Part shown: one piece after another, positions 1 to 55,746 of the stretch
Layout: the number at the start of each line of letters is the position of its first letter
How positions within the stretch are numbered: the stretch's first letter is position 1
DNA from: Limimaricola cinnabarinus
GTDB taxonomy: Bacteria > Pseudomonadota > Alphaproteobacteria > Rhodobacterales > Rhodobacteraceae
Assembly (NCBI RefSeq): GCF_002723615.1
Contig: NZ_KZ304969.1
Location: 1-55,746, forward strand
Length of the DNA: 55,746 nucleotides
Reading direction: 5' to 3'
Translations under genes and position numbers: made by a program
Notes under the pieces: model-generated
The model's input: only the letters and a program-made list of their open reading frames with translations
Database searches by the model: none
What the model was told of the DNA's origin: nothing

Positions 1-2187
1 GCGGGCGCGGGCGCCGCATCCACCGCCGCAAGGCTGCGCGCCGCGCAGGCGGCGGGCGACACCACCGCGCCGGACACGCCGCCCCCCTCCTCTTCCGAAA
101 CATCCCCCCGCCGCTCCCTCGCCGCGCGCGCGGCGCAGGGCTGGCGCGACGCCTCCGCCCGCCGCCGCGCCCGGCTCGATGCGCGCAAGCTGCGCCCTGC
201 CGCCACGGTGCGGGCCACCCGCTGGGTCTGGCGCACGCTCTTCGGCCTCGCCTTCCTCGTGCTTCTGGGCCTCGTCACCGCGGGCGGCATCCTCGTCTGG
301 GCGGTGCGCGACCTGCCATTGGCCGACATGCTGCCGCCGCTCGAAGAGCCGACGCTGACCGTGCAGGACGAGGCGGGCGACACGCTCTTCACCCGCGGCG
401 CCTACCGCGCGGGCTACGTGCCGCTATCGGAGATGCCCGGGCATCTGCCGCAGGCGGTCGCGGCGATCGAGGATCGCCGCTTCTGGGATCATCCGGGCGT
501 CGATCTCGAAGGCATCGGCCGCGCCATGTGGCGCAACATATCGGCGGGCGGCGTGGTCGAGGGCGGCTCGACCATCACCCAGCAGCTGGTCAAGGTGCTC
601 TATCTCGACCCCGAGCGCACCTACAAGCGCAAGCTGCAGGAGATGGTCCTTGCGCTGGGGCTGGAGCGCCAGCTCGGCAAGGAGCGGATCATGGAGCTCT
701 ACCTCAACTCCACCTATCTCGGCGCCGGCGCCTGGGGCATGCCCGCCGCGGCGCAGCTTTACTTCGACACGCCCGTGCAGGAGCTGAGCCTCGCGCAATC
801 GGCGGTGCTCGCCGCCTCGATCCGCGCGCCGTCGGTCATCAACCCGGTGGCGAACCTGGAGCGCGCGCGCGAACGCGGCCTCGTGGTGCTGTCGGTGATG
901 CGCGATCTGGGCCGCATCGACGAGGCCGCATACGAGGCCGCAGCGGCCGAGATGGCCAGCCTCGCGCCTTCGCCGCCCCCCGCCCGCGCGGGCAGCTATT
1001 TCGCCGATTGGGTGCTGGAGGAGGCGCAGGAACTGTCGGGCGCCGTCGACGGCCCGCTCACCGTCACCGCCACGCTCGACATGGCGCTTCAGGCCCGGGC
1101 CGAGACGATCCTGCAAAACGCCATCGCGCAGCGCGGGGCAGAGCTTGGCGCGAGCCAGGGCGCTATCGTCGCCATGACCCCGGACGGGCGCATCCGCGCC
1201 ATGGTCGGCGGCGTCGATTACGAAGCCAGCCAGTTCAACCGCGCCACCGACGCGCTGCGCCAGCCCGGCTCGACCTTCAAGCTGCCGGTGTTCCTTGCAG
1301 CATTGGTGATGGGCGCGGACCCCGACACCCGCCTGCCCGACGAGCCGATCGACATCGACGGCTATTCCCCTGAGAACTTCAGCGGCCGCTACGCCGGCGT
1401 GGTCAGCCTGCGCGAGGCCTTCACCCGCTCGCTCAACGCCGCCACCGTGCGGCTGGCGCAGGAGGTGGGCATCGACCAGGTGATCGAGGTGGCGCGCCAG
1501 CTCGGCATCGAGGGCGATCTGACGCGCACCCCGAGCCTCGCGCTCGGTACCTCCGAGGTGTCGCTCATCGACATGACCGAGGCCTATGCCGCGATCCTCG
1601 CGGGCCGCGCGCCGATCAACGCCACCGGCATCGCCAGCCTCAAGCTCGGCGATACCGGCGTCGCGCTCTCGGTCTCGGGCGCCGATCCCAACGCGGTCGA
1701 GCTCAACCGCACCCGCGACCCGATGCTGTCGATGCTGCGCGCGGTGGTGACCGAGGGCACCGGCAGGCGCGCCGCGATCGACGGCTTTGCCGCGGGCAAG
1801 ACCGGCACCAGCCAGAACAGCCGCGACGCCTGGTTCATCGGCTTCACCGACCGGCTGGTGATCGGCGTCTGGATCGGCAATGACGACAACTCCCCGATGA
1901 AGGACGTCACCGGCGGCAGCCTTCCGGCCGAGATCTGGCGCAAGGTGGCGCTCGCCGCGGGCGGCGCGGGGGCCGCGCAGGCGCCTTCGGCCGAAAGCCA
2001 GACCCCGGTGCGGGTGCGCCGCGGCACCGAAGTTACCACCAGCACCGCCAACCGGCTGCGCCCGGCCTCGGCGCAGGCCGAGCCCGCCTGCGACGTGCGC
2101 GCCTGCTCGCGCGCCTACCGCTCCTTCCGCGCCTCGGACTGCACCTTCCAGCCCTATTCCGGCCCGCGCAAGCTCTGCACCCGCTAG
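1..2187 (+). CDS. Bifunctional penicillin-binding protein (class A, PBP1-type), 5' end outside window
   Basis: Peptidoglycan synthase with a GT51 glycosyltransferase and a penicillin-binding transpeptidase, acting in the periplasm from an inner-membrane anchor. The frame is open to the first base of the window, and the Ala/Arg-rich cytoplasmic tail before the membrane segment (about 235-306) is in frame, so the true start is upstream; a GTG at 208 is only an internal possibility. The GT51 catalytic Glu lies in AIEDRRFWDHPG (codon 469), followed by GGSTITQQLVK. The transpeptidase shows STFK (Ser codon 1270), SLN (1429-1437) and KTG (1798-1806). The last 35 or so residues are odd: four Cys around CSRAYRSF and a final PRKLC resemble a BA14K-type motif. 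Class A PBP assignment is secure; the exact paralogue is not. Confidence 0.93.
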   Translation, partial: AGAGAASTAARLRAAQAAGDTTAPDTPPPSSSETSPRRSLAARAAQGWRDASARRRARLDARKLRPAATVRATRWVWRTLFGLAFLVLLGLVTAGGILVWAVRDLPLADMLPPLEEPTLTVQDEAGDTLFTRGAYRAGYVPLSEMPGHLPQAVAAIEDRRFWDHPGVDLEGIGRAMWRNISAGGVVEGGSTITQQLVKVLYLDPERTYKRKLQEMVLALGLERQLGKERIMELYLNSTYLGAGAWGMPAAAQLYFDTPVQELSLAQSAVLAASIRAPSVINPVANLERARERGLVVLSVMRDLGRIDEAAYEAAAAEMASLAPSPPPARAGSYFADWVLEEAQELSGAVDGPLTVTATLDMALQARAETILQNAIAQRGAELGASQGAIVAMTPDGRIRAMVGGVDYEASQFNRATDALRQPGSTFKLPVFLAALVMGADPDTRLPDEPIDIDGYSPENFSGRYAGVVSLREAFTRSLNAATVRLAQEVGIDQVIEVARQLGIEGDLTRTPSLALGTSEVSLIDMTEAYAAILAGRAPINATGIASLKLGDTGVALSVSGADPNAVELNRTRDPMLSMLRAVVTEGTGRRAAIDGFAAGKTGTSQNSRDAWFIGFTDRLVIGVWIGNDDNSPMKDVTGGSLPAEIWRKVALAAGGAGAAQAPSAESQTPVRVRRGTEVTTSTANRLRPASAQAEPACDVRACSRAYRSFRASDCTFQPYSGPRKLCTR

Positions 2188-2249
2188 GCGGCTTGCCCGC
2201 CCGCCCCCGGCTGCTACAAGCCGGGGGGACCGAGCTGAAGGATGCCCGC

Positions 2250-3032
2250 ATGAAACTCGCCACGTTCAACATCAACGGCGTCAAGGCGCGGATCGGCGCG
2301 CTGTCGGACTGGCTGCAGGAAAAACAGCCCGACGTGGCGATGCTGCAGGAGATCAAGTCGGTCGACGAGGCCTTTCCGCGCCAGCATTTCGAGGACATGG
2401 GCTACAGCGTCGAGACCCACGGGCAAAAGGGCTTCAACGGCGTCGCCTTCCTGTCGCGCCTGCCGCTCGAGGACGTCAGCCGCGGCCTGCCCGGCGACGA
2501 CACCGACGAGCAGGCCCGCTACATCGAGGCCACGGTGATGGGCGAGACGCGGCCCGTGCGCATGGGCTGCCTCTACCTGCCCAACGGCAACCCGGCGCCG
2601 GGGCCGAAATACGACTACAAGCTCGCCTGGATGGAGCGGCTGCACGCGCGGGCCAAGGCGCTTCTGGCGCTCGAGGAGCCCGCGCTTCTGGCGGGCGACT
2701 GGAACGTCATCCCGCAGGCCGAGGACGCCGCCCGGCCCGAGGCGTGGCGCGACGACGCGCTGTTTCGCCCCGAGACCCGCGCCGCCTTCCGCCGGATCGA
2801 GACCCTCGGCTTCACCGAGGCCTTCCGCGCGCGGATGCGCGGCCCGGGGCATTATTCCTTCTGGGATTACCAGGCCAACTCATGGGAGCGCGACAACGGC
2901 ATCCGCATCGACCACCTGCTGCTCTCGCCGCAGGCCGCGGACCTGATGCGCGACGCCTGGATCGACCGCGAGCTGCGCGGCCGCGAAAAGCCCTCGGATC
3001 ACGTGCCGGTCTGGGTCGAACTCGACGCCTGA
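2250..3032 (+). CDS. xth: Exodeoxyribonuclease III
   Basis: AP endonuclease and 3'-5' exonuclease of base-excision repair, cytoplasmic. The 260-residue product has the exonuclease/endonuclease/phosphatase fold: N7 in MKLATFNINGVK, the metal-binding E34 in LQEIK, AGDWNV near residue 150, and the C-terminal SDHVPV with catalytic H251. Length is close to the usual 260-270. I chose ATG 2250 because it opens the conserved MKLATFN start and has AAGGAT just upstream; an in-frame start at 2193 would add 19 residues that are not part of the family. It follows the PBP gene by 62 bases and ends in a strong intrinsic terminator at 3057. Confidence 0.95.
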   Translation: MKLATFNINGVKARIGALSDWLQEKQPDVAMLQEIKSVDEAFPRQHFEDMGYSVETHGQKGFNGVAFLSRLPLEDVSRGLPGDDTDEQARYIEATVMGETRPVRMGCLYLPNGNPAPGPKYDYKLAWMERLHARAKALLALEEPALLAGDWNVIPQAEDAARPEAWRDDALFRPETRAAFRRIETLGFTEAFRARMRGPGHYSFWDYQANSWERDNGIRIDHLLLSPQAADLMRDAWIDRELRGREKPSDHVPVWVELDA

Positions 3033-3432
3033 GCGACCGGCGACGGCGAGATGACGGGGCGCGCGGCGGGGGCCGCGCGCCCTTTTTGCATGCCCCTCCG
3101 ATTTATTCATTCGACAACAGTCCCTTGGCGCACAGCATGCCCGCCGGGAGCGCACATAACGCGCTATTTCGTTCCCGAAGTGGCGCGCCTATCTCCCTCT
3201 CATCGAAACGACGACCCATAGGACAGCCCGTCACGGGCGCCGCCCGACCCCGTCACCCGGCATTCGCTGGCCCCTTTCTGGCCGGGTTTGCCGCCGGATG
3301 TGGCAAGAGGCCGGGCCGCGCAAGGCGGAGCAGCGAGGGGCGTCCCAAATCGATTGCACGAGACGGCCCACCGGCCGCCGAAATCAAGATCCGCGCCCCC
3401 ACCTCCCCGGGGGCATTTCGAAAGGAAAGACC
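3033..3432. other. 400-base intergenic region between xth and the small secreted protein gene
   Basis: It holds the xth terminator (3057-3087), then a stretch of noticeably lower GC at about 3085-3210, which is where a promoter for the downstream secreted-protein gene would be expected. I could not settle on a convincing -35/-10 pair. An open frame from ATG 3137 runs into the next gene's start (stop at 3434-3436), but it has no Shine-Dalgarno sequence and no recognisable content, so I do not call it. No RNA gene recognised. Confidence 0.6.
3057..3087 (+). terminator. Intrinsic terminator of xth
   Basis: Perfect 10-bp stem GGGCGCGCGG (3057-3066) / CCGCGCGCCC (3073-3082) with a six-base loop, followed directly by TTTTT (3083-3087). 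It starts 25 bases after the xth stop codon. Confidence 0.85.
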
Positions 3433-3765
3433 ATGAAGTCCCTCATTCTCGCAGCTCTCGTTGCCGCCACCGCCGCTCCCGCCTTCGCCGCCGCCAACAA
3501 CTTCGGCACCCAGCGCAGCGTCGAGGCCGCCAGCTTCGTCGAGATCGACACCCTGCGCTCGCAGGATGGCGGCCGCGTCGAGATCCTCGACGGCTCCAGC
3601 CTGTCCGATGCGGTTTCGCTCGGCGGCACCGATGTGCGCCCCGGCCTCGTCAGCGACGTGCGCGTGCAGCTGGCCCACAAGCCGTTCCGCAGCAACGTGC
3701 TCGCCGTGCTCTACGACGACAATGGCAACGTCACCGCGACCCGCCAGCTGCGCGTGCTCGACTGA
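3433..3765 (+). CDS. Small secreted protein of unknown function
   Basis: A 110-residue protein that opens with a clear Sec signal peptide: MKS, a hydrophobic LILAALVAATAAPAF core, and a likely cleavage after AFA near residue 19-20. The mature part of about 90 residues has no Cys and alternates short hydrophobic and polar segments (VEIDTLR, GRVEIL, VRVQLA, VLAVLYDDNGNV), which suggests a small beta-rich periplasmic domain. ATG 3433 is chosen because the signal peptide begins there and AAAGGAAAG precedes it by a few bases. It stands alone, with its own upstream region and a large palindrome just after the stop codon. I do not recognise a family and propose no function. Confidence 0.85.
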   Translation: MKSLILAALVAATAAPAFAAANNFGTQRSVEAASFVEIDTLRSQDGGRVEILDGSSLSDAVSLGGTDVRPGLVSDVRVQLAHKPFRSNVLAVLYDDNGNVTATRQLRVLD

Positions 3766-3774
3766 TCCCGATGC

Positions 3775-3798
3775 GCGGCGCCCCCCGGGGGGCGCCGC
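3775..3798. terminator. Shared palindrome between convergent genes, likely bidirectional terminator
   Basis: A 24-base perfect palindrome, each half GCGGCGCCCCCC or its complement, lies between the stop of the secreted-protein gene (3765) and the convergent stop of the monooxygenase (3809). There is no clear T-run on either side, so efficiency is uncertain. Confidence 0.55.
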
Positions 3799-3808
3799 AC
3801 CGTCCGGC

Positions 3809-4996
3809 TCAGCTTTCATGCCCGTCGCCAGCCATGGCGGCGGGCATGTCGCGTGTCACGTCATGCGCATGAAGCCAGGCCATGCGCGCGGTAAAGCGCG
3901 CAGGCGCAAACCGGCCGATCGCGCCGAGCCCGGCATGGGCGATGCGCCGGGCCGGGCCGGAAAGGTGATAATTGCGCGCATTGGCCTGCGCCGCCGCGAT
4001 GGCCCGCCGCACCCGCGGCGCGCGCGCCTGCGTGTAGCGCCCCAGCGCCACGCCAAGATCGGGCGCTCCGGCCAGCGCCCGCGCCAGCACCCAGCCATCC
4101 TCGATCGCCAGATTGGCCCCTTGCGCGAGAAAGGGCAGCGTCGGATGCGCGGCATCGCCCAGAAGCACCAGCCGCCCGTCATGCCAGTGCCCGGGCACCG
4201 GATGGCGGAACAGGCCCCAGAGCCGCACCTCACCGACCCGGTCGAGCAGGCCGCGCAGCGCCGGTGCCGCATCCTCGAACACCGCGCGCAGCCGCGCCGG
4301 ATCGTCGGCATGGTCCCAGCCCTCGGGCGCCCATTCGGGCTGTTCGCGCACCGCCACGAGATTGAGCCGCCCGCCCGGCAGCGGATAGGTCACGACATGC
4401 CGACCCGGCAGCATCCAGATCCGCGCCTCGGGCTCTGCCCCGGGATCGTCGAGCATCGCGCGCCAGGCGACCTGCCCGGTGAAGCCCGCCCCCTCATCGG
4501 CGACCAGCGGACGCAGCGCCGAACGCAGCCCGTCCGCCGCGACGATCAGATCGGCGATGATGCTTTCTCCATCCTCGAAATCGAGCCGCCCCGCGGCCGG
4601 ATCGGCGCCGGTCACCCGCCGCCCGGTGACGATGCGCGCGCCCTGCGCCTGCGCCGCCTCGGCCAGAAGCGCCACCAGCGCGGCGCGATGCATGAACCTG
4701 TAGGGATGTGCGCCGCCATCGAGCGCGAAGCGGGCGATGGCGCGGCCCGAGCGCCCGTCGGTGGGACAGACGGCGCGGGCGCGGATCGCCGCCGCGTCGA
4801 GCGCGGGGCCGAGGCCCAGCTTCTCCAGCACGGCGGCGCCGTTGGGCGTGATCTGAAGCCCCGCGCCGATCTCGCGCAGCGCGGGTGCCCGCTCGTAGAG
4901 GGTGACGTCATGACCGCCGCGCGCAAGGCAGAGCGCGGCGGTCAGCCCGCCGATCCCGGCGCCCGCGACCGCGATCCGCCGGGTCGGTGCCGTCAC
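3809..4996 (-). CDS. FAD-dependent monooxygenase (aromatic hydroxylase family)
   Basis: A 395-residue flavoprotein of the UbiH / salicylate-hydroxylase-like group. The N-terminus has the dinucleotide-binding GAGIGG (residues 12-17) and the beta-2 acidic residue in TLYERAP. The second FAD motif starts GDAAHPTLPF at residue 280 and continues into QGANLAIEDG. Families of this kind hydroxylate aromatic rings using NAD(P)H and O2, but the substrate cannot be read from the sequence. The start lies four bases after the dksA stop codon on the same strand, so the two genes are almost certainly one transcript. No ubiquinone-pathway or aromatic-degradation gene is nearby. Confidence 0.88.
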   Translation of the reverse strand: MTAPTRRIAVAGAGIGGLTAALCLARGGHDVTLYERAPALREIGAGLQITPNGAAVLEKLGLGPALDAAAIRARAVCPTDGRSGRAIARFALDGGAHPYRFMHRAALVALLAEAAQAQGARIVTGRRVTGADPAAGRLDFEDGESIIADLIVAADGLRSALRPLVADEGAGFTGQVAWRAMLDDPGAEPEARIWMLPGRHVVTYPLPGGRLNLVAVREQPEWAPEGWDHADDPARLRAVFEDAAPALRGLLDRVGEVRLWGLFRHPVPGHWHDGRLVLLGDAAHPTLPFLAQGANLAIEDGWVLARALAGAPDLGVALGRYTQARAPRVRRAIAAAQANARNYHLSGPARRIAHAGLGAIGRFAPARFTARMAWLHAHDVTRDMPAAMAGDGHES

Positions 4997-5000
4997 GGGA

Positions 5001-5423
5001 TCAGTCGTCGCGGTGGACGCGCTCGCGGCGCTCGTGGCGCTCCTGCGCCTCGAGGCTCATCGTGGCGATGGGCCGCGCATCGAGCCGGCGCAGCGAGATC
5101 GGCTCGCCGGTGATCTCGCAATAGCCGTATTCGCCCTCCTCGATCCGCCGCAGCGCGGCATCGATCTTGGAGACGAGCTTGCGCTGGCGATCGCGCGTGC
5201 GCAGTTCGAGCGCGCGGTCGGTTTCCTCACTGGCGCGGTCGGCGACGTCGGGAATGTTGCGCGTGGCGTCCTTCATGCCCTCGATGGTGTCGCGGCTGTC
5301 GGACAGCAGCTCGGTCTTCCACGCCAGCAGCTTGCGGCGGAAATATTCGAGCTGCCGGTCGTTCATGAACGGCTCGTTCTCGGCGGGCCGGTAGTCGTCG
5401 GTAAGGAATGACTCGGCTTTCAT
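5001..5423 (-). CDS. dksA: RNA polymerase-binding transcription factor DksA
   Basis: A 140-residue TraR/DksA-family protein that works with ppGpp at the RNA polymerase secondary channel. The coiled-coil tip signature DxxDxA is intact as DVADRAS (D59, D62, A64). The zinc-finger region is reduced to one cysteine, C102 in YGYCEITGEPI, instead of the four in E. coli DksA. Single-cysteine forms are known to be functional in Rhodobacter sphaeroides, so this is a lineage variant rather than damage. ATG 5423 gives the family length and is preceded by GGGAGCAC; the frame is open to 5558, but that extension is Gly/Pro-rich and unlike the family. It precedes the monooxygenase by four bases. Confidence 0.93.
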   Translation of the reverse strand: MKAESFLTDDYRPAENEPFMNDRQLEYFRRKLLAWKTELLSDSRDTIEGMKDATRNIPDVADRASEETDRALELRTRDRQRKLVSKIDAALRRIEEGEYGYCEITGEPISLRRLDARPIATMSLEAQERHERRERVHRDD

Positions 5424-5835
5424 GTGTGCTCCCGTTGAAGGGCCAGCGCCGGGTCCCCAATTCCACCCCGCGACCGGCGTACCCTTGTATGCCGCTCTCC
5501 TACTCCCTGCGTCACCTCCTGTCACCCTGTTTTCTGCACCGTCGTGTCGCTGCGGCAACTGGCGCCGACGGCTTGAAAATCAGGCCTTTCGCCGCGCGGC
5601 CGCCCCGATGGCACCGCGCGCCCCTACCCTTGGCCGCACACGCGGCGGTAGTCGGGCCAACCTAGCACGTTTCGCGCGACAATTGAACGTGACGGTGCGT
5701 TGCCCGGCCGTGCACAGTGTGGCGCCGCCCGCTGCGGCGCCGCGCCGCAAGCCGCCCGGCTGGACAAGCGCGCGGCCCGCGCGCTAGGGGGAACCGCGCG
5801 GCCGGATCGGGCCGCCCCATCTTCGGAGAGCCGCG
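5424..5835. other. 412-base region upstream of dksA and of a small membrane-protein gene (divergent)
   Basis: It separates two divergent genes. On the minus strand it holds a candidate promoter (5659-5687), which would give dksA a leader of roughly 230 bases. Most of the rest is GC-rich without clear hairpins ending in T-runs. No convincing CDS or known RNA family is visible. The long leader could hold regulatory structure, but I cannot show one. Confidence 0.5.
5659..5687 (-). promoter_or_regulatory. Candidate sigma-70 promoter for dksA
   Basis: On the minus strand: TTCAAT (-35, complement of 5682-5687), a 17-base spacer, TAGGTT (-10, complement of 5659-5664). Both boxes are only moderate matches. 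It sits in the locally AT-richer part of the intergenic region. Confidence 0.35.
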
Positions 5836-6006
5836 ATGATCCTCCCCCTCACCGGTCTTCTGATCGGCGCGCTCTTGGGCGCCTGGCGCGCCAAGCGGCA
5901 TGGCGGCGGTACGGCCGACATGGCGCAATGGGGCGCGGCGCATGCGCTCGCGCTCGGAATCCTGGGCCTGTTTCTGCTGTTGCTGCTCAGCCGGCTCGGC
6001 GGTTGA
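5836..6006 (+). CDS. Small two-segment membrane protein
   Basis: A 56-residue protein. It opens MILPLTGLLIGALLGAW (first membrane segment), then a short basic loop RAKRHGGG, the stretch TADMAQWGAAHAL, and a second hydrophobic segment GILGLFLLLLLS. A GGAGAGC Shine-Dalgarno sequence precedes the ATG. As I recall, similar short proteins in Rhodobacteraceae carry the doubtful label apolipoprotein acyltransferase; the size rules out a real Lnt enzyme. No function proposed. Confidence 0.7.
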   Translation: MILPLTGLLIGALLGAWRAKRHGGGTADMAQWGAAHALALGILGLFLLLLLSRLGG

Positions 6007-6018
6007 GGGCGAGCGGGC

Positions 6019-6177
6019 TCACCGCGCCCGCTCCCCCTCCCGGTGATCCGCATCCCGCCCATGCGCGGCCAGCTGGTCGAGCAGCTGGCGCAGCCTGTCC
6101 GGCGTCTCCCGTTCGACCGGGAAAGCCTTGCGCAGCGCGGAGTCTCGTGTCTGTCGGTCGAACTGATCGAAATTCAT
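6019..6177 (-). CDS. 52-residue hypothetical protein
   Basis: A short charged protein starting MNFDQFDRQTRDSALRKAF and continuing with the amphipathic segment ETPDRLRQLLDQLAAHG. Support comes from a good Shine-Dalgarno sequence (GAGG nine bases before the ATG) and clean reading to a TGA. It is convergent with the small membrane-protein gene, with 12 bases between the stops. The PDRLRQLLDQL segment is vaguely like the end of NepR-type anti-sigma factors, but the protein is shorter and no sigma factor gene adjoins it, so I do not assign that role. Confidence 0.6.
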   Translation of the reverse strand: MNFDQFDRQTRDSALRKAFPVERETPDRLRQLLDQLAAHGRDADHREGERAR

Positions 6178-6347
6178 GGTTGCCTCATTCAGTTGGACAA
6201 CCCCCCTGATGACTAGACAATACCAATAACCCGGATTCGGTTCCTGCCCGGTTAATCACACTTGACGCAACCTGTGGCGTGACAGCCGCATGTGACCCCC
6301 CAGAGACGGTGGTTGCTCCGCCTCATTCGGGACACCATATTGCCACA

Positions 6348-7031
6348 ATGCTGAAATTCTCCCCGCTGATTCTGGCGCTGCTCTACGGCTTCGCGGTCTA
6401 CCAGGTCTCGGCCTGGCGCACGCGCCGCGCGCTCGATGCGCAATCGACCGAGCTGGCCGAGCCGCGGCTGCGCGCGGTCTGCGACAAGCTCGCCCAGGCG
6501 CTGGATCTGCCGCGGATCAAGGTCCATGTCTACGAGATCGCCCCGGTCAACGGGCTCGCCGCCCCCGACGGGCGGATCTTCTTGACGCGCGGTTTCCTGC
6601 AGAAGTTCGCCGCGGGCGAGGTCACGCCGCAGGAGATCGCCAGCGTCGTGGCGCATGAGCTGGGCCATGTCGCGCTGGGCCATTCGCGCCGCCGGATGGT
6701 GGATTTCTCGGCCCAGAACGCGCTCAGGACGGCGCTTGCCGCCGTGCTGTCGCGGATCATCCCCGGCTTCGGCGGGCTGATCGCGGGCGGGCTCGCGCGG
6801 CTGGTGGCGGCAAGGCTCAGCCGGGTCGATGAATACGAGGCCGACGCCTATGCCTCGGCGCTGATGATCAAGGCGGGCTTCGGCACCGGCCCGCAGAAAT
6901 CGCTGCTGTCGAAGCTCGACCGGATGGCGGGCGCGGGCGGCGCCACCCCCGCCTGGCTGATGAGCCACCCCAAGACCGAAGCGCGGCTCAAGGCGATCTC
7001 GGATAACGAGGCGAAGTGGCTGGGCGCCTAG
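6348..7031 (+). CDS. M48-family membrane zinc metalloprotease
   Basis: A 227-residue HtpX/Ste24-like peptidase that presumably degrades membrane or membrane-associated proteins. One N-terminal membrane segment (about residues 4-22) is followed by the zinc-binding HELGH at 103-107 and the DEYEADAYAS segment at 161-170, where E164 supplies the third ligand. A hydrophobic Gly-rich stretch (IIPGFGGLIAGG, about 137-149) may be a second membrane pass. ATG 6348 is chosen because it places the membrane anchor at the very N-terminus; an earlier in-frame start at 6279 adds residues with no support. Its stop codon overlaps that of the convergent PIN-domain gene in a shared CTAG. Confidence 0.85.
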   Translation: MLKFSPLILALLYGFAVYQVSAWRTRRALDAQSTELAEPRLRAVCDKLAQALDLPRIKVHVYEIAPVNGLAAPDGRIFLTRGFLQKFAAGEVTPQEIASVVAHELGHVALGHSRRRMVDFSAQNALRTALAAVLSRIIPGFGGLIAGGLARLVAARLSRVDEYEADAYASALMIKAGFGTGPQKSLLSKLDRMAGAGGATPAWLMSHPKTEARLKAISDNEAKWLGA

Positions 7032-7588
7032 CCCGCCGCCGACCCCGCCGCCTCCACCGCCTTGCCGAAGCGGTTCAGCCTCGCCTTCTTCATCAGCTTG
7101 CGCGCGGTCCAGTCCTCGCCCGAAAGCCGCGACGCCTCGGCCAGCACCGATGCTGTGACCTCGCCCACCGGGCCGGGGCTCGCCTCGAACAAGCCGAGCA
7201 GGAAATTGTCGGGATCGGCCCGGCTCAGCCCCTCTTCGGCAAGGATGCCGCGCGGAAAATCCTTGGCGTTCATCGTCACGATCACGTCGCAATGCCCCGC
7301 CACCGCGCTGGCCAGCACATGGATGTCGTTCGGATCGGGCAGCCAGAGCCGCCGCTCCAGCTCGGGGTGCGCCGCGATCTCGGCGCGCGGAAACCGCGAC
7401 GCCAGAAGCGCGATCTCGCCCCGCGCGATCGCCTCGCCCCCGGCCCCCAGCCGTGCCGCCGCCCGCGCCCATTCCTCCGAGATCCGCGCGCTCCAGCGCG
7501 GCTCGAACAGCCCCTTCGAAGCGCAGCCCAGAAGCAGCTCGCGCATCACCGTGGGATAAAGGACGCAAGCGTCGAGCAGGACCCTCAC
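7028..7588 (-). CDS. PIN-domain protein (putative ribonuclease)
   Basis: A 186-residue protein with a PIN fold. The acidic metal-binding set is visible as D6 in LLDACVL, E38/E39, D85 and D88 in PDPNDIH, D101 and D110. PIN domains are usually Mg-dependent RNases, often VapC-type toxins. There is no antitoxin gene here; instead the GTG start at 7588 overlaps the stop of the RNA methyltransferase gene in GTGA, so translation is coupled to it. The protein is longer than typical VapC toxins (about 130-140). As I recall, this gene pair is conserved in Rhodobacter, where the PIN protein has its own named family (RSP_2648). A housekeeping RNA-processing role is more likely than a toxin role. Confidence 0.8.
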   Translation of the reverse strand: MRVLLDACVLYPTVMRELLLGCASKGLFEPRWSARISEEWARAAARLGAGGEAIARGEIALLASRFPRAEIAAHPELERRLWLPDPNDIHVLASAVAGHCDVIVTMNAKDFPRGILAEEGLSRADPDNFLLGLFEASPGPVGEVTASVLAEASRLSGEDWTARKLMKKARLNRFGKAVEAAGSAAG

Positions 7589-8793
7589 AGCCGGAACACG
7601 AGCGCCTTGAGATAGCCGCCCTCCGCGAGCTGCGGCAGCACCGGGTGATCGGCCCCGGCAAAGCCGGTGTAGCAGATCGCGCCGCGGCGCCCCGCCTTGC
7701 CGATGCCGCGCGCCGAGGCCGCGCGGAACTTGGCGAGATCGGCGGCATGCGAGCAGGAGCACAGCACCAGATAGCCCCCCTCCTCGACAAGCGGCGCCGC
7801 CAGCCGCGCGATCCGCTCATAGGCCCGAAGCCCCGGCTCCAGCGCCGGTTTCGACGGCGCGAAGGCGGGCGGATCGCAGACCACCACCTCGAAGCGGCGG
7901 CCCTCCTTGTCGAGCGCCGCGAGCGTGTCGAAGGCGTCGCCCTGCCGGGTCTCGAAGCGGTCGGCCACGCCGGAGGCCTCCGCGCCGCGGCGCGCCAGAT
8001 CCAGCGCCGGGGCCGAGCCGTCGACGGCAAGTGCCGAGGCCGCGCCCCGCGCCAGCGCCGCAAGGCCGAAGCCGCCGACATGGGAGAACACGTCGAGCAC
8101 GCGCGCGTCCCGCGACAGCCCGGCGGCGAAGGCGTGGTTCGGGCGCTGGTCGTAGAACAGCCCCGTCTTCTGCCCGCCCATCAGGTCGGCCATGTAGACG
8201 GCCCCGTTCATCGGCACCTCGACCGGCCCCTCGGGCGCGTCGCCGCGCAGCATCCGCAGCTCCTCGCCAAGCCCCTCCAGCCCGCGCGCGCGGCCCGAGC
8301 CGTTGAGCACGACCCGCCGGATGCCGGTGGCGGCAAGAAGCGCGTCGGCGATGGTCTCGGCCCCCGCATCGGCCCATGCGGCGTTGGGCTGCAGCACCGC
8401 GATATCGCCGAAGCGGTCGATCACCACGCCGGGCAGCCCGTCGGCCTCGGCATGCACCAGCCGGTAGAAGGGCGCGTCGAACAGCGCCTCGCGGTGGCGC
8501 AGCGCCACGCTGAGCCTCGTGGCGATCCAGTCGCCGTCGATCACCGCCTCCGGGTCGCGGTCGAGCACGCGGGCGGCGATCTTCGAGTCCGGGTTGACGG
8601 TGACCACCGCCATCGGACGTCGCTCGGCATCCTCAAGCACGGCGAGGCTGCCGGGCGCCAGTTTCCTGGTGCGGCGGTCGAGGACCATCTCGTTGGCGAA
8701 GACCCAAGGGAAGCCGTGGCGAACCGCGCGGGCATCGGCCTTGGGCATCAGCCGGACAGTGGGATAGGGCGGGAGGTGCGGGAAGGGTGTCAT
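7585..8793 (-). CDS. Class I SAM-dependent RNA methyltransferase (RlmI-like)
   Basis: A 402-residue protein with the layout of the RlmI/RlmK group: an N-terminal PUA-like RNA-binding domain (PWVFANEM region, about residues 25-100), a middle domain, and a Rossmann methyltransferase domain with the SAM motif [12 protein letters not shown] and the catalytic-site DPPAF followed by APSK. RlmI makes m5C in 23S rRNA; the exact target here is not certain. ATG 8793 is chosen because it gives the family N-terminus and a purine-rich GGAGGGCGC lies upstream; an in-frame extension to 8832 has no support. It is divergent from edd and coupled to the PIN gene by a four-base overlap. Confidence 0.87.
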
Positions 8794-8911
8794 GCGCCCT
8801 CCTACCCCGCCCCGCGCGCCACGAAAAGCCATGTCGCGTGAAACCGCGCCACCTGCCCCCGTGTTTCCCCGCCAAGCGCCGCATTTGCCGCCCCGCCGCC
8901 CGGCGCAAAGG

Positions 8912-8940
8912 TTGTTAGCGCTAACGAAGCGTGCTAACGC
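8912..8940 (+). promoter_or_regulatory. Candidate sigma-70 promoter of edd
   Basis: TTGTTA (8912-8917), an exact 17-base spacer, TAACGC (8935-8940). This puts the transcription start near 8947, about 28 bases before the edd ATG. The -35 box lies inside the palindromic operator at 8914-8925. Confidence 0.5.
8914..8925. promoter_or_regulatory. LacI-type operator upstream of edd
   Basis: Perfect 12-base palindrome GTTAGCGCTAAC with a central CG, the hallmark of LacI-family operators. A second half-site GCTAAC follows at 8933-8938, over the -10. The position over the -35 predicts repression. The same GCGCTAAC half occurs twice upstream of fba. In Rhodobacter sphaeroides the LacI-family regulator CceR is described as controlling Entner-Doudoroff and gluconeogenic genes; the regulator gene itself is not in this window. 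Confidence 0.65.
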
Positions 8941-8974
8941 CGGGCCGACCCCGATTTACGACAGGAGCTGCCAG

Positions 8975-10777
8975 ATGGCCCTCAACCGCACGCTCGAAGC
9001 CGTCACCGACCGGATCCGCGCCCGCAGCGAAGGGCCGCGCCGGACCTATCTCGACCGGATGAGCGCCGCCGCCGCCGAAGGGCCGCGCCGCGCCCATCTG
9101 ACCTGCGGCAACCAGGCCCATGCCTATGCCGCGACCGGCGAGGACAAGGACGCGCTCGCCACCGGCCGCGCGCCGAACATCGGCATCATCACCGCCTACA
9201 ACGACATGCTCTCGGCGCATCAGCCCTTCGAGACCTATCCCGCGCTGATCCGCGAGGCCGCGCGCGCGGCGGGGGCCACGGCGCAGGTCGCGGGCGGGGT
9301 GCCGGCAATGTGCGACGGCGTGACCCAAGGCCAGACCGGCATGGAGCTGTCGCTGTTTTCGCGCGACGTGATCGCCATGGCCGCCGCCGTCGGCCTGTCG
9401 CACAACGTGTTCGACAGCTCGGTCTATCTGGGCGTCTGCGACAAGATCGTGCCCGGCCTCGTCATGGCCGCCGCGACGTTCGGCTATATCCCGGCGGTGT
9501 TCCTGCCCGCCGGTCCGATGACCTCCGGCCTGCCCAATGACGAAAAGGCCCGCGTGCGCCAGCAATTCGCGGCAGGCGAAGTGGGCCGCGACGCGCTGAT
9601 GGCGGCCGAGATGGCCTCCTATCACGGGCCGGGCACCTGCACCTTCTACGGCACCGCCAACTCCAACCAGATGCTGATGGAGTTCATGGGGCTGCATCTG
9701 CCCGGCGCGAGCTTCGTCAACCCGAACACCCCGCTGCGCGACGCGCTGACGGTGGCGGGCACCGAGCGGGCGGCGCAGATCACCGCGCTGGGCAACGAGT
9801 TCACGCCCGCCTCCGACGTGCTCGACGAGCGCGCCTTCGTCAACGGCATGGTCGGGCTGATGGCGACGGGCGGCTCGACCAACCTCGTGCTGCACCTGCC
9901 CGCCATGGCCAAGGCGGCGGGCATCATCCTCGATCTGGAGGATTTCGCGGAGCTGTCGGCGATCACCCCGCTGATGGCCAAGGTCTATCCCAACGGCCTT
10001 GCCGACGTGAACCATTTCCACGCCGCGGGCGGCCTCGGCTACATGATCGGAGAGCTGCTGAACGCGGGGCTCCTGCACCCCGACACCCGCACCGTTGCGG
10101 GCGAGGGGCTGGAGCTCTACACCCACGAGCCCAAGCTTTCCGAGGGCCGTGTCGCTTATGCCAAGGGCTCCGGCGAGACGCTCAACGACAAGATCCTGCG
10201 CCCCGCCACCGACCCGTTCCAGAAGACCGGCGGCCTGCGCCAGCTTTCGGGCAATATCGGCCGGGCGGTGATTAAGATCTCGGCCGTGGCACCCGAGCGC
10301 CACGTGATCGAGGCCAAGGCGCGGGTCTTTCACGATCAGGAAGCGGTCAAGACCGCCTTCCGCAACGGCGAGTTCACCGAGGACACGATCGTCATCGTCC
10401 GCTACCAGGGGCCAAAGTCGAACGGCATGCCAGAGCTGCACAACCTCACCCCGACGCTGGCGGTGCTGCAGGATCGCGGGCTCAAGGTGGCGCTGGTCAC
10501 CGACGGGCGCATGTCGGGGGCGAGCGGCAAGGTGCCGGCGGCGATCCATGTCACCCCCGAGGCCGCCGATGGCGGGGCCATCGCGCTGGTGCGCGACGGT
10601 GATCTCATGCGGCTCGACGCGACCGCGGGCACGCTTGAGGTGCTTGCCAGCCTCGAGGGTCGCGAGCCCGCCCCCGCCGATCTGGCGGGCAATGGCAACG
10701 GCGTCGGGCGCGAGCTGTTCGAGGTGTTCCGCCAGAATGTCGGCGGTGGCGCCTATGGCGCGACCGTGGTGGTCTGA
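8975..10777 (+). CDS. edd: Phosphogluconate dehydratase (6-phosphogluconate dehydratase)
   Basis: Converts 6-phosphogluconate to 2-keto-3-deoxy-6-phosphogluconate, the first dedicated step of the Entner-Doudoroff pathway. The 600-residue product matches the IlvD/Edd family (E. coli Edd is 603). The iron-sulphur cluster region is seen as AMCDGVTQG and VCDKIVPG, and the C-terminal half carries [14 protein letters not shown] 8975 has ACAGGAG at good spacing; an open frame upstream to 8792 is not used because it crosses the promoter. The LacI-type operator at 8914 suggests carbon-source control. It meets the convergent lipoprotein gene stop to stop, with no spacer. Confidence 0.96.
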
Positions 10778-11380
10778 TCACTCGGTGGTGGCGTGGAACT
10801 GCCCCGTCAGGACATGCGGCTGATCGGTGTAGGGCGCGGTGAGGATCGTGCCCGACACCTCGCCCGCCAGCACCCGCCCGCCTCTTCCGCGCAGCGGGCT
10901 CTCGATGGTGATGTCGAGCCGGCGGCTTTCCCCCGCCAGCGGCAGCTCCGCGCCGAAGCCCGCCGCCACCTCGCCGCTGCGCCGCGCGCCGTCGCGGGTC
11001 AGCGCCAGCCTGCCCTGCCCGGGCACGAGTGGCAGGCTGTCAATGGCGACCGCCTCGCCGAGAAACGCGCCCGAGATGTCGTGCAGCCGCCCCTCCACGG
11101 GCAGCACCGTGCTGGCATTGGCGAAATCGAGATCGAGCGTCAGCCCGCCCTCGATCCGCCCGCTGGGCGTGATGTCGGCCTCGCGGATATCGGCGGCAAA
11201 GCCGCCCTCGTAGCGGGCGCTGCCACCGCGCGGCAGGTCGAACGCCGCCGGGCGGTCGAGAAGCCGGCCAAAGGCCGCGCGATCGAAATGCGGCGGCGGC
11301 AGGTCCGCCACCTGCCCGCCGCCGCCGCATCCGGCAAGGACCGCCGCGCAGGCAAGACCCATGAAACCCTCGCGCGGCAT
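10778..11380 (-). CDS. Putative lipoprotein, beta-rich
   Basis: A 200-residue protein with a type II signal peptide: MPREGFMGLACAAVLAG followed by C18 (lipobox LAGC) and a GGGG spacer, so it should be lipidated and, lacking an Asp at +2, sorted to the outer membrane. The body is rich in short strands and Gly turns (ARYEGGFAADI, LTLDLDFAN, GRLHDISGAFLG, GEVAAGFGAEL), as in the C-terminal barrels of transferrin-binding-protein-B-like lipoproteins. That resemblance is structural inference only. A strong GGAGGAGGAAGG precedes the ATG. It sits between edd and eda but on the opposite strand, so a metabolic link is doubtful. Confidence 0.75.
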   Translation of the reverse strand: MPREGFMGLACAAVLAGCGGGGQVADLPPPHFDRAAFGRLLDRPAAFDLPRGGSARYEGGFAADIREADITPSGRIEGGLTLDLDFANASTVLPVEGRLHDISGAFLGEAVAIDSLPLVPGQGRLALTRDGARRSGEVAAGFGAELPLAGESRRLDITIESPLRGRGGRVLAGEVSGTILTAPYTDQPHVLTGQFHATTE

Positions 11381-11484
11381 TGCCTTCCTCCTCCAGCCCG
11401 CCCAGATTTGCGCGAAATCGTTAATCTCCCGTTAACGGCGAGCCTCCAAACCCCCTTTCACCCCCAAGACGACAGGACCCTGCG

Positions 11485-12126
11485 ATGACCCCCGAACATG
11501 CCTCAGAACTGACCGCCAAGGTCTGCGCCCTCGCCCCGGTGATCCCGGTGCTGGTGGTCGAGGATGCCGCCCATGCCGCCGATCTGGCGCGCGCGCTGGT
11601 CGAGGGCGGCCTGCCCGCGCTCGAGGTGACGCTGCGCACGCCTTCGGCGCTCGAGGTGATCCGCGAAATGGCGCGCGTCGAGGGCGGCGTGGTCGGCGCG
11701 GGCACGCTTCTGACGCCCGATGATGTCGAGGCCGCCAAGGAGGCGGGGGCCACATTCGGCGTCTGCCCCGGTGCCACGAAGCGCATCCTCGACGCCTGCG
11801 AGGCCAACGACCTGCCGCTCCTGCCCGCCGCCGCCACCGCCTCCGAGGTGCTGCGGCTCTATGAGCGCGGCTACACGGTGCAGAAGTTCTTCCCGGCCGA
11901 GGTCAATGGCGGCGTGCCCGCGCTGAAGGCGATCGGCGCGCCGATCCCGCAGGTGAAGTTCTGCCCCACCGGCGGCGTCAGCCTCAAGAACGCGCCCGAT
12001 TATCTCGCGCTCTCCAACACGCTCTGCGTCGGCGGAAGCTGGGTCGCGCCCAGGGAGATGGTGGCTTCGGGCGACTGGGCCGGGATCGCCCGCCTCGCCG
12101 CCGAGGCCGCGGCGCTGCCGCGCTGA
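11485..12126 (+). CDS. eda: 2-keto-3-deoxy-6-phosphogluconate aldolase
   Basis: Splits KDPG into pyruvate and glyceraldehyde 3-phosphate, completing the Entner-Doudoroff pathway begun by edd. The 213-residue product is a class I aldolase barrel; the Schiff-base lysine is K134 in VQKFFPAE and the general-base Glu is E47 in LEVTLR. The C-terminal phosphate site CPTGGVS and VGGSW are present. ATG 11485 has AGGACC upstream. Unlike many species, edd and eda are not adjacent: the lipoprotein gene lies between them on the other strand, so eda needs its own promoter. I see no copy of the edd operator in front of it. Confidence 0.95.
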   Translation: MTPEHASELTAKVCALAPVIPVLVVEDAAHAADLARALVEGGLPALEVTLRTPSALEVIREMARVEGGVVGAGTLLTPDDVEAAKEAGATFGVCPGATKRILDACEANDLPLLPAAATASEVLRLYERGYTVQKFFPAEVNGGVPALKAIGAPIPQVKFCPTGGVSLKNAPDYLALSNTLCVGGSWVAPREMVASGDWAGIARLAAEAAALPR

Positions 12127-12145
12127 GACGGCGGCGCGTGGCGGC

Positions 12146-12412
12146 CTAGACTGCTGCGCGCCCCGCCCGCCCGCCGCGCCGCCGCGCCGCGGCGCCATTG
12201 CCCAGCCCCTCGACCAGCACCGCCGTCATCGGATGCCCCTCGGGCGCGGTCGCATGACGCTCGAGCAGCCGCCGGATCGCCGTGGCGGGCTCCAGCCCTT
12301 CGGGCAGCGACAGCGCCCAGTCGAGAAAGATCGACCGGCATTCGCCCGGCGTGATCCCCTCGATCCTGTAGGCCTCGCGCACCAGCCCCTTGGGGTCAAT
12401 CTCGTCGCTCAT
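12146..12412 (-). CDS. Conserved small protein coupled to glnE
   Basis: An 88-residue protein with no signal or membrane segment. The first 65 residues look like a compact helical domain (GLVREAYRIEGIT, CRSIFLDWALSLPEG, AIRRLLERHA), followed by a basic tail of Arg/Gly/Ala. Its ATG overlaps the glnE stop codon in ATGA, so it is translated from the glnE transcript. I do not recognise a named family; the coupling and coherent helical content support it as a real gene. Confidence 0.7.
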   Translation of the reverse strand: MSDEIDPKGLVREAYRIEGITPGECRSIFLDWALSLPEGLEPATAIRRLLERHATAPEGHPMTAVLVEGLGNGAAARRRGGRAGRAAV

Positions 12413-15195
12413 CCGTTCTCTCCCGGCCGGGCGCCCTGCAAGGCGCGATCGATCACCTCCTCTGCCCGCGCGGCCGCCGCGTCAAGGGCGCGGCGCAGAT
12501 CGTCCAGCGTCTCGCAGCCGCTCTCGCGCAGCATCACCCGCGCGCCGCCCTCGGCCGGGTCCTCGGGCAGAGGCCCGCCGCCGGTCAGCAGCCGCGCCAC
12601 GCATTGCACGCCGCGAAACAGCGCCGCCGCGTGATCGAGCGCCCGCGCGCCCGCGTCATCGACGAGCCCCGCCGCGCGCCCCGCCTCGATCTGCGCGGTG
12701 ATCTCGCGCCCGGCCGAGCCCGCGCGCAGCGCGAGGCTCTGGGCGAAAAGCTCCACATCCTGAAGCCGCCCCGCCCCGTCGCGCAGGTTCCAGCCATGGG
12801 AGGCGGGCCGCGCCTCGGCCAGCCGCGCCCGCATCGCTGCCAGATCGGCGAGCACCGTCTCGCCGTCCGCCTTCTGCGCGATGAGGTCGCGGCGGAAATC
12901 CTCGATCTCCTCGCCAAGCCCCGGCTCGCCCGCCACCGCGCGCGCGCGGGTCAGCGCCAGGTGCTCCCAGGTCCAGGCCTCGTCCTGCTGATAGGCGCGA
13001 AAGGCCGGCAATGCCGTGGCCACCGGCCCCTGCCGCCCCGAGGGGCGCAGCCGCATGTCGACCTCGTAGAGCCGTCCGTCGGGCATCGGCGCGGTCAGCG
13101 CGGTGATGAGCCCTTGGGTGAAGCGCGCATACCATGCCCGCGTGGCAAGCGGGCGCGGGCCGTCCGAGGCCTCCACCCCCGCCGCGTCGTAGATCACGAT
13201 CAGGTCGAGATCCGAGGAGGAGGCCAGCCGCCCCGCCCCGAGCGAACCCATCGCCAGCACCGACAGCCCGCGCCCCGGGGGCGGGCCATGGCGGCGGGCG
13301 ATCTCGTCGATCACCACCGGCACGAGGGCGGCGACCACCGCCTCGGCCAGCTCGGCATATTCGCGGCCGGCGATGCCTGCGTCGATCAGCCCGCGCAGGT
13401 GATGCACCCCGATGCGGAAATGCAGCTCCTTGGCCCAGACCCGCGCCGCGCCGAGCCGCGCCTCGTGATCGGGCTGGCGCGCCAGAAGCCCGGCCAGCTC
13501 CGAGCGCAGCGCATCGACGCCGGGCCAGTCGGCGAAAAAGCCGCCGCCGATCACCGCGTCGAGCACGCCCGAATTGCGCGACAGGTATTGCGCCAGCCCC
13601 GGCGCGGTGGCGCAGATGTCGACGATGAGCCGGGTGAGCTGCGGGTTGGCCTCGAACAGCGAGAAAAGCTGCACCCCCGCCGGAAGCCCGGCGAGAAAGG
13701 CGTCGAACTGCGCCAGCGCCTCCTCGGGGCGCGCGGCCTCCGACAGCGCCTTGAGGATCTCCGGGCGCAACCGGTCGAATATCTCGACCGCGCGGTCCGA
13801 GCGCAGCGCCGGATAGCCGGGCCAGCGCGCGGTCACGTCCTCGCCGAACTCGGGCGCCTCGGCGGGCGCATGGCCGGGGGCAAAGAAATCCTCGGTCAGC
13901 GCATGCACCTCTTCGAGCCGCGCGGTCAGCTCGGATTTCAGCTCCGCCAGATCGCGCCCCATGAAGGCGGCCAGCCGCTCGAAGCCCTCTTCCGAGGAAG
14001 GCAGCTTGTGGGTCTGCTGATCGCCGATCATCTGCACCCGGTGTTCGACCTCGCGATGCGCGCGGTAATGCCGGGTCAGCGCCTCGGCGGTGTCGCGATC
14101 GATCCAGCCCGCCTGCGCCAGCCGGTCGAGCCCCTGAACCGTGCCGCGCACGCGCAAGGAGGGATCGCGCCCGCCCGAGATGAGCTGCCGGGTCTGGGTA
14201 AAGAACTCGATCTCGCGGATGCCGCCACGGCCGAGCTTCATGTCGTGGCCCGGCAGGCTGAGCGCGCCGCCAAGCCCCTTGTGATCGCGGATCTTGAGCC
14301 GCATGTCATGCGCGTCGCGGATCGCGTGGAAATCGAGATGCCTGCGCCAGACGAAGGGGCGCAGCGTCTCGTTGAAGCGGGCCCCGGCGGCGAGATCGCC
14401 CGCGCAGGGCCGCGCCTTGATCCAGGCCGCGCGCTCCCATGTGCGGCCGACGCTCTCGTAATACTGCTCGGCCGCGCCCATCGACAGGCAGACCGGCGTG
14501 ACGGCGGCGTCGGGCCTGAGCCGCAGATCGGTGCGAAACACGTAGCCCTCGCCGGTGATGTCGCCGATCAGCGCGGCGAGCTTGCGCGTCACCCGCACCA
14601 GCACGCTGCGCGCCTCATGCTGGTCGAGCCCCTCGTAGCGGGTCTCGTCGTAAAGGCAGATGAGATCGATATCCGACGAATAGTTCAGCTCATGCGCGCC
14701 CATCTTGCCCATGGCAAAAAGCACCATGCCCGCGCCGCTCTCGATATCGGCCTCGGTCATGCCGGGCAGCTTGCCGCGCGCGATCTGCGGCGCGATCAGC
14801 GTCTCCAGCCCGGCCTGAAGTGCCGCATCGGCCAGCCGGGTGAGGCTGCCCGTCACCTCCTCCAAGGGCCAGGCCCCGCCCAGATCGGCCAGCGCCGCGA
14901 TCAGCGCCACGCGCCGCTTGGCCTGCCGCAGCCTTGGGCCCAGCGCCGCGAGATCGTGGCCCCCGAGATCCGAAAGCTCGGCGGCGACCGCGCCCTCGGG
15001 ATCGGCGCAGGCGGCCTCCAGCCAGCCATGCTCGCGGCCGATCAGGCCGGCGAGATAGGGGCTGCACCCGGCGGTGCCGCCGATCAGCTCGGCGGTGGCG
15101 GGCTCGGCCCAGCCGCAAAGCTGGCGGGCCTCTGCGGCCTTGTCGGGATCGAGGGGGCGCGGGGCGCGGCGCAGGCGCGAGGCGAGATCGGTCAT
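12409..15195 (-). CDS. glnE: Bifunctional glutamine synthetase adenylyltransferase / deadenylase
   Basis: A 928-residue enzyme that adds and removes AMP on glutamine synthetase in response to PII and glutamine, so controlling nitrogen assimilation. Both nucleotidyltransferase domains are complete: the N-terminal deadenylase with NYSSDIDLICLYD (near residue 170) and the C-terminal adenylylase with ASSDLDLIVIYD (near residue 665). Each keeps its DxD metal site. The linking domain contains ENPQLTRLIVDICA. Length is near E. coli GlnE (946). The upstream region (15196-15393) is shared with the divergent DUF2852 gene and holds two copies of a 19-base dyad. Confidence 0.95.
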   Translation of the reverse strand: MTDLASRLRRAPRPLDPDKAAEARQLCGWAEPATAELIGGTAGCSPYLAGLIGREHGWLEAACADPEGAVAAELSDLGGHDLAALGPRLRQAKRRVALIAALADLGGAWPLEEVTGSLTRLADAALQAGLETLIAPQIARGKLPGMTEADIESGAGMVLFAMGKMGAHELNYSSDIDLICLYDETRYEGLDQHEARSVLVRVTRKLAALIGDITGEGYVFRTDLRLRPDAAVTPVCLSMGAAEQYYESVGRTWERAAWIKARPCAGDLAAGARFNETLRPFVWRRHLDFHAIRDAHDMRLKIRDHKGLGGALSLPGHDMKLGRGGIREIEFFTQTRQLISGGRDPSLRVRGTVQGLDRLAQAGWIDRDTAEALTRHYRAHREVEHRVQMIGDQQTHKLPSSEEGFERLAAFMGRDLAELKSELTARLEEVHALTEDFFAPGHAPAEAPEFGEDVTARWPGYPALRSDRAVEIFDRLRPEILKALSEAARPEEALAQFDAFLAGLPAGVQLFSLFEANPQLTRLIVDICATAPGLAQYLSRNSGVLDAVIGGGFFADWPGVDALRSELAGLLARQPDHEARLGAARVWAKELHFRIGVHHLRGLIDAGIAGREYAELAEAVVAALVPVVIDEIARRHGPPPGRGLSVLAMGSLGAGRLASSSDLDLIVIYDAAGVEASDGPRPLATRAWYARFTQGLITALTAPMPDGRLYEVDMRLRPSGRQGPVATALPAFRAYQQDEAWTWEHLALTRARAVAGEPGLGEEIEDFRRDLIAQKADGETVLADLAAMRARLAEARPASHGWNLRDGAGRLQDVELFAQSLALRAGSAGREITAQIEAGRAAGLVDDAGARALDHAAALFRGVQCVARLLTGGGPLPEDPAEGGARVMLRESGCETLDDLRRALDAAAARAEEVIDRALQGARPGENG

Positions 15196-15270
15196 GACCG
15201 GACCGTGGCGCGCCGCGCGTGGGGCGTCAATCGCTCCGCGATGCCGGCGGAACGGGAAAGGGAGAGAAAA

Positions 15271-15289
15271 ATGTTAAAGACATTCACAT
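15271..15289. promoter_or_regulatory. Imperfect 19-base dyad (copy 1), putative operator
   Basis: ATGTTAAAGACATTCACAT: arms ATGTTAA and TTCACAT around a five-base centre, one mismatch from a perfect dyad. It lies 76 bases from the glnE start on the glnE side of the divergent region. The right arm is identical to that of the copy at 15330. Confidence 0.5.
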
Positions 15290-15329
15290 CACCCCTTGCA
15301 GCCCGCCCCGCCGCTTCCCATCTGCTGTA

Positions 15330-15348
15330 ATGTGAAACGCATTCACAT
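15330..15348. promoter_or_regulatory. Perfect 19-base dyad (copy 2), putative operator
   Basis: ATGTGAAACGCATTCACAT: perfect seven-base arms ATGTGAA / TTCACAT around ACGCA. Its centre is 59 bases from that of copy 1. It lies 46 bases before the DUF2852 start codon. The regulator is unknown; the arm and spacer layout is not that of a standard CRP or FNR site. Confidence 0.55.
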
Positions 15349-15393
15349 CCCACCGGCCCGAAAGACGGGCCCCGCCTGCGAAGGAGTGCCTCG

Positions 15394-15852
15394 ATGACCA
15401 CGACCGACATGCCCCTGTCCCCCCGCGCCGGCCGGTCCGGGTTCAAGGACTGGCTCACCCGCAGCGAAGCCTGGCTCGACGCCCGCGGCAAACCCGCCTG
15501 GATCGCCGCCATGGTGCTGGGCTTCATCGCCTTCTGGCCGATCGGCCTCGCCCTTCTCGCCTACATGATCTGGAGCAAGCGCATGTTCACCAAATCCTGC
15601 CGCAACCGGTCCGCCCGCGTCTCGCCCTTCACGACGATGCGTTCCTCGGGCAACAGCGCCTTCGACGCCTACAAGAGCGAGACGCTGCGCCGGCTTGAAG
15701 AGGAGCAGCGCGCCTTCGAGAGCTTCCTCGAGCGGCTGCGCGAAGCCAAGGACAAGGCCGAGTTCGACCAGTTCATGGACGACCGCGCCGCCAAGGCCCG
15801 CGACGCCAAGAGCGCCGAGACCGAGGATGACAACGGCAAGGACGCCGCCTGA
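15394..15852 (+). CDS. DUF2852-family membrane protein
   Basis: A 152-residue protein with one clear membrane helix, AAMVLGFIAFWPIGLALLAYM (roughly residues 40-62), followed by WSKRMF. The cytoplasmic C-terminal half has a charged helical or coiled-coil segment (RRLEEEQRAFESFLERLREAKDKAEFDQFM) and an acidic end. The arrangement matches DUF2852, common in Rhodobacterales and without an assigned function. GAAGGAG lies well placed before ATG 15394. The two dyads upstream suggest it is regulated. Confidence 0.85.
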   Translation: MTTTDMPLSPRAGRSGFKDWLTRSEAWLDARGKPAWIAAMVLGFIAFWPIGLALLAYMIWSKRMFTKSCRNRSARVSPFTTMRSSGNSAFDAYKSETLRRLEEEQRAFESFLERLREAKDKAEFDQFMDDRAAKARDAKSAETEDDNGKDAA

Positions 15853-15867
15853 TCCGTGATGCCGAAC

Positions 15868-15893
15868 GCGGCCCCCTTTCACCGGGGGGCCGC
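15868..15893 (+). terminator. Hairpin after the DUF2852 gene
   Basis: GCGGCCCCC (15868-15876) pairs with GGGGGCCGC (15885-15893) around a short loop. No T-run follows, so it may be a weak or Rho-assisted terminator. Confidence 0.5.
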
Positions 15894-15934
15894 GCCGCTT
15901 GCCCCGACCCCGCCTTGCATGAGAGGATCGCGAC

Positions 15935-16396
15935 ATGACCGTGACACCGACCTTCGCCGCCCGGCTGCGCGGCCTGCCCGACCCCGAGACCAGCCCCGAC
16001 TGCTACGAGGGCGTCGCGCTCAAGCGCGGGATCGCCTGGCTCGTCGACGTCACCGTGATCGCGGTGATCTGCGCGCTTCTGGTGCCGCTGACCGCCTTCG
16101 TGGGGCTGTTCTTCTTTCCGATGATGATGATGGTGGTGGGCTTCTTCTACCGCGTCGCCACCATCGCCTCCGGCTCGGCCACATGGGGGATGCGGCTCAT
16201 GGCGATCGAGCTGCGCGACGGCGAGGATCGCCCGCTCGATACCGGCCAGGCCCTCGCGCATACCGGCGCCTATGCCGTGTCGATGATGATCTTTCCGCTG
16301 CAGCTCGTCTCCATGGCGATGATGCTGCTGACCCCGCATGGCCAGGGTCTCGGCGACAGCATCCTCGCCACCACGGCGCTGCGCCGCCGCCGCTGA
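15935..16396 (+). CDS. RDD-family membrane protein
   Basis: A 153-residue inner-membrane protein. After a soluble N-terminus, GVALKRGIAWLVDVTVIAVI gives the first membrane segment with the Arg-Asp pair typical of RDD proteins (R in LKRG, D in LVDV). Two more hydrophobic segments follow (LFFFPMMMMVVGFFY and MMIFPLQLVSMAMMLL), with TWGMRLMAIELRD between them. Function is unknown for most of the family; some members are ion antiporters. AGAGGATCG precedes the ATG. Confidence 0.85.
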   Translation: MTVTPTFAARLRGLPDPETSPDCYEGVALKRGIAWLVDVTVIAVICALLVPLTAFVGLFFFPMMMMVVGFFYRVATIASGSATWGMRLMAIELRDGEDRPLDTGQALAHTGAYAVSMMIFPLQLVSMAMMLLTPHGQGLGDSILATTALRRRR

Positions 16397-16497
16397 GCCG
16401 GCGGGCTTCGGGCCGGGCCTCGGGCAACCACGACCCCCGGCGGGCGGGCGATCTGCCCCCGGGGGACTTGGCAGCTGCCCGGTCCGGCGCTAGCTTT

Positions 16498-16526
16498 GCT
16501 CGGGACAAGGAGCCCGAGCCCTTTTT
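16498..16526 (+). promoter_or_regulatory. Terminator-like hairpin with the Shine-Dalgarno sequence in its loop, in the bpt leader
   Basis: GCTCGGG (16498-16504) pairs with CCCGAGC (16513-16519), and TTTTT (16522-16526) runs straight into the ATG at 16527. The only Shine-Dalgarno candidate, AAGGAG (16507-16512), is in the loop. Folding would bring it nearer the start codon while the RNA looks like an intrinsic terminator. Confidence 0.55.
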
Positions 16527-17363
16527 ATGCGCCATACCCTGCCCCTCGCGCCGCAGTTCTACGTGACGGCCCCGCAGCCCTGTCCCTATCTGGCGGACAG
16601 GATGGAGCGGAAGCTGTTCACCGCCCTGCAGGGCGACCAGGCCGAAAGGCTCAACGACGCGCTCTCCAAGCAGGGCTTCCGCCGCAGCCAGAACGTGCTC
16701 TACCGCCCCTCCTGCGCCGAATGCACCGCCTGCCTCTCGGCCCGGATCGACGTGGCCCGCTTCGCCCCCTCGCGCAGCCAGAACCGGGTCCTGAAGCGCA
16801 ACCGCGACCTCGCGCGCCGCGCCACGTCGCCCTGGGCCACCGAGGAGCAATACGCGCTGTTTCGCGATTATCTCGACAGCCGCCACGCCACCGGCGGCAT
16901 GGCCGACATGGACATGTTCGAATTCGCCGCCATGGTCGAGGAGACGCCGGTGCGCTCGCGGCTGGTCGAATACACCGATCCCTCCGGCATCAACGACGCG
17001 CGCCACGGGCTGCGCGCGGTCTGCCTGACCGACATCCTCGATGACGGGCTGTCGATGGTCTATTCCTTCTTCGACCCGGCCGAGGAGCGCCGCTCGCTCG
17101 GCACCCATGTCATCCTCGACCATGTGCGCATCGCGCAGGAGATGGGGCTGCCTTACGTCTACTTGGGCTACTGGGTGCCCGGCAGCCCGAAGATGGATTA
17201 CAAGGCGCGCTTTTCCGCGATCGAGCTCTATCGCGGCGGGCGCTGGCAGCCGATGGGCGACCGCGACGATTACTCGGCCGAGACGCACCCGCTCTCGGTC
17301 GCGCCGATCTCCGAGCAGGTGGCGCGCATCACCCTGCCCGACACCCGCGCCGTCACCAGCTAG
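16527..17363 (+). CDS. bpt: Aspartate/glutamate leucyltransferase (Bpt, N-end rule)
   Basis: Transfers leucine from Leu-tRNA to proteins starting with Asp or Glu, marking them for ClpAP degradation. The 278-residue product has the R-transferase N-terminal domain with its cysteine pattern (CPYL near residue 19, then CAECTAC around residues 66-72) and the C-terminal acyltransferase core with [17 protein letters not shown]. Bacterial Bpt proteins have this length and motif set. ATG 16527 follows a T-run and hairpin. The TAG stop overlaps the TAG of the convergent glycosidase gene in a shared CTAG. Confidence 0.92.
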
Positions 17364-19009
17364 GCCCGCTCGCCGTCGATCCTGAACCAGCGATAGCCAT
17401 ATTTCGGCAGCGCGATCTCCTCGCCCGGCGCGAGCGGCGCATGGGTGGCCTCGTCCGGCCCGCCCAAGAGCGCCACGAGATGATTGGCCCCGGCGATCTC
17501 GGGCGCGCAGGCGACCGGTTCGGCCGAAAGATTGTGCAGCGTCAGCACCCGCGCGCCCCGCCATGAGGAGACCAGCCCCAGCACCGAGGGCGGCAGCCCC
17601 TCGATCACCTCGCAATCGCCCCAGCCGATCTCGGGGCAGGCCCTTCGGCAGCGCACCAGCTGCTGCACGCGGGTGAGCAGGCTGTTCGGGCGGCCCCTTT
17701 GTGCGGCGACCGAGGTTTCGCGAAAGCCGAAAGGCCCCTCTTCCACCGGCGGACGCACCGGCTCGCAATCGGCGCGCGAGAACCCGCCGCGATGCTCGTC
17801 GGCCCATTGCATCGGCGTGCGCACCGCCGAACGCTCGGGCAATGACAGGTCCTCGCCCTGCCCGATCTCGTCGCCATACCACATCACCGGCGTCCCCGGC
17901 AGCGCGAAGAGAAGCGACTGCGCCAGCGCCACCCGGTCGGTATCGCCCAGCATCGGCGCGAGGCGGCGGCGCAGGCCCCGCTCGTAAAGCTGCATGTCCT
18001 CCTTCGGGCCAAAGGCCGCGAAGACCTCCTCGCGCTCGTTCTCGGGCAGCTTGTCGAGCGACAGCTCGTCGTGGTTGCGCAGGAAAGTCGCCCATTGCGC
18101 CTGGTGGGTCGCATCCCGGGGGCGCGAGCCCAGCGCCTCGACGATCGGCGCGGCCTGCTCCCGCGCCAGCGCGAGAAAGATCTTCTGGTTCAGCGGAAAG
18201 TCGAGAATGAGATGCATCCGCTCATCCGCGCCGAAATCGCGCCCGCCGAAGTAATCGGGCGCCTTCTCGCGCTCGATATTGGCCTCGGCCAGCATGATCG
18301 CCCCCGCCCGCCGCCATGACAGGAAATCGCGCATTTCCGACAAAAGCAGCAGCGGATCGCGGTCGGGCTCCTCGTCGAGCCCCTTGTACTCGATCAGGAA
18401 GGGCACCGCGTCGATCCGAAAGCCCCAGACGCCGAGTTCGAGCCAGTAGCCCATGATCTTGAGGATCTCCTCGCGCACCTCGGGGTTGGCGATGTTGAAA
18501 TCGGCCTGATGGGCGTAGAAGCGGTGCATGTACCACGCGCCCGCCATCTCGTCCCATGTCCAGACCGCCTCCTGCACGCCGGGGAATATGACGCCCTTGG
18601 TGATGTCCTCGGGCTTTTCCTTCGACCAGACGAACCAGTCGCGCCAGGGGCTTTCGGGGTCCGAGCGGGCGCTCTGGAACCACGGGTGATCGGTCGAGCA
18701 GTGATTGACCACGAGATCGACGATCACCTTGAGCCCGCGATCGGCGGCGGCGCGGGCGAAGGAGACGAAATCGCCCGCATTGCCCAGGCGCGGGTCGATG
18801 CCGTAGAAATCGGTGATGTCATAGCCGTTGTCGCGGTTGGGCGTGGGGTAGAACGGGTTGAGCCAGACTGCCGTCGCCCCCAGCCCCTCGATATGGTCGA
18901 GCCGGTGGGTCAGCCCCTTGAAATCGCCCACCCCGTCGCCCGAGGCGTCCATGAAGGTCTCGACATCGAGACAGTAGATCACGGCGTTCTTGTACCACAA
19001 ATCGAGCAT
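17360..19009 (-). CDS. GH13 alpha-glucosidase / trehalose synthase-like enzyme
   Basis: A 549-residue alpha-amylase-family enzyme. The catalytic triad is present: nucleophile D200 in GFRIDAV, acid/base E242 in LAEAN, and D314 in RNHDELS. The start, [21 protein letters not shown], and [19 protein letters not shown] are typical of the trehalose-synthase-like subgroup. A small C-terminal beta domain follows residue 450. TreS interconverts maltose and trehalose, but related enzymes hydrolyse alpha-glucosides, so the reaction is not certain. No maltokinase or other trehalose gene is nearby. GGAGACC precedes the ATG. It is divergent from yihY. Confidence 0.87.
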
Positions 19010-19167
19010 GGGCGGTCTCCTTTGCCCCGCTCAGCTAGGCCGCAAAGCCGCGCGGACGAGCCGGCGCCGTGGCGCGCGGGCCGCAATATGCGGATCGGCA
19101 GGTTCCCGCGGGAACGGCCCCGGTGTTTTCACGTTGATGTGTCGAAAGACAAAAGCGGAGGCTCGCC

Positions 19168-20115
19168 ATGGCGCATGCGAAGACCCCAGACGCCCATCCG
19201 GGCGACATCAACAAGCCGGGCTGGTTCGCCACCCTCAAGCGGGTCTATTCCGAGATCGGCGACGACCATGTCAGCCTGATCGCCGCCGGATGCGCCTTCT
19301 ACGGCCTGCTTGCCATCTTTCCCGGCATCGTCGCGGCCATGGCCATCGCCGGGCTGTTCTTCGACCCCTCGACCGTGGTGAACCAGCTGCAGTCGCTTTC
19401 GGCCTTCCTGCCGCAGCAGGCTGCCGAGATCGTGCTCGGTCAGGCGCAGGAGGTCGCGGGCTCCGAACAGGGCGGGCTCGGCCTCGCCGCGGTCTTCGGC
19501 ATCCTCGTGGCGATCTACTCGGCCTCCAAGGGCGTGCAGTCGCTGATGGAGGGGCTCAACGTCGCCTTCGAGGCCGAGGAGACGCGCGGCCTCATCGCCT
19601 TCAACGTCCAGAAGCTCCTGCTGACGCTGGGCATGATCCTGGGCTTCTTGCTCATCATCGCCGTTGCGGCGCTGCTGCCGGTCGTGCTCGGCATCCTGCC
19701 CCTGGGCCAGACGACCGAGCTGATCATCAACATCGTGCGCTGGCCCATCCTTCTGGTCTTCGTGGCGCTGGGCCTTGCCATCCTCTACCGCTACGGCCCC
19801 GACCGGGGCGACAAGAAATGGCGCTGGATCACGCCGGGTGCGGGGCTGGCCTGCCTGTTGTGGCTTGTGGGCTCGGTGGCTTTCGCCTTCTATGTGCGCA
19901 ACTTCGGCGGCTACAACGAGACCTTCGGCGCGCTGGGCGGGGTGATCGTGCTTCTGATGTGGCTGTGGCTCTCGGCCTTCATCGTGCTGATGGGCGCGGA
20001 GTTCGACAGCGAGATGGAGCGGCAGGCCAAGCACGACCCGCAGCCCGAAGACGCCAAGGACGACCCGCTGATGGACGATGCCAAATCCGAAGCCGGCAAG
20101 CCCGTCGCGCAGTGA
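19168..20115 (+). CDS. YihY/virulence factor BrkB-family membrane protein
   Basis: A 315-residue integral membrane protein with about six hydrophobic segments: LIAAGCAFYGLLAIFPGIVAAMAIAG, the FGILVAIYSASKG region, LLLTLGMILGFLLIIAVAALLPVVL, ILLVFVALGLAILYRYGP, the PGAGLACLLWLVGSVAF segment and VIVLLMWLWLSAFIVLMGAEF. The last of these, ending in GAEFDSE, is diagnostic of the family. An acidic and basic cytoplasmic tail follows. The family was once taken for RNase BN; its role is unsettled. GCGGAGG precedes the ATG. Confidence 0.9.
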   Translation: MAHAKTPDAHPGDINKPGWFATLKRVYSEIGDDHVSLIAAGCAFYGLLAIFPGIVAAMAIAGLFFDPSTVVNQLQSLSAFLPQQAAEIVLGQAQEVAGSEQGGLGLAAVFGILVAIYSASKGVQSLMEGLNVAFEAEETRGLIAFNVQKLLLTLGMILGFLLIIAVAALLPVVLGILPLGQTTELIINIVRWPILLVFVALGLAILYRYGPDRGDKKWRWITPGAGLACLLWLVGSVAFAFYVRNFGGYNETFGALGGVIVLLMWLWLSAFIVLMGAEFDSEMERQAKHDPQPEDAKDDPLMDDAKSEAGKPVAQ

Positions 20116-20123
20116 TCCTTCGC

Positions 20124-20149
20124 GGATCGGCCCCGCGCGGGGCCGATCC
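20124..20149 (+). terminator. Terminator after yihY
   Basis: Perfect 11-bp stem GGATCGGCCCC (20124-20134) / GGGGCCGATCC (20139-20149) with a GCGC loop. The following bases (TGATAACTTTGTT) are AT-rich but lack a clean T-run. Confidence 0.65.
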
Positions 20150-20205
20150 TGATAACTTTGTTACCCTATATCGCGACCGCGCGACATTTTCTCCGCCGTT
20201 TGCGG

Positions 20206-20235
20206 TTGACGCTCCCGCCCGCCCGTGCATATCTG
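20206..20235 (+). promoter_or_regulatory. Candidate sigma-70 promoter of the ilvBN operon
   Basis: TTGACG (20206-20211), an 18-base spacer, TATCTG (20230-20235). The transcription start would be near 20242, about 22 bases before the leader-peptide ATG. GC-rich inverted arms flank the -10. Confidence 0.55.
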
Positions 20236-20263
20236 CGCGGGCGGAACGAAAGGACCGGGGAAG

Positions 20264-20311
20264 ATGGATCTCCTTGTGGTAATCGGTGAGGATGGGCGCG
20301 TGGGCCGGTGA
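20264..20311 (+). CDS. ilvL: ilv leader peptide (attenuator)
   Basis: A 15-residue open frame, MDLLVVIGEDGRVGR, ending in TGA at 20309-20311. Residues 3-7 are five branched-chain amino acids in a row (Leu-Leu-Val-Val-Ile), exactly the products whose supply the downstream ilvBN genes control. GGGGAAG lies just before the ATG. Its position between a promoter and a terminator hairpin, with an alternative antiterminator helix, is that of a classical amino-acid attenuator. The symbol is by analogy. It is far below the size that automatic gene finders call. Confidence 0.85.
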   Translation: MDLLVVIGEDGRVGR

Positions 20312-20343
20312 CGGCAGGGACCATGACGGTCGACCATGCGCCC
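20294..20343 (+). promoter_or_regulatory. Antiterminator pairing of the ilvBN attenuator
   Basis: GGGCGCGTGG (20294-20303, inside the leader-peptide frame) can pair over ten positions, one of them G-U, with CCATGCGCCC (20334-20343). The 3' arm takes the first three bases of the terminator stem, so the two structures exclude each other. A ribosome stalled at the Val-Val-Ile codons leaves most of the 5' arm free; one that reaches the stop codon at 20311 covers it. Confidence 0.7.
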
Positions 20344-20365
20344 CCGGATCACCGGGGGCTTTTTT
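20341..20365 (+). terminator. Attenuator terminator in the ilvBN leader
   Basis: CCCCCGG (20341-20347), loop ATCA, CCGGGGG (20352-20358), then CTTTTTT (20359-20365). It is a textbook intrinsic terminator 39 bases before the ilvB start codon, so it must regulate ilvB rather than end an upstream gene. Confidence 0.88.
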
Positions 20366-20403
20366 GTACGCAAGGCGCGGCAGACAGACAGGACACGGGC
20401 ACG

Positions 20404-22176
20404 ATGACAGGGCAGACGGAGCAAACGGGCGGGCAGATGACCGGTGCGAAGATGGTCGTCCAGGCACTGAGGGATCAGGGCGTCGACACGGTGTTCGGCT
20501 ATCCCGGCGGCGCGGTGCTGCCGATCTATGACGAGCTGTTCCAGCAAAACGACATCCGCCACGTGCTGGTGCGCCACGAACAGGGCGCGATCCACGCCGC
20601 CGAGGGCTATGCCCGCTCGACCGGCAAGCCCGGCGTCGCCATCGTCACCTCCGGCCCCGGCGCGACCAACGCCGTCACCGGCCTGACCGATGCGCTGCTG
20701 GATTCGATCCCGATCGTCGTGCTGTCGGGCCAGGTGCCGACCTTCATGATCGGCTCCGACGCGTTTCAGGAGGCCGACACCGTCGGCATCACCCGCCCCT
20801 GCACCAAGCATAACTGGCTGGTCAAGGAGACCGACAGGCTCGGCTCCACCCTGCACGAGGCCTTTCACGTCGCGACCCAAGGCCGCCCCGGCCCGGTGCT
20901 CGTCGACATCCCGAAAGACGTGCAGTTCGCCACCGGCAGCTATGGCGGCAAGGAAACCCGCTCGACCCGCTACGCCCCCCCCGTGAAGGGCGACGCGGCG
21001 GCGATCGAGGCGCTGGCCCGCGCGATGGAGACGGCCAGGCGCCCGATCTTCTACACCGGCGGCGGCGTCATCAATTCCGGCCCCGAGGCCAGCAAGCTGC
21101 TGCGCGATCTGGTCGAGGCCACGGGCTTTCCGATCACCTCGACCCTGATGGGCCTCGGCGCCTATCCCGCGAGCGGCGAGCAATGGCTCGGCATGCTCGG
21201 CATGCACGGGCTCTATGAAGCCAACATGGCGATGCATGGCTGCGACCTGATGATCTGCATCGGCGCGCGCTTCGACGACCGGATCACCGGCCGGATCGAC
21301 GCCTTCTCGCCCAACTCGACCCGCGCGCATATCGACATCGACCCTTCCTCGCTCAACAAGGTGATCCGCACCGACATCCCGATCATCGGCGACGTGGCAG
21401 AGGTGCTCAAGGAGCTGCTCGGGGCCTGGTCGGCGCGCGGCCGCAAGACCGACCGCGAGGGGCTGGCGCAGTGGCAGGCGCAGATCAACGAATGGCGCGC
21501 CAAGGATTGCCTCGCCTTCCGCAACTCCGACAAGGTGATCAAGCCGCAATACGCGCTGCAAAGGCTCGAGGCGCTGACCAAGGACCGCGACCGCTACATC
21601 ACCACCGAGGTGGGCCAGCACCAGATGTGGGCGGCGCAATACTTGGGCTTCGAAGCGCCCAACCGCTGGATGACCTCGGGCGGCCTCGGCACCATGGGCT
21701 ACGGCTTTCCGGCGTCGGTCGGCGTGCAGATGGCGCATCCCGACAGCCTCGTGATCAATGTCGCGGGCGAGGCGTCGTGGCTGATGAACATGCAGGAGAT
21801 GGGGACGGCGGTGCAGTACCGCCTGCCCGTGAAGCAGTTCATCCTCAACAACGAGCGTCTCGGCATGGTGCGCCAGTGGCAGGAGCTCCTGCATGGCGAG
21901 CGTTATTCACAGAGCTGGTCCGAGGCGCTGCCCGATTTCGTCAAGCTCGCGGAGGCCTTCGGCGCCAAGGGGATCATCTGTAAGGACCCGGCCGATCTCG
22001 ACGACGCGATCATGGAGATGCTCGACCATGACGGACCCGTCATCTTCGATTGCCTCGTCGAGAAGCACGAGAACTGCTTTCCGATGATCCCGAGCGGAAA
22101 GGCCCATAACGAGATGCTGATGGGCGAGGTTTCGACCGCCCATGCCATCGAGGCCGGCGGCGCGGTGCTGGTGTGA
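20404..22176 (+). CDS. ilvB: Acetolactate synthase large (catalytic) subunit
   Basis: Thiamin-diphosphate enzyme that condenses two pyruvates, or pyruvate and 2-ketobutyrate, at the start of valine, leucine and isoleucine synthesis. The 590-residue product has the N-terminal PYR domain with FGYPGGAVLPIYDEL and the catalytic Glu in VRHEQGAIHAAEGYAR, a middle domain, and the C-terminal PP domain ending the cofactor motif in LNNERLGMVRQWQ. The usual GDG of the cofactor motif reads AGEASWLMNMQE. ATG 20404 follows the attenuator terminator; ATG 20437 is an alternative. The frame is open back to a GTG at 20308, but that would start inside the leader peptide and run through the terminator. Confidence 0.95.
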   Translation: MTGQTEQTGGQMTGAKMVVQALRDQGVDTVFGYPGGAVLPIYDELFQQNDIRHVLVRHEQGAIHAAEGYARSTGKPGVAIVTSGPGATNAVTGLTDALLDSIPIVVLSGQVPTFMIGSDAFQEADTVGITRPCTKHNWLVKETDRLGSTLHEAFHVATQGRPGPVLVDIPKDVQFATGSYGGKETRSTRYAPPVKGDAAAIEALARAMETARRPIFYTGGGVINSGPEASKLLRDLVEATGFPITSTLMGLGAYPASGEQWLGMLGMHGLYEANMAMHGCDLMICIGARFDDRITGRIDAFSPNSTRAHIDIDPSSLNKVIRTDIPIIGDVAEVLKELLGAWSARGRKTDREGLAQWQAQINEWRAKDCLAFRNSDKVIKPQYALQRLEALTKDRDRYITTEVGQHQMWAAQYLGFEAPNRWMTSGGLGTMGYGFPASVGVQMAHPDSLVINVAGEASWLMNMQEMGTAVQYRLPVKQFILNNERLGMVRQWQELLHGERYSQSWSEALPDFVKLAEAFGAKGIICKDPADLDDAIMEMLDHDGPVIFDCLVEKHENCFPMIPSGKAHNEMLMGEVSTAHAIEAGGAVLV

Positions 22177-22177
22177 A

Positions 22178-22199
22178 CAGATCTCTTCGAAGAGATCTG
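22178..22199 (+). repeat. Perfect palindrome 1 between ilvB and ilvN (TTCGAA centre)
   Basis: A 22-base perfect palindrome starting one base after the ilvB stop codon: arms CAGATCTCT and AGAGATCTG around TCGA. As RNA it forms a nine-base-pair hairpin. Confidence 0.75.
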
Positions 22200-22201
22200 C
22201 A

Positions 22202-22219
22202 AGACATTTCGAAATGTCT
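22202..22219 (+). repeat. Perfect palindrome 2 between ilvB and ilvN (TTCGAA centre)
   Basis: An 18-base perfect palindrome two bases after palindrome 1: arms AGACATT and AATGTCT around TCGA, the same loop as its neighbour. Confidence 0.75.
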
Positions 22220-22247
22220 CGGGCCCCGCCGCCAGGGCAGGCCCGAG
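22218..22247 (+). promoter_or_regulatory. Third hairpin before ilvN, next to its ribosome-binding site
   Basis: CTCGGGCC (22218-22225) pairs with GGCCCGAG (22240-22247). Its 5' arm overlaps the last two bases of palindrome 2, and its 3' arm abuts the GAGGAAAGGAC Shine-Dalgarno sequence of ilvN, so it could affect ilvN translation. Confidence 0.55.
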
Positions 22248-22261
22248 GAAAGGACGACCCC

Positions 22262-22828
22262 ATGCTGAACATCAAGGCCGGCTCGACCAGCCACTCCGCC
22301 TACAACCTCCGCTCCGTCTATTCCGACGTGGAGGAGCGCCACACCCTCGCCGTCATCGTCGAGAACGAACCCGGCGTGCTGGCCCGCGTCATCGGCCTCT
22401 TTTCGGGGCGCGGCTACAACATCGAAAGCCTCACCGTGGCCGAGATCGACCACACCGGGCACATGTCGCGCATCACCCTCGTCACCTCGGGCACGCCGCA
22501 GGTGATCGAGCAGATCAAGGCGCAGCTCGGCCGCATCGTGCCGGTCCACGAGGTGCATGACCTCACCGTCGAGGGCGCCACGGTCGAGCGCGAGCTGGCG
22601 CTGTTCAAGGTGCGCGGCGAGGGCGAGCACCGGGTCGAGGCGCTGCGGCTGGCCGACATCTTCCGCGCCAACGTGGTCGATTCGACGCTCGAAAGCTTCG
22701 TCTTCGAGATCACCGGCACGCCGGAGAAGATCGACGCCTTCGCCGATCTGATGCGCCCCCTCGGGCTGATCGAGCTGGCGCGCACCGGCGTGGCGGCGCT
22801 GTCGCGCGGGCCGGATTCGCGGGTCTGA
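22262..22828 (+). CDS. ilvN: Acetolactate synthase small (regulatory) subunit
   Basis: A 188-residue regulatory subunit that binds valine and sets the activity of the IlvB subunit. The N-terminal ACT domain is clear (TLAVIVENEPGVLARVIGLFSGRGYNI, about residues 28-54), followed by the second conserved domain with VERELALFKV and the ending GLIELARTGVAALSRG. AGGAAAGGACGACCCC precedes ATG 22262; an in-frame extension to 22142 would overlap ilvB and the three hairpins. It is expressed with ilvB and is therefore under the same attenuator. Confidence 0.95.
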   Translation: MLNIKAGSTSHSAYNLRSVYSDVEERHTLAVIVENEPGVLARVIGLFSGRGYNIESLTVAEIDHTGHMSRITLVTSGTPQVIEQIKAQLGRIVPVHEVHDLTVEGATVERELALFKVRGEGEHRVEALRLADIFRANVVDSTLESFVFEITGTPEKIDAFADLMRPLGLIELARTGVAALSRGPDSRV

Positions 22829-22847
22829 CCGCTCCTGCCGCACTGAC

Positions 22848-22874
22848 GCCGCGCGGGGCTTGCGCCCGCGCGGC
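22848..22874 (+). terminator. Hairpin after ilvN
   Basis: Perfect ten-base arms GCCGCGCGGG (22848-22857) and CCCGCGCGGC (22865-22874) around a seven-base loop, then CTTCCTGCCTTCCT. There is no T-run, but the stem is strong and the position fits the end of the ilv operon. Confidence 0.6.
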
Positions 22875-22914
22875 CTTCCTGCCTTCCTGTGGCTTCTGAA
22901 GAGGAGAGCAGGCC

Positions 22915-23847
22915 ATGAGCGCGCAGAAGATCATCATCGACACCGACCCCGGACAGGACGACGCCGTCGCCATCCTCTTGGCGCTGGCCTCGCCCGAGCT
23001 GGAGGTGCTGGGCCTCACCGCCGTGGCGGGCAACGTGCCGCTCGACCTCACCCAGCGCAACGCGCGCCAGATCGTCGAGCTGGCGGGCCGCGACACGCCC
23101 GTCTTCGCCGGCTGCGACGCGCCGCTTGCGCGCCCGCTCGTCACCGCCGAGCATGTCCATGGCAAGACCGGGCTCGACGGCATCGCCCTGCCCGACCCGA
23201 CCCTGCCCTTGCAGGAGAGCCACGGCGTCGATTTCATCATCGAAACCTTGCGCCGCGAGCCCGCCGGTACCGTCACCCTCTGCCCGCTCGGCCCGCTGAC
23301 CAACATCGCGACAGCCTTCGAGCGCGCGCCCGACATCGTCGAAAAGGTGCAGCGCATCGTGCTGATGGGCGGCGGCTTCTTCGAGGGCGGCAACATCACC
23401 CCCGCGGCCGAGTTCAACATCTATGTCGACCCCGAGGCCGCGAAAGCGGTCTTTGCCTGCGGCCGCCCGATCACCGTGCTGCCGCTCGACGCGACCCACA
23501 AGGCGCTGACCTCCAAGGCCTGGATCGCCGAGATGCGCTCCATGGGCCGGATCGGCGAGGTGGTGGCCAGCTGGACCGATTTCTTCGAGCGCTTCGACAC
23601 CGAGAAATACGGCTCCGAGGGCGCGCCGCTGCACGATCCTTGCGTCATCGCATGGCTCCTGCGCCCCGATCTCTTCTCGGGCCGCGAGATCAATGTCGAG
23701 ATCGAGACGCAATCCGAGCTGACGCTGGGCATGACCGTGGCCGACTGGTGGGGCGTCACCGACCGCGCGCCCAACGCGCTCTTCATCGGCGAGGTGGACC
23801 GCGACGGCTTCTTTTCGCTGCTGAGCGAGCGGATCGGCCAACTCTGA
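22915..23847 (+). CDS. Nucleoside hydrolase (inosine-uridine preferring family)
   Basis: A 310-residue ribonucleoside hydrolase that splits the N-glycosidic bond of nucleosides for salvage. The family signature DTDPGQDDA is at residues 9-17, giving calcium-binding D9, D15 and D16; the distal calcium ligand is the Asp in [11 protein letters not shown]. Length is typical (about 310). The purine or pyrimidine preference cannot be read from the sequence. AAGAGGAGAGC precedes the ATG. It is probably transcribed independently of ilvN because of the strong hairpin between them. Confidence 0.92.
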
Positions 23848-23926
23848 GCGGCCCCGCACGCGAGGGAAGGCGAAATTCGTCGCCGCGCCGCTTGGCTTGC
23901 GCGCCGCGCGGCATAGGTTGCACGCA

Positions 23927-25330
23927 ATGACCTTGTCCCTTCCCTTCGACAACAGCTATGCCCGCCTGCCCGACCGTCTGTTCACTCGGCAGGCGCCGGT
24001 GCCGGTCGCCCGGCCCGGCTGGATCGCGTTCAACGAGGGCCTCGCCCGCGAACTCGGCCTCGACGCCGAGGCGCTGCGCTCGGACGCGGCGCTCGGCATG
24101 TTCGCGGGCAACGCCCTGCCCGAGGGCGCCGAGCCGATCGCGCAGCTCTATGCCGGACACCAGTTCGGCAGCTGGAATCCGCAGCTCGGCGACGGGCGGC
24201 AGATCCTTCTGGGCGAGGTGGTGGGCAAGGACGGGCTGCGCCGCGACATCGCGCTCAAGGGCTCGGGGCGCACGCCCTATTCCCGCATGGGCGACGGGCG
24301 CGCCTGGCTCGGCCCGGTGATCCGCGAATACATCATGAGCGAGGCGATGCACGCCATGGGCGTGCCGACCACCCGCGCGCTCGCCGCCGTCACCACCGGC
24401 GAAGAGGTGATCCGCGAGACCGCCCTGCCCGGCGCGATCCTGACCCGCGTCGCCCAAAGCCATATCCGCGTCGGCACATTCCAGGTGCTCGCCGCGCGCG
24501 AGGATCACGAAGGCCTGCGCGCGCTGGCCGATTACACCATGGCGCGGCATTACCCCGAGGCCGCGTCGGTGCCCGAGATGCTGGCGCAGATGGTGGCGCG
24601 GCAGGCCGACCTCATCGCGCAGTGGATGAGCCTCGGCTTCATCCACGGGGTGATGAACACCGACAACGTCTCCATCGCCGGCGAGACGATAGATTACGGC
24701 CCCTGCGCCTTCATGGACGACTACCACCCGGCCCGCGTCTTCTCCTCGATCGACGCGCATGGCCGCTACGCCTATGGCAATCAGCCGCAGGTGGCCTTGT
24801 GGAACATCGCGCAATTCGCCACCGCGCTGGTCCCCTTGATGCCCGACCAGCAAAGGGCGGTCGATGACTTCACCGCGATCATCAACCGCTTTGCCGATCT
24901 CTACCAGGAAGCCTGGCTCGCGCGCTTCGGCGCCAAGCTGGGGCTGGCCGATCCCGCGCCCGAGGATCGCGCGCTGATCGAGGGGCTGCTCACCGCGATG
25001 ACCCGCGACGGCACCGATTTCACCAATGGCTTTCGCGCCCTGGCCGAAGACGCGCCCGAGCGGACGGGGGCCGATGCGGGCTGGATCGCCGATTGGCGCG
25101 CGCGGGGCCCGAAGCCGGACATCGCCCGCGCGGCGAACCCGGTCGTGGTGCCGCGCCTGCACCGGATCGAGGCGGTGATCGCCGCCGCCGTGGCGGGCGA
25201 TCTCGCGCCGTTCCACGAAATGCTCGGCGTCGTGACCCGGCCCTTCGACCCCGATCCCGCGCATCTCGCCCCCTATGCGGCGCCGCCCGAAAGCGACGAG
25301 AAAGTCGACAAGACCTATTGCGGCACGTAA
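23927..25330 (+). CDS. selO: Protein adenylyltransferase SelO (YdiU family)
   Basis: A 467-residue pseudokinase-fold enzyme that transfers AMP to protein side chains; in E. coli it acts in the oxidative stress response. Visible motifs are [34 protein letters not shown] with the ATP-binding lysine, the active-site NTDN in [11 protein letters not shown], and metal-binding DYGPCAFMD. The C-terminus ends DKTYCGT: the Cys stands where eukaryotic SelO has selenocysteine. ATG 23927 gives the family N-terminus. The gene stands about 80 bases after the nucleoside hydrolase, with which it has no known link. Confidence 0.93.
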
Positions 25331-25380
25331 AAGCGTCCGAAGCTTCGATCCTAGCCGCGATGGGCCGTCAGAGACATGCA

Positions 25381-26559
25381 ATGAGACCGACAGAAGGCGA
25401 GCCGGTGAGAGACCACTTCGATCACACGAGCGAACAGCGCGCGGACGCCATCCGGTCGCTCGGCATCATGGACAGCGAGGACGAGGCCGATTTCGACGAG
25501 ATCACCTCCTACGCCGCCGAGATCTGCGATGCGCCGATCTCGCTGGTCACGCTGGTCAGCACCGATCGCCAATGGGCCAAATCGGCCTTCGGCACCCAGC
25601 AGCGCGACTATTCGATGGACGAGTCGATCTGCTCGCATGGCCTGTCCGGCCCCGATTTCCTCGAAATCGAGGACACCGCCACCGATCCGCGCACCCGCGA
25701 TAACCCGCTCGTCACCGGCGCGGACGCGATCCGCTACTATGGCGGCGCGATCCTCAAGCTGGGCGGCACCACGCCGATCGGTGCCTTGTGCATCCTCGAC
25801 CGCAGGCCGCGCCGCCTGCCCGATGAGACCAAGCGCCTGCTGGTCATCCTCGCCAAGCAGGTGACCCGCCGGATGGAGCTGCGCCGCGCGCTCGCGACGC
25901 AGGAGACCCTCGCCAGCGAAGTCGATCACCGGGTCAAGAATTCGCTGCAGATGGTGACCGCGCTGGTGCGGATCCAGCGGGCGCAGGCGCGCAGCACCGA
26001 GACGCGCGAGGCGCTTGGCGAGACGATCGACCGGCTTTCGGCCATCGCCCTGCTGCATGCCGAGCTGCACAAGGTCTCGGCCCGCAACGAGATCGCGCTG
26101 CACCAGTTTTTGCCCGACATCATCCGCCATCTCGAACCGACCCTGCCGCCGCATGTGACGATCGAGCACAGCCTCGTGCCGATGCTGGTGCGCTCGGAGA
26201 TCGCGACCTCGCTGGCGCTTCTGGTCAACGAGGCGGTGACCAATGCCGCCAAGCACGCCTTCCCCGATGGCCGCGCCGGCCGGATCGAGGTGACGCTCGA
26301 GGCGAAAGGCCAGCTCGGCCGCCTTGCGATCATCGATGATGGCATGGGCCATGCGGGCCTGGGCACCGAGGATACGGCCAGCGAAAGCACGGGGAGCGCG
26401 CTTCTGATGGCCGATCCGGCCGGCGGCGGCGGGCTGGGGCGGCAGATCATCGACGCCTCGGTGGCGCGGATCAATGGCGAGATCAGCCGCAGCAGCGGCG
26501 CCGGCGGCACGCTGATCGAGGTGCGCTTTCCCGCGCCGCGCCTCGTGCCCCACGGCTGA
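25381..26559 (+). CDS. GAF-domain sensor histidine kinase (HisKA_2 type)
   Basis: A 392-residue soluble sensor kinase. An N-terminal GAF domain (about residues 15-165, with DRQWAKSAFG and SICSHGL) is followed by a HisKA_2 phosphoacceptor with H183 in EVDHRVKNSLQMV, then a HATPase domain with the N-box NEAVTNAAKHAF, DDGMGHAG and a G-box GGGGLGRQII. Kinases of this family in alphaproteobacteria often feed general stress or light responses. No response regulator is adjacent, so the partner is unknown. There is no membrane segment, so the signal is cytoplasmic. The start is uncertain: ATG 25360 or GTG 25405 are also in frame, and no Shine-Dalgarno sequence is decisive. Confidence 0.85.
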   Translation: MRPTEGEPVRDHFDHTSEQRADAIRSLGIMDSEDEADFDEITSYAAEICDAPISLVTLVSTDRQWAKSAFGTQQRDYSMDESICSHGLSGPDFLEIEDTATDPRTRDNPLVTGADAIRYYGGAILKLGGTTPIGALCILDRRPRRLPDETKRLLVILAKQVTRRMELRRALATQETLASEVDHRVKNSLQMVTALVRIQRAQARSTETREALGETIDRLSAIALLHAELHKVSARNEIALHQFLPDIIRHLEPTLPPHVTIEHSLVPMLVRSEIATSLALLVNEAVTNAAKHAFPDGRAGRIEVTLEAKGQLGRLAIIDDGMGHAGLGTEDTASESTGSALLMADPAGGGGLGRQIIDASVARINGEISRSSGAGGTLIEVRFPAPRLVPHG

Positions 26560-26572
26560 GGGGGGCGGTGGC

Positions 26573-26597
26573 GGCGCGGCCCGCCGGGGGCCGCGCC
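26573..26597. terminator. Hairpin between the convergent kinase and cyclophilin genes
   Basis: GGCGCGGCCC (26573-26582) pairs perfectly with GGGCCGCGCC (26588-26597). It lies between the kinase stop (26559) and the convergent cyclophilin stop (26606), and may serve both strands. Confidence 0.55.
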
Positions 26598-26605
26598 GAT
26601 CTGCG

Positions 26606-27151
26606 TCACTCGGTGACGCGCACTTCGCGCATGACGTCGGGCGCCTCGCCGACGGCGCCGTTCGGCCCCTGCCCGCGCTTGATCGCGTCGAGCACGTCGA
26701 GCCCTTCGGTCACCTCGCCCACGACCGTGTACTGGCCGTTGAGGAAATCGCCCGGTGCGAACATGATGAAGAACTGGCTGTTGGCCGAGTTCGGGTCCTG
26801 GCTGCGGGCCATGCCGACGGTGCCGCGCTCGAAGGGCAGGTCCGAGAATTCCTGCGCCAGATCGTCGCGCTCGGAGCCGCCCATGCCGGCCATCGACATG
26901 TCGCCGCCCTCGCGGCCGAACTCCACGTCGCCGGTCTGCGCCATGAAGCCGTCGATCACGCGGTGGAACACCACGCCGTCATAGGCGCCTTCGGCGGCCA
27001 GCGCGGTGATCTGCTCGACATGGGCGGGCGCCACATCCTCGAACAGGTCGATCGCGATCGTGCCCTCGGCCTCGCCCACCACGTCGATCTCGATGCCGGT
27101 GGCGGCGGCGGGCGTGGCGGCCAGCGCCATCAGGAAAGCAAGCTTACGCAT
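26606..27151 (-). CDS. Periplasmic cyclophilin-type peptidyl-prolyl isomerase
   Basis: A 181-residue cyclophilin that should help fold exported proteins. It begins with a Sec signal peptide ([17 protein letters not shown], cleavage near residue 18). The catalytic core shows [16 protein letters not shown], with the active-site Arg, and [12 protein letters not shown]. The insertion GREGGDMSMAGMGGSE is somewhat longer than in its cytoplasmic neighbour. Its ATG overlaps the end of that gene by eight bases, so the two cyclophilins form an operon: cytoplasmic first, exported second. They look like a tandem duplication followed by relocation. Confidence 0.92.
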   Translation of the reverse strand: MRKLAFLMALAATPAAATGIEIDVVGEAEGTIAIDLFEDVAPAHVEQITALAAEGAYDGVVFHRVIDGFMAQTGDVEFGREGGDMSMAGMGGSERDDLAQEFSDLPFERGTVGMARSQDPNSANSQFFIMFAPGDFLNGQYTVVGEVTEGLDVLDAIKRGQGPNGAVGEAPDVMREVRVTE

Positions 27152-27650
27152 CGGCGGCCACCTTGACGCTGATCATCCGGTCGGGGTTGGCGGGCGGCTC
27201 GCCCTTGGTGATGGCGTCGACATGCTCCATCCCCTCGATCACGCGGCCATAGACCGTGTATTGCTTGTTGAGGAAGTGATTGTCGCCGAAATTGATGAAG
27301 AACTGGCTGTTGGCCGAGTTCGGATTGGCCGAGCGCGCCGCGCCCAGCGTGCCGCGGTCATGCGGCACGTTCGAGAATTCGGCCGGAAGGTCGGGCTTGT
27401 CCGAGCCGCCGGTGCCGGCGCGGCGCGGGTTGTAGTCCTTTTCCATGTTGGCGTGCTCGACATCGCCGGTCTGCGCCATGAAGCCGTCGATCACCCGGTG
27501 GAAGGCGACGTTGTCATAGGCGCCGGCGCGGGCCAGCTCCTTCATCCGCTCGACATGCTTGGGTGCGACGTCGGGGAGAAGCTCGATCGTCACCGGCCCG
27601 TCCTTGAGCTCGATGATGATGGTGTTCTCGGGGTCCTTGATCTCGGCCAT
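27144..27650 (-). CDS. Cytoplasmic cyclophilin-type peptidyl-prolyl isomerase
   Basis: A 168-residue cyclophilin without a signal peptide. The core motifs [16 protein letters not shown] and [14 protein letters not shown] match the exported neighbour almost exactly. Small bacterial cyclophilins (PpiB-like) have this length. It is the first gene of a two-gene operon and diverges from pgk across a 140-base region. AGGAGGACCGGCA precedes the ATG on the minus strand. Confidence 0.93.
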
Positions 27651-27731
27651 TGCCGGTCCTCCTTCTGCATTGCCCCCGACATAAGGCCAGCCCGCGCGTA
27701 AGCCAATGGCCCCGCGACATGCGCCAATGGC

Positions 27732-27760
27732 TTGAGGGCCACGGCCCCGGGCGCTACCTA
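27732..27760 (+). promoter_or_regulatory. Candidate sigma-70 promoter of pgk
   Basis: TTGAGG (27732-27737), a 17-base spacer, TACCTA (27755-27760). The transcription start would be near 27767, 24 bases before the pgk ATG. I see no GCGCTAAC operator here, unlike edd and fba. Confidence 0.45.
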
Positions 27761-27790
27761 TCTGCCAACACGAAACGGAAAGGACGGCTC

Positions 27791-28981
27791 ATGGGCTGGA
27801 AGACGATCGACGAGTTGGACCTCGCGGGCAAGCGGGTCCTCGTGAGGGTGGACGTGAACGTGCCCATCGAGGCGGGCCGCGTCACCGACGCGACCCGGAT
27901 CGAGCGCATCCTGCCCACCGTGACCGACATCGCCGAAAAGGGCGGCCGGGTGATCCTGCTTGCGCATTTCGACCGGCCCAAGGGCAAGGTCGTGCCCGAG
28001 ATGTCGCTGAAACAGATCCTGCCCGCGCTGGAGGACAAGCTCGGCCGCCGCGTCGCCTTTGCCGAGGATTGCGTGGGCGAGACGGCGCAGAAGGCCGTGG
28101 ACGCGCTGGGCGATGGCGAGGTGCTGCTTCTGGAAAACACCCGCTTTCACGCGGGCGAAGAGGCCAATGACCCCGATTTCGCCGAAAAGCTCGCGCATCT
28201 GGGCGACGCCTACGTCAACGACGCCTTCTCGGCCGCGCACCGCGCGCATGCCTCGACCGAGGCGCTGGCCCGGCTCCTGCCCGCCGCCGCGGGCCGGCTG
28301 ATGGCCGAGGAGCTTTCCGCGCTCGAGCGTGCGCTGGGCTCGCCCGACCGGCCCGTGGTCGCCGTGGTCGGCGGGGCCAAGGTCTCGACCAAGCTCGACC
28401 TTCTGTCGAACCTCGTCGAAAAGGTCGACACGCTGGTGATCGGCGGCGGCATGGCCAACACCTTCCTCGCGGCCCAGGGGCTCGATGTCGGCAAGTCGCT
28501 CTGCGAGCATGATCTCGCGGACACCGCGCGACAGATCGCGCAGAAGGCCGCCGACAAGGGCTGCACCATCCTGCTGCCGCGCGACGTCGTCGTGGCGCGC
28601 GAGTTCAAGGCCGGTGCGGAGAGCGAAGTCGTGAAGGCCGAGGACACGCCCGCCGACGCGATGATCCTCGATGCCGGGCCCGACAGCGTCGCGCATGTCG
28701 AGATGGCGCTCGAAAACGCGAAGACGCTGGTCTGGAACGGCCCCCTGGGCGCCTTCGAGATCGAGCCCTTCGACCGCGGCACCGTGACGGCGGCGAAAAA
28801 GGCCGCAAAGCTGACGCAGGCGGGCAAGCTCGTCTCCGTGGCGGGCGGCGGCGACACCGTGGCCGCGCTCAACGCCGCGGGCGTGGCGAATGATTTTTCC
28901 TATGTATCCACCGCAGGAGGGGCTTTCTTGGAATGGATGGAAGGCAAGGTGCTGCCGGGCGTGAAGGCGCTGGGCGCATGA
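27791..28981 (+). CDS. pgk: Phosphoglycerate kinase
   Basis: Interconverts 1,3-bisphosphoglycerate and 3-phosphoglycerate in glycolysis and gluconeogenesis. The 396-residue product carries the signature [14 protein letters not shown] near residue 15, [10 protein letters not shown], the NTRFHAGE substrate site, and the C-terminal nucleotide-site [12 protein letters not shown] 27791 has GGAAAGGA at good spacing; the longer open frame back to 27650 crosses the promoter. The TGA stop overlaps the ATG of the SDR gene. Confidence 0.96.
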
Positions 28982-29805
28982 GCGGCAACACGCAGATCCG
29001 CAAGGGCCATGGCGACCTCGTGCCGCAAAGCCGCGGCTGGACGCTGATCACCGGGGCCTCCTCGGGCTTGGGCGCCGAATTCGCCCGCATCGCCGCGCGC
29101 GGCGGCCGCCGGCTGATCCTGTCGGCCCGCTCCGAGGACAGGCTCGAAAAGCTCGCTTCCGAGCTGCGCGAGCGGGTCGAGGTGGTGGTGATCCCCGCCG
29201 ATCTCGCCCGCCCCGGCGCGGCCGAGAGGCTCTGGCGCGAGGCCTCGGAGGGCCGCCGCATCGAGATCCTCGTCAACAATGCAGGGCTCGGTCTCAATCG
29301 CCGCTTCGGCGATGGCGGCGTCGAGGAGGCCGAGAAGCTGGTCGCGGTCAACGTCTCGGCGGCGACCGTTCTGATGCAGGCCGCGGTCGGCCACATGCGC
29401 CGCGAGGGCGCGGGCCACATCCTCAACGTGGCCTCGGTCGCGGCCTTCGTGCCCGGCCCCGGCATGGCGGTCTACCACGCGACCAAGGCTTACCTCCTGT
29501 CGCTTTCGGACGCGGTCACCGCCGAGCTTCAGGCCGAGGACAGCGACGTGGCGATCACCGCGCTCTGCCCCGGCCCGGTCGAGACCGGCTTCTTCGACGC
29601 GGCGGGCATGTCCTCTGACGGCCCCTCGGGCCCGATGCGCCCGGCGCGCGCGCGCGACGTGGCGCAGGCGGGCTGGGAGGCGATGCTGGCGCGGCGCCAG
29701 ACCGTCGTGCCGGGCGGCATGACGCGGCTTGCGGCCTTTGCGGGCCGGGTGCTGCCGCGCGGGCTGACCGCGCGCATCGCCGGTCGGGCCTATGGCAAGG
29801 CCTGA
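28978..29805 (+). CDS. Short-chain dehydrogenase/reductase
   Basis: A 275-residue classical-type SDR. The cofactor motif is TGASSGLG (near residue 24), followed by the structural NNAG, the catalytic Ser in NVASVAAF, and the YHATK motif. The Arg residues after the second strand suggest NADP(H). The substrate is unknown; the sequence resembles the SDRs that act on acyl or small carbonyl compounds. Its ATG overlaps the pgk stop in ATGA, so the two are co-translated, although no metabolic link is obvious. A terminator follows. Confidence 0.88.
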
Positions 29806-29811
29806 TTTTCC

Positions 29812-29834
29812 AAGCCCCTGAGATCACGGGGCTT
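29812..29834 (+). terminator. Intrinsic terminator after the pgk-SDR operon
   Basis: AAGCCCC (29812-29818) pairs with GGGGCTT (29828-29834) around a nine-base loop. The U-tract is short (TTT), and the 3' side runs into the first fba operator. Confidence 0.65.
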
Positions 29835-29835
29835 T

Positions 29836-29849
29836 GGTGGCGCTAACAG
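29836..29849 (+). promoter_or_regulatory. Operator repeat 1 upstream of fba
   Basis: GGTGGCGCTAACAG, an imperfect LacI-type dyad with the same GCGCTAAC half as the edd operator. It is repeated exactly at 29858, and the two copies are 22 bases apart, about two helical turns. Confidence 0.6.
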
Positions 29850-29857
29850 TGCCGCCC

Positions 29858-29871
29858 GGTGGCGCTAACAG
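29858..29871 (+). promoter_or_regulatory. Operator repeat 2 upstream of fba
   Basis: Exact second copy of GGTGGCGCTAACAG. It ends two bases before the predicted -35 of fba, the usual position for an activator contacting RNA polymerase. Confidence 0.6.
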
Positions 29872-29873
29872 GA

Positions 29874-29902
29874 TTGTGAGCCGCCGGGCGGGGACTTAGG
29901 TT
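29874..29902 (+). promoter_or_regulatory. Candidate sigma-70 promoter of fba
   Basis: TTGTGA (29874-29879), a 17-base spacer, TAGGTT (29897-29902). The start would be near 29909, 22 bases before the fba ATG. Confidence 0.5.
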
Positions 29903-29930
29903 TGCCGCAACGCAAACCGAAAGGCTTCCC

Positions 29931-30860
29931 ATGCAGACCACCGACACCGTCCGCGACATCCTTCGCAACTACGAGGGCGAGACCCCCGGCGTGAAGGCGA
30001 ACCTCGCCCGGATGCTGATGGCCGGCAAGCTGGGCGGCACCGGCAAGATGATCATCCTGCCGGTCGATCAGGGCTTCGAGCACGGCCCCGCCCGCAGCTT
30101 CGCGCCCAACCCCGAGGGCTACGATCCGCATTACCACTACCAGCTCGCCATCGACGCCGGGCTCAACGCCTATGCCGCCCCCTTGGGCATGATCGAGGCG
30201 GGCGCCGACACATTCGCCGGCCAGATCCCCACCATCCTGAAATGCAACAGCGCCAACTCGCTGATGTCGGGCACCGCCGGCAAGAACCAGGCCGTGACCG
30301 CAAGCGTCGACGACGCGCTGCGCCTTGGCTGCTCGGCCATCGGCTTCACGATCTATCCGGGCTCGGACTGCGCGCTCGACATGTTCGAGGAGATCGTCGA
30401 GATGCGCAAAGAGGCCGCCGCCAAGGGCGTGGCCACCGTGATCTGGTCCTATCCGCGCGGCGAGGCGCTCGACAAGGATGGCGAGACGGCGATCGACATC
30501 GCGGCCTATGCCGCACAGATCGCGGCGCTGATCGGCGCGCATGTCATCAAGATCAAGCTCTCGACCGACCACCTGTCGCTGCCCGAGGCCAGGAAGGTCT
30601 ACGAGGCCGAGAAGATCGACATCTCGACCCAGGCCGCGCGGGTGCAGCATTGCGTGCAGTCGGCCTTTGGCGGGCGGCGCATCATGGTCTTCTCGGGCGG
30701 CGCCAAGAAGGGCGCGGATTCGGTCTATGACGACGCCCGCGCGATCCGCGATGGCGGCGGCAACGGCTCGATCATCGGCCGCAACTCCTTCCAGCGCCCG
30801 CGCGAAGAGGCGCTTGAAATGCTCGGCAAGCTGCAGGACATCTATCTCGGCAAGGGCTGA
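29931..30860 (+). CDS. fba: Fructose-bisphosphate aldolase, class I (FbaB/DhnA type)
   Basis: Schiff-base aldolase that interconverts fructose 1,6-bisphosphate and two triose phosphates. The 309-residue product has the DhnA-family motif LPVDQGFEHGPARSF near residue 44, KCNSANSLMS, and HVIKIKLSTDH with a likely active-site lysine. It is not a zinc class II enzyme: no HxH metal motif is seen. In organisms that break down sugar by the Entner-Doudoroff route, this enzyme mainly serves gluconeogenesis. Two copies of a LacI-type operator lie just upstream of its promoter. CGAAAGG precedes the ATG. Confidence 0.94.
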   Translation: MQTTDTVRDILRNYEGETPGVKANLARMLMAGKLGGTGKMIILPVDQGFEHGPARSFAPNPEGYDPHYHYQLAIDAGLNAYAAPLGMIEAGADTFAGQIPTILKCNSANSLMSGTAGKNQAVTASVDDALRLGCSAIGFTIYPGSDCALDMFEEIVEMRKEAAAKGVATVIWSYPRGEALDKDGETAIDIAAYAAQIAALIGAHVIKIKLSTDHLSLPEARKVYEAEKIDISTQAARVQHCVQSAFGGRRIMVFSGGAKKGADSVYDDARAIRDGGGNGSIIGRNSFQRPREEALEMLGKLQDIYLGKG

Positions 30861-30920
30861 GCCCGGCCCGGTTCGCCCCGCGCGGCAAACCGGCCACGCT
30901 CTTCGGCGACAAGACGCCGC

Positions 30921-30953
30921 GGCGGCGGAAACAGGATGTTTCCGCCGCCTTTT
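30921..30953 (+). terminator. Intrinsic terminator of fba
   Basis: Perfect 12-bp stem GGCGGCGGAAAC (30921-30932) / GTTTCCGCCGCC (30938-30949), loop AGGAT, then TTTT (30950-30953). Confidence 0.9.
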
Positions 30954-31009
30954 CATGCCATGCTCGATCCAGCCGCCCGACCCAAGAGGCGGCATACGAG
31001 GCACGAGTG

Positions 31010-31306
31010 ATGTTGAAACGCACCCCTTCTCTGGGCCCCGCCCTCTACCTGGTCGGCATGTTGCTGATCGGTCTCTACTTCACCTTCGCCGCCGTGCAGG
31101 GCGATTACGGCGTGTTCCGCCGGGCCGAGGTTGAGGCGGAGGCGCGCGGCCTGGAGAAGGAGCTCGCCGGCCTGCGCGAGGAAGTGGCGCGGATGGAGAA
31201 TCTCACCCGCCGCCTGTCCGACAAATACCTCGATCTCGACCTGCTCGACGCCCGCGCGCGCGAAGTGCTCGGCATGATCCGCGCCGACGAGATCGTCATT
31301 CGCTGA
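31010..31306 (+). CDS. FtsB-like septum formation initiator protein
   Basis: A 98-residue single-pass membrane protein of the FtsB/DivIC family. A membrane helix (ALYLVGMLLIGLYFTFAAV, about residues 11-29) is followed by a coiled coil (AEVEAEARGLEKELAGLREEVARMENLTRRLS) and DLLDARAREVLGMIRADEIVIR, the typical family ending. FtsB links FtsQ and FtsL in the divisome; cell division is the expected role. A GTG three bases upstream (31007) could also serve as start. GAGG lies upstream. It stands between two terminators, so it is probably monocistronic or a weak leader to the pdh operon. Confidence 0.85.
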   Translation: MLKRTPSLGPALYLVGMLLIGLYFTFAAVQGDYGVFRRAEVEAEARGLEKELAGLREEVARMENLTRRLSDKYLDLDLLDARAREVLGMIRADEIVIR

Positions 31307-31337
31307 CCCGGCGTCACCCAAAGCACCTTTTTTCAAG

Positions 31338-31368
31338 GCGCCGCGTTCCTTTTCCGGGAGCGCGGCGC
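31338..31368 (+). terminator. Terminator-like hairpin before pdhA
   Basis: GCGCCGCG (31338-31345) pairs with CGCGGCGC (31361-31368), with further partial pairing inside. It follows the FtsB-like gene by 31 bases and is not followed by a T-run. Confidence 0.5.
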
Positions 31369-31380
31369 TCTGCATTCGGC

Positions 31381-31428
31381 ATGTCGAGATTGTCCTGTTG
31401 CATCCCGCCCAACTTCTGTAAGAGATAG
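31381..31428 (+). other. Possible Cys-rich upstream ORF in the pdhA leader
   Basis: A 15-residue frame MSRLSCCIPPNFCKR ends in TAG, 41 bases before pdhA. Three Cys in 15 residues is unusual. There is no good Shine-Dalgarno sequence, so translation is doubtful and I do not call it a CDS. Confidence 0.25.
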
Positions 31429-31445
31429 TTCAAGGCTAAACTATC
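31424..31445. promoter_or_regulatory. Dyad upstream of pdhA, putative operator
   Basis: GATAGTT (31424-31430) and AACTATC (31439-31445) form perfect seven-base arms around an eight-base centre, 24 bases before the pdhA ATG. It stands out in a GC-rich genome because the arms are AT-rich. The regulator is not identifiable. Confidence 0.5.
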
Positions 31446-31469
31446 CGTCACAGCGCGAAGGGAGACGCC

Positions 31470-32516
31470 ATGGCGACCCGGAAGACCTCCGACACAGGCC
31501 CAGCCAAGGGTTCCAATCCTGCCCCCAAGGGCTCCAACATTCCTGCCGATGAGCTGAAGCACTACTACCGCGAGATGCTGCTGATCCGCCGCTTCGAGGA
31601 GAAGGCCGGCCAGCTTTACGGCATGGGCCTGATCGGCGGCTTCTGCCACCTCTATATCGGCCAGGAGGCCGTGGTGGTCGGGCTCGAGGCAGCGGCGGAC
31701 GAGGGCGACAAGCGCGTCACCTCCTACCGCGATCACGGCCACATGCTGGCCTGCGGCATGGACCCCAAGGGCGTCATGGCCGAGCTGACGGGCCGCGATG
31801 GCGGCTATTCGAAGGGCAAGGGCGGGAGCATGCACATGTTCTCGAAGGAAAAGCACTTCTATGGCGGCCACGGCATCGTCGGCGCGCAGGTGCCGATCGG
31901 CGCCGGTCTCGCCTTCGCCGACAAGTACAACGGCACCGACCGCGTCACCTTCACCTATTTCGGCGACGGCGCCGCCAACCAGGGCCAGGTCTACGAGACC
32001 TACAACATGGCCCAGCTGTGGGACCTGCCGGTCGTCTTCGTGATCGAGAACAACCAGTACGCCATGGGCACCAGCGTCCAGCGTTCGACCAAGAGCCCCT
32101 CCCTGTGGGAGCGCGGTGCCGCCTACGGCATCAAGGGTGAAGAGGTCGACGGCATGGACGTGCTGGCGGTCAAGGAAGCGGGCGAGCGCGCGGTGGCGCA
32201 CTGCCGCGAGGGCAAGGGCCCCTACATCCTCGAGATCAAGACCTACCGCTACCGCGGCCACTCCATGTCCGACCCCGCGAAATACCGCTCGCGCGAGGAA
32301 GTGCAGAAGATGCGCGAGGAGCGCGACCCGATCGAGCAGATCCGGCAGGTGCTGCTCTCGGGCCAGCACGCGACCGAGGAGGATCTCAAGGCGATCGACA
32401 AGGAAATCAAGGAGATCGTCAACGAGTCCGCCGAGTTCTCCAAGGAGAGCCCCGAGCCCGCGCTCGATGAGCTCTGGACCGACATCTACGCTAAAGAAGC
32501 CCCGCAGGAGGCCTGA
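31470..32516 (+). CDS. pdhA: Pyruvate dehydrogenase E1 component, alpha subunit
   Basis: With E1-beta it decarboxylates pyruvate on thiamin diphosphate and reductively acetylates the lipoyl domains. The 348-residue product has the cofactor motif GDGAANQGQVYE followed by FVIENN, RSTKSPSLWERG, and the phosphorylation-loop-like YRYRGHSMSDPAKYR. The first 20 residues are a polar linker (DTGPAKGSNPAPKGSN) before the domain. GAAGGGAG precedes the ATG. It is the first gene of pdhA-pdhB-pdhC, with three bases between its stop and the pdhB ATG. Confidence 0.97.
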   Translation: MATRKTSDTGPAKGSNPAPKGSNIPADELKHYYREMLLIRRFEEKAGQLYGMGLIGGFCHLYIGQEAVVVGLEAAADEGDKRVTSYRDHGHMLACGMDPKGVMAELTGRDGGYSKGKGGSMHMFSKEKHFYGGHGIVGAQVPIGAGLAFADKYNGTDRVTFTYFGDGAANQGQVYETYNMAQLWDLPVVFVIENNQYAMGTSVQRSTKSPSLWERGAAYGIKGEEVDGMDVLAVKEAGERAVAHCREGKGPYILEIKTYRYRGHSMSDPAKYRSREEVQKMREERDPIEQIRQVLLSGQHATEEDLKAIDKEIKEIVNESAEFSKESPEPALDELWTDIYAKEAPQEA

Positions 32517-32519
32517 TCC

Positions 32520-33926
32520 ATGGCGACCGAAATTCTGATGCCCGCCCTCTCGCCGACCATGGAGGAAGGCACGCTCGCCCGCTGGCTCGTCAAGGAGGGC
32601 GACACCGTCTCCTCCGGCGACATCCTGGCCGAGATCGAAACCGACAAGGCCACGATGGAGTTCGAGGCCGTCGACGAAGGCACCGTCGGAAAGATCCTCA
32701 TCGAGGAAGGCTCCGAGGGCGTGAAGGTCAACACGCCGATCGCGGTGCTCCTGGAGGAAGGCGAGGACGCCTCCGCCATCGACAGCGCCGGTGACAACTC
32801 GGGCGATGAGGCCAAGACGGAAGTGAAGGAAGAGACCAAGGCCGAGGAGAAGGACACCGTCCCCTCCGACACGCCCGCCGCCTCCTCCCCCGCCGCCGCG
32901 GCCCCGAAGCCGCCGCGCACGCCGGACTGGCCCGAGGGCACCGAGACCAAGACCACGACCGTCCGCGAAGCGCTGCGCGACGCCATGGCCGAGGAGATGC
33001 GCCGCGAGGACAACGTCTTCCTGATGGGCGAAGAGGTCGGCGAGTACCAGGGCGCCTACAAGATCAGCCAGGGTCTTCTGGACGAGTTCGGGCCCAAGCG
33101 CGTGGTCGACACGCCGATCACCGAGCACGGCTTTGCCGGCATCGCGGTCGGCGCGGCCTTTGGCGGGCTGCGCCCGATCGTCGAGTTCATGACCTTCAAC
33201 TTCGCTCTGCAGGCGATGGACCAGATCATCAACTCCGCCGCCAAGACGCTCTACATGTCCGGCGGCCAGATGGGCGCGCCGATGGTGTTCCGCGGCCCCA
33301 ACGGCGCCGCCGCCCGCGTCGGCGCGCAGCACTCCCAGGACTTCGCCGCCTGGTTCATGCAGATCCCCGGCCTCAAGGTCGTGATGCCCTACTCCGCCGC
33401 CGACGCGAAGGGCCTGATGAAATCCGCGATCCGCGACCCCAACCCGGTGATCTTCCTCGAAAACGAGATCCTCTATGGCCGCTCCTTCGAGGTGCCGGTG
33501 ATGGATGATTTCACCATCCCGCTCGGCAAGGCCAAGATCGCCCGCGAAGGCACCGACGTCACCATCGTCTCCTTCGGCATCGGCATGACCTATGCGCTCG
33601 AAGCGGCGGAAAAGCTCGCCCAGGACGGGATCGAGGCCGAGGTGATCGACCTGCGCACGATCCGCCCCATGGACACCGACGCGATCATCGAGAGCGTCAA
33701 GAAGACCAACCGCTGCGTCACCGTGGAAGAGGGTTGGCCGCAGGGCTCCGTCGGCGGCTACATCTCGAACGTGCTGATGCAGGAGGCCTTCGATCATCTC
33801 GACGCGCCGGTCATCAACTGCACGGGCAAGGACGTGCCGATGCCCTATGCCGCCAATCTCGAGAAGCACGCGCTGGTCACGACCGACGAGGTCGTCGAGG
33901 CGGTGCGCAAAGTGACCTACAAGTAA
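32520..33926 (+). CDS. pdhB: Pyruvate dehydrogenase E1 component, beta subunit, with N-terminal lipoyl domain
   Basis: A 468-residue E1-beta. Residues 1-80 form a complete lipoyl domain with the lipoylated lysine in [12 protein letters not shown], then a Pro/Ala/Glu-rich linker (about 82-140), then the transketolase-like domain ([33 protein letters not shown]) and transketolase C-terminal domain. A lipoyl domain on E1-beta is typical of alphaproteobacteria, not a fusion artefact. Its lipoyl domain is nearly identical to that of PdhC, including long shared DNA runs. It is translated in series with pdhA. Confidence 0.96.
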
Positions 33927-33938
33927 GGGGCGCGAGAC

Positions 33939-35354
33939 ATGCCAACGGAAATCCTGATGCCCGCGCTGTCGCCGACCATGGAGGAAGGCACGCTCGCGAA
34001 ATGGCTGGTCAAGGAGGGCGACACCGTCTCCTCCGGCGACCTGATCGCCGAGATCGAGACCGACAAGGCGACGATGGAGTTCGAGGCCGTCGACGAGGGC
34101 GTCGTCGGCAAGATCCTGGTCGAGGAAGGCTCGGAAGGGGTGAAGGTCAACACCCCCATCGCCGTGCTGCTCGAAGAGGGCGAAAGCGCGGACGACATCG
34201 ATGCCTCGACCGAGCCCAAGGACCGCGACGCCGACAGCCATGCCGAGCCCGCGACGCCGACATCCGAAACCTCGCCCGCCAAGGGCTATGGCGATGATGG
34301 CGGCGCGGCGCAGCAGAAATCCTCGGGCGACGGCGAAGCCGCCGCTTCGGGGGATGACAAGGCCGCCTCCGGCGGCCCTGCACCGAAATCCGAGGATGGC
34401 GGCCGCATCTTCGCCTCGCCTCTGGCGCGGCGGATCGCCAAGGACCGCGGTCTCGACCTGAGCGAGATCGAGGGCTCCGGCCCCAATGGCCGCATCGTCA
34501 AGGCCGATGTCGAGAACGCCCAGCCCGGCCAGAAGCCGCAGGCCGCATCCTCGACCGAAAAGGCCGCGCAGGAGCCGAAGGCCGAAGCCGGAAAGGCCCC
34601 CATGGCCGAGCCCGCCGCCCCCGGCGTGCAGGCGGATGCGATCCGCAAGATGTATGCCGACCGGGAGTTCGAGGAGATCAAGCTCGACGGCATGCGCCGC
34701 ACCATCGCGGCCCGCCTGACCGAGGCCAAGCAGACCATCCCGCATTTCTACCTGCGCCGCGACATCAAGCTCGACGCGCTGCTGAAATTCCGCTCGCAGC
34801 TGAACAAGCAGCTCGAAGGGCGCGGCGTGAAGCTCTCGGTCAACGACTTCATCATCAAGGCCTCGGCCTTGGCGCTGCAATCGGTGCCCGACGCCAACGC
34901 CGTCTGGGCCGGTGACCGCGTGCTGAAGCTCAAGCCCTCGGACGTGGCCGTCGCCGTCGCCATCGAGGGCGGGCTCTTCACCCCCGTCCTGCGCGACGCC
35001 GAGGCCCGCACCCTCAGCTCGCTTTCGGCGCAGATGAAGGACCTCGCCAAGCGCGCGCGCGAGCGTAAGCTCGCCCCGCACGAATACCAGGGCGGCAGCT
35101 TCGCGATCTCCAATCTCGGCATGTTCGGCATCGACAATTTCGACGCCGTCATCAACCCGCCGCATGGCGCGATCCTCGCGGTCGGCGCGGGCGTGAAGAA
35201 GCCGGTGGTGAACGACGAGGGCGAGATCGAGGTGGCCACGGTCATGTCGGTGACGCTCTCGGTCGATCACCGGGTGATCGACGGCGCGCTGGGGGCCGAG
35301 CTGCTCAAGCACATCGCCGAGGCGCTGGAAAACCCGATGGTGATGCTGGCCTGA
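33939..35354 (+). CDS. pdhC: Dihydrolipoamide acetyltransferase (E2 of pyruvate dehydrogenase)
   Basis: Core of the complex; moves the acetyl group from lipoamide to CoA. The 471-residue product has one N-terminal lipoyl domain (1-80, [12 protein letters not shown]), a flexible Ala/Ser/Asp-rich linker, a peripheral subunit-binding domain ([30 protein letters not shown], near residue 150-185), a second linker, and the catalytic domain ending with the active-site [17 protein letters not shown]. The E3 gene is not next to it. A hairpin follows the stop. Confidence 0.96.
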
Positions 35355-35379
35355 CCGGCCATATCATCGCCGCGATGCC

Positions 35380-35415
35380 GCAGGGGCCGCGTTCCGCAAG
35401 GAGCGCGGCCCCTGC
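35380..35415 (+). terminator. Hairpin terminating the pdh operon
   Basis: Perfect 12-bp stem GCAGGGGCCGCG (35380-35391) / CGCGGCCCCTGC (35404-35415). Downstream bases are GC-rich without a T-run apart from GTTTGG, so termination may be partial. Confidence 0.6.
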
Positions 35416-35518
35416 GCCGTTTGGCCCGCTCTGCCCTCGGGCACCCACGGGCCGCTTGCCCCGGCGGGAACCCGCTCCACGACCTTGCGTTGAGCTGAAG
35501 CAATCGTGAGGGAACCCA

Positions 35519-37771
35519 ATGACCTATCGTGACCGGCAGCCCGGCCTCGGACTGACCCTGCTCGCCGCCATCGTCGCCAGCGTGGCGGCGCTGATCGCCT
35601 ATTTCTGGGATGAGAGCGGCGTGGCCCGGACCACCGGCGCGGCGCTGGCGCTGTTCGGCTGCGTCGCGGTTGCGGTGGCCTCCGGGCTCGTCCTGTTCAA
35701 ATGGATGCCCCATTGGCTCAACCTCACCTTGAAATGGCTCTGCCTGATCGGATCGGCGCTGACCGCGCTCGCGGCCTATTTCCTGCATCAGGAGGTGATG
35801 ATGTGGGCGATGATCCTCGCCACCATCGGCGCGATCTGGAACCTCGCCTCGCGCAAGGGCCATGCGCGCCGCAGCTCGACGATCGCGCTGGCGCTGCTCA
35901 CCCTGCCGCTGCTGCCCGCGCCCGACGCCCATGCGCAGGACTGGCCCGGCTTTCACGGCGACCTTCAGGCCCGCAAATACAGCCCCCTGACCGAGATCAC
36001 CGCCGCCAATGTCGAATATCTGGAGCCGGTCTGGGAAATCGAGACCGGCGACGTCTCCGACGGCTCGGGCGAGCTGCCGCAGACGGTCTGGTCGGCCACG
36101 CCGGTCTATGCCAACGAGACGCTCTATGTCGGCACGCCCTTCTACCGCATCCTCGCGCTCGATCCCGCCACAGGCGAAGAGCGCTGGTCCTATGACAGCC
36201 AGGCCCGGCTCGAGGCGCTGACCCAGCCCGCGCTGAAGAACCGCGGCGTCACCTACTGGGAAGAGCCGGGCGCGACCGGCGCCTGCGCGCGCCGCGTCTA
36301 TATCGGCACGATGGACGCCAAGCTGCACAGCGTCGATGCCGATACCGGCCGGCCTTGCGAGGATTTCGGGCAAGGCGGCGTGCTCGACGTCAACCAGTGG
36401 AACGACACCAATGACCGCTGGCCGCTGTCGCTTCTGCAGCCGCCCGTGGCGCATGAAAGCCGCCTCTTCATCGGCTGGGCCGGCAAGGACTGGGAAAGCG
36501 CGCAGGCCCCTCCGGGCACCGTCTTCGCCGTGGATGCGAAAACCGGCGAGCTCGACTGGACCGTGAACTTCATCCCCAAGGAGCTGTGGGACCGCACCGG
36601 CACCGCCAATGTCTGGACCCACATGACCGTCGATCCAGAGCGCGACATCATCTACATGCCGGTCTCCTCGCCCTCGCCCAACTACTACGGCGGCAACCGC
36701 ACCGAGGAGCTGCCGCTCGCCACCTCCGTGACGGCGGTCGACACCAATTCGGGCGAGATCATCTGGTCGCGCCAGCTCGTCCATCACGACATCTGGGATT
36801 ACGACACCGGCGCCGCGCCGACGCTTGTCGATATCGAGCGGAACGGCGAGACCATCCCCGCGCTGATCCAGACCTCCAAGCAGGGCATGCTCTACGTGCT
36901 GAACCGCGAGACGGGAGAGCCGGTCTTCGGCATGGAGGAGCGCCCCGTCCCCGCCTCCGACCTGCCGGGCGAGGTGGCCGCACCGACCCAGCCCTTCTAC
37001 GACATCCCCCAGCCCACCAACACCTCCGACACTTGGCCGGGCATCTGGTGGCTCGCCGATCTCACCAGCTTCGGCCATTGCTCGCGCATGCTCGAAGAGC
37101 TGCGCTACGAGGGGCTGTTCACGCCGCCCACCGCCGAAGGCGAGGGCACGCTGATGTATCCCGGCACGGCGGGCGGCATGCAGTGGGGCGGCGGCGCGCT
37201 CGACCCGACCACCAACACCTTCTACGTCAACACCCAGAAGATCGCGCAGATTCTCAAGATGATCCCGCGCGAGGAATACGAGGAGGTCGCGGGCGAGAGC
37301 GGCGCCGAGCAGGGCTACTACCCGCAAGAGGGCGTGCCCTACGGCTTCAAGCTGGTGAACTTCACCACGCCCCTCGGCCTGCCCTGCTGGAAGCCGCCCT
37401 ATGGCACCATCCTCGCCTATGATCTCGACACCGGCGAGCAGCTGTGGGAGCGGCCCTTCGGCCAGACCCAGCAATGGGGCTTCTACGCGCCCGAAAGCTG
37501 GGGCAGCCCGACGCTGGGCGGCCCGGCGGTCACCGCCGGCGGCGTGATCTTCATCGGCGCCTCGATGGACGCGCATGTCCGCGCGCTCGACGCGGCCTCG
37601 GGCGAGGAGCTGTGGAAATGGCGGGTCGAGGCCCCGGCGGTGGCGATCCCGGCGGTCTACGAGCATGAGGGGCGGCAATATGTGAGCTTCGTCGCGGGCG
37701 GCAACCCGATCCTGAAGCCGCAGGTCGGCGATCAGCTGATCACCTTCGCCCTGCCCGAAAGCTTCGACTGA
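35519..37771 (+). CDS. Membrane-bound PQQ-dependent dehydrogenase (glucose dehydrogenase type)
   Basis: A 750-residue quinoprotein. The N-terminus has about four membrane helices (residues 10-125), as in membrane glucose dehydrogenases, then an eight-bladed PQQ propeller in the periplasm starting DWPGFHGDLQARKYSPL. Propeller motifs include WVHM-like NVWTHMTVDPERD, HHDIWDYDTGAAPTLVDI and GGPAVTAGGVIFIGAS. Such enzymes oxidise sugars or polyols and pass electrons to ubiquinone. E. coli Gcd is 796 residues, so this one is slightly shorter. The substrate is not certain. No PQQ biosynthesis genes are in the window. TGAGGGAA precedes the ATG. Confidence 0.85.
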   Translation: MTYRDRQPGLGLTLLAAIVASVAALIAYFWDESGVARTTGAALALFGCVAVAVASGLVLFKWMPHWLNLTLKWLCLIGSALTALAAYFLHQEVMMWAMILATIGAIWNLASRKGHARRSSTIALALLTLPLLPAPDAHAQDWPGFHGDLQARKYSPLTEITAANVEYLEPVWEIETGDVSDGSGELPQTVWSATPVYANETLYVGTPFYRILALDPATGEERWSYDSQARLEALTQPALKNRGVTYWEEPGATGACARRVYIGTMDAKLHSVDADTGRPCEDFGQGGVLDVNQWNDTNDRWPLSLLQPPVAHESRLFIGWAGKDWESAQAPPGTVFAVDAKTGELDWTVNFIPKELWDRTGTANVWTHMTVDPERDIIYMPVSSPSPNYYGGNRTEELPLATSVTAVDTNSGEIIWSRQLVHHDIWDYDTGAAPTLVDIERNGETIPALIQTSKQGMLYVLNRETGEPVFGMEERPVPASDLPGEVAAPTQPFYDIPQPTNTSDTWPGIWWLADLTSFGHCSRMLEELRYEGLFTPPTAEGEGTLMYPGTAGGMQWGGGALDPTTNTFYVNTQKIAQILKMIPREEYEEVAGESGAEQGYYPQEGVPYGFKLVNFTTPLGLPCWKPPYGTILAYDLDTGEQLWERPFGQTQQWGFYAPESWGSPTLGGPAVTAGGVIFIGASMDAHVRALDAASGEELWKWRVEAPAVAIPAVYEHEGRQYVSFVAGGNPILKPQVGDQLITFALPESFD

Positions 37772-37814
37772 TAAGCTTCGCCTAAGCCGCGCCGCCCGCA
37801 TGATGCGTGGGGGG

Positions 37815-37830
37815 CGCGCCGAGAGGCGCG
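37815..37830 (-). terminator. Short hairpin after cysE
   Basis: CGCGCC (37815-37820) and GGCGCG (37825-37830) pair across GAGA, directly after the cysE stop. The stem is only six base pairs and has no clear T-run, so it is a weak call. Confidence 0.3.
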
Positions 37831-38646
37831 TCAGGCGGTGCCGTCGCCCTCGAAGGTCTGGTTCATCGACACCGAGGGCTGCGCGCAGCCCGCCTCGCCG
37901 ACGATGCGCGCAGGCACCCCCGCCACCGTCTTGCAGGCGGGAATGTCGGTCAGCACCACCGACCCGGCGGCGATGCGGCTGCAATCGCCGATGCGTATAT
38001 TGCCCAGGACCTTCGCGCCCGCGCCGATCAGCACGCCGTTGCCGATCTTGGGGTGGCGGTCCTGCTCTTCCTTGCCGGTGCCGCCAAGCGTCACGGAATG
38101 CAGCATGGAGACGTTGTCGCCCACCACCGCCGTCTCGCCGATCACCACCGAATGGGCATGGTCGATCATCACCCCCCGCCCGATCCGGGCCGCCGGGTGG
38201 ATGTCGACGCCAAAGGTCTCGGAAACGCGCATTTGCACGAAATAGGCCAGATCGATCCGCTCCTCCTCCCACAGCCAATGGCCGAGCCGGTAGGCCTGGA
38301 TCGCCTGGTAGCCCTTGAAATACATCAAGGGCTGGAGAAAGCGGTGGCAGGCCGGGTCGCGCTCATAGGTCGCCACCAGATCGGCGCGGGCCGAGGCCAC
38401 GAGCTCGGGCTCGGCGGCATAGGCGCCATCGATGATCTCGCGCAGGATCTGCGCCTGCATCTCGTCGGAGGCGAGCTTGAGCGACATGCGGTAGGCCAGC
38501 GCGCTGGCAAAGCTGCGGTGATGCAGCACGCCCGAATGAATCGCCCCGCCCATCAAGGGTTCGGCGGCGATGGCGTCCTGCGCCTCGCTGCGAATACGGC
38601 TCCAGACCGGGTCGATCTCGGCCAGCTGCGCCTGTGGTGTCGCCAT
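37831..38646 (-). CDS. cysE: Serine O-acetyltransferase
   Basis: Makes O-acetylserine for cysteine synthesis. The 271-residue product has the N-terminal helical domain (DPACHRFLQPLMYFKGYQAIQAYR) and a left-handed beta-helix of hexapeptide repeats with the active-site segment IDHAHSVVIGETAVVGDNVSMLHSVTLGG. I place the start at ATG 38646, not at 38652: AGGAGG ends only two bases before the latter but is eight bases from the former. It lies 60 bases after the last GTA gene on the same strand, a position that is, as I recall, common in Rhodobacterales. Confidence 0.94.
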   Translation of the reverse strand: MATPQAQLAEIDPVWSRIRSEAQDAIAAEPLMGGAIHSGVLHHRSFASALAYRMSLKLASDEMQAQILREIIDGAYAAEPELVASARADLVATYERDPACHRFLQPLMYFKGYQAIQAYRLGHWLWEEERIDLAYFVQMRVSETFGVDIHPAARIGRGVMIDHAHSVVIGETAVVGDNVSMLHSVTLGGTGKEEQDRHPKIGNGVLIGAGAKVLGNIRIGDCSRIAAGSVVLTDIPACKTVAGVPARIVGEAGCAQPSVSMNQTFEGDGTA

Positions 38647-38683
38647 CGCCATGGCCTCCTGATCCCGCGTCGCCTGTCTGCCC

Positions 38684-38711
38684 AAGATAGGGCCTCATGG
38701 CCCAGATCAAA
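38684..38711 (-). promoter_or_regulatory. Candidate promoter of cysE at the end of the GTA cluster
   Basis: On the minus strand: TTTGAT (-35, complement of 38706-38711), a 16-base spacer, TATCTT (-10, complement of 38684-38689). The -35 overlaps the stop codon of the last GTA gene. A small GGGCC/GGCCC hairpin (38690-38703) lies in the spacer. Confidence 0.35.
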
Positions 38712-38991
38712 GCCCGGGCGATCCGTCAAGAGCGTCGAGCAGCTGCCGCAGCGCCGCCCGCGCCTCCGGGCCGAGCGATGGCGGCAGCGGCGCGCGCGGA
38801 TAGCGCAGCGCCGCCGCCATGAGCGAGCCGTCGCCCCAAAGCGGATGGGCGCGGCCCTGCCGCTTGCGCCACGCATCCGCCACGCGCGCCTCGGCCACGA
38901 TCCGTGCCGCCAGCCCGGCGCGCGCCCCGGGCGGCACGGCCAGCAGCGCGGCCACGCCCCGGTCGAGACAGCCCGGCAGGATCGGCCTCAT
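38707..38991 (-). CDS. Small protein at the end of the GTA cluster (DUF7742-like)
   Basis: A 94-residue helical protein: MRPILPGCLDRGVAALLAV, then RIVEAR-like helices (AARIVAEARVADAWRKRQG), LWGDGSLMAAAL and a C-terminal helix ALRQLLDAL. Its ATG overlaps the stop of g15 in ATGA. A protein with this opening and WGDGSLM motif ends many Rhodobacterales GTA clusters. The function is unknown; it is not a recognised particle component. Confidence 0.75.
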   Translation of the reverse strand: MRPILPGCLDRGVAALLAVPPGARAGLAARIVAEARVADAWRKRQGRAHPLWGDGSLMAAALRYPRAPLPPSLGPEARAALRQLLDALDGSPGL

Positions 38992-41900
38992 GCGCCGATC
39001 TCTCTCGCGACCGTGATCGCGGCGAAGGGCCCCGGCCCGAAGGCGTCCGAGATCTGCGCCACCTGCAGCACCAGATCCCCCGCCGCCCCGTCGGCCACCT
39101 GCGCGGCGGCGGTGTAGACAAAGGCGGGTCTCTCCACCTCGACCTCGCGCAGCACGACGCCACCATCGAGAATCCGCAGCAGATAGGCCTCGCGCCCCTC
39201 GCCCAGCGGCACCTCGCGCCCCTCCCAGCCATCTCCGCCGTGCCGCGCCCGCCTGATCCATGTGATCTCCAGATCGCCGCCCGCCGCGCGCGCGGCGAGA
39301 TGCGCGGGCGCATGGGGCCTGAGCCCGATGCCTGCAAAGGCGCGCGCCTCGTGCCGCCAGCTCGGATCGGTCAGCGGCCGGCGGGCCGGGCCATAGCGGT
39401 AATGCCGCTCCAGCCCCCGCGCCGCCTCCGGCAGCTCGATCTGCCGCGGCACACCGTCGAGCAGGACGACGCGGCTGCCGATGGGCCAGAGATCCGGCAT
39501 CACCCCGTCCGTGCCCGCCTGCCCCCGAAGCCGCATGGACAGATCATAGACGCCGGGCGCGACCGGCTCGGCGGTTCGGAACTGGAACACCTCCCAATGG
39601 TCGCTCGTCCCGTCGCCGATGGCGCAAAGATTGGCGCCGGACAGGATCGCCGCCTCGCTGGCCGAGCCGAGCTGCCCCTGCGCCAGCCGCACCCGAAGCG
39701 CCGGGCCGCGATCCCACACCGCGCTCGGCGCCGCCGTCATCGCGGTCAGGCTCGTGCCGATGGTGGCGGGCAGCGATTGGACGAGGTTGAGCCGGTGATC
39801 GGCATCCTCCACGCCCGAGACCAGCGCCACGCCCCCCGGCCATGGCCGCGCCGTGGCGGCGAAATGCGGCGCGTGTGGAACCTCCTCGCCGGTCAGCAGC
39901 GGCAGGTCGAGAAACACCCCCTCGACCGGGGCGGGCGGGATATATGCCCCCGGCGAGACGGCTTCGGCCTCGGCAGGTTGCGGCAGGTAGAGGCCCGGCG
40001 CGGTGCGCACCGCCTCGACCTGCGCGTGGCGCGTCCGCTCCACCCGGTCGATGCGCCAGTTGCCGCCCGGCTCGCCCATGATCTCGACCACGTCGCCCGC
40101 GCCCAGCGGATGGGCCGAGGGCGGCAGCGCGAAGGCCGCGGTCTCGCGCGCCAGCCGCATCTCCGCCAGCCAGCGCGCGGCCATCGCCTGCGCCTCGGAC
40201 CGGGTCAGCGCCATGGGCAGCTCCGCCGCCTCGACATGTATCCCCGCGCGCCCCGGCAGCGCCGCCTCGACGCTGCCCGCCTCTCCCGTGCCGCCCGCCT
40301 CGACATAGCCCAGACGCACCCGGTCGGGCAGCGCGCTCGCGCCATCGCGCGCGATCTCGGTTCCGGGCGTCTCGGGCGAGACGCGGACGAAATCTTCGGG
40401 GTCGAGCAGCGCATCGGCCCGCCCGTCGCGGCTGCGAAACACCAGACTGCCGCCCCGCTCCACCGCGTCGAAGCCATGCGCCAGCATCAGGGGCTGCAAC
40501 AGCGCCCGCGCGCTCTGCGCCCCTTGGGCGACATAGCCGCGCACGAGGCCGAAGAGCCGCGAGGTGTCGATGTCGCTCACCCCCGCCTCGGCGCAGATCT
40601 CGGCCACGACGGAGGCGAGATCGCGATGCGCCGTGCGCCCGGTGATCCAGTGCCCGCGCGCCCAGTTCGCGCCGTCGGACCAGACCTCCGACAGCCCCGG
40701 AAACCACGGGTAGGGCCGCAGGTCCCAGGCCCAGACCAGCATCCGATCCGTGTCGAGCATCGGGCTGCCATAGATCTTCGAGACCGGGTTGGCCCCGGGT
40801 GCCGCGAAATGCCGGTGCATGGCGCGCAGATACTGCATCTGGATCAGCTCGTCGCGGTGGCCGCGCGAATGGTAGGGCAGCGAGGATTCCGTGGATTTCG
40901 GATCGAGGAACTTGTTGGGCTGGTTGGTGCCCCGGTCCACGGCGGCGCAGCCCAGCTCGGTGAAGCGGATGGGCTTCGAGCCGGGCTGCCACGCGGTGGG
41001 CTCGGCTTGCCGCACGCCGCCCAAACGCTCGTGATGCGGATTGCCCCACCAGCCCTTGAGATCCTTGTAGCGCCAGACCCAGGGCTCGCCGTCGCCATCG
41101 GTGATCGGCGTGCGGATCTGGGCGGCGCGCGCCTCGGGCGAATGGTAGAACCAGTCATACCCCTCGCCCCCCGCGACATTGCCCGCGAGATAGTCGAGAT
41201 CGTAGATCGAGCGGTGATCGCGCGCGTCGAGATGGTCATGGCCGTCGCGCCAGTCCGAGAGCGGCATGTAATTGTCGATGCCGATGAAATCGATGTTCGG
41301 GTCGGCCCAGAGCGGGTCGAGGTGAAACCGCTTCGTCGCACCGCCCGGCTGGTGGCCGTGATATTCGGTCCAATCGGCGGCGTAGGAGAGCTTCACCTGT
41401 GGCCCGAGGATGCCGCGCACCTCCTGAGCCAGATCGCGCAGCGCGGCGACGGCGGGGTAGCTGTCATGCGCGCCCCGGATCGTGGTGAGCGCCACCAGTT
41501 CGGAATTGATGCAGAAGGCCTCCACACCCCCCGCCATGGCGCAAAGATGCGCCTGATGCAGCACGAAGCGGCGCAGGCCCCAATCCTCCGCGCCCGCATA
41601 GACCGGCCCATCCGGCGTGATGGTGAAATCCTCCGCCTTCGCCGCGCCGAAGAAGGCCGCGACCTCGGCCTCGGCCTGCGCCGTGCGATCGCTCGTCCCG
41701 CTCTGCCCCGGCGCGATGGCGGTGGTGATCCGCCCGCGCCATGGCAGCGCCGCCTGCTCGGCTCCGCCATACGGGTCGGGCAGGCCGTTGCCCGCGAGCT
41801 GATCCATCAGGATGAAGGGGTAACAGGTCACCTCCAGCCCCCGCGCCGTCATCGCGCGGATCGCCTCGATCACCGACCGGTCCGAAGGCGTGCCGCCGTA

Positions 41901-42902
41901 AACCGGGCGATCCTCGATCCGCGGCACCTCCATCGCCTCGCCCCGGCCCAGCCCCGAGACGCGCCACGCCATCTCCTCGCCGTCGCTCTGGCGCTGCTCG
42001 ACCTTGGGCCGGATGCGGCACTGTCCTGCGCGCAGATCATCGCCGAACCACGACACCACGAGAGAGGCGGCGCGGCAGCGCGGCAGCTCCTCGACCAGAT
42101 CGTCTAGCGCGGCCTCGGCGTCGCTTGGGCCGGACGGCCCGTGCAGGTTGGCGGGGGCGCGCTCGGCAAAGCCCGCCGCCTTGTGCACCGGCGCGCGCGC
42201 CAGGGCGTATTCGCCCGTGCCCGGGATCACCGCGACACCGCGCAGCAGCCGCGCGATGTCCCCGGCGCGGGCGGGATCGTCGATATCGGCGGGGTGCAGC
42301 ACCTCGAAGGACAGCTGCGGCACGCGGTTGCCGAAGCGCGAAAGATCGAGGTCCTCGATCACCACATAGGCCAGCCCGCGATAGGCCGGGGCGCGGCCGA
42401 TGCCGAGCGCGGCCTCGACCTTCGGGTCGGGCAACTGGTCCTCGCGCCCCTCATAGAGCCGCCACGCGATCTCGTCGCGCCCCAGCTCGACCCCGTCGGC
42501 CCAGATCCGCGCCACCCGCGTCACCGGCCCCTCGCACAGCCCCACGGCGAGGCTCACCGCATAGGAGAACTCGGTCACCTCCGGGCGGGGCGCGCCCTTG
42601 CCGCCGCCCGACGTGGCGCGGCGCTCCTCGAAATCCGAGGCCCAGATCACCTGCCCGCCGATCCGCATCCGCCCCCAGAGCTTCGCGATCGGCGCGCCCT
42701 CGCCCGCGCCGGTGAGGCGAAAGCGATCGACGCGCCCCGTCTCGACCGGATCGGCCCCCGGCCCCAGGAGCCGCGCGTCGATGGCCCGGCCCAGCGTCGC
42801 CCCCGTCGCGCGGCCCCAGACCGCGCCGGACAGGCCCAGAAGGCTGCCGCCGACGCTGCCGCCCAGCGCCATGCCAGCGGCTCCGAACATGATGGTCGCC
42901 AT
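38988..42902 (-). CDS. GTA g15: baseplate / tail-fibre multidomain protein (megatron)
   Basis: At 1304 residues the largest GTA protein, forming the tip of the tail that contacts the recipient cell. The Gly/Ala-rich hydrophobic N-terminus (FGAAGMALGGSVGGSLLGLSG) is typical. A TIM-barrel glycoside-hydrolase-like domain lies in the middle (DWTEYHGHQPGG, WADPNIDFIGIDNYMPLSDWRDG, WYHSPEARA), followed by phage tail-hub-like domains and an Ig-like C-terminal part (LEITWIRRARHGGDGWEG). The last three parts presumably bind or cleave surface polysaccharide. The ATG shares one base with the stop of g14 (TGATG). No frameshift is seen across its 3.9 kb. Confidence 0.93.
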   Translation of the reverse strand: MATIMFGAAGMALGGSVGGSLLGLSGAVWGRATGATLGRAIDARLLGPGADPVETGRVDRFRLTGAGEGAPIAKLWGRMRIGGQVIWASDFEERRATSGGGKGAPRPEVTEFSYAVSLAVGLCEGPVTRVARIWADGVELGRDEIAWRLYEGREDQLPDPKVEAALGIGRAPAYRGLAYVVIEDLDLSRFGNRVPQLSFEVLHPADIDDPARAGDIARLLRGVAVIPGTGEYALARAPVHKAAGFAERAPANLHGPSGPSDAEAALDDLVEELPRCRAASLVVSWFGDDLRAGQCRIRPKVEQRQSDGEEMAWRVSGLGRGEAMEVPRIEDRPVYGGTPSDRSVIEAIRAMTARGLEVTCYPFILMDQLAGNGLPDPYGGAEQAALPWRGRITTAIAPGQSGTSDRTAQAEAEVAAFFGAAKAEDFTITPDGPVYAGAEDWGLRRFVLHQAHLCAMAGGVEAFCINSELVALTTIRGAHDSYPAVAALRDLAQEVRGILGPQVKLSYAADWTEYHGHQPGGATKRFHLDPLWADPNIDFIGIDNYMPLSDWRDGHDHLDARDHRSIYDLDYLAGNVAGGEGYDWFYHSPEARAAQIRTPITDGDGEPWVWRYKDLKGWWGNPHHERLGGVRQAEPTAWQPGSKPIRFTELGCAAVDRGTNQPNKFLDPKSTESSLPYHSRGHRDELIQMQYLRAMHRHFAAPGANPVSKIYGSPMLDTDRMLVWAWDLRPYPWFPGLSEVWSDGANWARGHWITGRTAHRDLASVVAEICAEAGVSDIDTSRLFGLVRGYVAQGAQSARALLQPLMLAHGFDAVERGGSLVFRSRDGRADALLDPEDFVRVSPETPGTEIARDGASALPDRVRLGYVEAGGTGEAGSVEAALPGRAGIHVEAAELPMALTRSEAQAMAARWLAEMRLARETAAFALPPSAHPLGAGDVVEIMGEPGGNWRIDRVERTRHAQVEAVRTAPGLYLPQPAEAEAVSPGAYIPPAPVEGVFLDLPLLTGEEVPHAPHFAATARPWPGGVALVSGVEDADHRLNLVQSLPATIGTSLTAMTAAPSAVWDRGPALRVRLAQGQLGSASEAAILSGANLCAIGDGTSDHWEVFQFRTAEPVAPGVYDLSMRLRGQAGTDGVMPDLWPIGSRVVLLDGVPRQIELPEAARGLERHYRYGPARRPLTDPSWRHEARAFAGIGLRPHAPAHLAARAAGGDLEITWIRRARHGGDGWEGREVPLGEGREAYLLRILDGGVVLREVEVERPAFVYTAAAQVADGAAGDLVLQVAQISDAFGPGPFAAITVAREIGA

Positions 42903-43330
42903 CAGCCGATCCTTTCCGTCAATGCGAAACACGCGGCGATGCGCCGCGCCCATGGCGGCGTCAGCGGGCTTTCGACCACGCCGTGCCGCTCATAGGCATG
43001 GATGAAGCTCGGCCCCGCTTCCCGCAGGGCCAGAAGCCCGAGATGGCGCGCCGGGGCCCCCGCGTGCAGCCGAAACAGCAAAAGATCGCCCGGCACGGCC
43101 TGCGCCAGGCCGATCTCGCGCAGATGCCGCGCCGCCGCGTCGCGCAGGATCTCGCCGCCGCGCACCTCGTGCCGCGGATAGGCGGGGACAGGCTCGGGCT
43201 CGGCCCCCGCGAGCGCGATCCAGACGCCGCGCACCAGCCCGAGGCAATCGCAGCCCGCGCCGCGCCGCGCGGCCCCGTGGAGATAGGGCGTGCCGATCCA
43301 GCCGCGCGCCTCGGTCACGATGCGGCTCAT
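42902..43330 (-). CDS. GTA g14: NlpC/P60-type cell-wall peptidase
   Basis: A 142-residue peptidase carried on the tail tip to open the recipient's peptidoglycan. The catalytic cysteine is C29 in GAGCDCLGLVRG, and the histidine is in RHLGLLAL; the ending FIHAYERHGVVES fits the family. The ATG overlaps the g13 stop in ATGA, and its own stop shares a base with the g15 start. The N-terminal MSRIVTEARGWIGTPYLHGA is typical of phage-tail P60 proteins. Confidence 0.9.
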   Translation of the reverse strand: MSRIVTEARGWIGTPYLHGAARRGAGCDCLGLVRGVWIALAGAEPEPVPAYPRHEVRGGEILRDAAARHLREIGLAQAVPGDLLLFRLHAGAPARHLGLLALREAGPSFIHAYERHGVVESPLTPPWARRIAACFALTERIG

Positions 43331-44178
43331 GCGCCCCCCGAGCGCGGCACCGCCATCAGCCAGTCGCTTCCCGGCAGGTCGGGAAAGCCGCGGAAATTTA
43401 GGAAGTTGTCGAATTTCAGCCGGCAGGTTTCGGCCCGCTTGTCGCAGCCCGCGACAAGCCGCAGCCGCGTGCCCGGCGCGAGCGTGGCGGCAAGGGGCCG
43501 CCACAGCTCGACGATGCGCGCACCCGCCTCCTGCCGGTCCTCTCGGATCGGCGCGAGGAGCCCGGCCCCCGGCCCCTCCAGAACCTCGACATGGCCATGG
43601 GCGAACCAGCCCTGCGCCGGACCCTCGGCCCAGTCGAAGCGCAGCCTCGCGCCATCGGCAAAACCGAGGCTGCGCTCGACCGAGACGCCCGGCTGCGCGG
43701 TATCGACGCCGCAGCGCGCATCGCCCAGAACCGCGTCGCAGCGCGGCTGGTAGACCCGGCCGAGCGGCCGGTTCAGCGCATCCGACAGCCCGCGCAGCTC
43801 GGCGCGAAACACCGTGCCGTCGCGGCGGATCTCGCCCAGATGCCCGCGAAACTCCAGCGCGCGCTCCTCGGGGTCGGCCCAGTTCACCCGCCAGACGCGC
43901 AGCTCCGCGCCATCGAGCCGCCCTTGCGCGATCTCGGCCTCGCTCACGCCCGCATCCGAAATCGCGCCCAGCGCCTCGCCCGTATCGGCGGCGAGCCCCG
44001 CGCCCTGCACCAGCGCGCTCGCGCTCATGCCGGTCTCTGGGCGAAACGCGATGCCCTCGAAGGCCAGCGGGCGGTCGTGATCGGTGAAGCCGCGCACCAG
44101 CCCGTCGGCGCGGCTCAGCGCCCAGGCGCGGCACAGCGTCGTCACCCCGCCTTGCAGATGCGCCTCGAGCCCGCTCAT
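43327..44178 (-). CDS. GTA g13: tail hub protein (DUF2163)
   Basis: A 283-residue baseplate hub component. It begins HLQGGVTTLCRAWALSRADG and has the DUF2163 signature FTDHDRPLAFEG near the N-terminus, then QPRCDAVLGDARCGVD with paired cysteines and GCDKRAETCRLKFDNFLNFRGFPDLP at the C-terminal end. The Cys cluster is thought to bind an iron-sulphur cluster or metal in the RcGTA hub. It is coupled to g12 and g14 by four-base overlaps. Confidence 0.92.
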   Translation of the reverse strand: MSGLEAHLQGGVTTLCRAWALSRADGLVRGFTDHDRPLAFEGIAFRPETGMSASALVQGAGLAADTGEALGAISDAGVSEAEIAQGRLDGAELRVWRVNWADPEERALEFRGHLGEIRRDGTVFRAELRGLSDALNRPLGRVYQPRCDAVLGDARCGVDTAQPGVSVERSLGFADGARLRFDWAEGPAQGWFAHGHVEVLEGPGAGLLAPIREDRQEAGARIVELWRPLAATLAPGTRLRLVAGCDKRAETCRLKFDNFLNFRGFPDLPGSDWLMAVPRSGGA

Positions 44179-44819
44179 GCCCGGATCTCCACCACCGGGA
44201 TCTCGGGCAGCGTCCCCGCCTCGAACCCCGCGACCGAGCCGATGAGCGTCTCGGTGTCGAAGCGCGCGGGCACGTCGAATTCGAACCCCGCGGTGACGAG
44301 CGCCCCGACCGGGGGGGCCACGTCGAAGCGCAGGACCCCCGTGGCGTGATCCACGACGACGCCCGCGCCCTCCGCCACCGGATCGCCATCGACCGCGATG
44401 CGCAGGCTGCCCGGCACGGGCCGCGTGATCGGGCGCAGATAGGGATGCGCGTCCTCGCCATAGCGCTTGACCAGCTGGAAGGCGGTGGTCTCGCCATCGC
44501 CGAGGCCGACCTGCTGATCGAGCGCGTCGATGGGGCGGCCGGGCGGGGCCGAGCGCCAGTCGAGCCAGTCCTTCCAGCGAAAACCGTAAAGCGGCCCGCG
44601 CCGCGCCTCGAAGAAGGCCAGCACCGCCTGCACGTCCTCGATCGCGCGCAGGCCCAGCCCCGCATCATAGCGCCGCCGGGCATGGGCCCAGGGCGTGTTG
44701 CGCTCCTCGTGACCATTGGCGAGGGTGACGATATCGGTGCGCCGCTCCGGCCCGCCCGAAGCGCCGAAGCTCAGCGCCACGGGAAACTGCACGTCGTGGA
44801 ATGCCTGCGCGGATGCCAT
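44175..44819 (-). CDS. GTA g12: distal tail protein (DUF2460)
   Basis: A 214-residue protein that forms the ring joining the tail tube to the hub. The DUF2460 features are clear: FHDVQFPVALSFGASGGPERRTDIVTL at the start, RNTPWAHARRRYDAGLGLR, FRWKDWLDWRS and FELVKRYG-like FQLVKRYG, ending in EIPVVEIR. ATG 44819 is chosen because GAGGGAGAGAGAC precedes it; an upstream in-frame start at 44834 is weaker. It is separated from g11 by 11 bases. Confidence 0.92.
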   Translation of the reverse strand: MASAQAFHDVQFPVALSFGASGGPERRTDIVTLANGHEERNTPWAHARRRYDAGLGLRAIEDVQAVLAFFEARRGPLYGFRWKDWLDWRSAPPGRPIDALDQQVGLGDGETTAFQLVKRYGEDAHPYLRPITRPVPGSLRIAVDGDPVAEGAGVVVDHATGVLRFDVAPPVGALVTAGFEFDVPARFDTETLIGSVAGFEAGTLPEIPVVEIRA

Positions 44820-44830
44820 GTCTCTCTCCC

Positions 44831-45445
44831 TCACCTGTCGCGGCGGCCGCGATCGACGGCGCGCGCGATCTGCGCCGCCACCTGCCCGCGCGAGCGCCTG
44901 AAGCCTTCGACATCGGGCGTGGTGATGTTGACCGTCACCCGCGCCCCGCCGCCACCGCCGCCCGCGGCGACGCCGAGCCGCCCGTCGGGCCCGCGCTGAA
45001 GCGGCAGGATCGCCTCGGGGCCCGCCTCGCCCATCAGCCCCGCGCCGCCGCGCATCGGAAAGGCCACCGGCCCCGAGACCACGCCGCCGCCCGAGAAGAC
45101 GCCGCCCCGCGCGAAGGGCATCAGCCCCGAGACGAGGCCGTTCACGCCCTGGGCCATGAGCCCGCCGAGCCCGTCGGTCACCGGGCGCATCGCCTTGTCA
45201 TAGACGGTGGAGGACATCGCCCCCGCCAGCCCCCTGAGCGCCGCGCCGGGCGATGCGCCCTCGAACAATACGCCGTCGATGGCGCGGCGCAGCCCGCCCG
45301 AAAAGCCGCGCTCCAGCCTGCCCAGATCGCGCGTCGTCTCCGCCAGCCCGGCGCGCATCCGCGCCAGCTCGCGCGAGAAGCTGTCGGCCATGCTGCCGGT
45401 GTCCTCCATAGCGCGTTCCAGCGCCTCGAACTCGTCCTCGGTCAT
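44831..45445 (-). CDS. GTA g11: short tail tape-measure protein
   Basis: A 204-residue protein of the phage tape-measure type. It is short, as expected for the short GTA tail. The N-terminal half is helical (FEALERAMEDTGSMADSFSRELARMRAGLAETTRDLGRLERGFS), the middle has hydrophobic Gly-rich segments (GLGGLMAQGVNGLVSGLM and FARGGVFSGGGVVSGPVAFPMRGGAGLMGEAGPEAILPL, a motif of tape-measure C-termini), and the end is basic. It starts in ATGA overlap with g10.1. Confidence 0.88.
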   Translation of the reverse strand: MTEDEFEALERAMEDTGSMADSFSRELARMRAGLAETTRDLGRLERGFSGGLRRAIDGVLFEGASPGAALRGLAGAMSSTVYDKAMRPVTDGLGGLMAQGVNGLVSGLMPFARGGVFSGGGVVSGPVAFPMRGGAGLMGEAGPEAILPLQRGPDGRLGVAAGGGGGGARVTVNITTPDVEGFRRSRGQVAAQIARAVDRGRRDR

Positions 45446-45627
45446 GCTTTCTCCTCATCCGGGTAGTCGCGGCACAGCGCCTCGAAGCGCGCGCGCCCCA
45501 TCGGTGCGGGGGCCATCGGGCCGAGCATCAGCCGCAGCTCGGCGGGCGTCAGCGCCCAGAACTCGCACGGCCTGAGCCCCAGCCCGCCGATCCCGGCGCG
45601 CATCATCGCCGCCCAGTCGAGCCGCAT
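45442..45627 (-). CDS. GTA g10.1: small tail-assembly protein
   Basis: A 61-residue protein beginning MRLDWAAMMRAGIGGLGL and containing FWALTPAELRLMLG, the hallmark of the phage tail-assembly chaperone family found at this place in GTA clusters (rcc01693-like). ATG 45627 shares a base with the g10 stop; a GTG at 45630 is an equal alternative. It lies just before the tape-measure gene, where tailed phages encode chaperones for that protein. Confidence 0.82.
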   Translation of the reverse strand: MRLDWAAMMRAGIGGLGLRPCEFWALTPAELRLMLGPMAPAPMGRARFEALCRDYPDEEKA

Positions 45628-45941
45628 CACGCAAGCTCGCCGAAGGCGCGCGCCACCAGAAGCGCCGCGAGCCGCGCCGCCTCGACCGGGCCGCCCTCGA
45701 TCTCGGCGGCCACGAGGTCGGCGGCCCGGCCCGGCCAGCCGCCGCCCCGAAGCCCCGCGACGATCAGCGCCATGACGTCGCGCGCCGAAACCGCGCCGCC
45801 CTCCAGCCGGGCCAGCAGGGCTGCGATGCTGTCGCAGCCCAGACCCTCCTCAAGCTCGGCCAGGGCGCCCAGCGTCAGCTTCATGACGCGCGGATGCCCG
45901 TCGAGCACCAGCGCCACCTCACCGGCCAGGGGGTTGGCCAT
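45627..45941 (-). CDS. GTA g10: tail-assembly chaperone-like protein
   Basis: A 104-residue protein. MANPLAGEVALVLDGHPRVMKLTLGALAELEEGLG is the conserved GTA opening, with a beta-hairpin then a helix; the rest (VMALIVAGLRGGGW, AARLAALLVARAF) is helical. It belongs to the small GTA family placed between the tail tube and the tape measure. It overlaps g9 and g10.1 by one base each (TGATG). Confidence 0.85.
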   Translation of the reverse strand: MANPLAGEVALVLDGHPRVMKLTLGALAELEEGLGCDSIAALLARLEGGAVSARDVMALIVAGLRGGGWPGRAADLVAAEIEGGPVEAARLAALLVARAFGELA

Positions 45942-46354
45942 CAGAGCGCCGCCTCGAAGCGCAGCGGCCCGGCCGAGACCAGCGCGATCTCGAAGCTGGC
46001 CTCGTTGTCATGGTTGCCCGCATAGTCGATCGAGGCGATCTGGAAGGCGCCGGTCATGGTGCCGAAATCCGGGATCACCACCTGGAACTCCGGCGTCTCG
46101 CCGTCGAAGAAGATCTGCCGCGCGCGGGCGTCGGTATCCGCGTCGCGAAACACGCCCGCGCCCGATATGGCGGCGCTGCGCACGCCCGCGCCGCCCAGCA
46201 CCTCGCGCCAGCCCGCGCTGCCCAGATGGGTCACGTCGATGCTCTGGGCATTGAGCGACAGCCGCGTCGCGCGCAGCCCCGCCATGGTCTCGAACAGCCC
46301 GTCGCCGGTCATGTCGATCTTGAGCAGGAGATCCCTGCCGTTCTGAGCCGCCAT
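45941..46354 (-). CDS. GTA g9: major tail (tube) protein
   Basis: A 137-residue major tail protein of the TP901-1 type. The opening AAQNGRDLLLKIDMTGDGLFETMAGLR, the segment SIDVTHLGSAGWRE, and EFQVVIPDFGTMTGAFQI all match GTA tube proteins. It polymerises into the tube of the GTA tail. ATG 46354 has AAGGAGGG nine to sixteen bases upstream; an in-frame start at 46468 lies inside g8. It starts 23 bases after the g8 stop. Confidence 0.92.
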   Translation of the reverse strand: MAAQNGRDLLLKIDMTGDGLFETMAGLRATRLSLNAQSIDVTHLGSAGWREVLGGAGVRSAAISGAGVFRDADTDARARQIFFDGETPEFQVVIPDFGTMTGAFQIASIDYAGNHDNEASFEIALVSAGPLRFEAAL

Positions 46355-46377
46355 TGCTGCGCCCTCCTTGATGATGT

Positions 46378-46788
46378 TCAGACGTCCTCGCTCAGCGCGC
46401 GGAACACGAGATCCACCCGCCGCGCATCGCCGCTGCCCGTCCGCCGCGCCCGCGCGCGCGCGAACCACAGCCCCACCAGCCGCCCGCGCGACAAGGCGGG
46501 CGGCGGGCCCGACAGCGCGTCCGAGATCGCCGCCGCCGCCTGCTTGGCGGCGCGAAACCCGGCCGCGTCGCTGACCACGCTCACCGTGAATTCATGCGCC
46601 GCCCCCGCCGCCGTGCCGCTCGAGGCGTCGCGCGCCTTTTCCGCGCCCAGCACCGCGTAGAGCGGCGGCAGCGGGCCCGCGGGCAGCGCGTCGTAGATCG
46701 CCGCGCCCAGAAGCTCGGTGAGCGGCGCATGCGCGGTCAGGCGGGCATAGATCGCCGCCTGCAGCGCCTCGGCCATCGCATAGCTCAT
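46378..46788 (-). CDS. GTA g8: tail terminator protein (DUF3168)
   Basis: A 136-residue protein with the DUF3168 pattern: MSYAMAEALQAAIYARLTA, LTELLGAAIYDALPAG, YAVLGAEKARDAS and HEFTVSVVSDAAGFRAAKQ. It caps the tail tube at the head end in the RcGTA particle. Its ATG overlaps the g7 stop in ATGA. Confidence 0.9.
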   Translation of the reverse strand: MSYAMAEALQAAIYARLTAHAPLTELLGAAIYDALPAGPLPPLYAVLGAEKARDASSGTAAGAAHEFTVSVVSDAAGFRAAKQAAAAISDALSGPPPALSRGRLVGLWFARARARRTGSGDARRVDLVFRALSEDV

Positions 46789-47123
46789 CGCGCCACCTCC
46801 TCCTCGGCCTCGCAGACGAGGTATCGCCCCTCGGCATCGAGCTCGCGCACCGCGCGGATCGCGTAGATCCGCCCGCCCTCGCGCAGCCGCTGCTCGGGCG
46901 CGGGGCGCATCGTCGATCCCTGCGGCGCGGCGCGGATGGTGATGCGCAAGAGCACCCGGCTCAGCGCCGCGCCCAGACCGTCGAGATCGCGCCCCGAGCG
47001 CGCCTCCACCCGCGCCCAGAGCGTGCCCAGCGCGGTCCAGCCCTGCACGAAGCCGCCCGCGCCGTCGGGCGCGCGCAGCGGCGCTTCGAGCACAAGCGCC
47101 CGGTTCAGCCGCACCGGCCTCAT
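46785..47123 (-). CDS. GTA g7: head closure (stopper) protein
   Basis: A 112-residue phage head-tail joining protein. It begins RPVRLNRALVLEAPLRAPDGAGGFVQGWTALGTLWARVE, the family's conserved strand-turn-strand layout, then RVLLRITIRAAPQGS and a C-terminal beta unit RYLVCEAEEEV. It seals the connector after DNA packaging. It overlaps g6 and g8 by four bases each. Confidence 0.9.
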   Translation of the reverse strand: MRPVRLNRALVLEAPLRAPDGAGGFVQGWTALGTLWARVEARSGRDLDGLGAALSRVLLRITIRAAPQGSTMRPAPEQRLREGGRIYAIRAVRELDAEGRYLVCEAEEEVAR

Positions 47124-47716
47124 GCTCCGCGCCCCGACAGCCGCAGGCTGCGGAACCGCTCGGTCAGCGCGGTGACGCCGAAGGGCATGCAGCCCGGGCC
47201 CAGCGCGGTGTCGTGGCGGTATTCGTGGTAATGCGCGGCCAGCATCATCGTCGCCTGCGCCAGATCGGCGGGGATGTCGGCCCAGTTCGGGCCGAAGCCC
47301 GCCTCGAAGCCGATCCGCGCGATCCCGCCCGCCGGGATCGCGGGCAGCGCGACCGAGAGCGCCTCGATCGCGGGCCGCGCGTCATCGGCCACGGCGCGCC
47401 AGCGCCCGGTGGGCACCGGGCTGGTCACGCCCTGCGCGTCGCGCGTCTCGAACGCCGTCACCGCCCGCAGCGGCGCCACGGGGAGCGGCTGGCGCAGCCC
47501 GTCGCGCCAGCGCGCGAGCTCCAGCGCGAAGCCGCGCGCCAGGAGCACCTTGCCGGTGCGCGCCTCGATCGCCGCGATGGCGGCGCGCAGGAAGCCCGCC
47601 AGCACCGCGTCCTGCAACCCGTCCTCGGCAAAGCCGGTGCCGAGCCGCAGATGCGCGCGAAAGCCCTCGATGGGCAGGGCCGTCTCCGGCACGGCCCCCG
47701 TCTCGATCAGTCTCAT
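47120..47716 (-). CDS. GTA g6: head-tail connector (adaptor) protein
   Basis: A 198-residue adaptor that attaches below the portal. FRAHLRLGTGFAEDGLQDAVLAGFLRAAIAAIEARTGKVLL is the phage connector (gp6-like) opening; GFGPNWADIPADLAQATMMLAAHYHEYR is the conserved helix of GTA adaptors. ATG 47716 is preceded by AAAGGACGG at ideal spacing; a GTG at 47719 is also possible. It starts 43 bases after the capsid gene. Confidence 0.9.
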   Translation of the reverse strand: MRLIETGAVPETALPIEGFRAHLRLGTGFAEDGLQDAVLAGFLRAAIAAIEARTGKVLLARGFALELARWRDGLRQPLPVAPLRAVTAFETRDAQGVTSPVPTGRWRAVADDARPAIEALSVALPAIPAGGIARIGFEAGFGPNWADIPADLAQATMMLAAHYHEYRHDTALGPGCMPFGVTALTERFRSLRLSGRGA

Positions 47717-47759
47717 CACCCGTCCTTTCGCACTCGCGAGCCAAGGGCCGGGCCGCCCC

Positions 47760-48929
47760 TCATGGCGGCCCGGCGCCGCACCAGGCGATGCCGAACTTCA
47801 GAAGCTTGATCGCCGCGAAATCGCTCACCGCGCCGCCGACGCGCTTGGTCGCGTAGAAGATCACATGCGGCTTGGCCGAGAACGGATCGCGCAGCACCCG
47901 CAGGTCGGGCCGCTCGGCGATGGTGTAGCCCGCCTCGAAATTGCCGAAGGCCAGCGCGCAGGCATCGGTGCCGATGTCGGGCATGTCCTCGGCGATCAGC
48001 ACCGGGTAGCCCAGCAGCCGCGCGGGCTCCCCCGCCGACAGGCCGTCGGTCCACAGGAAGCGGCCATCGGCGTCCTTGAGCTTGCGCAAGGCGCCCGCGG
48101 TGCGCGAGTTCATCACGAAGCGCGCGCCCGCGCGGTAGGGCGCGCCGAGCCGGTAGACGAGCTCGATCAGCGCATCCACCGGGGCGGCGGGATCGAAGCC
48201 GCCATCGGTGCCGGTGGCGACGTAGCCGAGGCTGCCCCAGGACCAGCCGTCATCATCGACCTGCGGATAGCTCAGGATGCCGGTGGGCTTGTCGACGCCG
48301 TCACCCGAGACGAAGGCCGCGGCCTCGGAGCGGGCGAAGGTGTCGGCGATGCGCCCCGCGAGCCAGCCCTCGATGTCGAAGGCGCTGTCGTCGAGCAGGC
48401 GCTGGCTCGCCTTGGGCAGCGCCGAAAGCTCGTGCAGCGGGATGCTGATCCGGTCGATCTGTGGCGTGCCGGTCTCGGTCCGCGCCGCCGTCTCGCCGGC
48501 CCAGCCGGCGCCCGGCTCGGCATGGTCGATCAGCACGTCGTAGGAGCCCGCATCGACCGCCACCACGCTGGCCACGGCGCGCAGAGAGGCGGTGGAGCCC
48601 AGCACGCCGCGCACCCGCTCGGCGGTCTGCGGATCGACGAGGTAGCCGCCATCGGCGGCGACGGTCGTGCTCATCGCCTTGCCTTCGAGCCCGAGGCCGC
48701 GCAGCCCCTCATCCTCGCCCGAGCGCAGATAGGCGCCGAAGGCGGCGCGGTGCGGCTGGCCCTCGGCCTTGGCTTCGAGGGCGGGGCGCGCGGCGCGCGC
48801 GGTCTTGCGGTCCAGTCTGGTCATCCGGTCGTCCTGTGCCTTGAGTTTCGTGCGGATCTCGGCCGAAAACCGGCCCAGCTCGTCCATCAGCCCGCCGATC
48901 TCGCGGCCAAGCTCGTCATCGTCACGCAT
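47760..48929 (-). CDS. GTA g5: HK97-type major capsid protein
   Basis: A 389-residue precursor. The first 100 or so residues form the coiled-coil delta domain (LGREIGGLMDELGRFSAEIRTKLKAQDDRMTRLDRK), expected to be removed by the g4 protease. The mature domain contains GYLVDPQTAERVRGVL, LIDHAEPGAGWAGE, PLHELSALPKASQRLLDDS, GRIADTFARSEAAAFVSGDGVDKPTGIL, FVMNSRTAGALRKLKD and GYPVLIAEDMPDIG, all standard HK97-fold markers. It overlaps g4 by eight bases. Confidence 0.96.
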   Translation of the reverse strand: MRDDDELGREIGGLMDELGRFSAEIRTKLKAQDDRMTRLDRKTARAARPALEAKAEGQPHRAAFGAYLRSGEDEGLRGLGLEGKAMSTTVAADGGYLVDPQTAERVRGVLGSTASLRAVASVVAVDAGSYDVLIDHAEPGAGWAGETAARTETGTPQIDRISIPLHELSALPKASQRLLDDSAFDIEGWLAGRIADTFARSEAAAFVSGDGVDKPTGILSYPQVDDDGWSWGSLGYVATGTDGGFDPAAPVDALIELVYRLGAPYRAGARFVMNSRTAGALRKLKDADGRFLWTDGLSAGEPARLLGYPVLIAEDMPDIGTDACALAFGNFEAGYTIAERPDLRVLRDPFSAKPHVIFYATKRVGGAVSDFAAIKLLKFGIAWCGAGPP

Positions 48930-49473
48930 CGCGTTCCCCCTCGTTGCCTCTCAGCATTGCCCGCGCCGCGCGCAGCCGCGCGATCAGCGCATCCTCGTGC
49001 TTGGCCCCGACCCGCGCCTCGCGCAGCATCGGAAAGGTCACCAGCGACACCTCCCAAAGCTCCAGCTCGGCGAGGCTGCGGCCCCCGTCCCGCTTCGTCG
49101 CGCGCCGGGTGCGGTAGCCGATCGACAGCCCGTCGATCGCCCCCGCCGCCACCAGCGCCGCCGCCTCCCGGCCCTGCGCCACCTCCGTCAGGATGCGGCC
49201 CCTGACCCACAGCCCGGTCGCGTCCTCGCGCACCTCGTCCCAGACGCCGATCGGGCGCGACGGGTCGTGCTGCCACAGCATCCGCACCCGCCCCCCCGCG
49301 CCCGTCAGCCGGTCGAGCGAGGCGGCATAGGCCCCCGGCTCGACCACGTCGCCGCCCTGGTCGGCCTTGCCGAAAAGCGAGGCATAGCCCGAGATCACCG
49401 CGCCCTCCCCGATCTCCAGCGGCCCGGCCCCCTCCGTGCCGCCCGCGCAGAACTTGCGTTCCAGCTCCATCAT
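48922..49473 (-). CDS. GTA g4: HK97-family prohead protease
   Basis: A 183-residue maturation protease. ISGYASLFGKADQGGDVVEPGAY is the family opening, the catalytic His is in MLWQHDPSRPIG, and the Ser is in GLSIGYRTR. A further Glu/Asp follows in ELWEVSLVTFPM. It processes the capsid precursor made by g5 just downstream. The start is uncertain between ATG 49473, ATG 49470 and a TTG at 49485; GAGGGAGAGG fits 49473 best. Confidence 0.92.
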   Translation of the reverse strand: MMELERKFCAGGTEGAGPLEIGEGAVISGYASLFGKADQGGDVVEPGAYAASLDRLTGAGGRVRMLWQHDPSRPIGVWDEVREDATGLWVRGRILTEVAQGREAAALVAAGAIDGLSIGYRTRRATKRDGGRSLAELELWEVSLVTFPMLREARVGAKHEDALIARLRAARAMLRGNEGERDA

Positions 49474-49481
49474 CCTCTCCC

Positions 49482-49697
49482 TCAAAGCCCCACGATCCCT
49501 TGCGCCGCCTGCGCGCCGATGGCCGCGACGACGCCGTAGACGGCGAGCCAGAGCCGGCGCTCCAGCCGCTCCATCACCGCCTCGATCCGCTCCAGCGTTG
49601 CCGCGACTTGCGCGAATTGCAGCGCCACCAGCCGCTCATGCGCCTCGACCCGCATCCCCGGCGCGCAGGCAAAGCCCGGATCGCGCGGATCATCCAT
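49482..49697 (-). CDS. GTA g3.5: small head-formation protein
   Basis: A 71-residue protein with a polar start (MDDPRDPGFACAPGMRVEAHERL), a helix (ALQFAQVAATLERIEAVMERLERR) and a C-terminal hydrophobic segment (LAVYGVVAAIGAQAAQGI). It matches the small protein between the portal and protease genes in R. capsulatus GTA, where the family is named for head formation. It overlaps the portal stop by eight bases. Confidence 0.8.
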   Translation of the reverse strand: MDDPRDPGFACAPGMRVEAHERLVALQFAQVAATLERIEAVMERLERRLWLAVYGVVAAIGAQAAQGIVGL

Positions 49698-50862
49698 CGG
49701 AGCCGACCTCTCGCGCCGGAAGGCCCAGGAGCGCCCGCTTTTCCGCATCGGTGAGAAACAAGGCCTCCGAGACGCGCCGCCACTGGCCGTCGCGCTCGGC
49801 GGCGAGTGCAGGGACCTGATCGAGATCGACGCGAAGCTCGAACCGCTCCTCCGCGAAATCCGACAGCCATTCGGCCAGGGCCCCCGCGATCCGCGCCATC
49901 AAGGGCAGCACGGTCAGCCGGTAGAAGGCGCGGTTCGCCTCCTGGTAATTGGCATAGGTCGCGTCGCCCGGTATCCCGAGGATCATCGGCGGCACGCCGA
50001 AGGCCACCGCGATCTCCCGCGCCGCCGCCTCCTTGGTCTTCTGGAACTCCATGTCCGAGGGGCTGAACCCCATCGGCTTCCAGTCGAGCCCGCCTTCGAG
50101 CAGCATCGGGCGGCCGGCGTTGCGCGCGCCCTGGTGTTGGCTCTCCATCTCCTCGACCAGCCGGTCGTACTGGTCCGGCGTCAGCCCCGCCTGCCCGTCC
50201 GCGCCGCGATAGACGATCGCGCCCGAGGGGCGCGCGGCGTTGTCCAGAAGCGCCTTGGACCAGGCGGAGGCGGCGTTGTGCACGTCGATCGCCGTGGCCG
50301 CCGCCGACAGGGCAGACAGGCCGTAATGGTCGTCCTGCGGGTGAAAGCTCTTGATATGGCAGACGGGCGAGATGCCGTCCGCGACCGTGAAGCGATGCCT
50401 GGCACCGCCCGCGGCGTAGTCATAGGCGACCGGCCAGCCATCGGCCCCCGGCACCAGCGAAACCCGGTCCGAGCGCAGCACATGCAGCTCGCAAGGCAGC
50501 GCTTCGGTGCCGACCGCCTCGACATAGCCATTGCCGGTCAGCAGGATCTGCCCGACCAGCGCCTCGATCAGCTCGGCCCGCCCCTGGCCGGGGTTGGGCC
50601 GGGCCAGAAGCGACAGTGCGGGGTGCGCGTCATAGCGGCGGCCCCGGTCCTGAAGCATCAGGGGCAGCGCCGCCGCCGCCTCGGAAATGAGCCGCACCGC
50701 GCGAAAGCCCACCGGGTTGCCGACGAAACCCGCGCGGGTGAGCGAAACCGTGTCGCGCGCGCTCCAGGCCGGCCGCCCCGCGCCGGGCCAGGCAAGGCAC
50801 CGCCCCGCCGCAGAGGCCTTGGCCTCGGGTGCCCCCTTGTCGCGCTTGAAGAACTCGAACAT
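49690..50862 (-). CDS. GTA g3: HK97-type portal protein
   Basis: A 390-residue portal, the ring through which DNA enters and leaves the head. Typical portal segments are AFRAVRLISEAAAALPLML (as GFRAVRLISE), ALVGQILLTGNGYVE, IDVHNAASAWSKALLDNAARPSGAIVY, and AREIAVAFGVPPMILGIPGDATYANYQEANRAFYRLTVLPL. ATG 50862 is at the expected MFEFFKR start. A 178-base gap, unusual in this cluster, separates it from the terminase gene. Confidence 0.95.
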   Translation of the reverse strand: MFEFFKRDKGAPEAKASAAGRCLAWPGAGRPAWSARDTVSLTRAGFVGNPVGFRAVRLISEAAAALPLMLQDRGRRYDAHPALSLLARPNPGQGRAELIEALVGQILLTGNGYVEAVGTEALPCELHVLRSDRVSLVPGADGWPVAYDYAAGGARHRFTVADGISPVCHIKSFHPQDDHYGLSALSAAATAIDVHNAASAWSKALLDNAARPSGAIVYRGADGQAGLTPDQYDRLVEEMESQHQGARNAGRPMLLEGGLDWKPMGFSPSDMEFQKTKEAAAREIAVAFGVPPMILGIPGDATYANYQEANRAFYRLTVLPLMARIAGALAEWLSDFAEERFELRVDLDQVPALAAERDGQWRRVSEALFLTDAEKRALLGLPAREVGSDG

Positions 50863-50976
50863 CGCCGCCCCCCGCTGGTCGTCTCATGGCTTGGGGCAGA
50901 GAATGGCAGGCCGGGATTGGGAAAGCCGGAACGCGGCGCGCGGTGGTCCGGGGGGCCGCGCAACACCGGCATGGGA

Positions 50977-51036
50977 GGGGGCTGCCGCCCCCGCCGCGTG
51001 CCGCGGCCCCCCGCGCGTATTTGCAGAAAGATGAAC
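50977..51036 (-). repeat. Rhodobacteraceae-type 3' repeat element between g2 and g3
   Basis: Read on the minus strand right after the g2 stop: TTCATCTTTCTGCAAATAC, then a G/C-rich stretch and a hairpin with arms GGGGGC and GCCCCC (complement of 50977-50992). From memory, this ATCTTTCTG(A/C)AAATAC sequence followed by a G-run and a GGGGG/CCCCC hairpin recurs after many genes in Rhodobacteraceae. It is the only large gap inside the GTA cluster. Confidence 0.5.
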
Positions 51037-51040
51037 AAGG

Positions 51041-52411
51041 TCAGAGCATCCGAAGACGCGGGCGGCGCCAGCCCTGCGCCGGTACGATCATCAGCTCGTG
51101 CAGCGCCCAGACCAGCGCATCGACCCGGTCGGGCGAGCTAGAGCCGAGAAAGCCGCGCGCCGTCATCTGCGCCATCTGGTCCTCCAGCGCGCCGAGGCCC
51201 CGCAGGTGATGCACGCGCCCCTGCTCGTAGAGCGCCGCCACCGGCTCGGCCCGAAGCCCCTTCGAGCGCCCGGCATGAAGCGGTTTGAACGGCACCATCG
51301 GGTCCACCTGCCGCACCACCGTCTCGACCAGCGCGCCGCCCTGGTTGACCTCGGCCACCATCCGCTCGGCCCCGTGCCGCGCCATCGCGGCGCAGGCCGC
51401 GCGCGCCCAGCCCTGCGGCGAGGCCCCCTCGACCGTCGCATCCTCCAGCACGAAGGCGCGCCAGTCCTGCGGCGGGCCTTGCGTCATTGCCCCCGCCACC
51501 ACGATGCCGCAGGCATCCGAGCCGGCATGCGCGCTTACCGATGGATCGACGGCGACGACGATGCGGTCGAGATCGGGGGCCGCGTCGACCGCGCAATCCG
51601 CCAGCATGGCCGCGGTCCACAGCGCGCCCTCGGCATCCGAGAGCAGCACGCCTTCGAGCTCCTGCCGCCCCTGACGCGTGCCCGCGTAGCGGCGCTGCAT
51701 CTCGTCGAGAAAGCCGCGCGCGAGATTGGCGGCGTTGGCTTGCGTCGCCGCATGGGTGGTCACCGTGCTGTCAGAAGCCAGAAGCTCGCGCAGCACGGCC
51801 GTGTTGCGCGGCGTCGTCGTCACGCAGGCGCGCGGATCGCCTAAGCGCAGGCCGAATTGCAGCATGTCCCAGGCCTCGGCCCCGCGCTTCCACTTGGCCA
51901 GCTCGTCGGCCCAGGCCGCGTCGAATTGCGGGCCGCGCAACGCCTCGTGATCATGCGCAGAAAAGAGCTGCGCGGTGGCGCCGTTGGGCCATGTCAGCAT
52001 CCGCCGCGTCGCGCTCCAGTCGGGGCGGCGGTCGGGCGGCGAACAGGCCATGAGCCCGCTTTCGCCGAACACCATCACCTCGCGCGCCTGATCGAGCGTC
52101 TCGCCCACCAGCGCCACGCGCCGCGCGCGCCCCGGGTCACCGGGCCGCGCACCCTCGACCTGCGCGCGCACCCATTCGGCCCCGGCGCGGGTCTTGCCCG
52201 CGCCGCGCCCGCCAAGGATCACCCATGTCCGCCAATCGCCCGCGGGGGCAAGCTGATGCGGCAGCGCCCAGAGGTCGAACATCCAGGGCAGCGCCGAAAG
52301 CTCGGCCTTGGAGAGCGCGGCGAGGAACTCATCCCTCGCGGCAGCAGGCGCGCAGGCGATCCAGCCGGCAAGCGATCCGTCGCCGCGCGGCCTCGATGTC
52401 GATCTCGCCAT
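51041..52411 (-). CDS. GTA g2: terminase large subunit
   Basis: A 456-residue packaging motor that cuts host DNA and pumps it into GTA heads by the headful mechanism. The ATPase has Walker A GGRGAGKT (residues 67-74 from this start) and Walker B AAWADELAKW. The nuclease has VAVDPSVS and the acidic VDALVWAL near the C-terminus. The start is uncertain: ATG 52411 (MARSTSRPRGDG) and 52447 are both in frame, and either overlaps the end of g1 in another frame by 83 or 119 bases. Confidence 0.93.
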   Translation of the reverse strand: MARSTSRPRGDGSLAGWIACAPAAARDEFLAALSKAELSALPWMFDLWALPHQLAPAGDWRTWVILGGRGAGKTRAGAEWVRAQVEGARPGDPGRARRVALVGETLDQAREVMVFGESGLMACSPPDRRPDWSATRRMLTWPNGATAQLFSAHDHEALRGPQFDAAWADELAKWKRGAEAWDMLQFGLRLGDPRACVTTTPRNTAVLRELLASDSTVTTHAATQANAANLARGFLDEMQRRYAGTRQGRQELEGVLLSDAEGALWTAAMLADCAVDAAPDLDRIVVAVDPSVSAHAGSDACGIVVAGAMTQGPPQDWRAFVLEDATVEGASPQGWARAACAAMARHGAERMVAEVNQGGALVETVVRQVDPMVPFKPLHAGRSKGLRAEPVAALYEQGRVHHLRGLGALEDQMAQMTARGFLGSSSPDRVDALVWALHELMIVPAQGWRRPRLRML

Positions 52412-52661
52412 CGGCGAGCCCGCCGGTCTGCTTTCCGAGCCAGTCATTGAACTTCCTCTCCACCTCGAACGCCGTCTTCAGAGCGGCCTCCAACTCGCTG
52501 ATCTTCTTTTGCAAATCCTTCGGCGCCCCGACCTCCGAACGCAGATCCTCCAGCATGTCGGCCAATGTCGACCGCACCGAGGACAGAAGATGCCACGCAT
52601 CCTCCCACTCCTTGCGGCGCGCCGCCGCCTGCGCCCCGTCGGGGCCCGTCACCTCGTCCAT
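52329..52661 (-). CDS. GTA g1: terminase small subunit
   Basis: A 110-residue protein (about 104 in R. capsulatus). The central region is a long helix or coiled coil (EDAWHLLSSVRSTLADMLEDLRSEV, then KDLQKKISELEAALKTAFEVERKFNDWLG), as in the small terminase subunit that oligomerises on DNA. ATG 52661 has GGAGGCAGG upstream; ATG 52679 and GTG 52697 are alternatives. The gene begins within about 45 bases of a strong terminator whose T-run points into it. The 3' end overlaps g2. Confidence 0.85.
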   Translation of the reverse strand: MDEVTGPDGAQAAARRKEWEDAWHLLSSVRSTLADMLEDLRSEVGAPKDLQKKISELEAALKTAFEVERKFNDWLGKQTGGLADGEIDIEAARRRIACRLDRLRACCREG

Positions 52662-52703
52662 AAGCTTGCCTGCCTCCATCTTCGAAGCTGGCGTCACGGC
52701 ACG

Positions 52704-52738
52704 AAAAAGGCGGCCCCGGATCTCTCCGGGGCCGCCTT
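52704..52738 (-). terminator. Strong intrinsic terminator between mltG and GTA g1
   Basis: Perfect 14-bp stem AAGGCGGCCCCGGA (52707-52720) / TCCGGGGCCGCCTT (52725-52738) with a four-base loop. Read on the minus strand it is followed by TTTTT (complement of 52704-52708). It ends the fabF-mltG operon, and also stands between the only good upstream promoter and GTA g1. Confidence 0.9.
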
Positions 52739-52763
52739 GCGCATCTCTGCCAGCTTGCTCTTG

Positions 52764-52792
52764 ACCTTACGTCAAACAGCGCGCCCTGTCAA
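52764..52792 (-). promoter_or_regulatory. Candidate sigma-70 promoter upstream of GTA g1
   Basis: On the minus strand: TTGACA (-35, complement of 52787-52792), exactly 17 bases, TAAGGT (-10, complement of 52764-52769). The -10 sits inside the dyad TTGAC-GTAAG-GTCAA (complement of 52761-52775), a possible operator. A transcript from here would meet the terminator after about 20 bases, before g1. Confidence 0.5.
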
Positions 52793-52843
52793 TCCGGGCC
52801 GTGTGAGGAACGCCATACAAGCGTCCGTTCCGTTTACGAAAAC

Positions 52844-54007
52844 TTAGTTTCCGGCGGCGCGCTCCGCCTCGATCTCGCGCCACTTGGCGACGTTGCGGTT
52901 GTGCTCGGCGAGCGTCTGGGCAAAGGCATGGCCGCCCGTGCCGTCGGCCACGAAGAAGATGTAATCGGTCGAAGCCGGGTTGAGCGCCGCCTCGATCGCG
53001 GCGCGGCCGGGATTGGCGATCGGCGTCGGCGGCAGGCCGTTGATCACATAGGTGTTCCAAGGCGTTTCGCGGTCCAGCTCGCTGCGGCGCAGGCCCCGGC
53101 CGAGCACGCCTTTCCCCTCGGTGATGCCATAGATCACCGTCGGGTCGGTCTGCAGCGGCATGCCCTGCCGCAGGCGGTTGACGAAGACGCTCGCCACCTG
53201 CGGACGCTCGGCGGCAACGCCGGTTTCCTTCTCGACGATCGAGGCGAGGATCAGCGCCTCCTCGGGGGTGTCGAGCGGCAGGTCGCCCGCCCGGTTCTCC
53301 CAGGCCTCGGCGAGGATCGCCGATTGCGCGGCTTCCATCCGCTCCAATACCTGCGCGACCTGCGTGCCCGGCGTGATCTCGTAGCTGTCGGGCGCGAGGC
53401 TGCCCTCGGCCGGGATCTCCTCGACATCGCCGTCGAGCGTGTCGAGCGCGTTGAGCGCCTGCGTCACCTGCCAGGAGGTGACGCCCTCGGCCACGGCGAT
53501 GCGGTAGCGGGTGTCGGCCCGCTCGCGCATCTCGGTATATTCGCCCGGCAGCTCCACGGCTTCGGCGGTCGGGTCGAACTCGACCAGTTCGACATAGTCC
53601 GAGGTCGCGGGGTCGAGCTCGCGCACTTCCGCCGCGACGGCGTTGACGCCGATCCGGTAGAGGATCTCGGTGCCGCAGGTCGAGGCGCCGCCGCGGGTGA
53701 CGATGTCGACGATGCGCTCCATCGAGGCGCGCTCGGGGATCAGGTGGCTGCCCGCCTTGAGCTGGCTCGTCTTGTCGGCGTATTCGGCACCGATCCGAAA
53801 GATCGAATCCGAGCCGATCGCGCCCTTCTCGGCAAGCCGCTGGCTCACGGCGCGAAAATTGGTCCCCGGCTCGACCTGCAGGCAGATCGCGGTCTCAAGC
53901 GGTCCCTCGCCCGAATATTCGTTGACCCCCCAGGCGATCACCCCCGCCGCACCGGCGAGGCCGACGATCAGGAAGGTGATCGTGTTCGAGGCGAGGTGAC
54001 GCCACAT
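52844..54007 (-). CDS. mltG: Endolytic murein transglycosylase MltG
   Basis: A 387-residue YceG-family enzyme that cuts nascent glycan strands in the periplasm. One N-terminal membrane helix (NTITFLIVGLAGAAGVIAWGV, residues 8-28) is followed by a LysM-like region and the catalytic domain with E259 in ASIVEKETG, QTDPTVIYGI and YVINGLPPTPIANPG. Its ATG shares a base with the fabF stop (TGATG), so the two form an operon, a common pairing in bacteria. A terminator follows 105 bases later. Confidence 0.94.
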   Translation of the reverse strand: MWRHLASNTITFLIVGLAGAAGVIAWGVNEYSGEGPLETAICLQVEPGTNFRAVSQRLAEKGAIGSDSIFRIGAEYADKTSQLKAGSHLIPERASMERIVDIVTRGGASTCGTEILYRIGVNAVAAEVRELDPATSDYVELVEFDPTAEAVELPGEYTEMRERADTRYRIAVAEGVTSWQVTQALNALDTLDGDVEEIPAEGSLAPDSYEITPGTQVAQVLERMEAAQSAILAEAWENRAGDLPLDTPEEALILASIVEKETGVAAERPQVASVFVNRLRQGMPLQTDPTVIYGITEGKGVLGRGLRRSELDRETPWNTYVINGLPPTPIANPGRAAIEAALNPASTDYIFFVADGTGGHAFAQTLAEHNRNVAKWREIEAERAAGN

Positions 54008-55275
54008 CAGGAGGCGACCTTTCCGAAGACGACGCTCGCATTGGTGCCGCCGAAGCCGAAGCTGTTGGACAGCGCGATGTTGATCTCGCGCTCGCGCTTG
54101 TGGTTCGGGGCGAGGTCGACCACGGTCTCGACCGCCGGATCGTCGAGATTGATGGTCGGCGGCGCGACCTGATCGCGGATCGCGAGGATCGAGAAGATCG
54201 CCTCGATCGCGCCCGCGGCCCCCAGAAGATGCCCGGTCATCGACTTGGTCGAGGACATGGTGACCTTTTTCGCGGCCTCGCCCATCATCCGCTCCACAGC
54301 GCCAAGCTCGATCGTGTCGGCCATGGTCGAGGTGCCATGCGCATTGATGTAGTCGATCTGGGTCGGATCGACCTTCGCATCCTTGAGCGCGGCAAGCATC
54401 GCCCGCTCGCCGCCCTCGCCATTCTCGGAGGGCGCGGTGATGTGATAGGCGTCGCCCGAAAGGCCGTAGCCCAGCACCTCGGCATAGATCTTGGCGCCGC
54501 GCGCCTTGGCGTGCTCGTAATCCTCGAGCACGACGATGCCCGCGCCCTCGCCCATGACGAAACCGTCGCGGTCGGCGTCATAGGGGCGGCTCGCGGCAGC
54601 CGGGTCGTCGCGCCGCTTGGTCGAGAGCGCCTTGCAGGCGTTGAAGCCGGCAATGCCGATCTCGGAGATCGCGGCCTCGGCCCCGCCCGCGATCATCACG
54701 TCGGCGGCGCCGTACTTGATGAGACGCGCGGCGTCGCCGATCGCATGCGCGCCCGTGGAGCAGGCGGTGACGACCGAATGGTTCGGCCCCTTGAAGCCGT
54801 AGCGGATCGAGACCTGTCCCGAGATCAGGTTGATCAGCGCGCCGGGAATGAAGAAGGGCGAAACGCGGCGCGGGCCCTTTTCCTTGATCAGGAGCGCCGT
54901 CTCGGCGATCGAGTTGAGCCCGCCGATGCCGGAGCCGATCATCACGCCGGTGCGCTCGCGGCCCTCGTCATCCTGCGGAGCCCAGCCCGAATCCTCGACC
55001 GCCTGCTGCGCGGCGGCGATGCCGTAGAGGATGAAGTCGTCGACCTTCCTCTGCTCTTTCGGCTCCATGTAGGCATTGGCGTCGAACCGGACCGCCGGAT
55101 CGGCATCGGCGCCGCGCGGCACCTCGCAGGCATAATTCGTCGCCAAATGATCGGCGTCGAAGCGGGTGATGGTCCCCGCGCCGGATTTGCCCGCCAGGAT
55201 CGCCTCCCAGCTCGGCTCGACCTTGTCGGCCAGCGGCGTCACCAGCCCCAGCCCCGTCACGACCACTCGCCGCAT
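54007..55275 (-). CDS. fabF: Beta-ketoacyl-ACP synthase II
   Basis: Condenses malonyl-ACP with acyl-ACP in fatty acid elongation. The 422-residue thiolase-fold protein has the Cys-His-His triad: C172 in VVTACSTGAHA, H313 in NAHGTSTMADT, H349 in SMTGHLLGAAGA. The end LSNSFGFGGTNASVVF is typical. ATG 55275 gives the MRRVVVTGLG start with AGAGGA upstream; the longer frame to 55362 has no support. No acpP or fabG lies in the window. Confidence 0.96.
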   Translation of the reverse strand: MRRVVVTGLGLVTPLADKVEPSWEAILAGKSGAGTITRFDADHLATNYACEVPRGADADPAVRFDANAYMEPKEQRKVDDFILYGIAAAQQAVEDSGWAPQDDEGRERTGVMIGSGIGGLNSIAETALLIKEKGPRRVSPFFIPGALINLISGQVSIRYGFKGPNHSVVTACSTGAHAIGDAARLIKYGAADVMIAGGAEAAISEIGIAGFNACKALSTKRRDDPAAASRPYDADRDGFVMGEGAGIVVLEDYEHAKARGAKIYAEVLGYGLSGDAYHITAPSENGEGGERAMLAALKDAKVDPTQIDYINAHGTSTMADTIELGAVERMMGEAAKKVTMSSTKSMTGHLLGAAGAIEAIFSILAIRDQVAPPTINLDDPAVETVVDLAPNHKREREINIALSNSFGFGGTNASVVFGKVAS

Positions 55276-55305
55276 CTGACCATCCTCTTCGCAATAACTC
55301 GCGCC

Positions 55306-55335
55306 CTGATACCGCAGGGCTCCGCGCGGGAGCAA
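55306..55335 (-). promoter_or_regulatory. Candidate promoter of fabF-mltG
   Basis: On the minus strand: TTGCTC (-35, complement of 55330-55335), an 18-base spacer, TATCAG (-10, complement of 55306-55311). Moderate match only. A CCCTG/CAGGG dyad (55305-55320) overlaps the -10. Confidence 0.3.
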
Positions 55336-55434
55336 GAGCGCGACGCGGCGGAATCGTGCCATGCGGGGCGTGGCGGCGAGTTAACGCGGAATTCAGCCCT
55401 CCCGGAGCATGACAGTGGGCAAAGGAGAGCCGTC

Positions 55435-55746
55435 ATGCGCCTGTGGTTCGTGTTGTTGCTGATCGCCCTGGCCGCGCCGCTGCGCGCCGAGCCCGCCTGC
55501 GAGACGATCGTGACGCTGGAGCGGCTGGTCTCGCAGGGCGCCGCCGGGGATCTGGGCGGCCTCGCGCGCGCGCTGCGCCGCACCGACAGCGCGCGCGTGA
55601 TGTGGGAGCTGCGCGGCCATCCGCTCGCCGCCCAGCGGCGCGACATCGACGCCGTGCTGTCGCGGGCCGCCGAGGCCGTCGCGCTCGACCGCAGCGAGGG
55701 GGCCGTGGCGGCGCGGGCGCATCTCGACAGCCGGGCCGCGCGCCGC
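55435..55746 (+). CDS. Secreted protein of unknown function, 3' end outside window
   Basis: 104 residues are visible and the frame is open at the window edge. It starts with a signal peptide (MRLWFVLLLIALAAPLRA, cleavage near residue 18), then EPACETIVTLERLVSQGAAG and a helical region (LGGLARALRR, RDIDAVLSRAAEAVALD). AAAGGAGAGC precedes the ATG. It is divergent from fabF. The mature part looks like an all-helical periplasmic domain; no family recognised. Confidence 0.75.
   Translation, partial: MRLWFVLLLIALAAPLRAEPACETIVTLERLVSQGAAGDLGGLARALRRTDSARVMWELRGHPLAAQRRDIDAVLSRAAEAVALDRSEGAVAARAHLDSRAARR

Follow-up and report, generated by a model that had tools for sequence, protein, structure and literature searches.

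A candidate branched-chain leader-peptide attenuator before ilvBN in Rhodobacteraceae and a related leader before Bcr/CflA-type MFS transporter genes

The region in front of ilvBN in Limimaricola cinnabarinus carries the parts of a leader-peptide attenuator, and ribosome-mediated transcription attenuation of ilvBN by Leu-, Val- and Ile-tRNA charging is very likely its mode of control, the response to charging being what the sequence suggests. A related leader precedes Bcr/CflA-type MFS transporter genes in 23 genomes, and this copy of the module matters more than the ilvBN claim from which the analysis started. All positions given below refer to the forward strand of the window, which is the whole stretch of 55,746 nucleotides that was analysed (NZ_KZ304969.1, positions 1 to 55,746).

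The initial annotation had described a short open reading frame (ORF) with a run of branched-chain residues, and the translation of 20264–20311 bears this out, giving MDLLVVIGEDGRVGR, 15 codons long, followed by a UGA stop. The putative control codons, Leu-Leu-Val-Val-Ile (CTC CTT GTG GTA ATC), are codons 3–7 (20270–20284). A possible ribosome binding site of the leader, AAAGGA, lies at 20249–20254; by eye, purine-rich stretches also stand before many of the relatives' leader starts.

Conservation was followed in a set of 111 ilvB loci, made up of 30 loci from the same family (drawn from 60 other genomes searched), the best 80 of 589 GTDB loci, and the window. A leader was counted when an ORF of 11–19 codons contained a run of at least three Ile, Leu or Val residues, or at least four of them among the eight residues that follow the start, with a T-run 20–110 nt downstream; Ile/Leu/Val content was thus part of the selection. 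Such a leader is present in 104 of the 111 loci (75 of the 80 GTDB loci, 28 of the 30 family loci, and the window), and 95 of these leaders are exactly 15 codons long. The initial annotation had held that loss of the codons or of either helix in relatives would speak against it. Both are kept in most relatives, and the exceptions are found among the seven loci without a qualifying ORF. As judged by eye, L051 and L106 retain the layout of the RNA but have few branched-chain codons, the leader of L031 seems degenerate, L036 is truncated by a contig end, and no leader is apparent in L012, L079 and L110.

The branched-chain codons, which the initial annotation had proposed to follow in relatives, are kept: Ile, Leu or Val account for 455 of the 475 codons at positions 4–8 of the 95 fifteen-codon leaders, and Phe and Met for none. 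The second base is T in the same number of codons (455/475), all of which encode Ile, Leu or Val. By the base frequencies of the neighbouring codons, about 20 Phe and 67 Met codons (~87 in total) would be expected at these positions, and by the run's own base frequencies 2 and 8 (~10 in total). This pattern argues for selection for Ile, Leu and Val at the amino acid level in codons 4–8 of the ilvB leaders. All three amino acids are present in 83 of the 95 leaders, and the peptides resemble M..LVVIVG..RMGR.

The choice of synonymous codons is also unusual. CTA makes up 42% of leader Leu codons vs 1.6% in the ilvB genes that the leaders precede, and GTA makes up 50% of leader Val codons vs 4.9%; the leader in the window lacks CTA and contains GTA once. 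The enrichment of A-ending codons is strongest in the run (190 vs 17 expected). It is also seen at codon 9 (67 vs 9.3) and at codons 2–3 (41 vs 14.7), so that the codon bias may in part have a further role, perhaps that of keeping the leader RNA open.

Of the promoter-like boxes described in the initial annotation, the -35 box TTGACG (20206–20211) stands, since TTGAC occurs 42–64 nt upstream of the leader start in 102 of the 104 leaders, where 3% would be expected by chance. The possible -10 box TATCTG (20230–20235, spacer 18) is weak and fits poorly with the relatives, whose pattern is TTGACG-N17-TAATGT, and a sigma-70 scan found no promoter site.

The ilvB gene, encoding the acetolactate synthase large subunit, extends over 20404–22176 (TIGR00118, 764.9 bits; NF006581, 1117.7 bits) and is followed by ilvN, encoding the small subunit, at 22262–22828 (TIGR00119, 178.8 bits). 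The view that an ilvB start at 20308 or nearby is wrong holds: the ilvB frame is open back as far as the leader stop in just 31 of the 104 leaders; a start at 20308 is therefore not a conserved feature. By comparison with relatives, the ATG at 20404 is the likely start.

A GC-rich terminator with a six-T run, as claimed earlier, is present at 20340–20365. Its stem (20340–20359) has eight G-C pairs closing a 4-nt loop and is followed by TTTTTT. It is one of two terminator-like sites found by a terminator scan of 20000–20700, where shuffled sequences give a mean of 0.2. Among the relatives, 93.9% of its pairs are formed and both-side changes occur at four pairs; on two of five measures its values are reached by 1/500 and 7/500 shuffles, which ignore relatedness. 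A known Rfam element was rejected as the identity of this region, as the window gave no match at gathering score in Rfam release 15. For L116 and L121–L131 the sole Rfam match up to E 1 was ASpks, under its gathering score. One passage of PMC3766115 states that Ile/Val attenuators were absent from Rfam at that time.

The candidate antiterminator helix, here called P1, is formed by 20294–20303, within the leader ORF, and 20334–20343. It is the main stem in the predicted fold of 20264–20345 (z -1.9), and two hairpins, P2 and P3, sit inside it; in the predicted fold of a longer untranslated stretch, 20235–20367, the terminator is present and P1 is absent (z -1.25). Conservation of P1 together with P2 and P3 stands well above the controls. 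None of 500 shuffles (which ignore relatedness) reaches any of five measures, and sliding the structure along the alignment lowers pairing from 77.6% to 26–44%, all slid versions being exceeded on all five measures. Covariation in both helices had been put forward as a check, and both P1 and the terminator are kept with compensatory changes.

P2 (20304–20315, GCCG-GUGA-CGGC) places the UGA stop codon of the leader in a GNRA-type loop. A stem of at least 3 bp around a 4-nt loop is found in 87 of the 104 leaders vs 5% in shuffled local sequence, and the hairpin in this form is not kept in the other 17. The loop is made up of the stop codon and the base before it, the last of codon 15, and reads GUAA in 76/104 leaders and GUGA in 20/104. 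Both-side changes occur at all four pairs. As 74 of the 87 hairpins share a GCCG/CGGN stem, independent support rests in the remaining 13, which include GUCU/AGAC, GAUC/GAUC, GUCG/CGAC (three cases) and GGCG/CGCU. The RNAalifold consensus contains four P1 pairs together with the terminator, no P2, and no pause or protector hairpin. P3 (20319–20331, GACC-AUGAC-GGUC) is poorly aligned, with 45.8% of its cells paired, and is a weak candidate for a conserved hairpin. A stop codon in the GNRA-type loop of a hairpin inside the putative antiterminator is an addition to the first reading of this region. A search of the open-access literature found no report of a stop codon in the tetraloop of an attenuator, an absence that is weak evidence.

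The alternative helix described in the initial annotation is thus present, but the statement that it excludes the terminator was too strong. In the window, P1 and the terminator share 4 nt (20340–20343); among the 95 leaders the shared stretch is 0 nt in 2, 1 nt in 11, 2 nt in 48, 3 nt in 31 and 4 nt in 3, and a trimmed P1 can coexist with the full terminator in predicted folds. On the whole RNA, the full terminator is favoured over the full P1 by a median of 1.3 kcal/mol (1.5 in the window), and the full P1 is favoured in 15 of 93 leaders. The overlap itself appears to be under selection. Codon 11 pairs through its third base with base two of the terminator. That base of the codon is G in 100 of the 104 leaders although the amino acid varies, and with Trp and Met codons set aside it is G in 61 of 65 vs 22 expected.

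The position of the ribosome was simulated by removing the RNA beneath it together with the 5' part, using an assumed footprint size. With a ribosome at codon 6 or 8 on an unfinished transcript, P1 is the predicted fold in 94 of the 95 leaders. A ribosome placed at the stop codon gives the terminator in 95/95 predicted folds and P1 in 0/95, and both geometry and folds indicate that the 5' arm of P1 would be masked. On the complete RNA, a ribosome placed at codon 6 leaves P1 pairs in the predicted folds of 94/95 leaders and the terminator in those of 93/95. Since the two are predicted together on the complete RNA, exclusion would rest on kinetics, and the short shared stretch makes a graded and kinetic effect likely rather than an all-or-none switch. 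Exclusion of the terminator by P1 is thus probably partial and kinetic.

The proposed mechanism would then work as follows. When charged tRNA is ample, the ribosome would reach the stop codon, cover the 5' arm of P1 and melt P2; the terminator would form with its full stem and transcription would stop near 20365. Under a shortage of Leu-, Val- or Ile-tRNA it would wait on codons 3–7, and P1, with P2, would form before the 3' arm of the terminator is made. P1 would hold the basal (U-proximal) pairs of the terminator at the time when they are due to form, and the polymerase would read into ilvBN. A terminating ribosome must melt P2 and a stalled one leaves it free, which may bear on the switch.

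A covariance model, R1, was built from 80 of the 104 leaders. In the same order it matches 264 of 292 genomes and 108 of 112 genera, with a single match in the L. cinnabarinus genome at E 1. There is no match in 28 of the 292 genomes, and of the 20 R1-negative genomes listed, 13 belong to one genus (g24). A search of the open-access literature returned no paper describing this ilvB leader for Rhodobacteraceae, although such an absence is weak evidence.

Outside the family the same model leads to a different gene. Across 385 genomes of the class, R1 gives 17 matches at E 0.01: those of the L. cinnabarinus genome and four other family genomes lie before ilvB, 11 are in 10 other families, and one is L132 (E 0.0045), which precedes neither ilvB nor an MFS gene and was taken as spurious. 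All 11 matches in other families precede an MFS gene. A second R1 match is found in 12 genomes of the same order, 11 of which have one ilvB copy and one MFS copy; the twelfth (G628) has one MFS copy and another match at E 5.4e-4. In total, 23 of the 24 non-ilvB matches examined precede a Bcr/CflA-type MFS gene, the remaining one being L132, and these 23 leader-bearing genomes comprise the 11 from the 10 other families and 12 from the same family. The Bcr/CflA assignment rests on two MFS proteins, which score 220 and 203 bits against TIGR00710. R1 finds no match before ilvB in any of 16 genomes from other families (0/16), of which 11 have an MFS leader.

The MFS leaders are similar to those of ilvB and are rich in valine. 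They are 15–17 codons long in 21 of 23 cases and, with the start and the last four codons excluded, contain 66 Val, 14 Ile and 12 Leu among 250 codons. GTA makes up 32% of their Val codons vs 4% in the MFS genes. A run of at least three Ile, Leu or Val residues is found in 15 of the 23 vs 5% in shuffles, a count that is somewhat biased because the leader ORF was picked by a score favouring these residues. Of the P1 cells 88.9% are paired, and pairing falls from 81.9% to 34.5–53.0% when the whole structure is slid. Taken by themselves, the 23 MFS leaders show no covariation beyond that of shuffles, the score being reached by 268/500 and the percentage paired by 401/500. A second model, R2, built from these leaders recovers the ilvB leaders, including that of the window at E 4e-9; this recovery is not independent because the 23 MFS leaders had been found with R1. 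In 398 genomes of the phylum, R2 matched 23, and all of those listed belong to the same family.

MFS homologues were also drawn by protein, which gave 26 places in 23 of the 385 class genomes. Among the 17 with at least 52% identity, 11 have the leader (R1 E 4e-7 or better), one has a variant (L262, E 0.0077) and five are without; the 11 leader-bearing homologues come from genomes already found with R1. None of the nine homologues below 52% identity has a leader, and the best MFS homologue of the L. cinnabarinus genome, 32% identical, has none. In records of a plasmid collection, 14 of 26 matches were examined, with a leader in five (L194, L196, L197, L201 and L221), a weak variant in three (L198, L223 and L224) and no leader in six (L195, L199, L200, L222, L225 and L226); R1 on the first eight of these records gave a leader in four, at E 2e-12 or better. 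Named records with the MFS leader are those of Roseobacter denitrificans, Phaeobacter piscinae, Leisingera caerulea, Burkholderia arboris and B. cenocepacia. In a tree of 38 MFS proteins, the leader carriers fall in a fork of 34 rows (93/100, just short of the tool's star) with at least three label changes. Most carriers entered the tree because they bear the leader, so the tree only hints that the leader is ancestral in this MFS group. No valine leader before a Bcr/CflA transporter was reported in the open-access literature searched, which is again weak evidence.

Taken in its boldest form, the reading is that one attenuator module serves ilvBN in this family and Bcr/CflA-type MFS genes in Alphaproteobacteria and some Betaproteobacteria. 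The module would sense impaired translation of valine (branched-chain) codons and induce the transporter against starvation-causing toxins, and it would have been recruited to biosynthesis in the family ancestor. Its switch has the stop codon in the tetraloop of a hairpin and overlaps the terminator only minimally. We put this reading forward tentatively, as a possibility with less than an even chance of being right.

Somewhat less probable still is a general sensor of translation rate, in which any early slowing of the ribosome, by antibiotic, toxin or starvation, would weaken the terminator and the branched-chain codons would only tune the response, the element having served first an efflux-type transporter and later ilvBN. 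It would account for a Bcr/CflA-type MFS gene behind 23 of the 24 non-ilvB matches examined, for the scatter of leader-bearing MFS genes over families, and for the lack of an R1 match before ilvB in the 16 genomes searched outside the family. The untranslated RNA also tends to form P1, the arm being predicted in 79 of 95 leaders; in the window it is not, and the terminator forms without it. Against this, the presence of Leu, Val and Ile together in 83 of the 95 ilvB leaders and the CTA and GTA enrichment point to amino acid sensing, and the valine-rich MFS leaders fit tRNA sensing too.

It is improbable that the terminated leader is itself the product, a small RNA or peptide acting in trans. 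Such a product could link ilvBN with the MFS gene, perhaps, because the P1 arms are complementary; the peptide end RMGR and like arms are kept in both kinds of leader, and a precedent, peTrpL of Sinorhizobium meliloti, is described in part of PMC7298713. The conserved peptide end is, however, explained by P1 and P2, as codons 12–15 form the arm and the hairpin. That the site is the ordinary terminator of the upstream gene for a YihY-family membrane protein (110 bits), which ends at 20115 on the same strand, together with a chance ORF can practically be dismissed, because the site starts 225 nt past that gene behind a promoter box, and ORF length, codons, promoter box and helices are conserved across 104 loci; a chance ORF was rejected on the conserved length and codons.

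Attenuation by branched-chain tRNA charging, the preferred reading for ilvBN, would provide a testable control point for branched-chain synthesis in most genomes of one family, which its named IlvB relatives identify as the roseobacter and Rhodobacteraceae group, and the comparison fixes the start of ilvB. If the MFS module works alike, it would name a cue for transporters annotated only as multidrug efflux and would be an example of one attenuator shared between biosynthesis and transport. The small overlap between helix and terminator would also offer a clean system for studying how little competition stops intrinsic termination.

The enterobacterial ilvB, ilvG and leu attenuators have a branched-chain leader peptide, a terminator and a competing helix that takes up most of the terminator arm, and leuL contains rare Leu codons. 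The overlap of 0–4 nt found here sets the present leaders apart from that arrangement.

Closer to the present case, an alphaproteobacterial ilvB leader peptide has already been described (Vitreschak et al. 2004, as cited in a passage of PMC1273637), so the ilvBN attenuator would join a class that is already known. Another alphaproteobacterial case, ilvBN attenuation in Caulobacter crescentus (Tarleton et al. 1994, as cited in a passage of PMC4117421), has an ilvBN leader with Ile and Val codons in tandem, and a rho-independent terminator. In a different phylum, the Corynebacterium ilvB-II uORF, from its description in part of PMC10272879, is also rich in branched-chain codons and usually 15–17 residues long, with a terminator and an antiterminator before ilvB. 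In the same order, a section of PMC8632094 describes uORFC-8-2 of Rhodobacterales as a candidate ribosome-mediated attenuator too, one that differs from the present leaders in its cysteine codons and in the gene it precedes, cysS.

At two ilvB loci with no qualifying leader ORF (L051 and L106), the RMGR ending of the leader peptide and the RNA layout are retained upstream of ilvB and the branched-chain run is reduced (MTLGAAIVAERRMGR and MDCFVDDVGKKRMGR, respectively). This reduction perhaps reflects a loss of amino acid sensing. R1, the covariance model built from ilvB leaders, failed to match any sequence in 20 listed genomes, and 13 of these fall in a single genus, g24, which includes the genome of L012, another locus with no qualifying ORF. 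At L235, from another family, a different-looking short ORF, MTTQLVLIRQPLSGRD, is found upstream of ilvB and is possibly an unrelated leader.

A weak variant of the leader found before MFS transporter genes is present in Rhizobium and Phyllobacterium records (L198:1235-1366, L223:1232-1359, and L224:1235-1363). The arms of the antiterminator helix P1, GCGCATGG/CCATGCGC, are unchanged and the ORF contains valine, while the terminator differs.

A similar leader, in most cases rich in valine, and its terminator precede an MFS transporter gene (L121-L131, L174, L180-L190, L194, L196, L197, L201, and L221). In Leisingera caerulea (L197:1-1118), this leader-bearing gene adjoins genes annotated as a chloramphenicol phosphotransferase CPT family protein and a GNAT acetyltransferase. 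The hosts of the MFS-leader loci are Alphaproteobacteria and some Betaproteobacteria, and the downstream transporter is of the Bcr/CflA type where tested.
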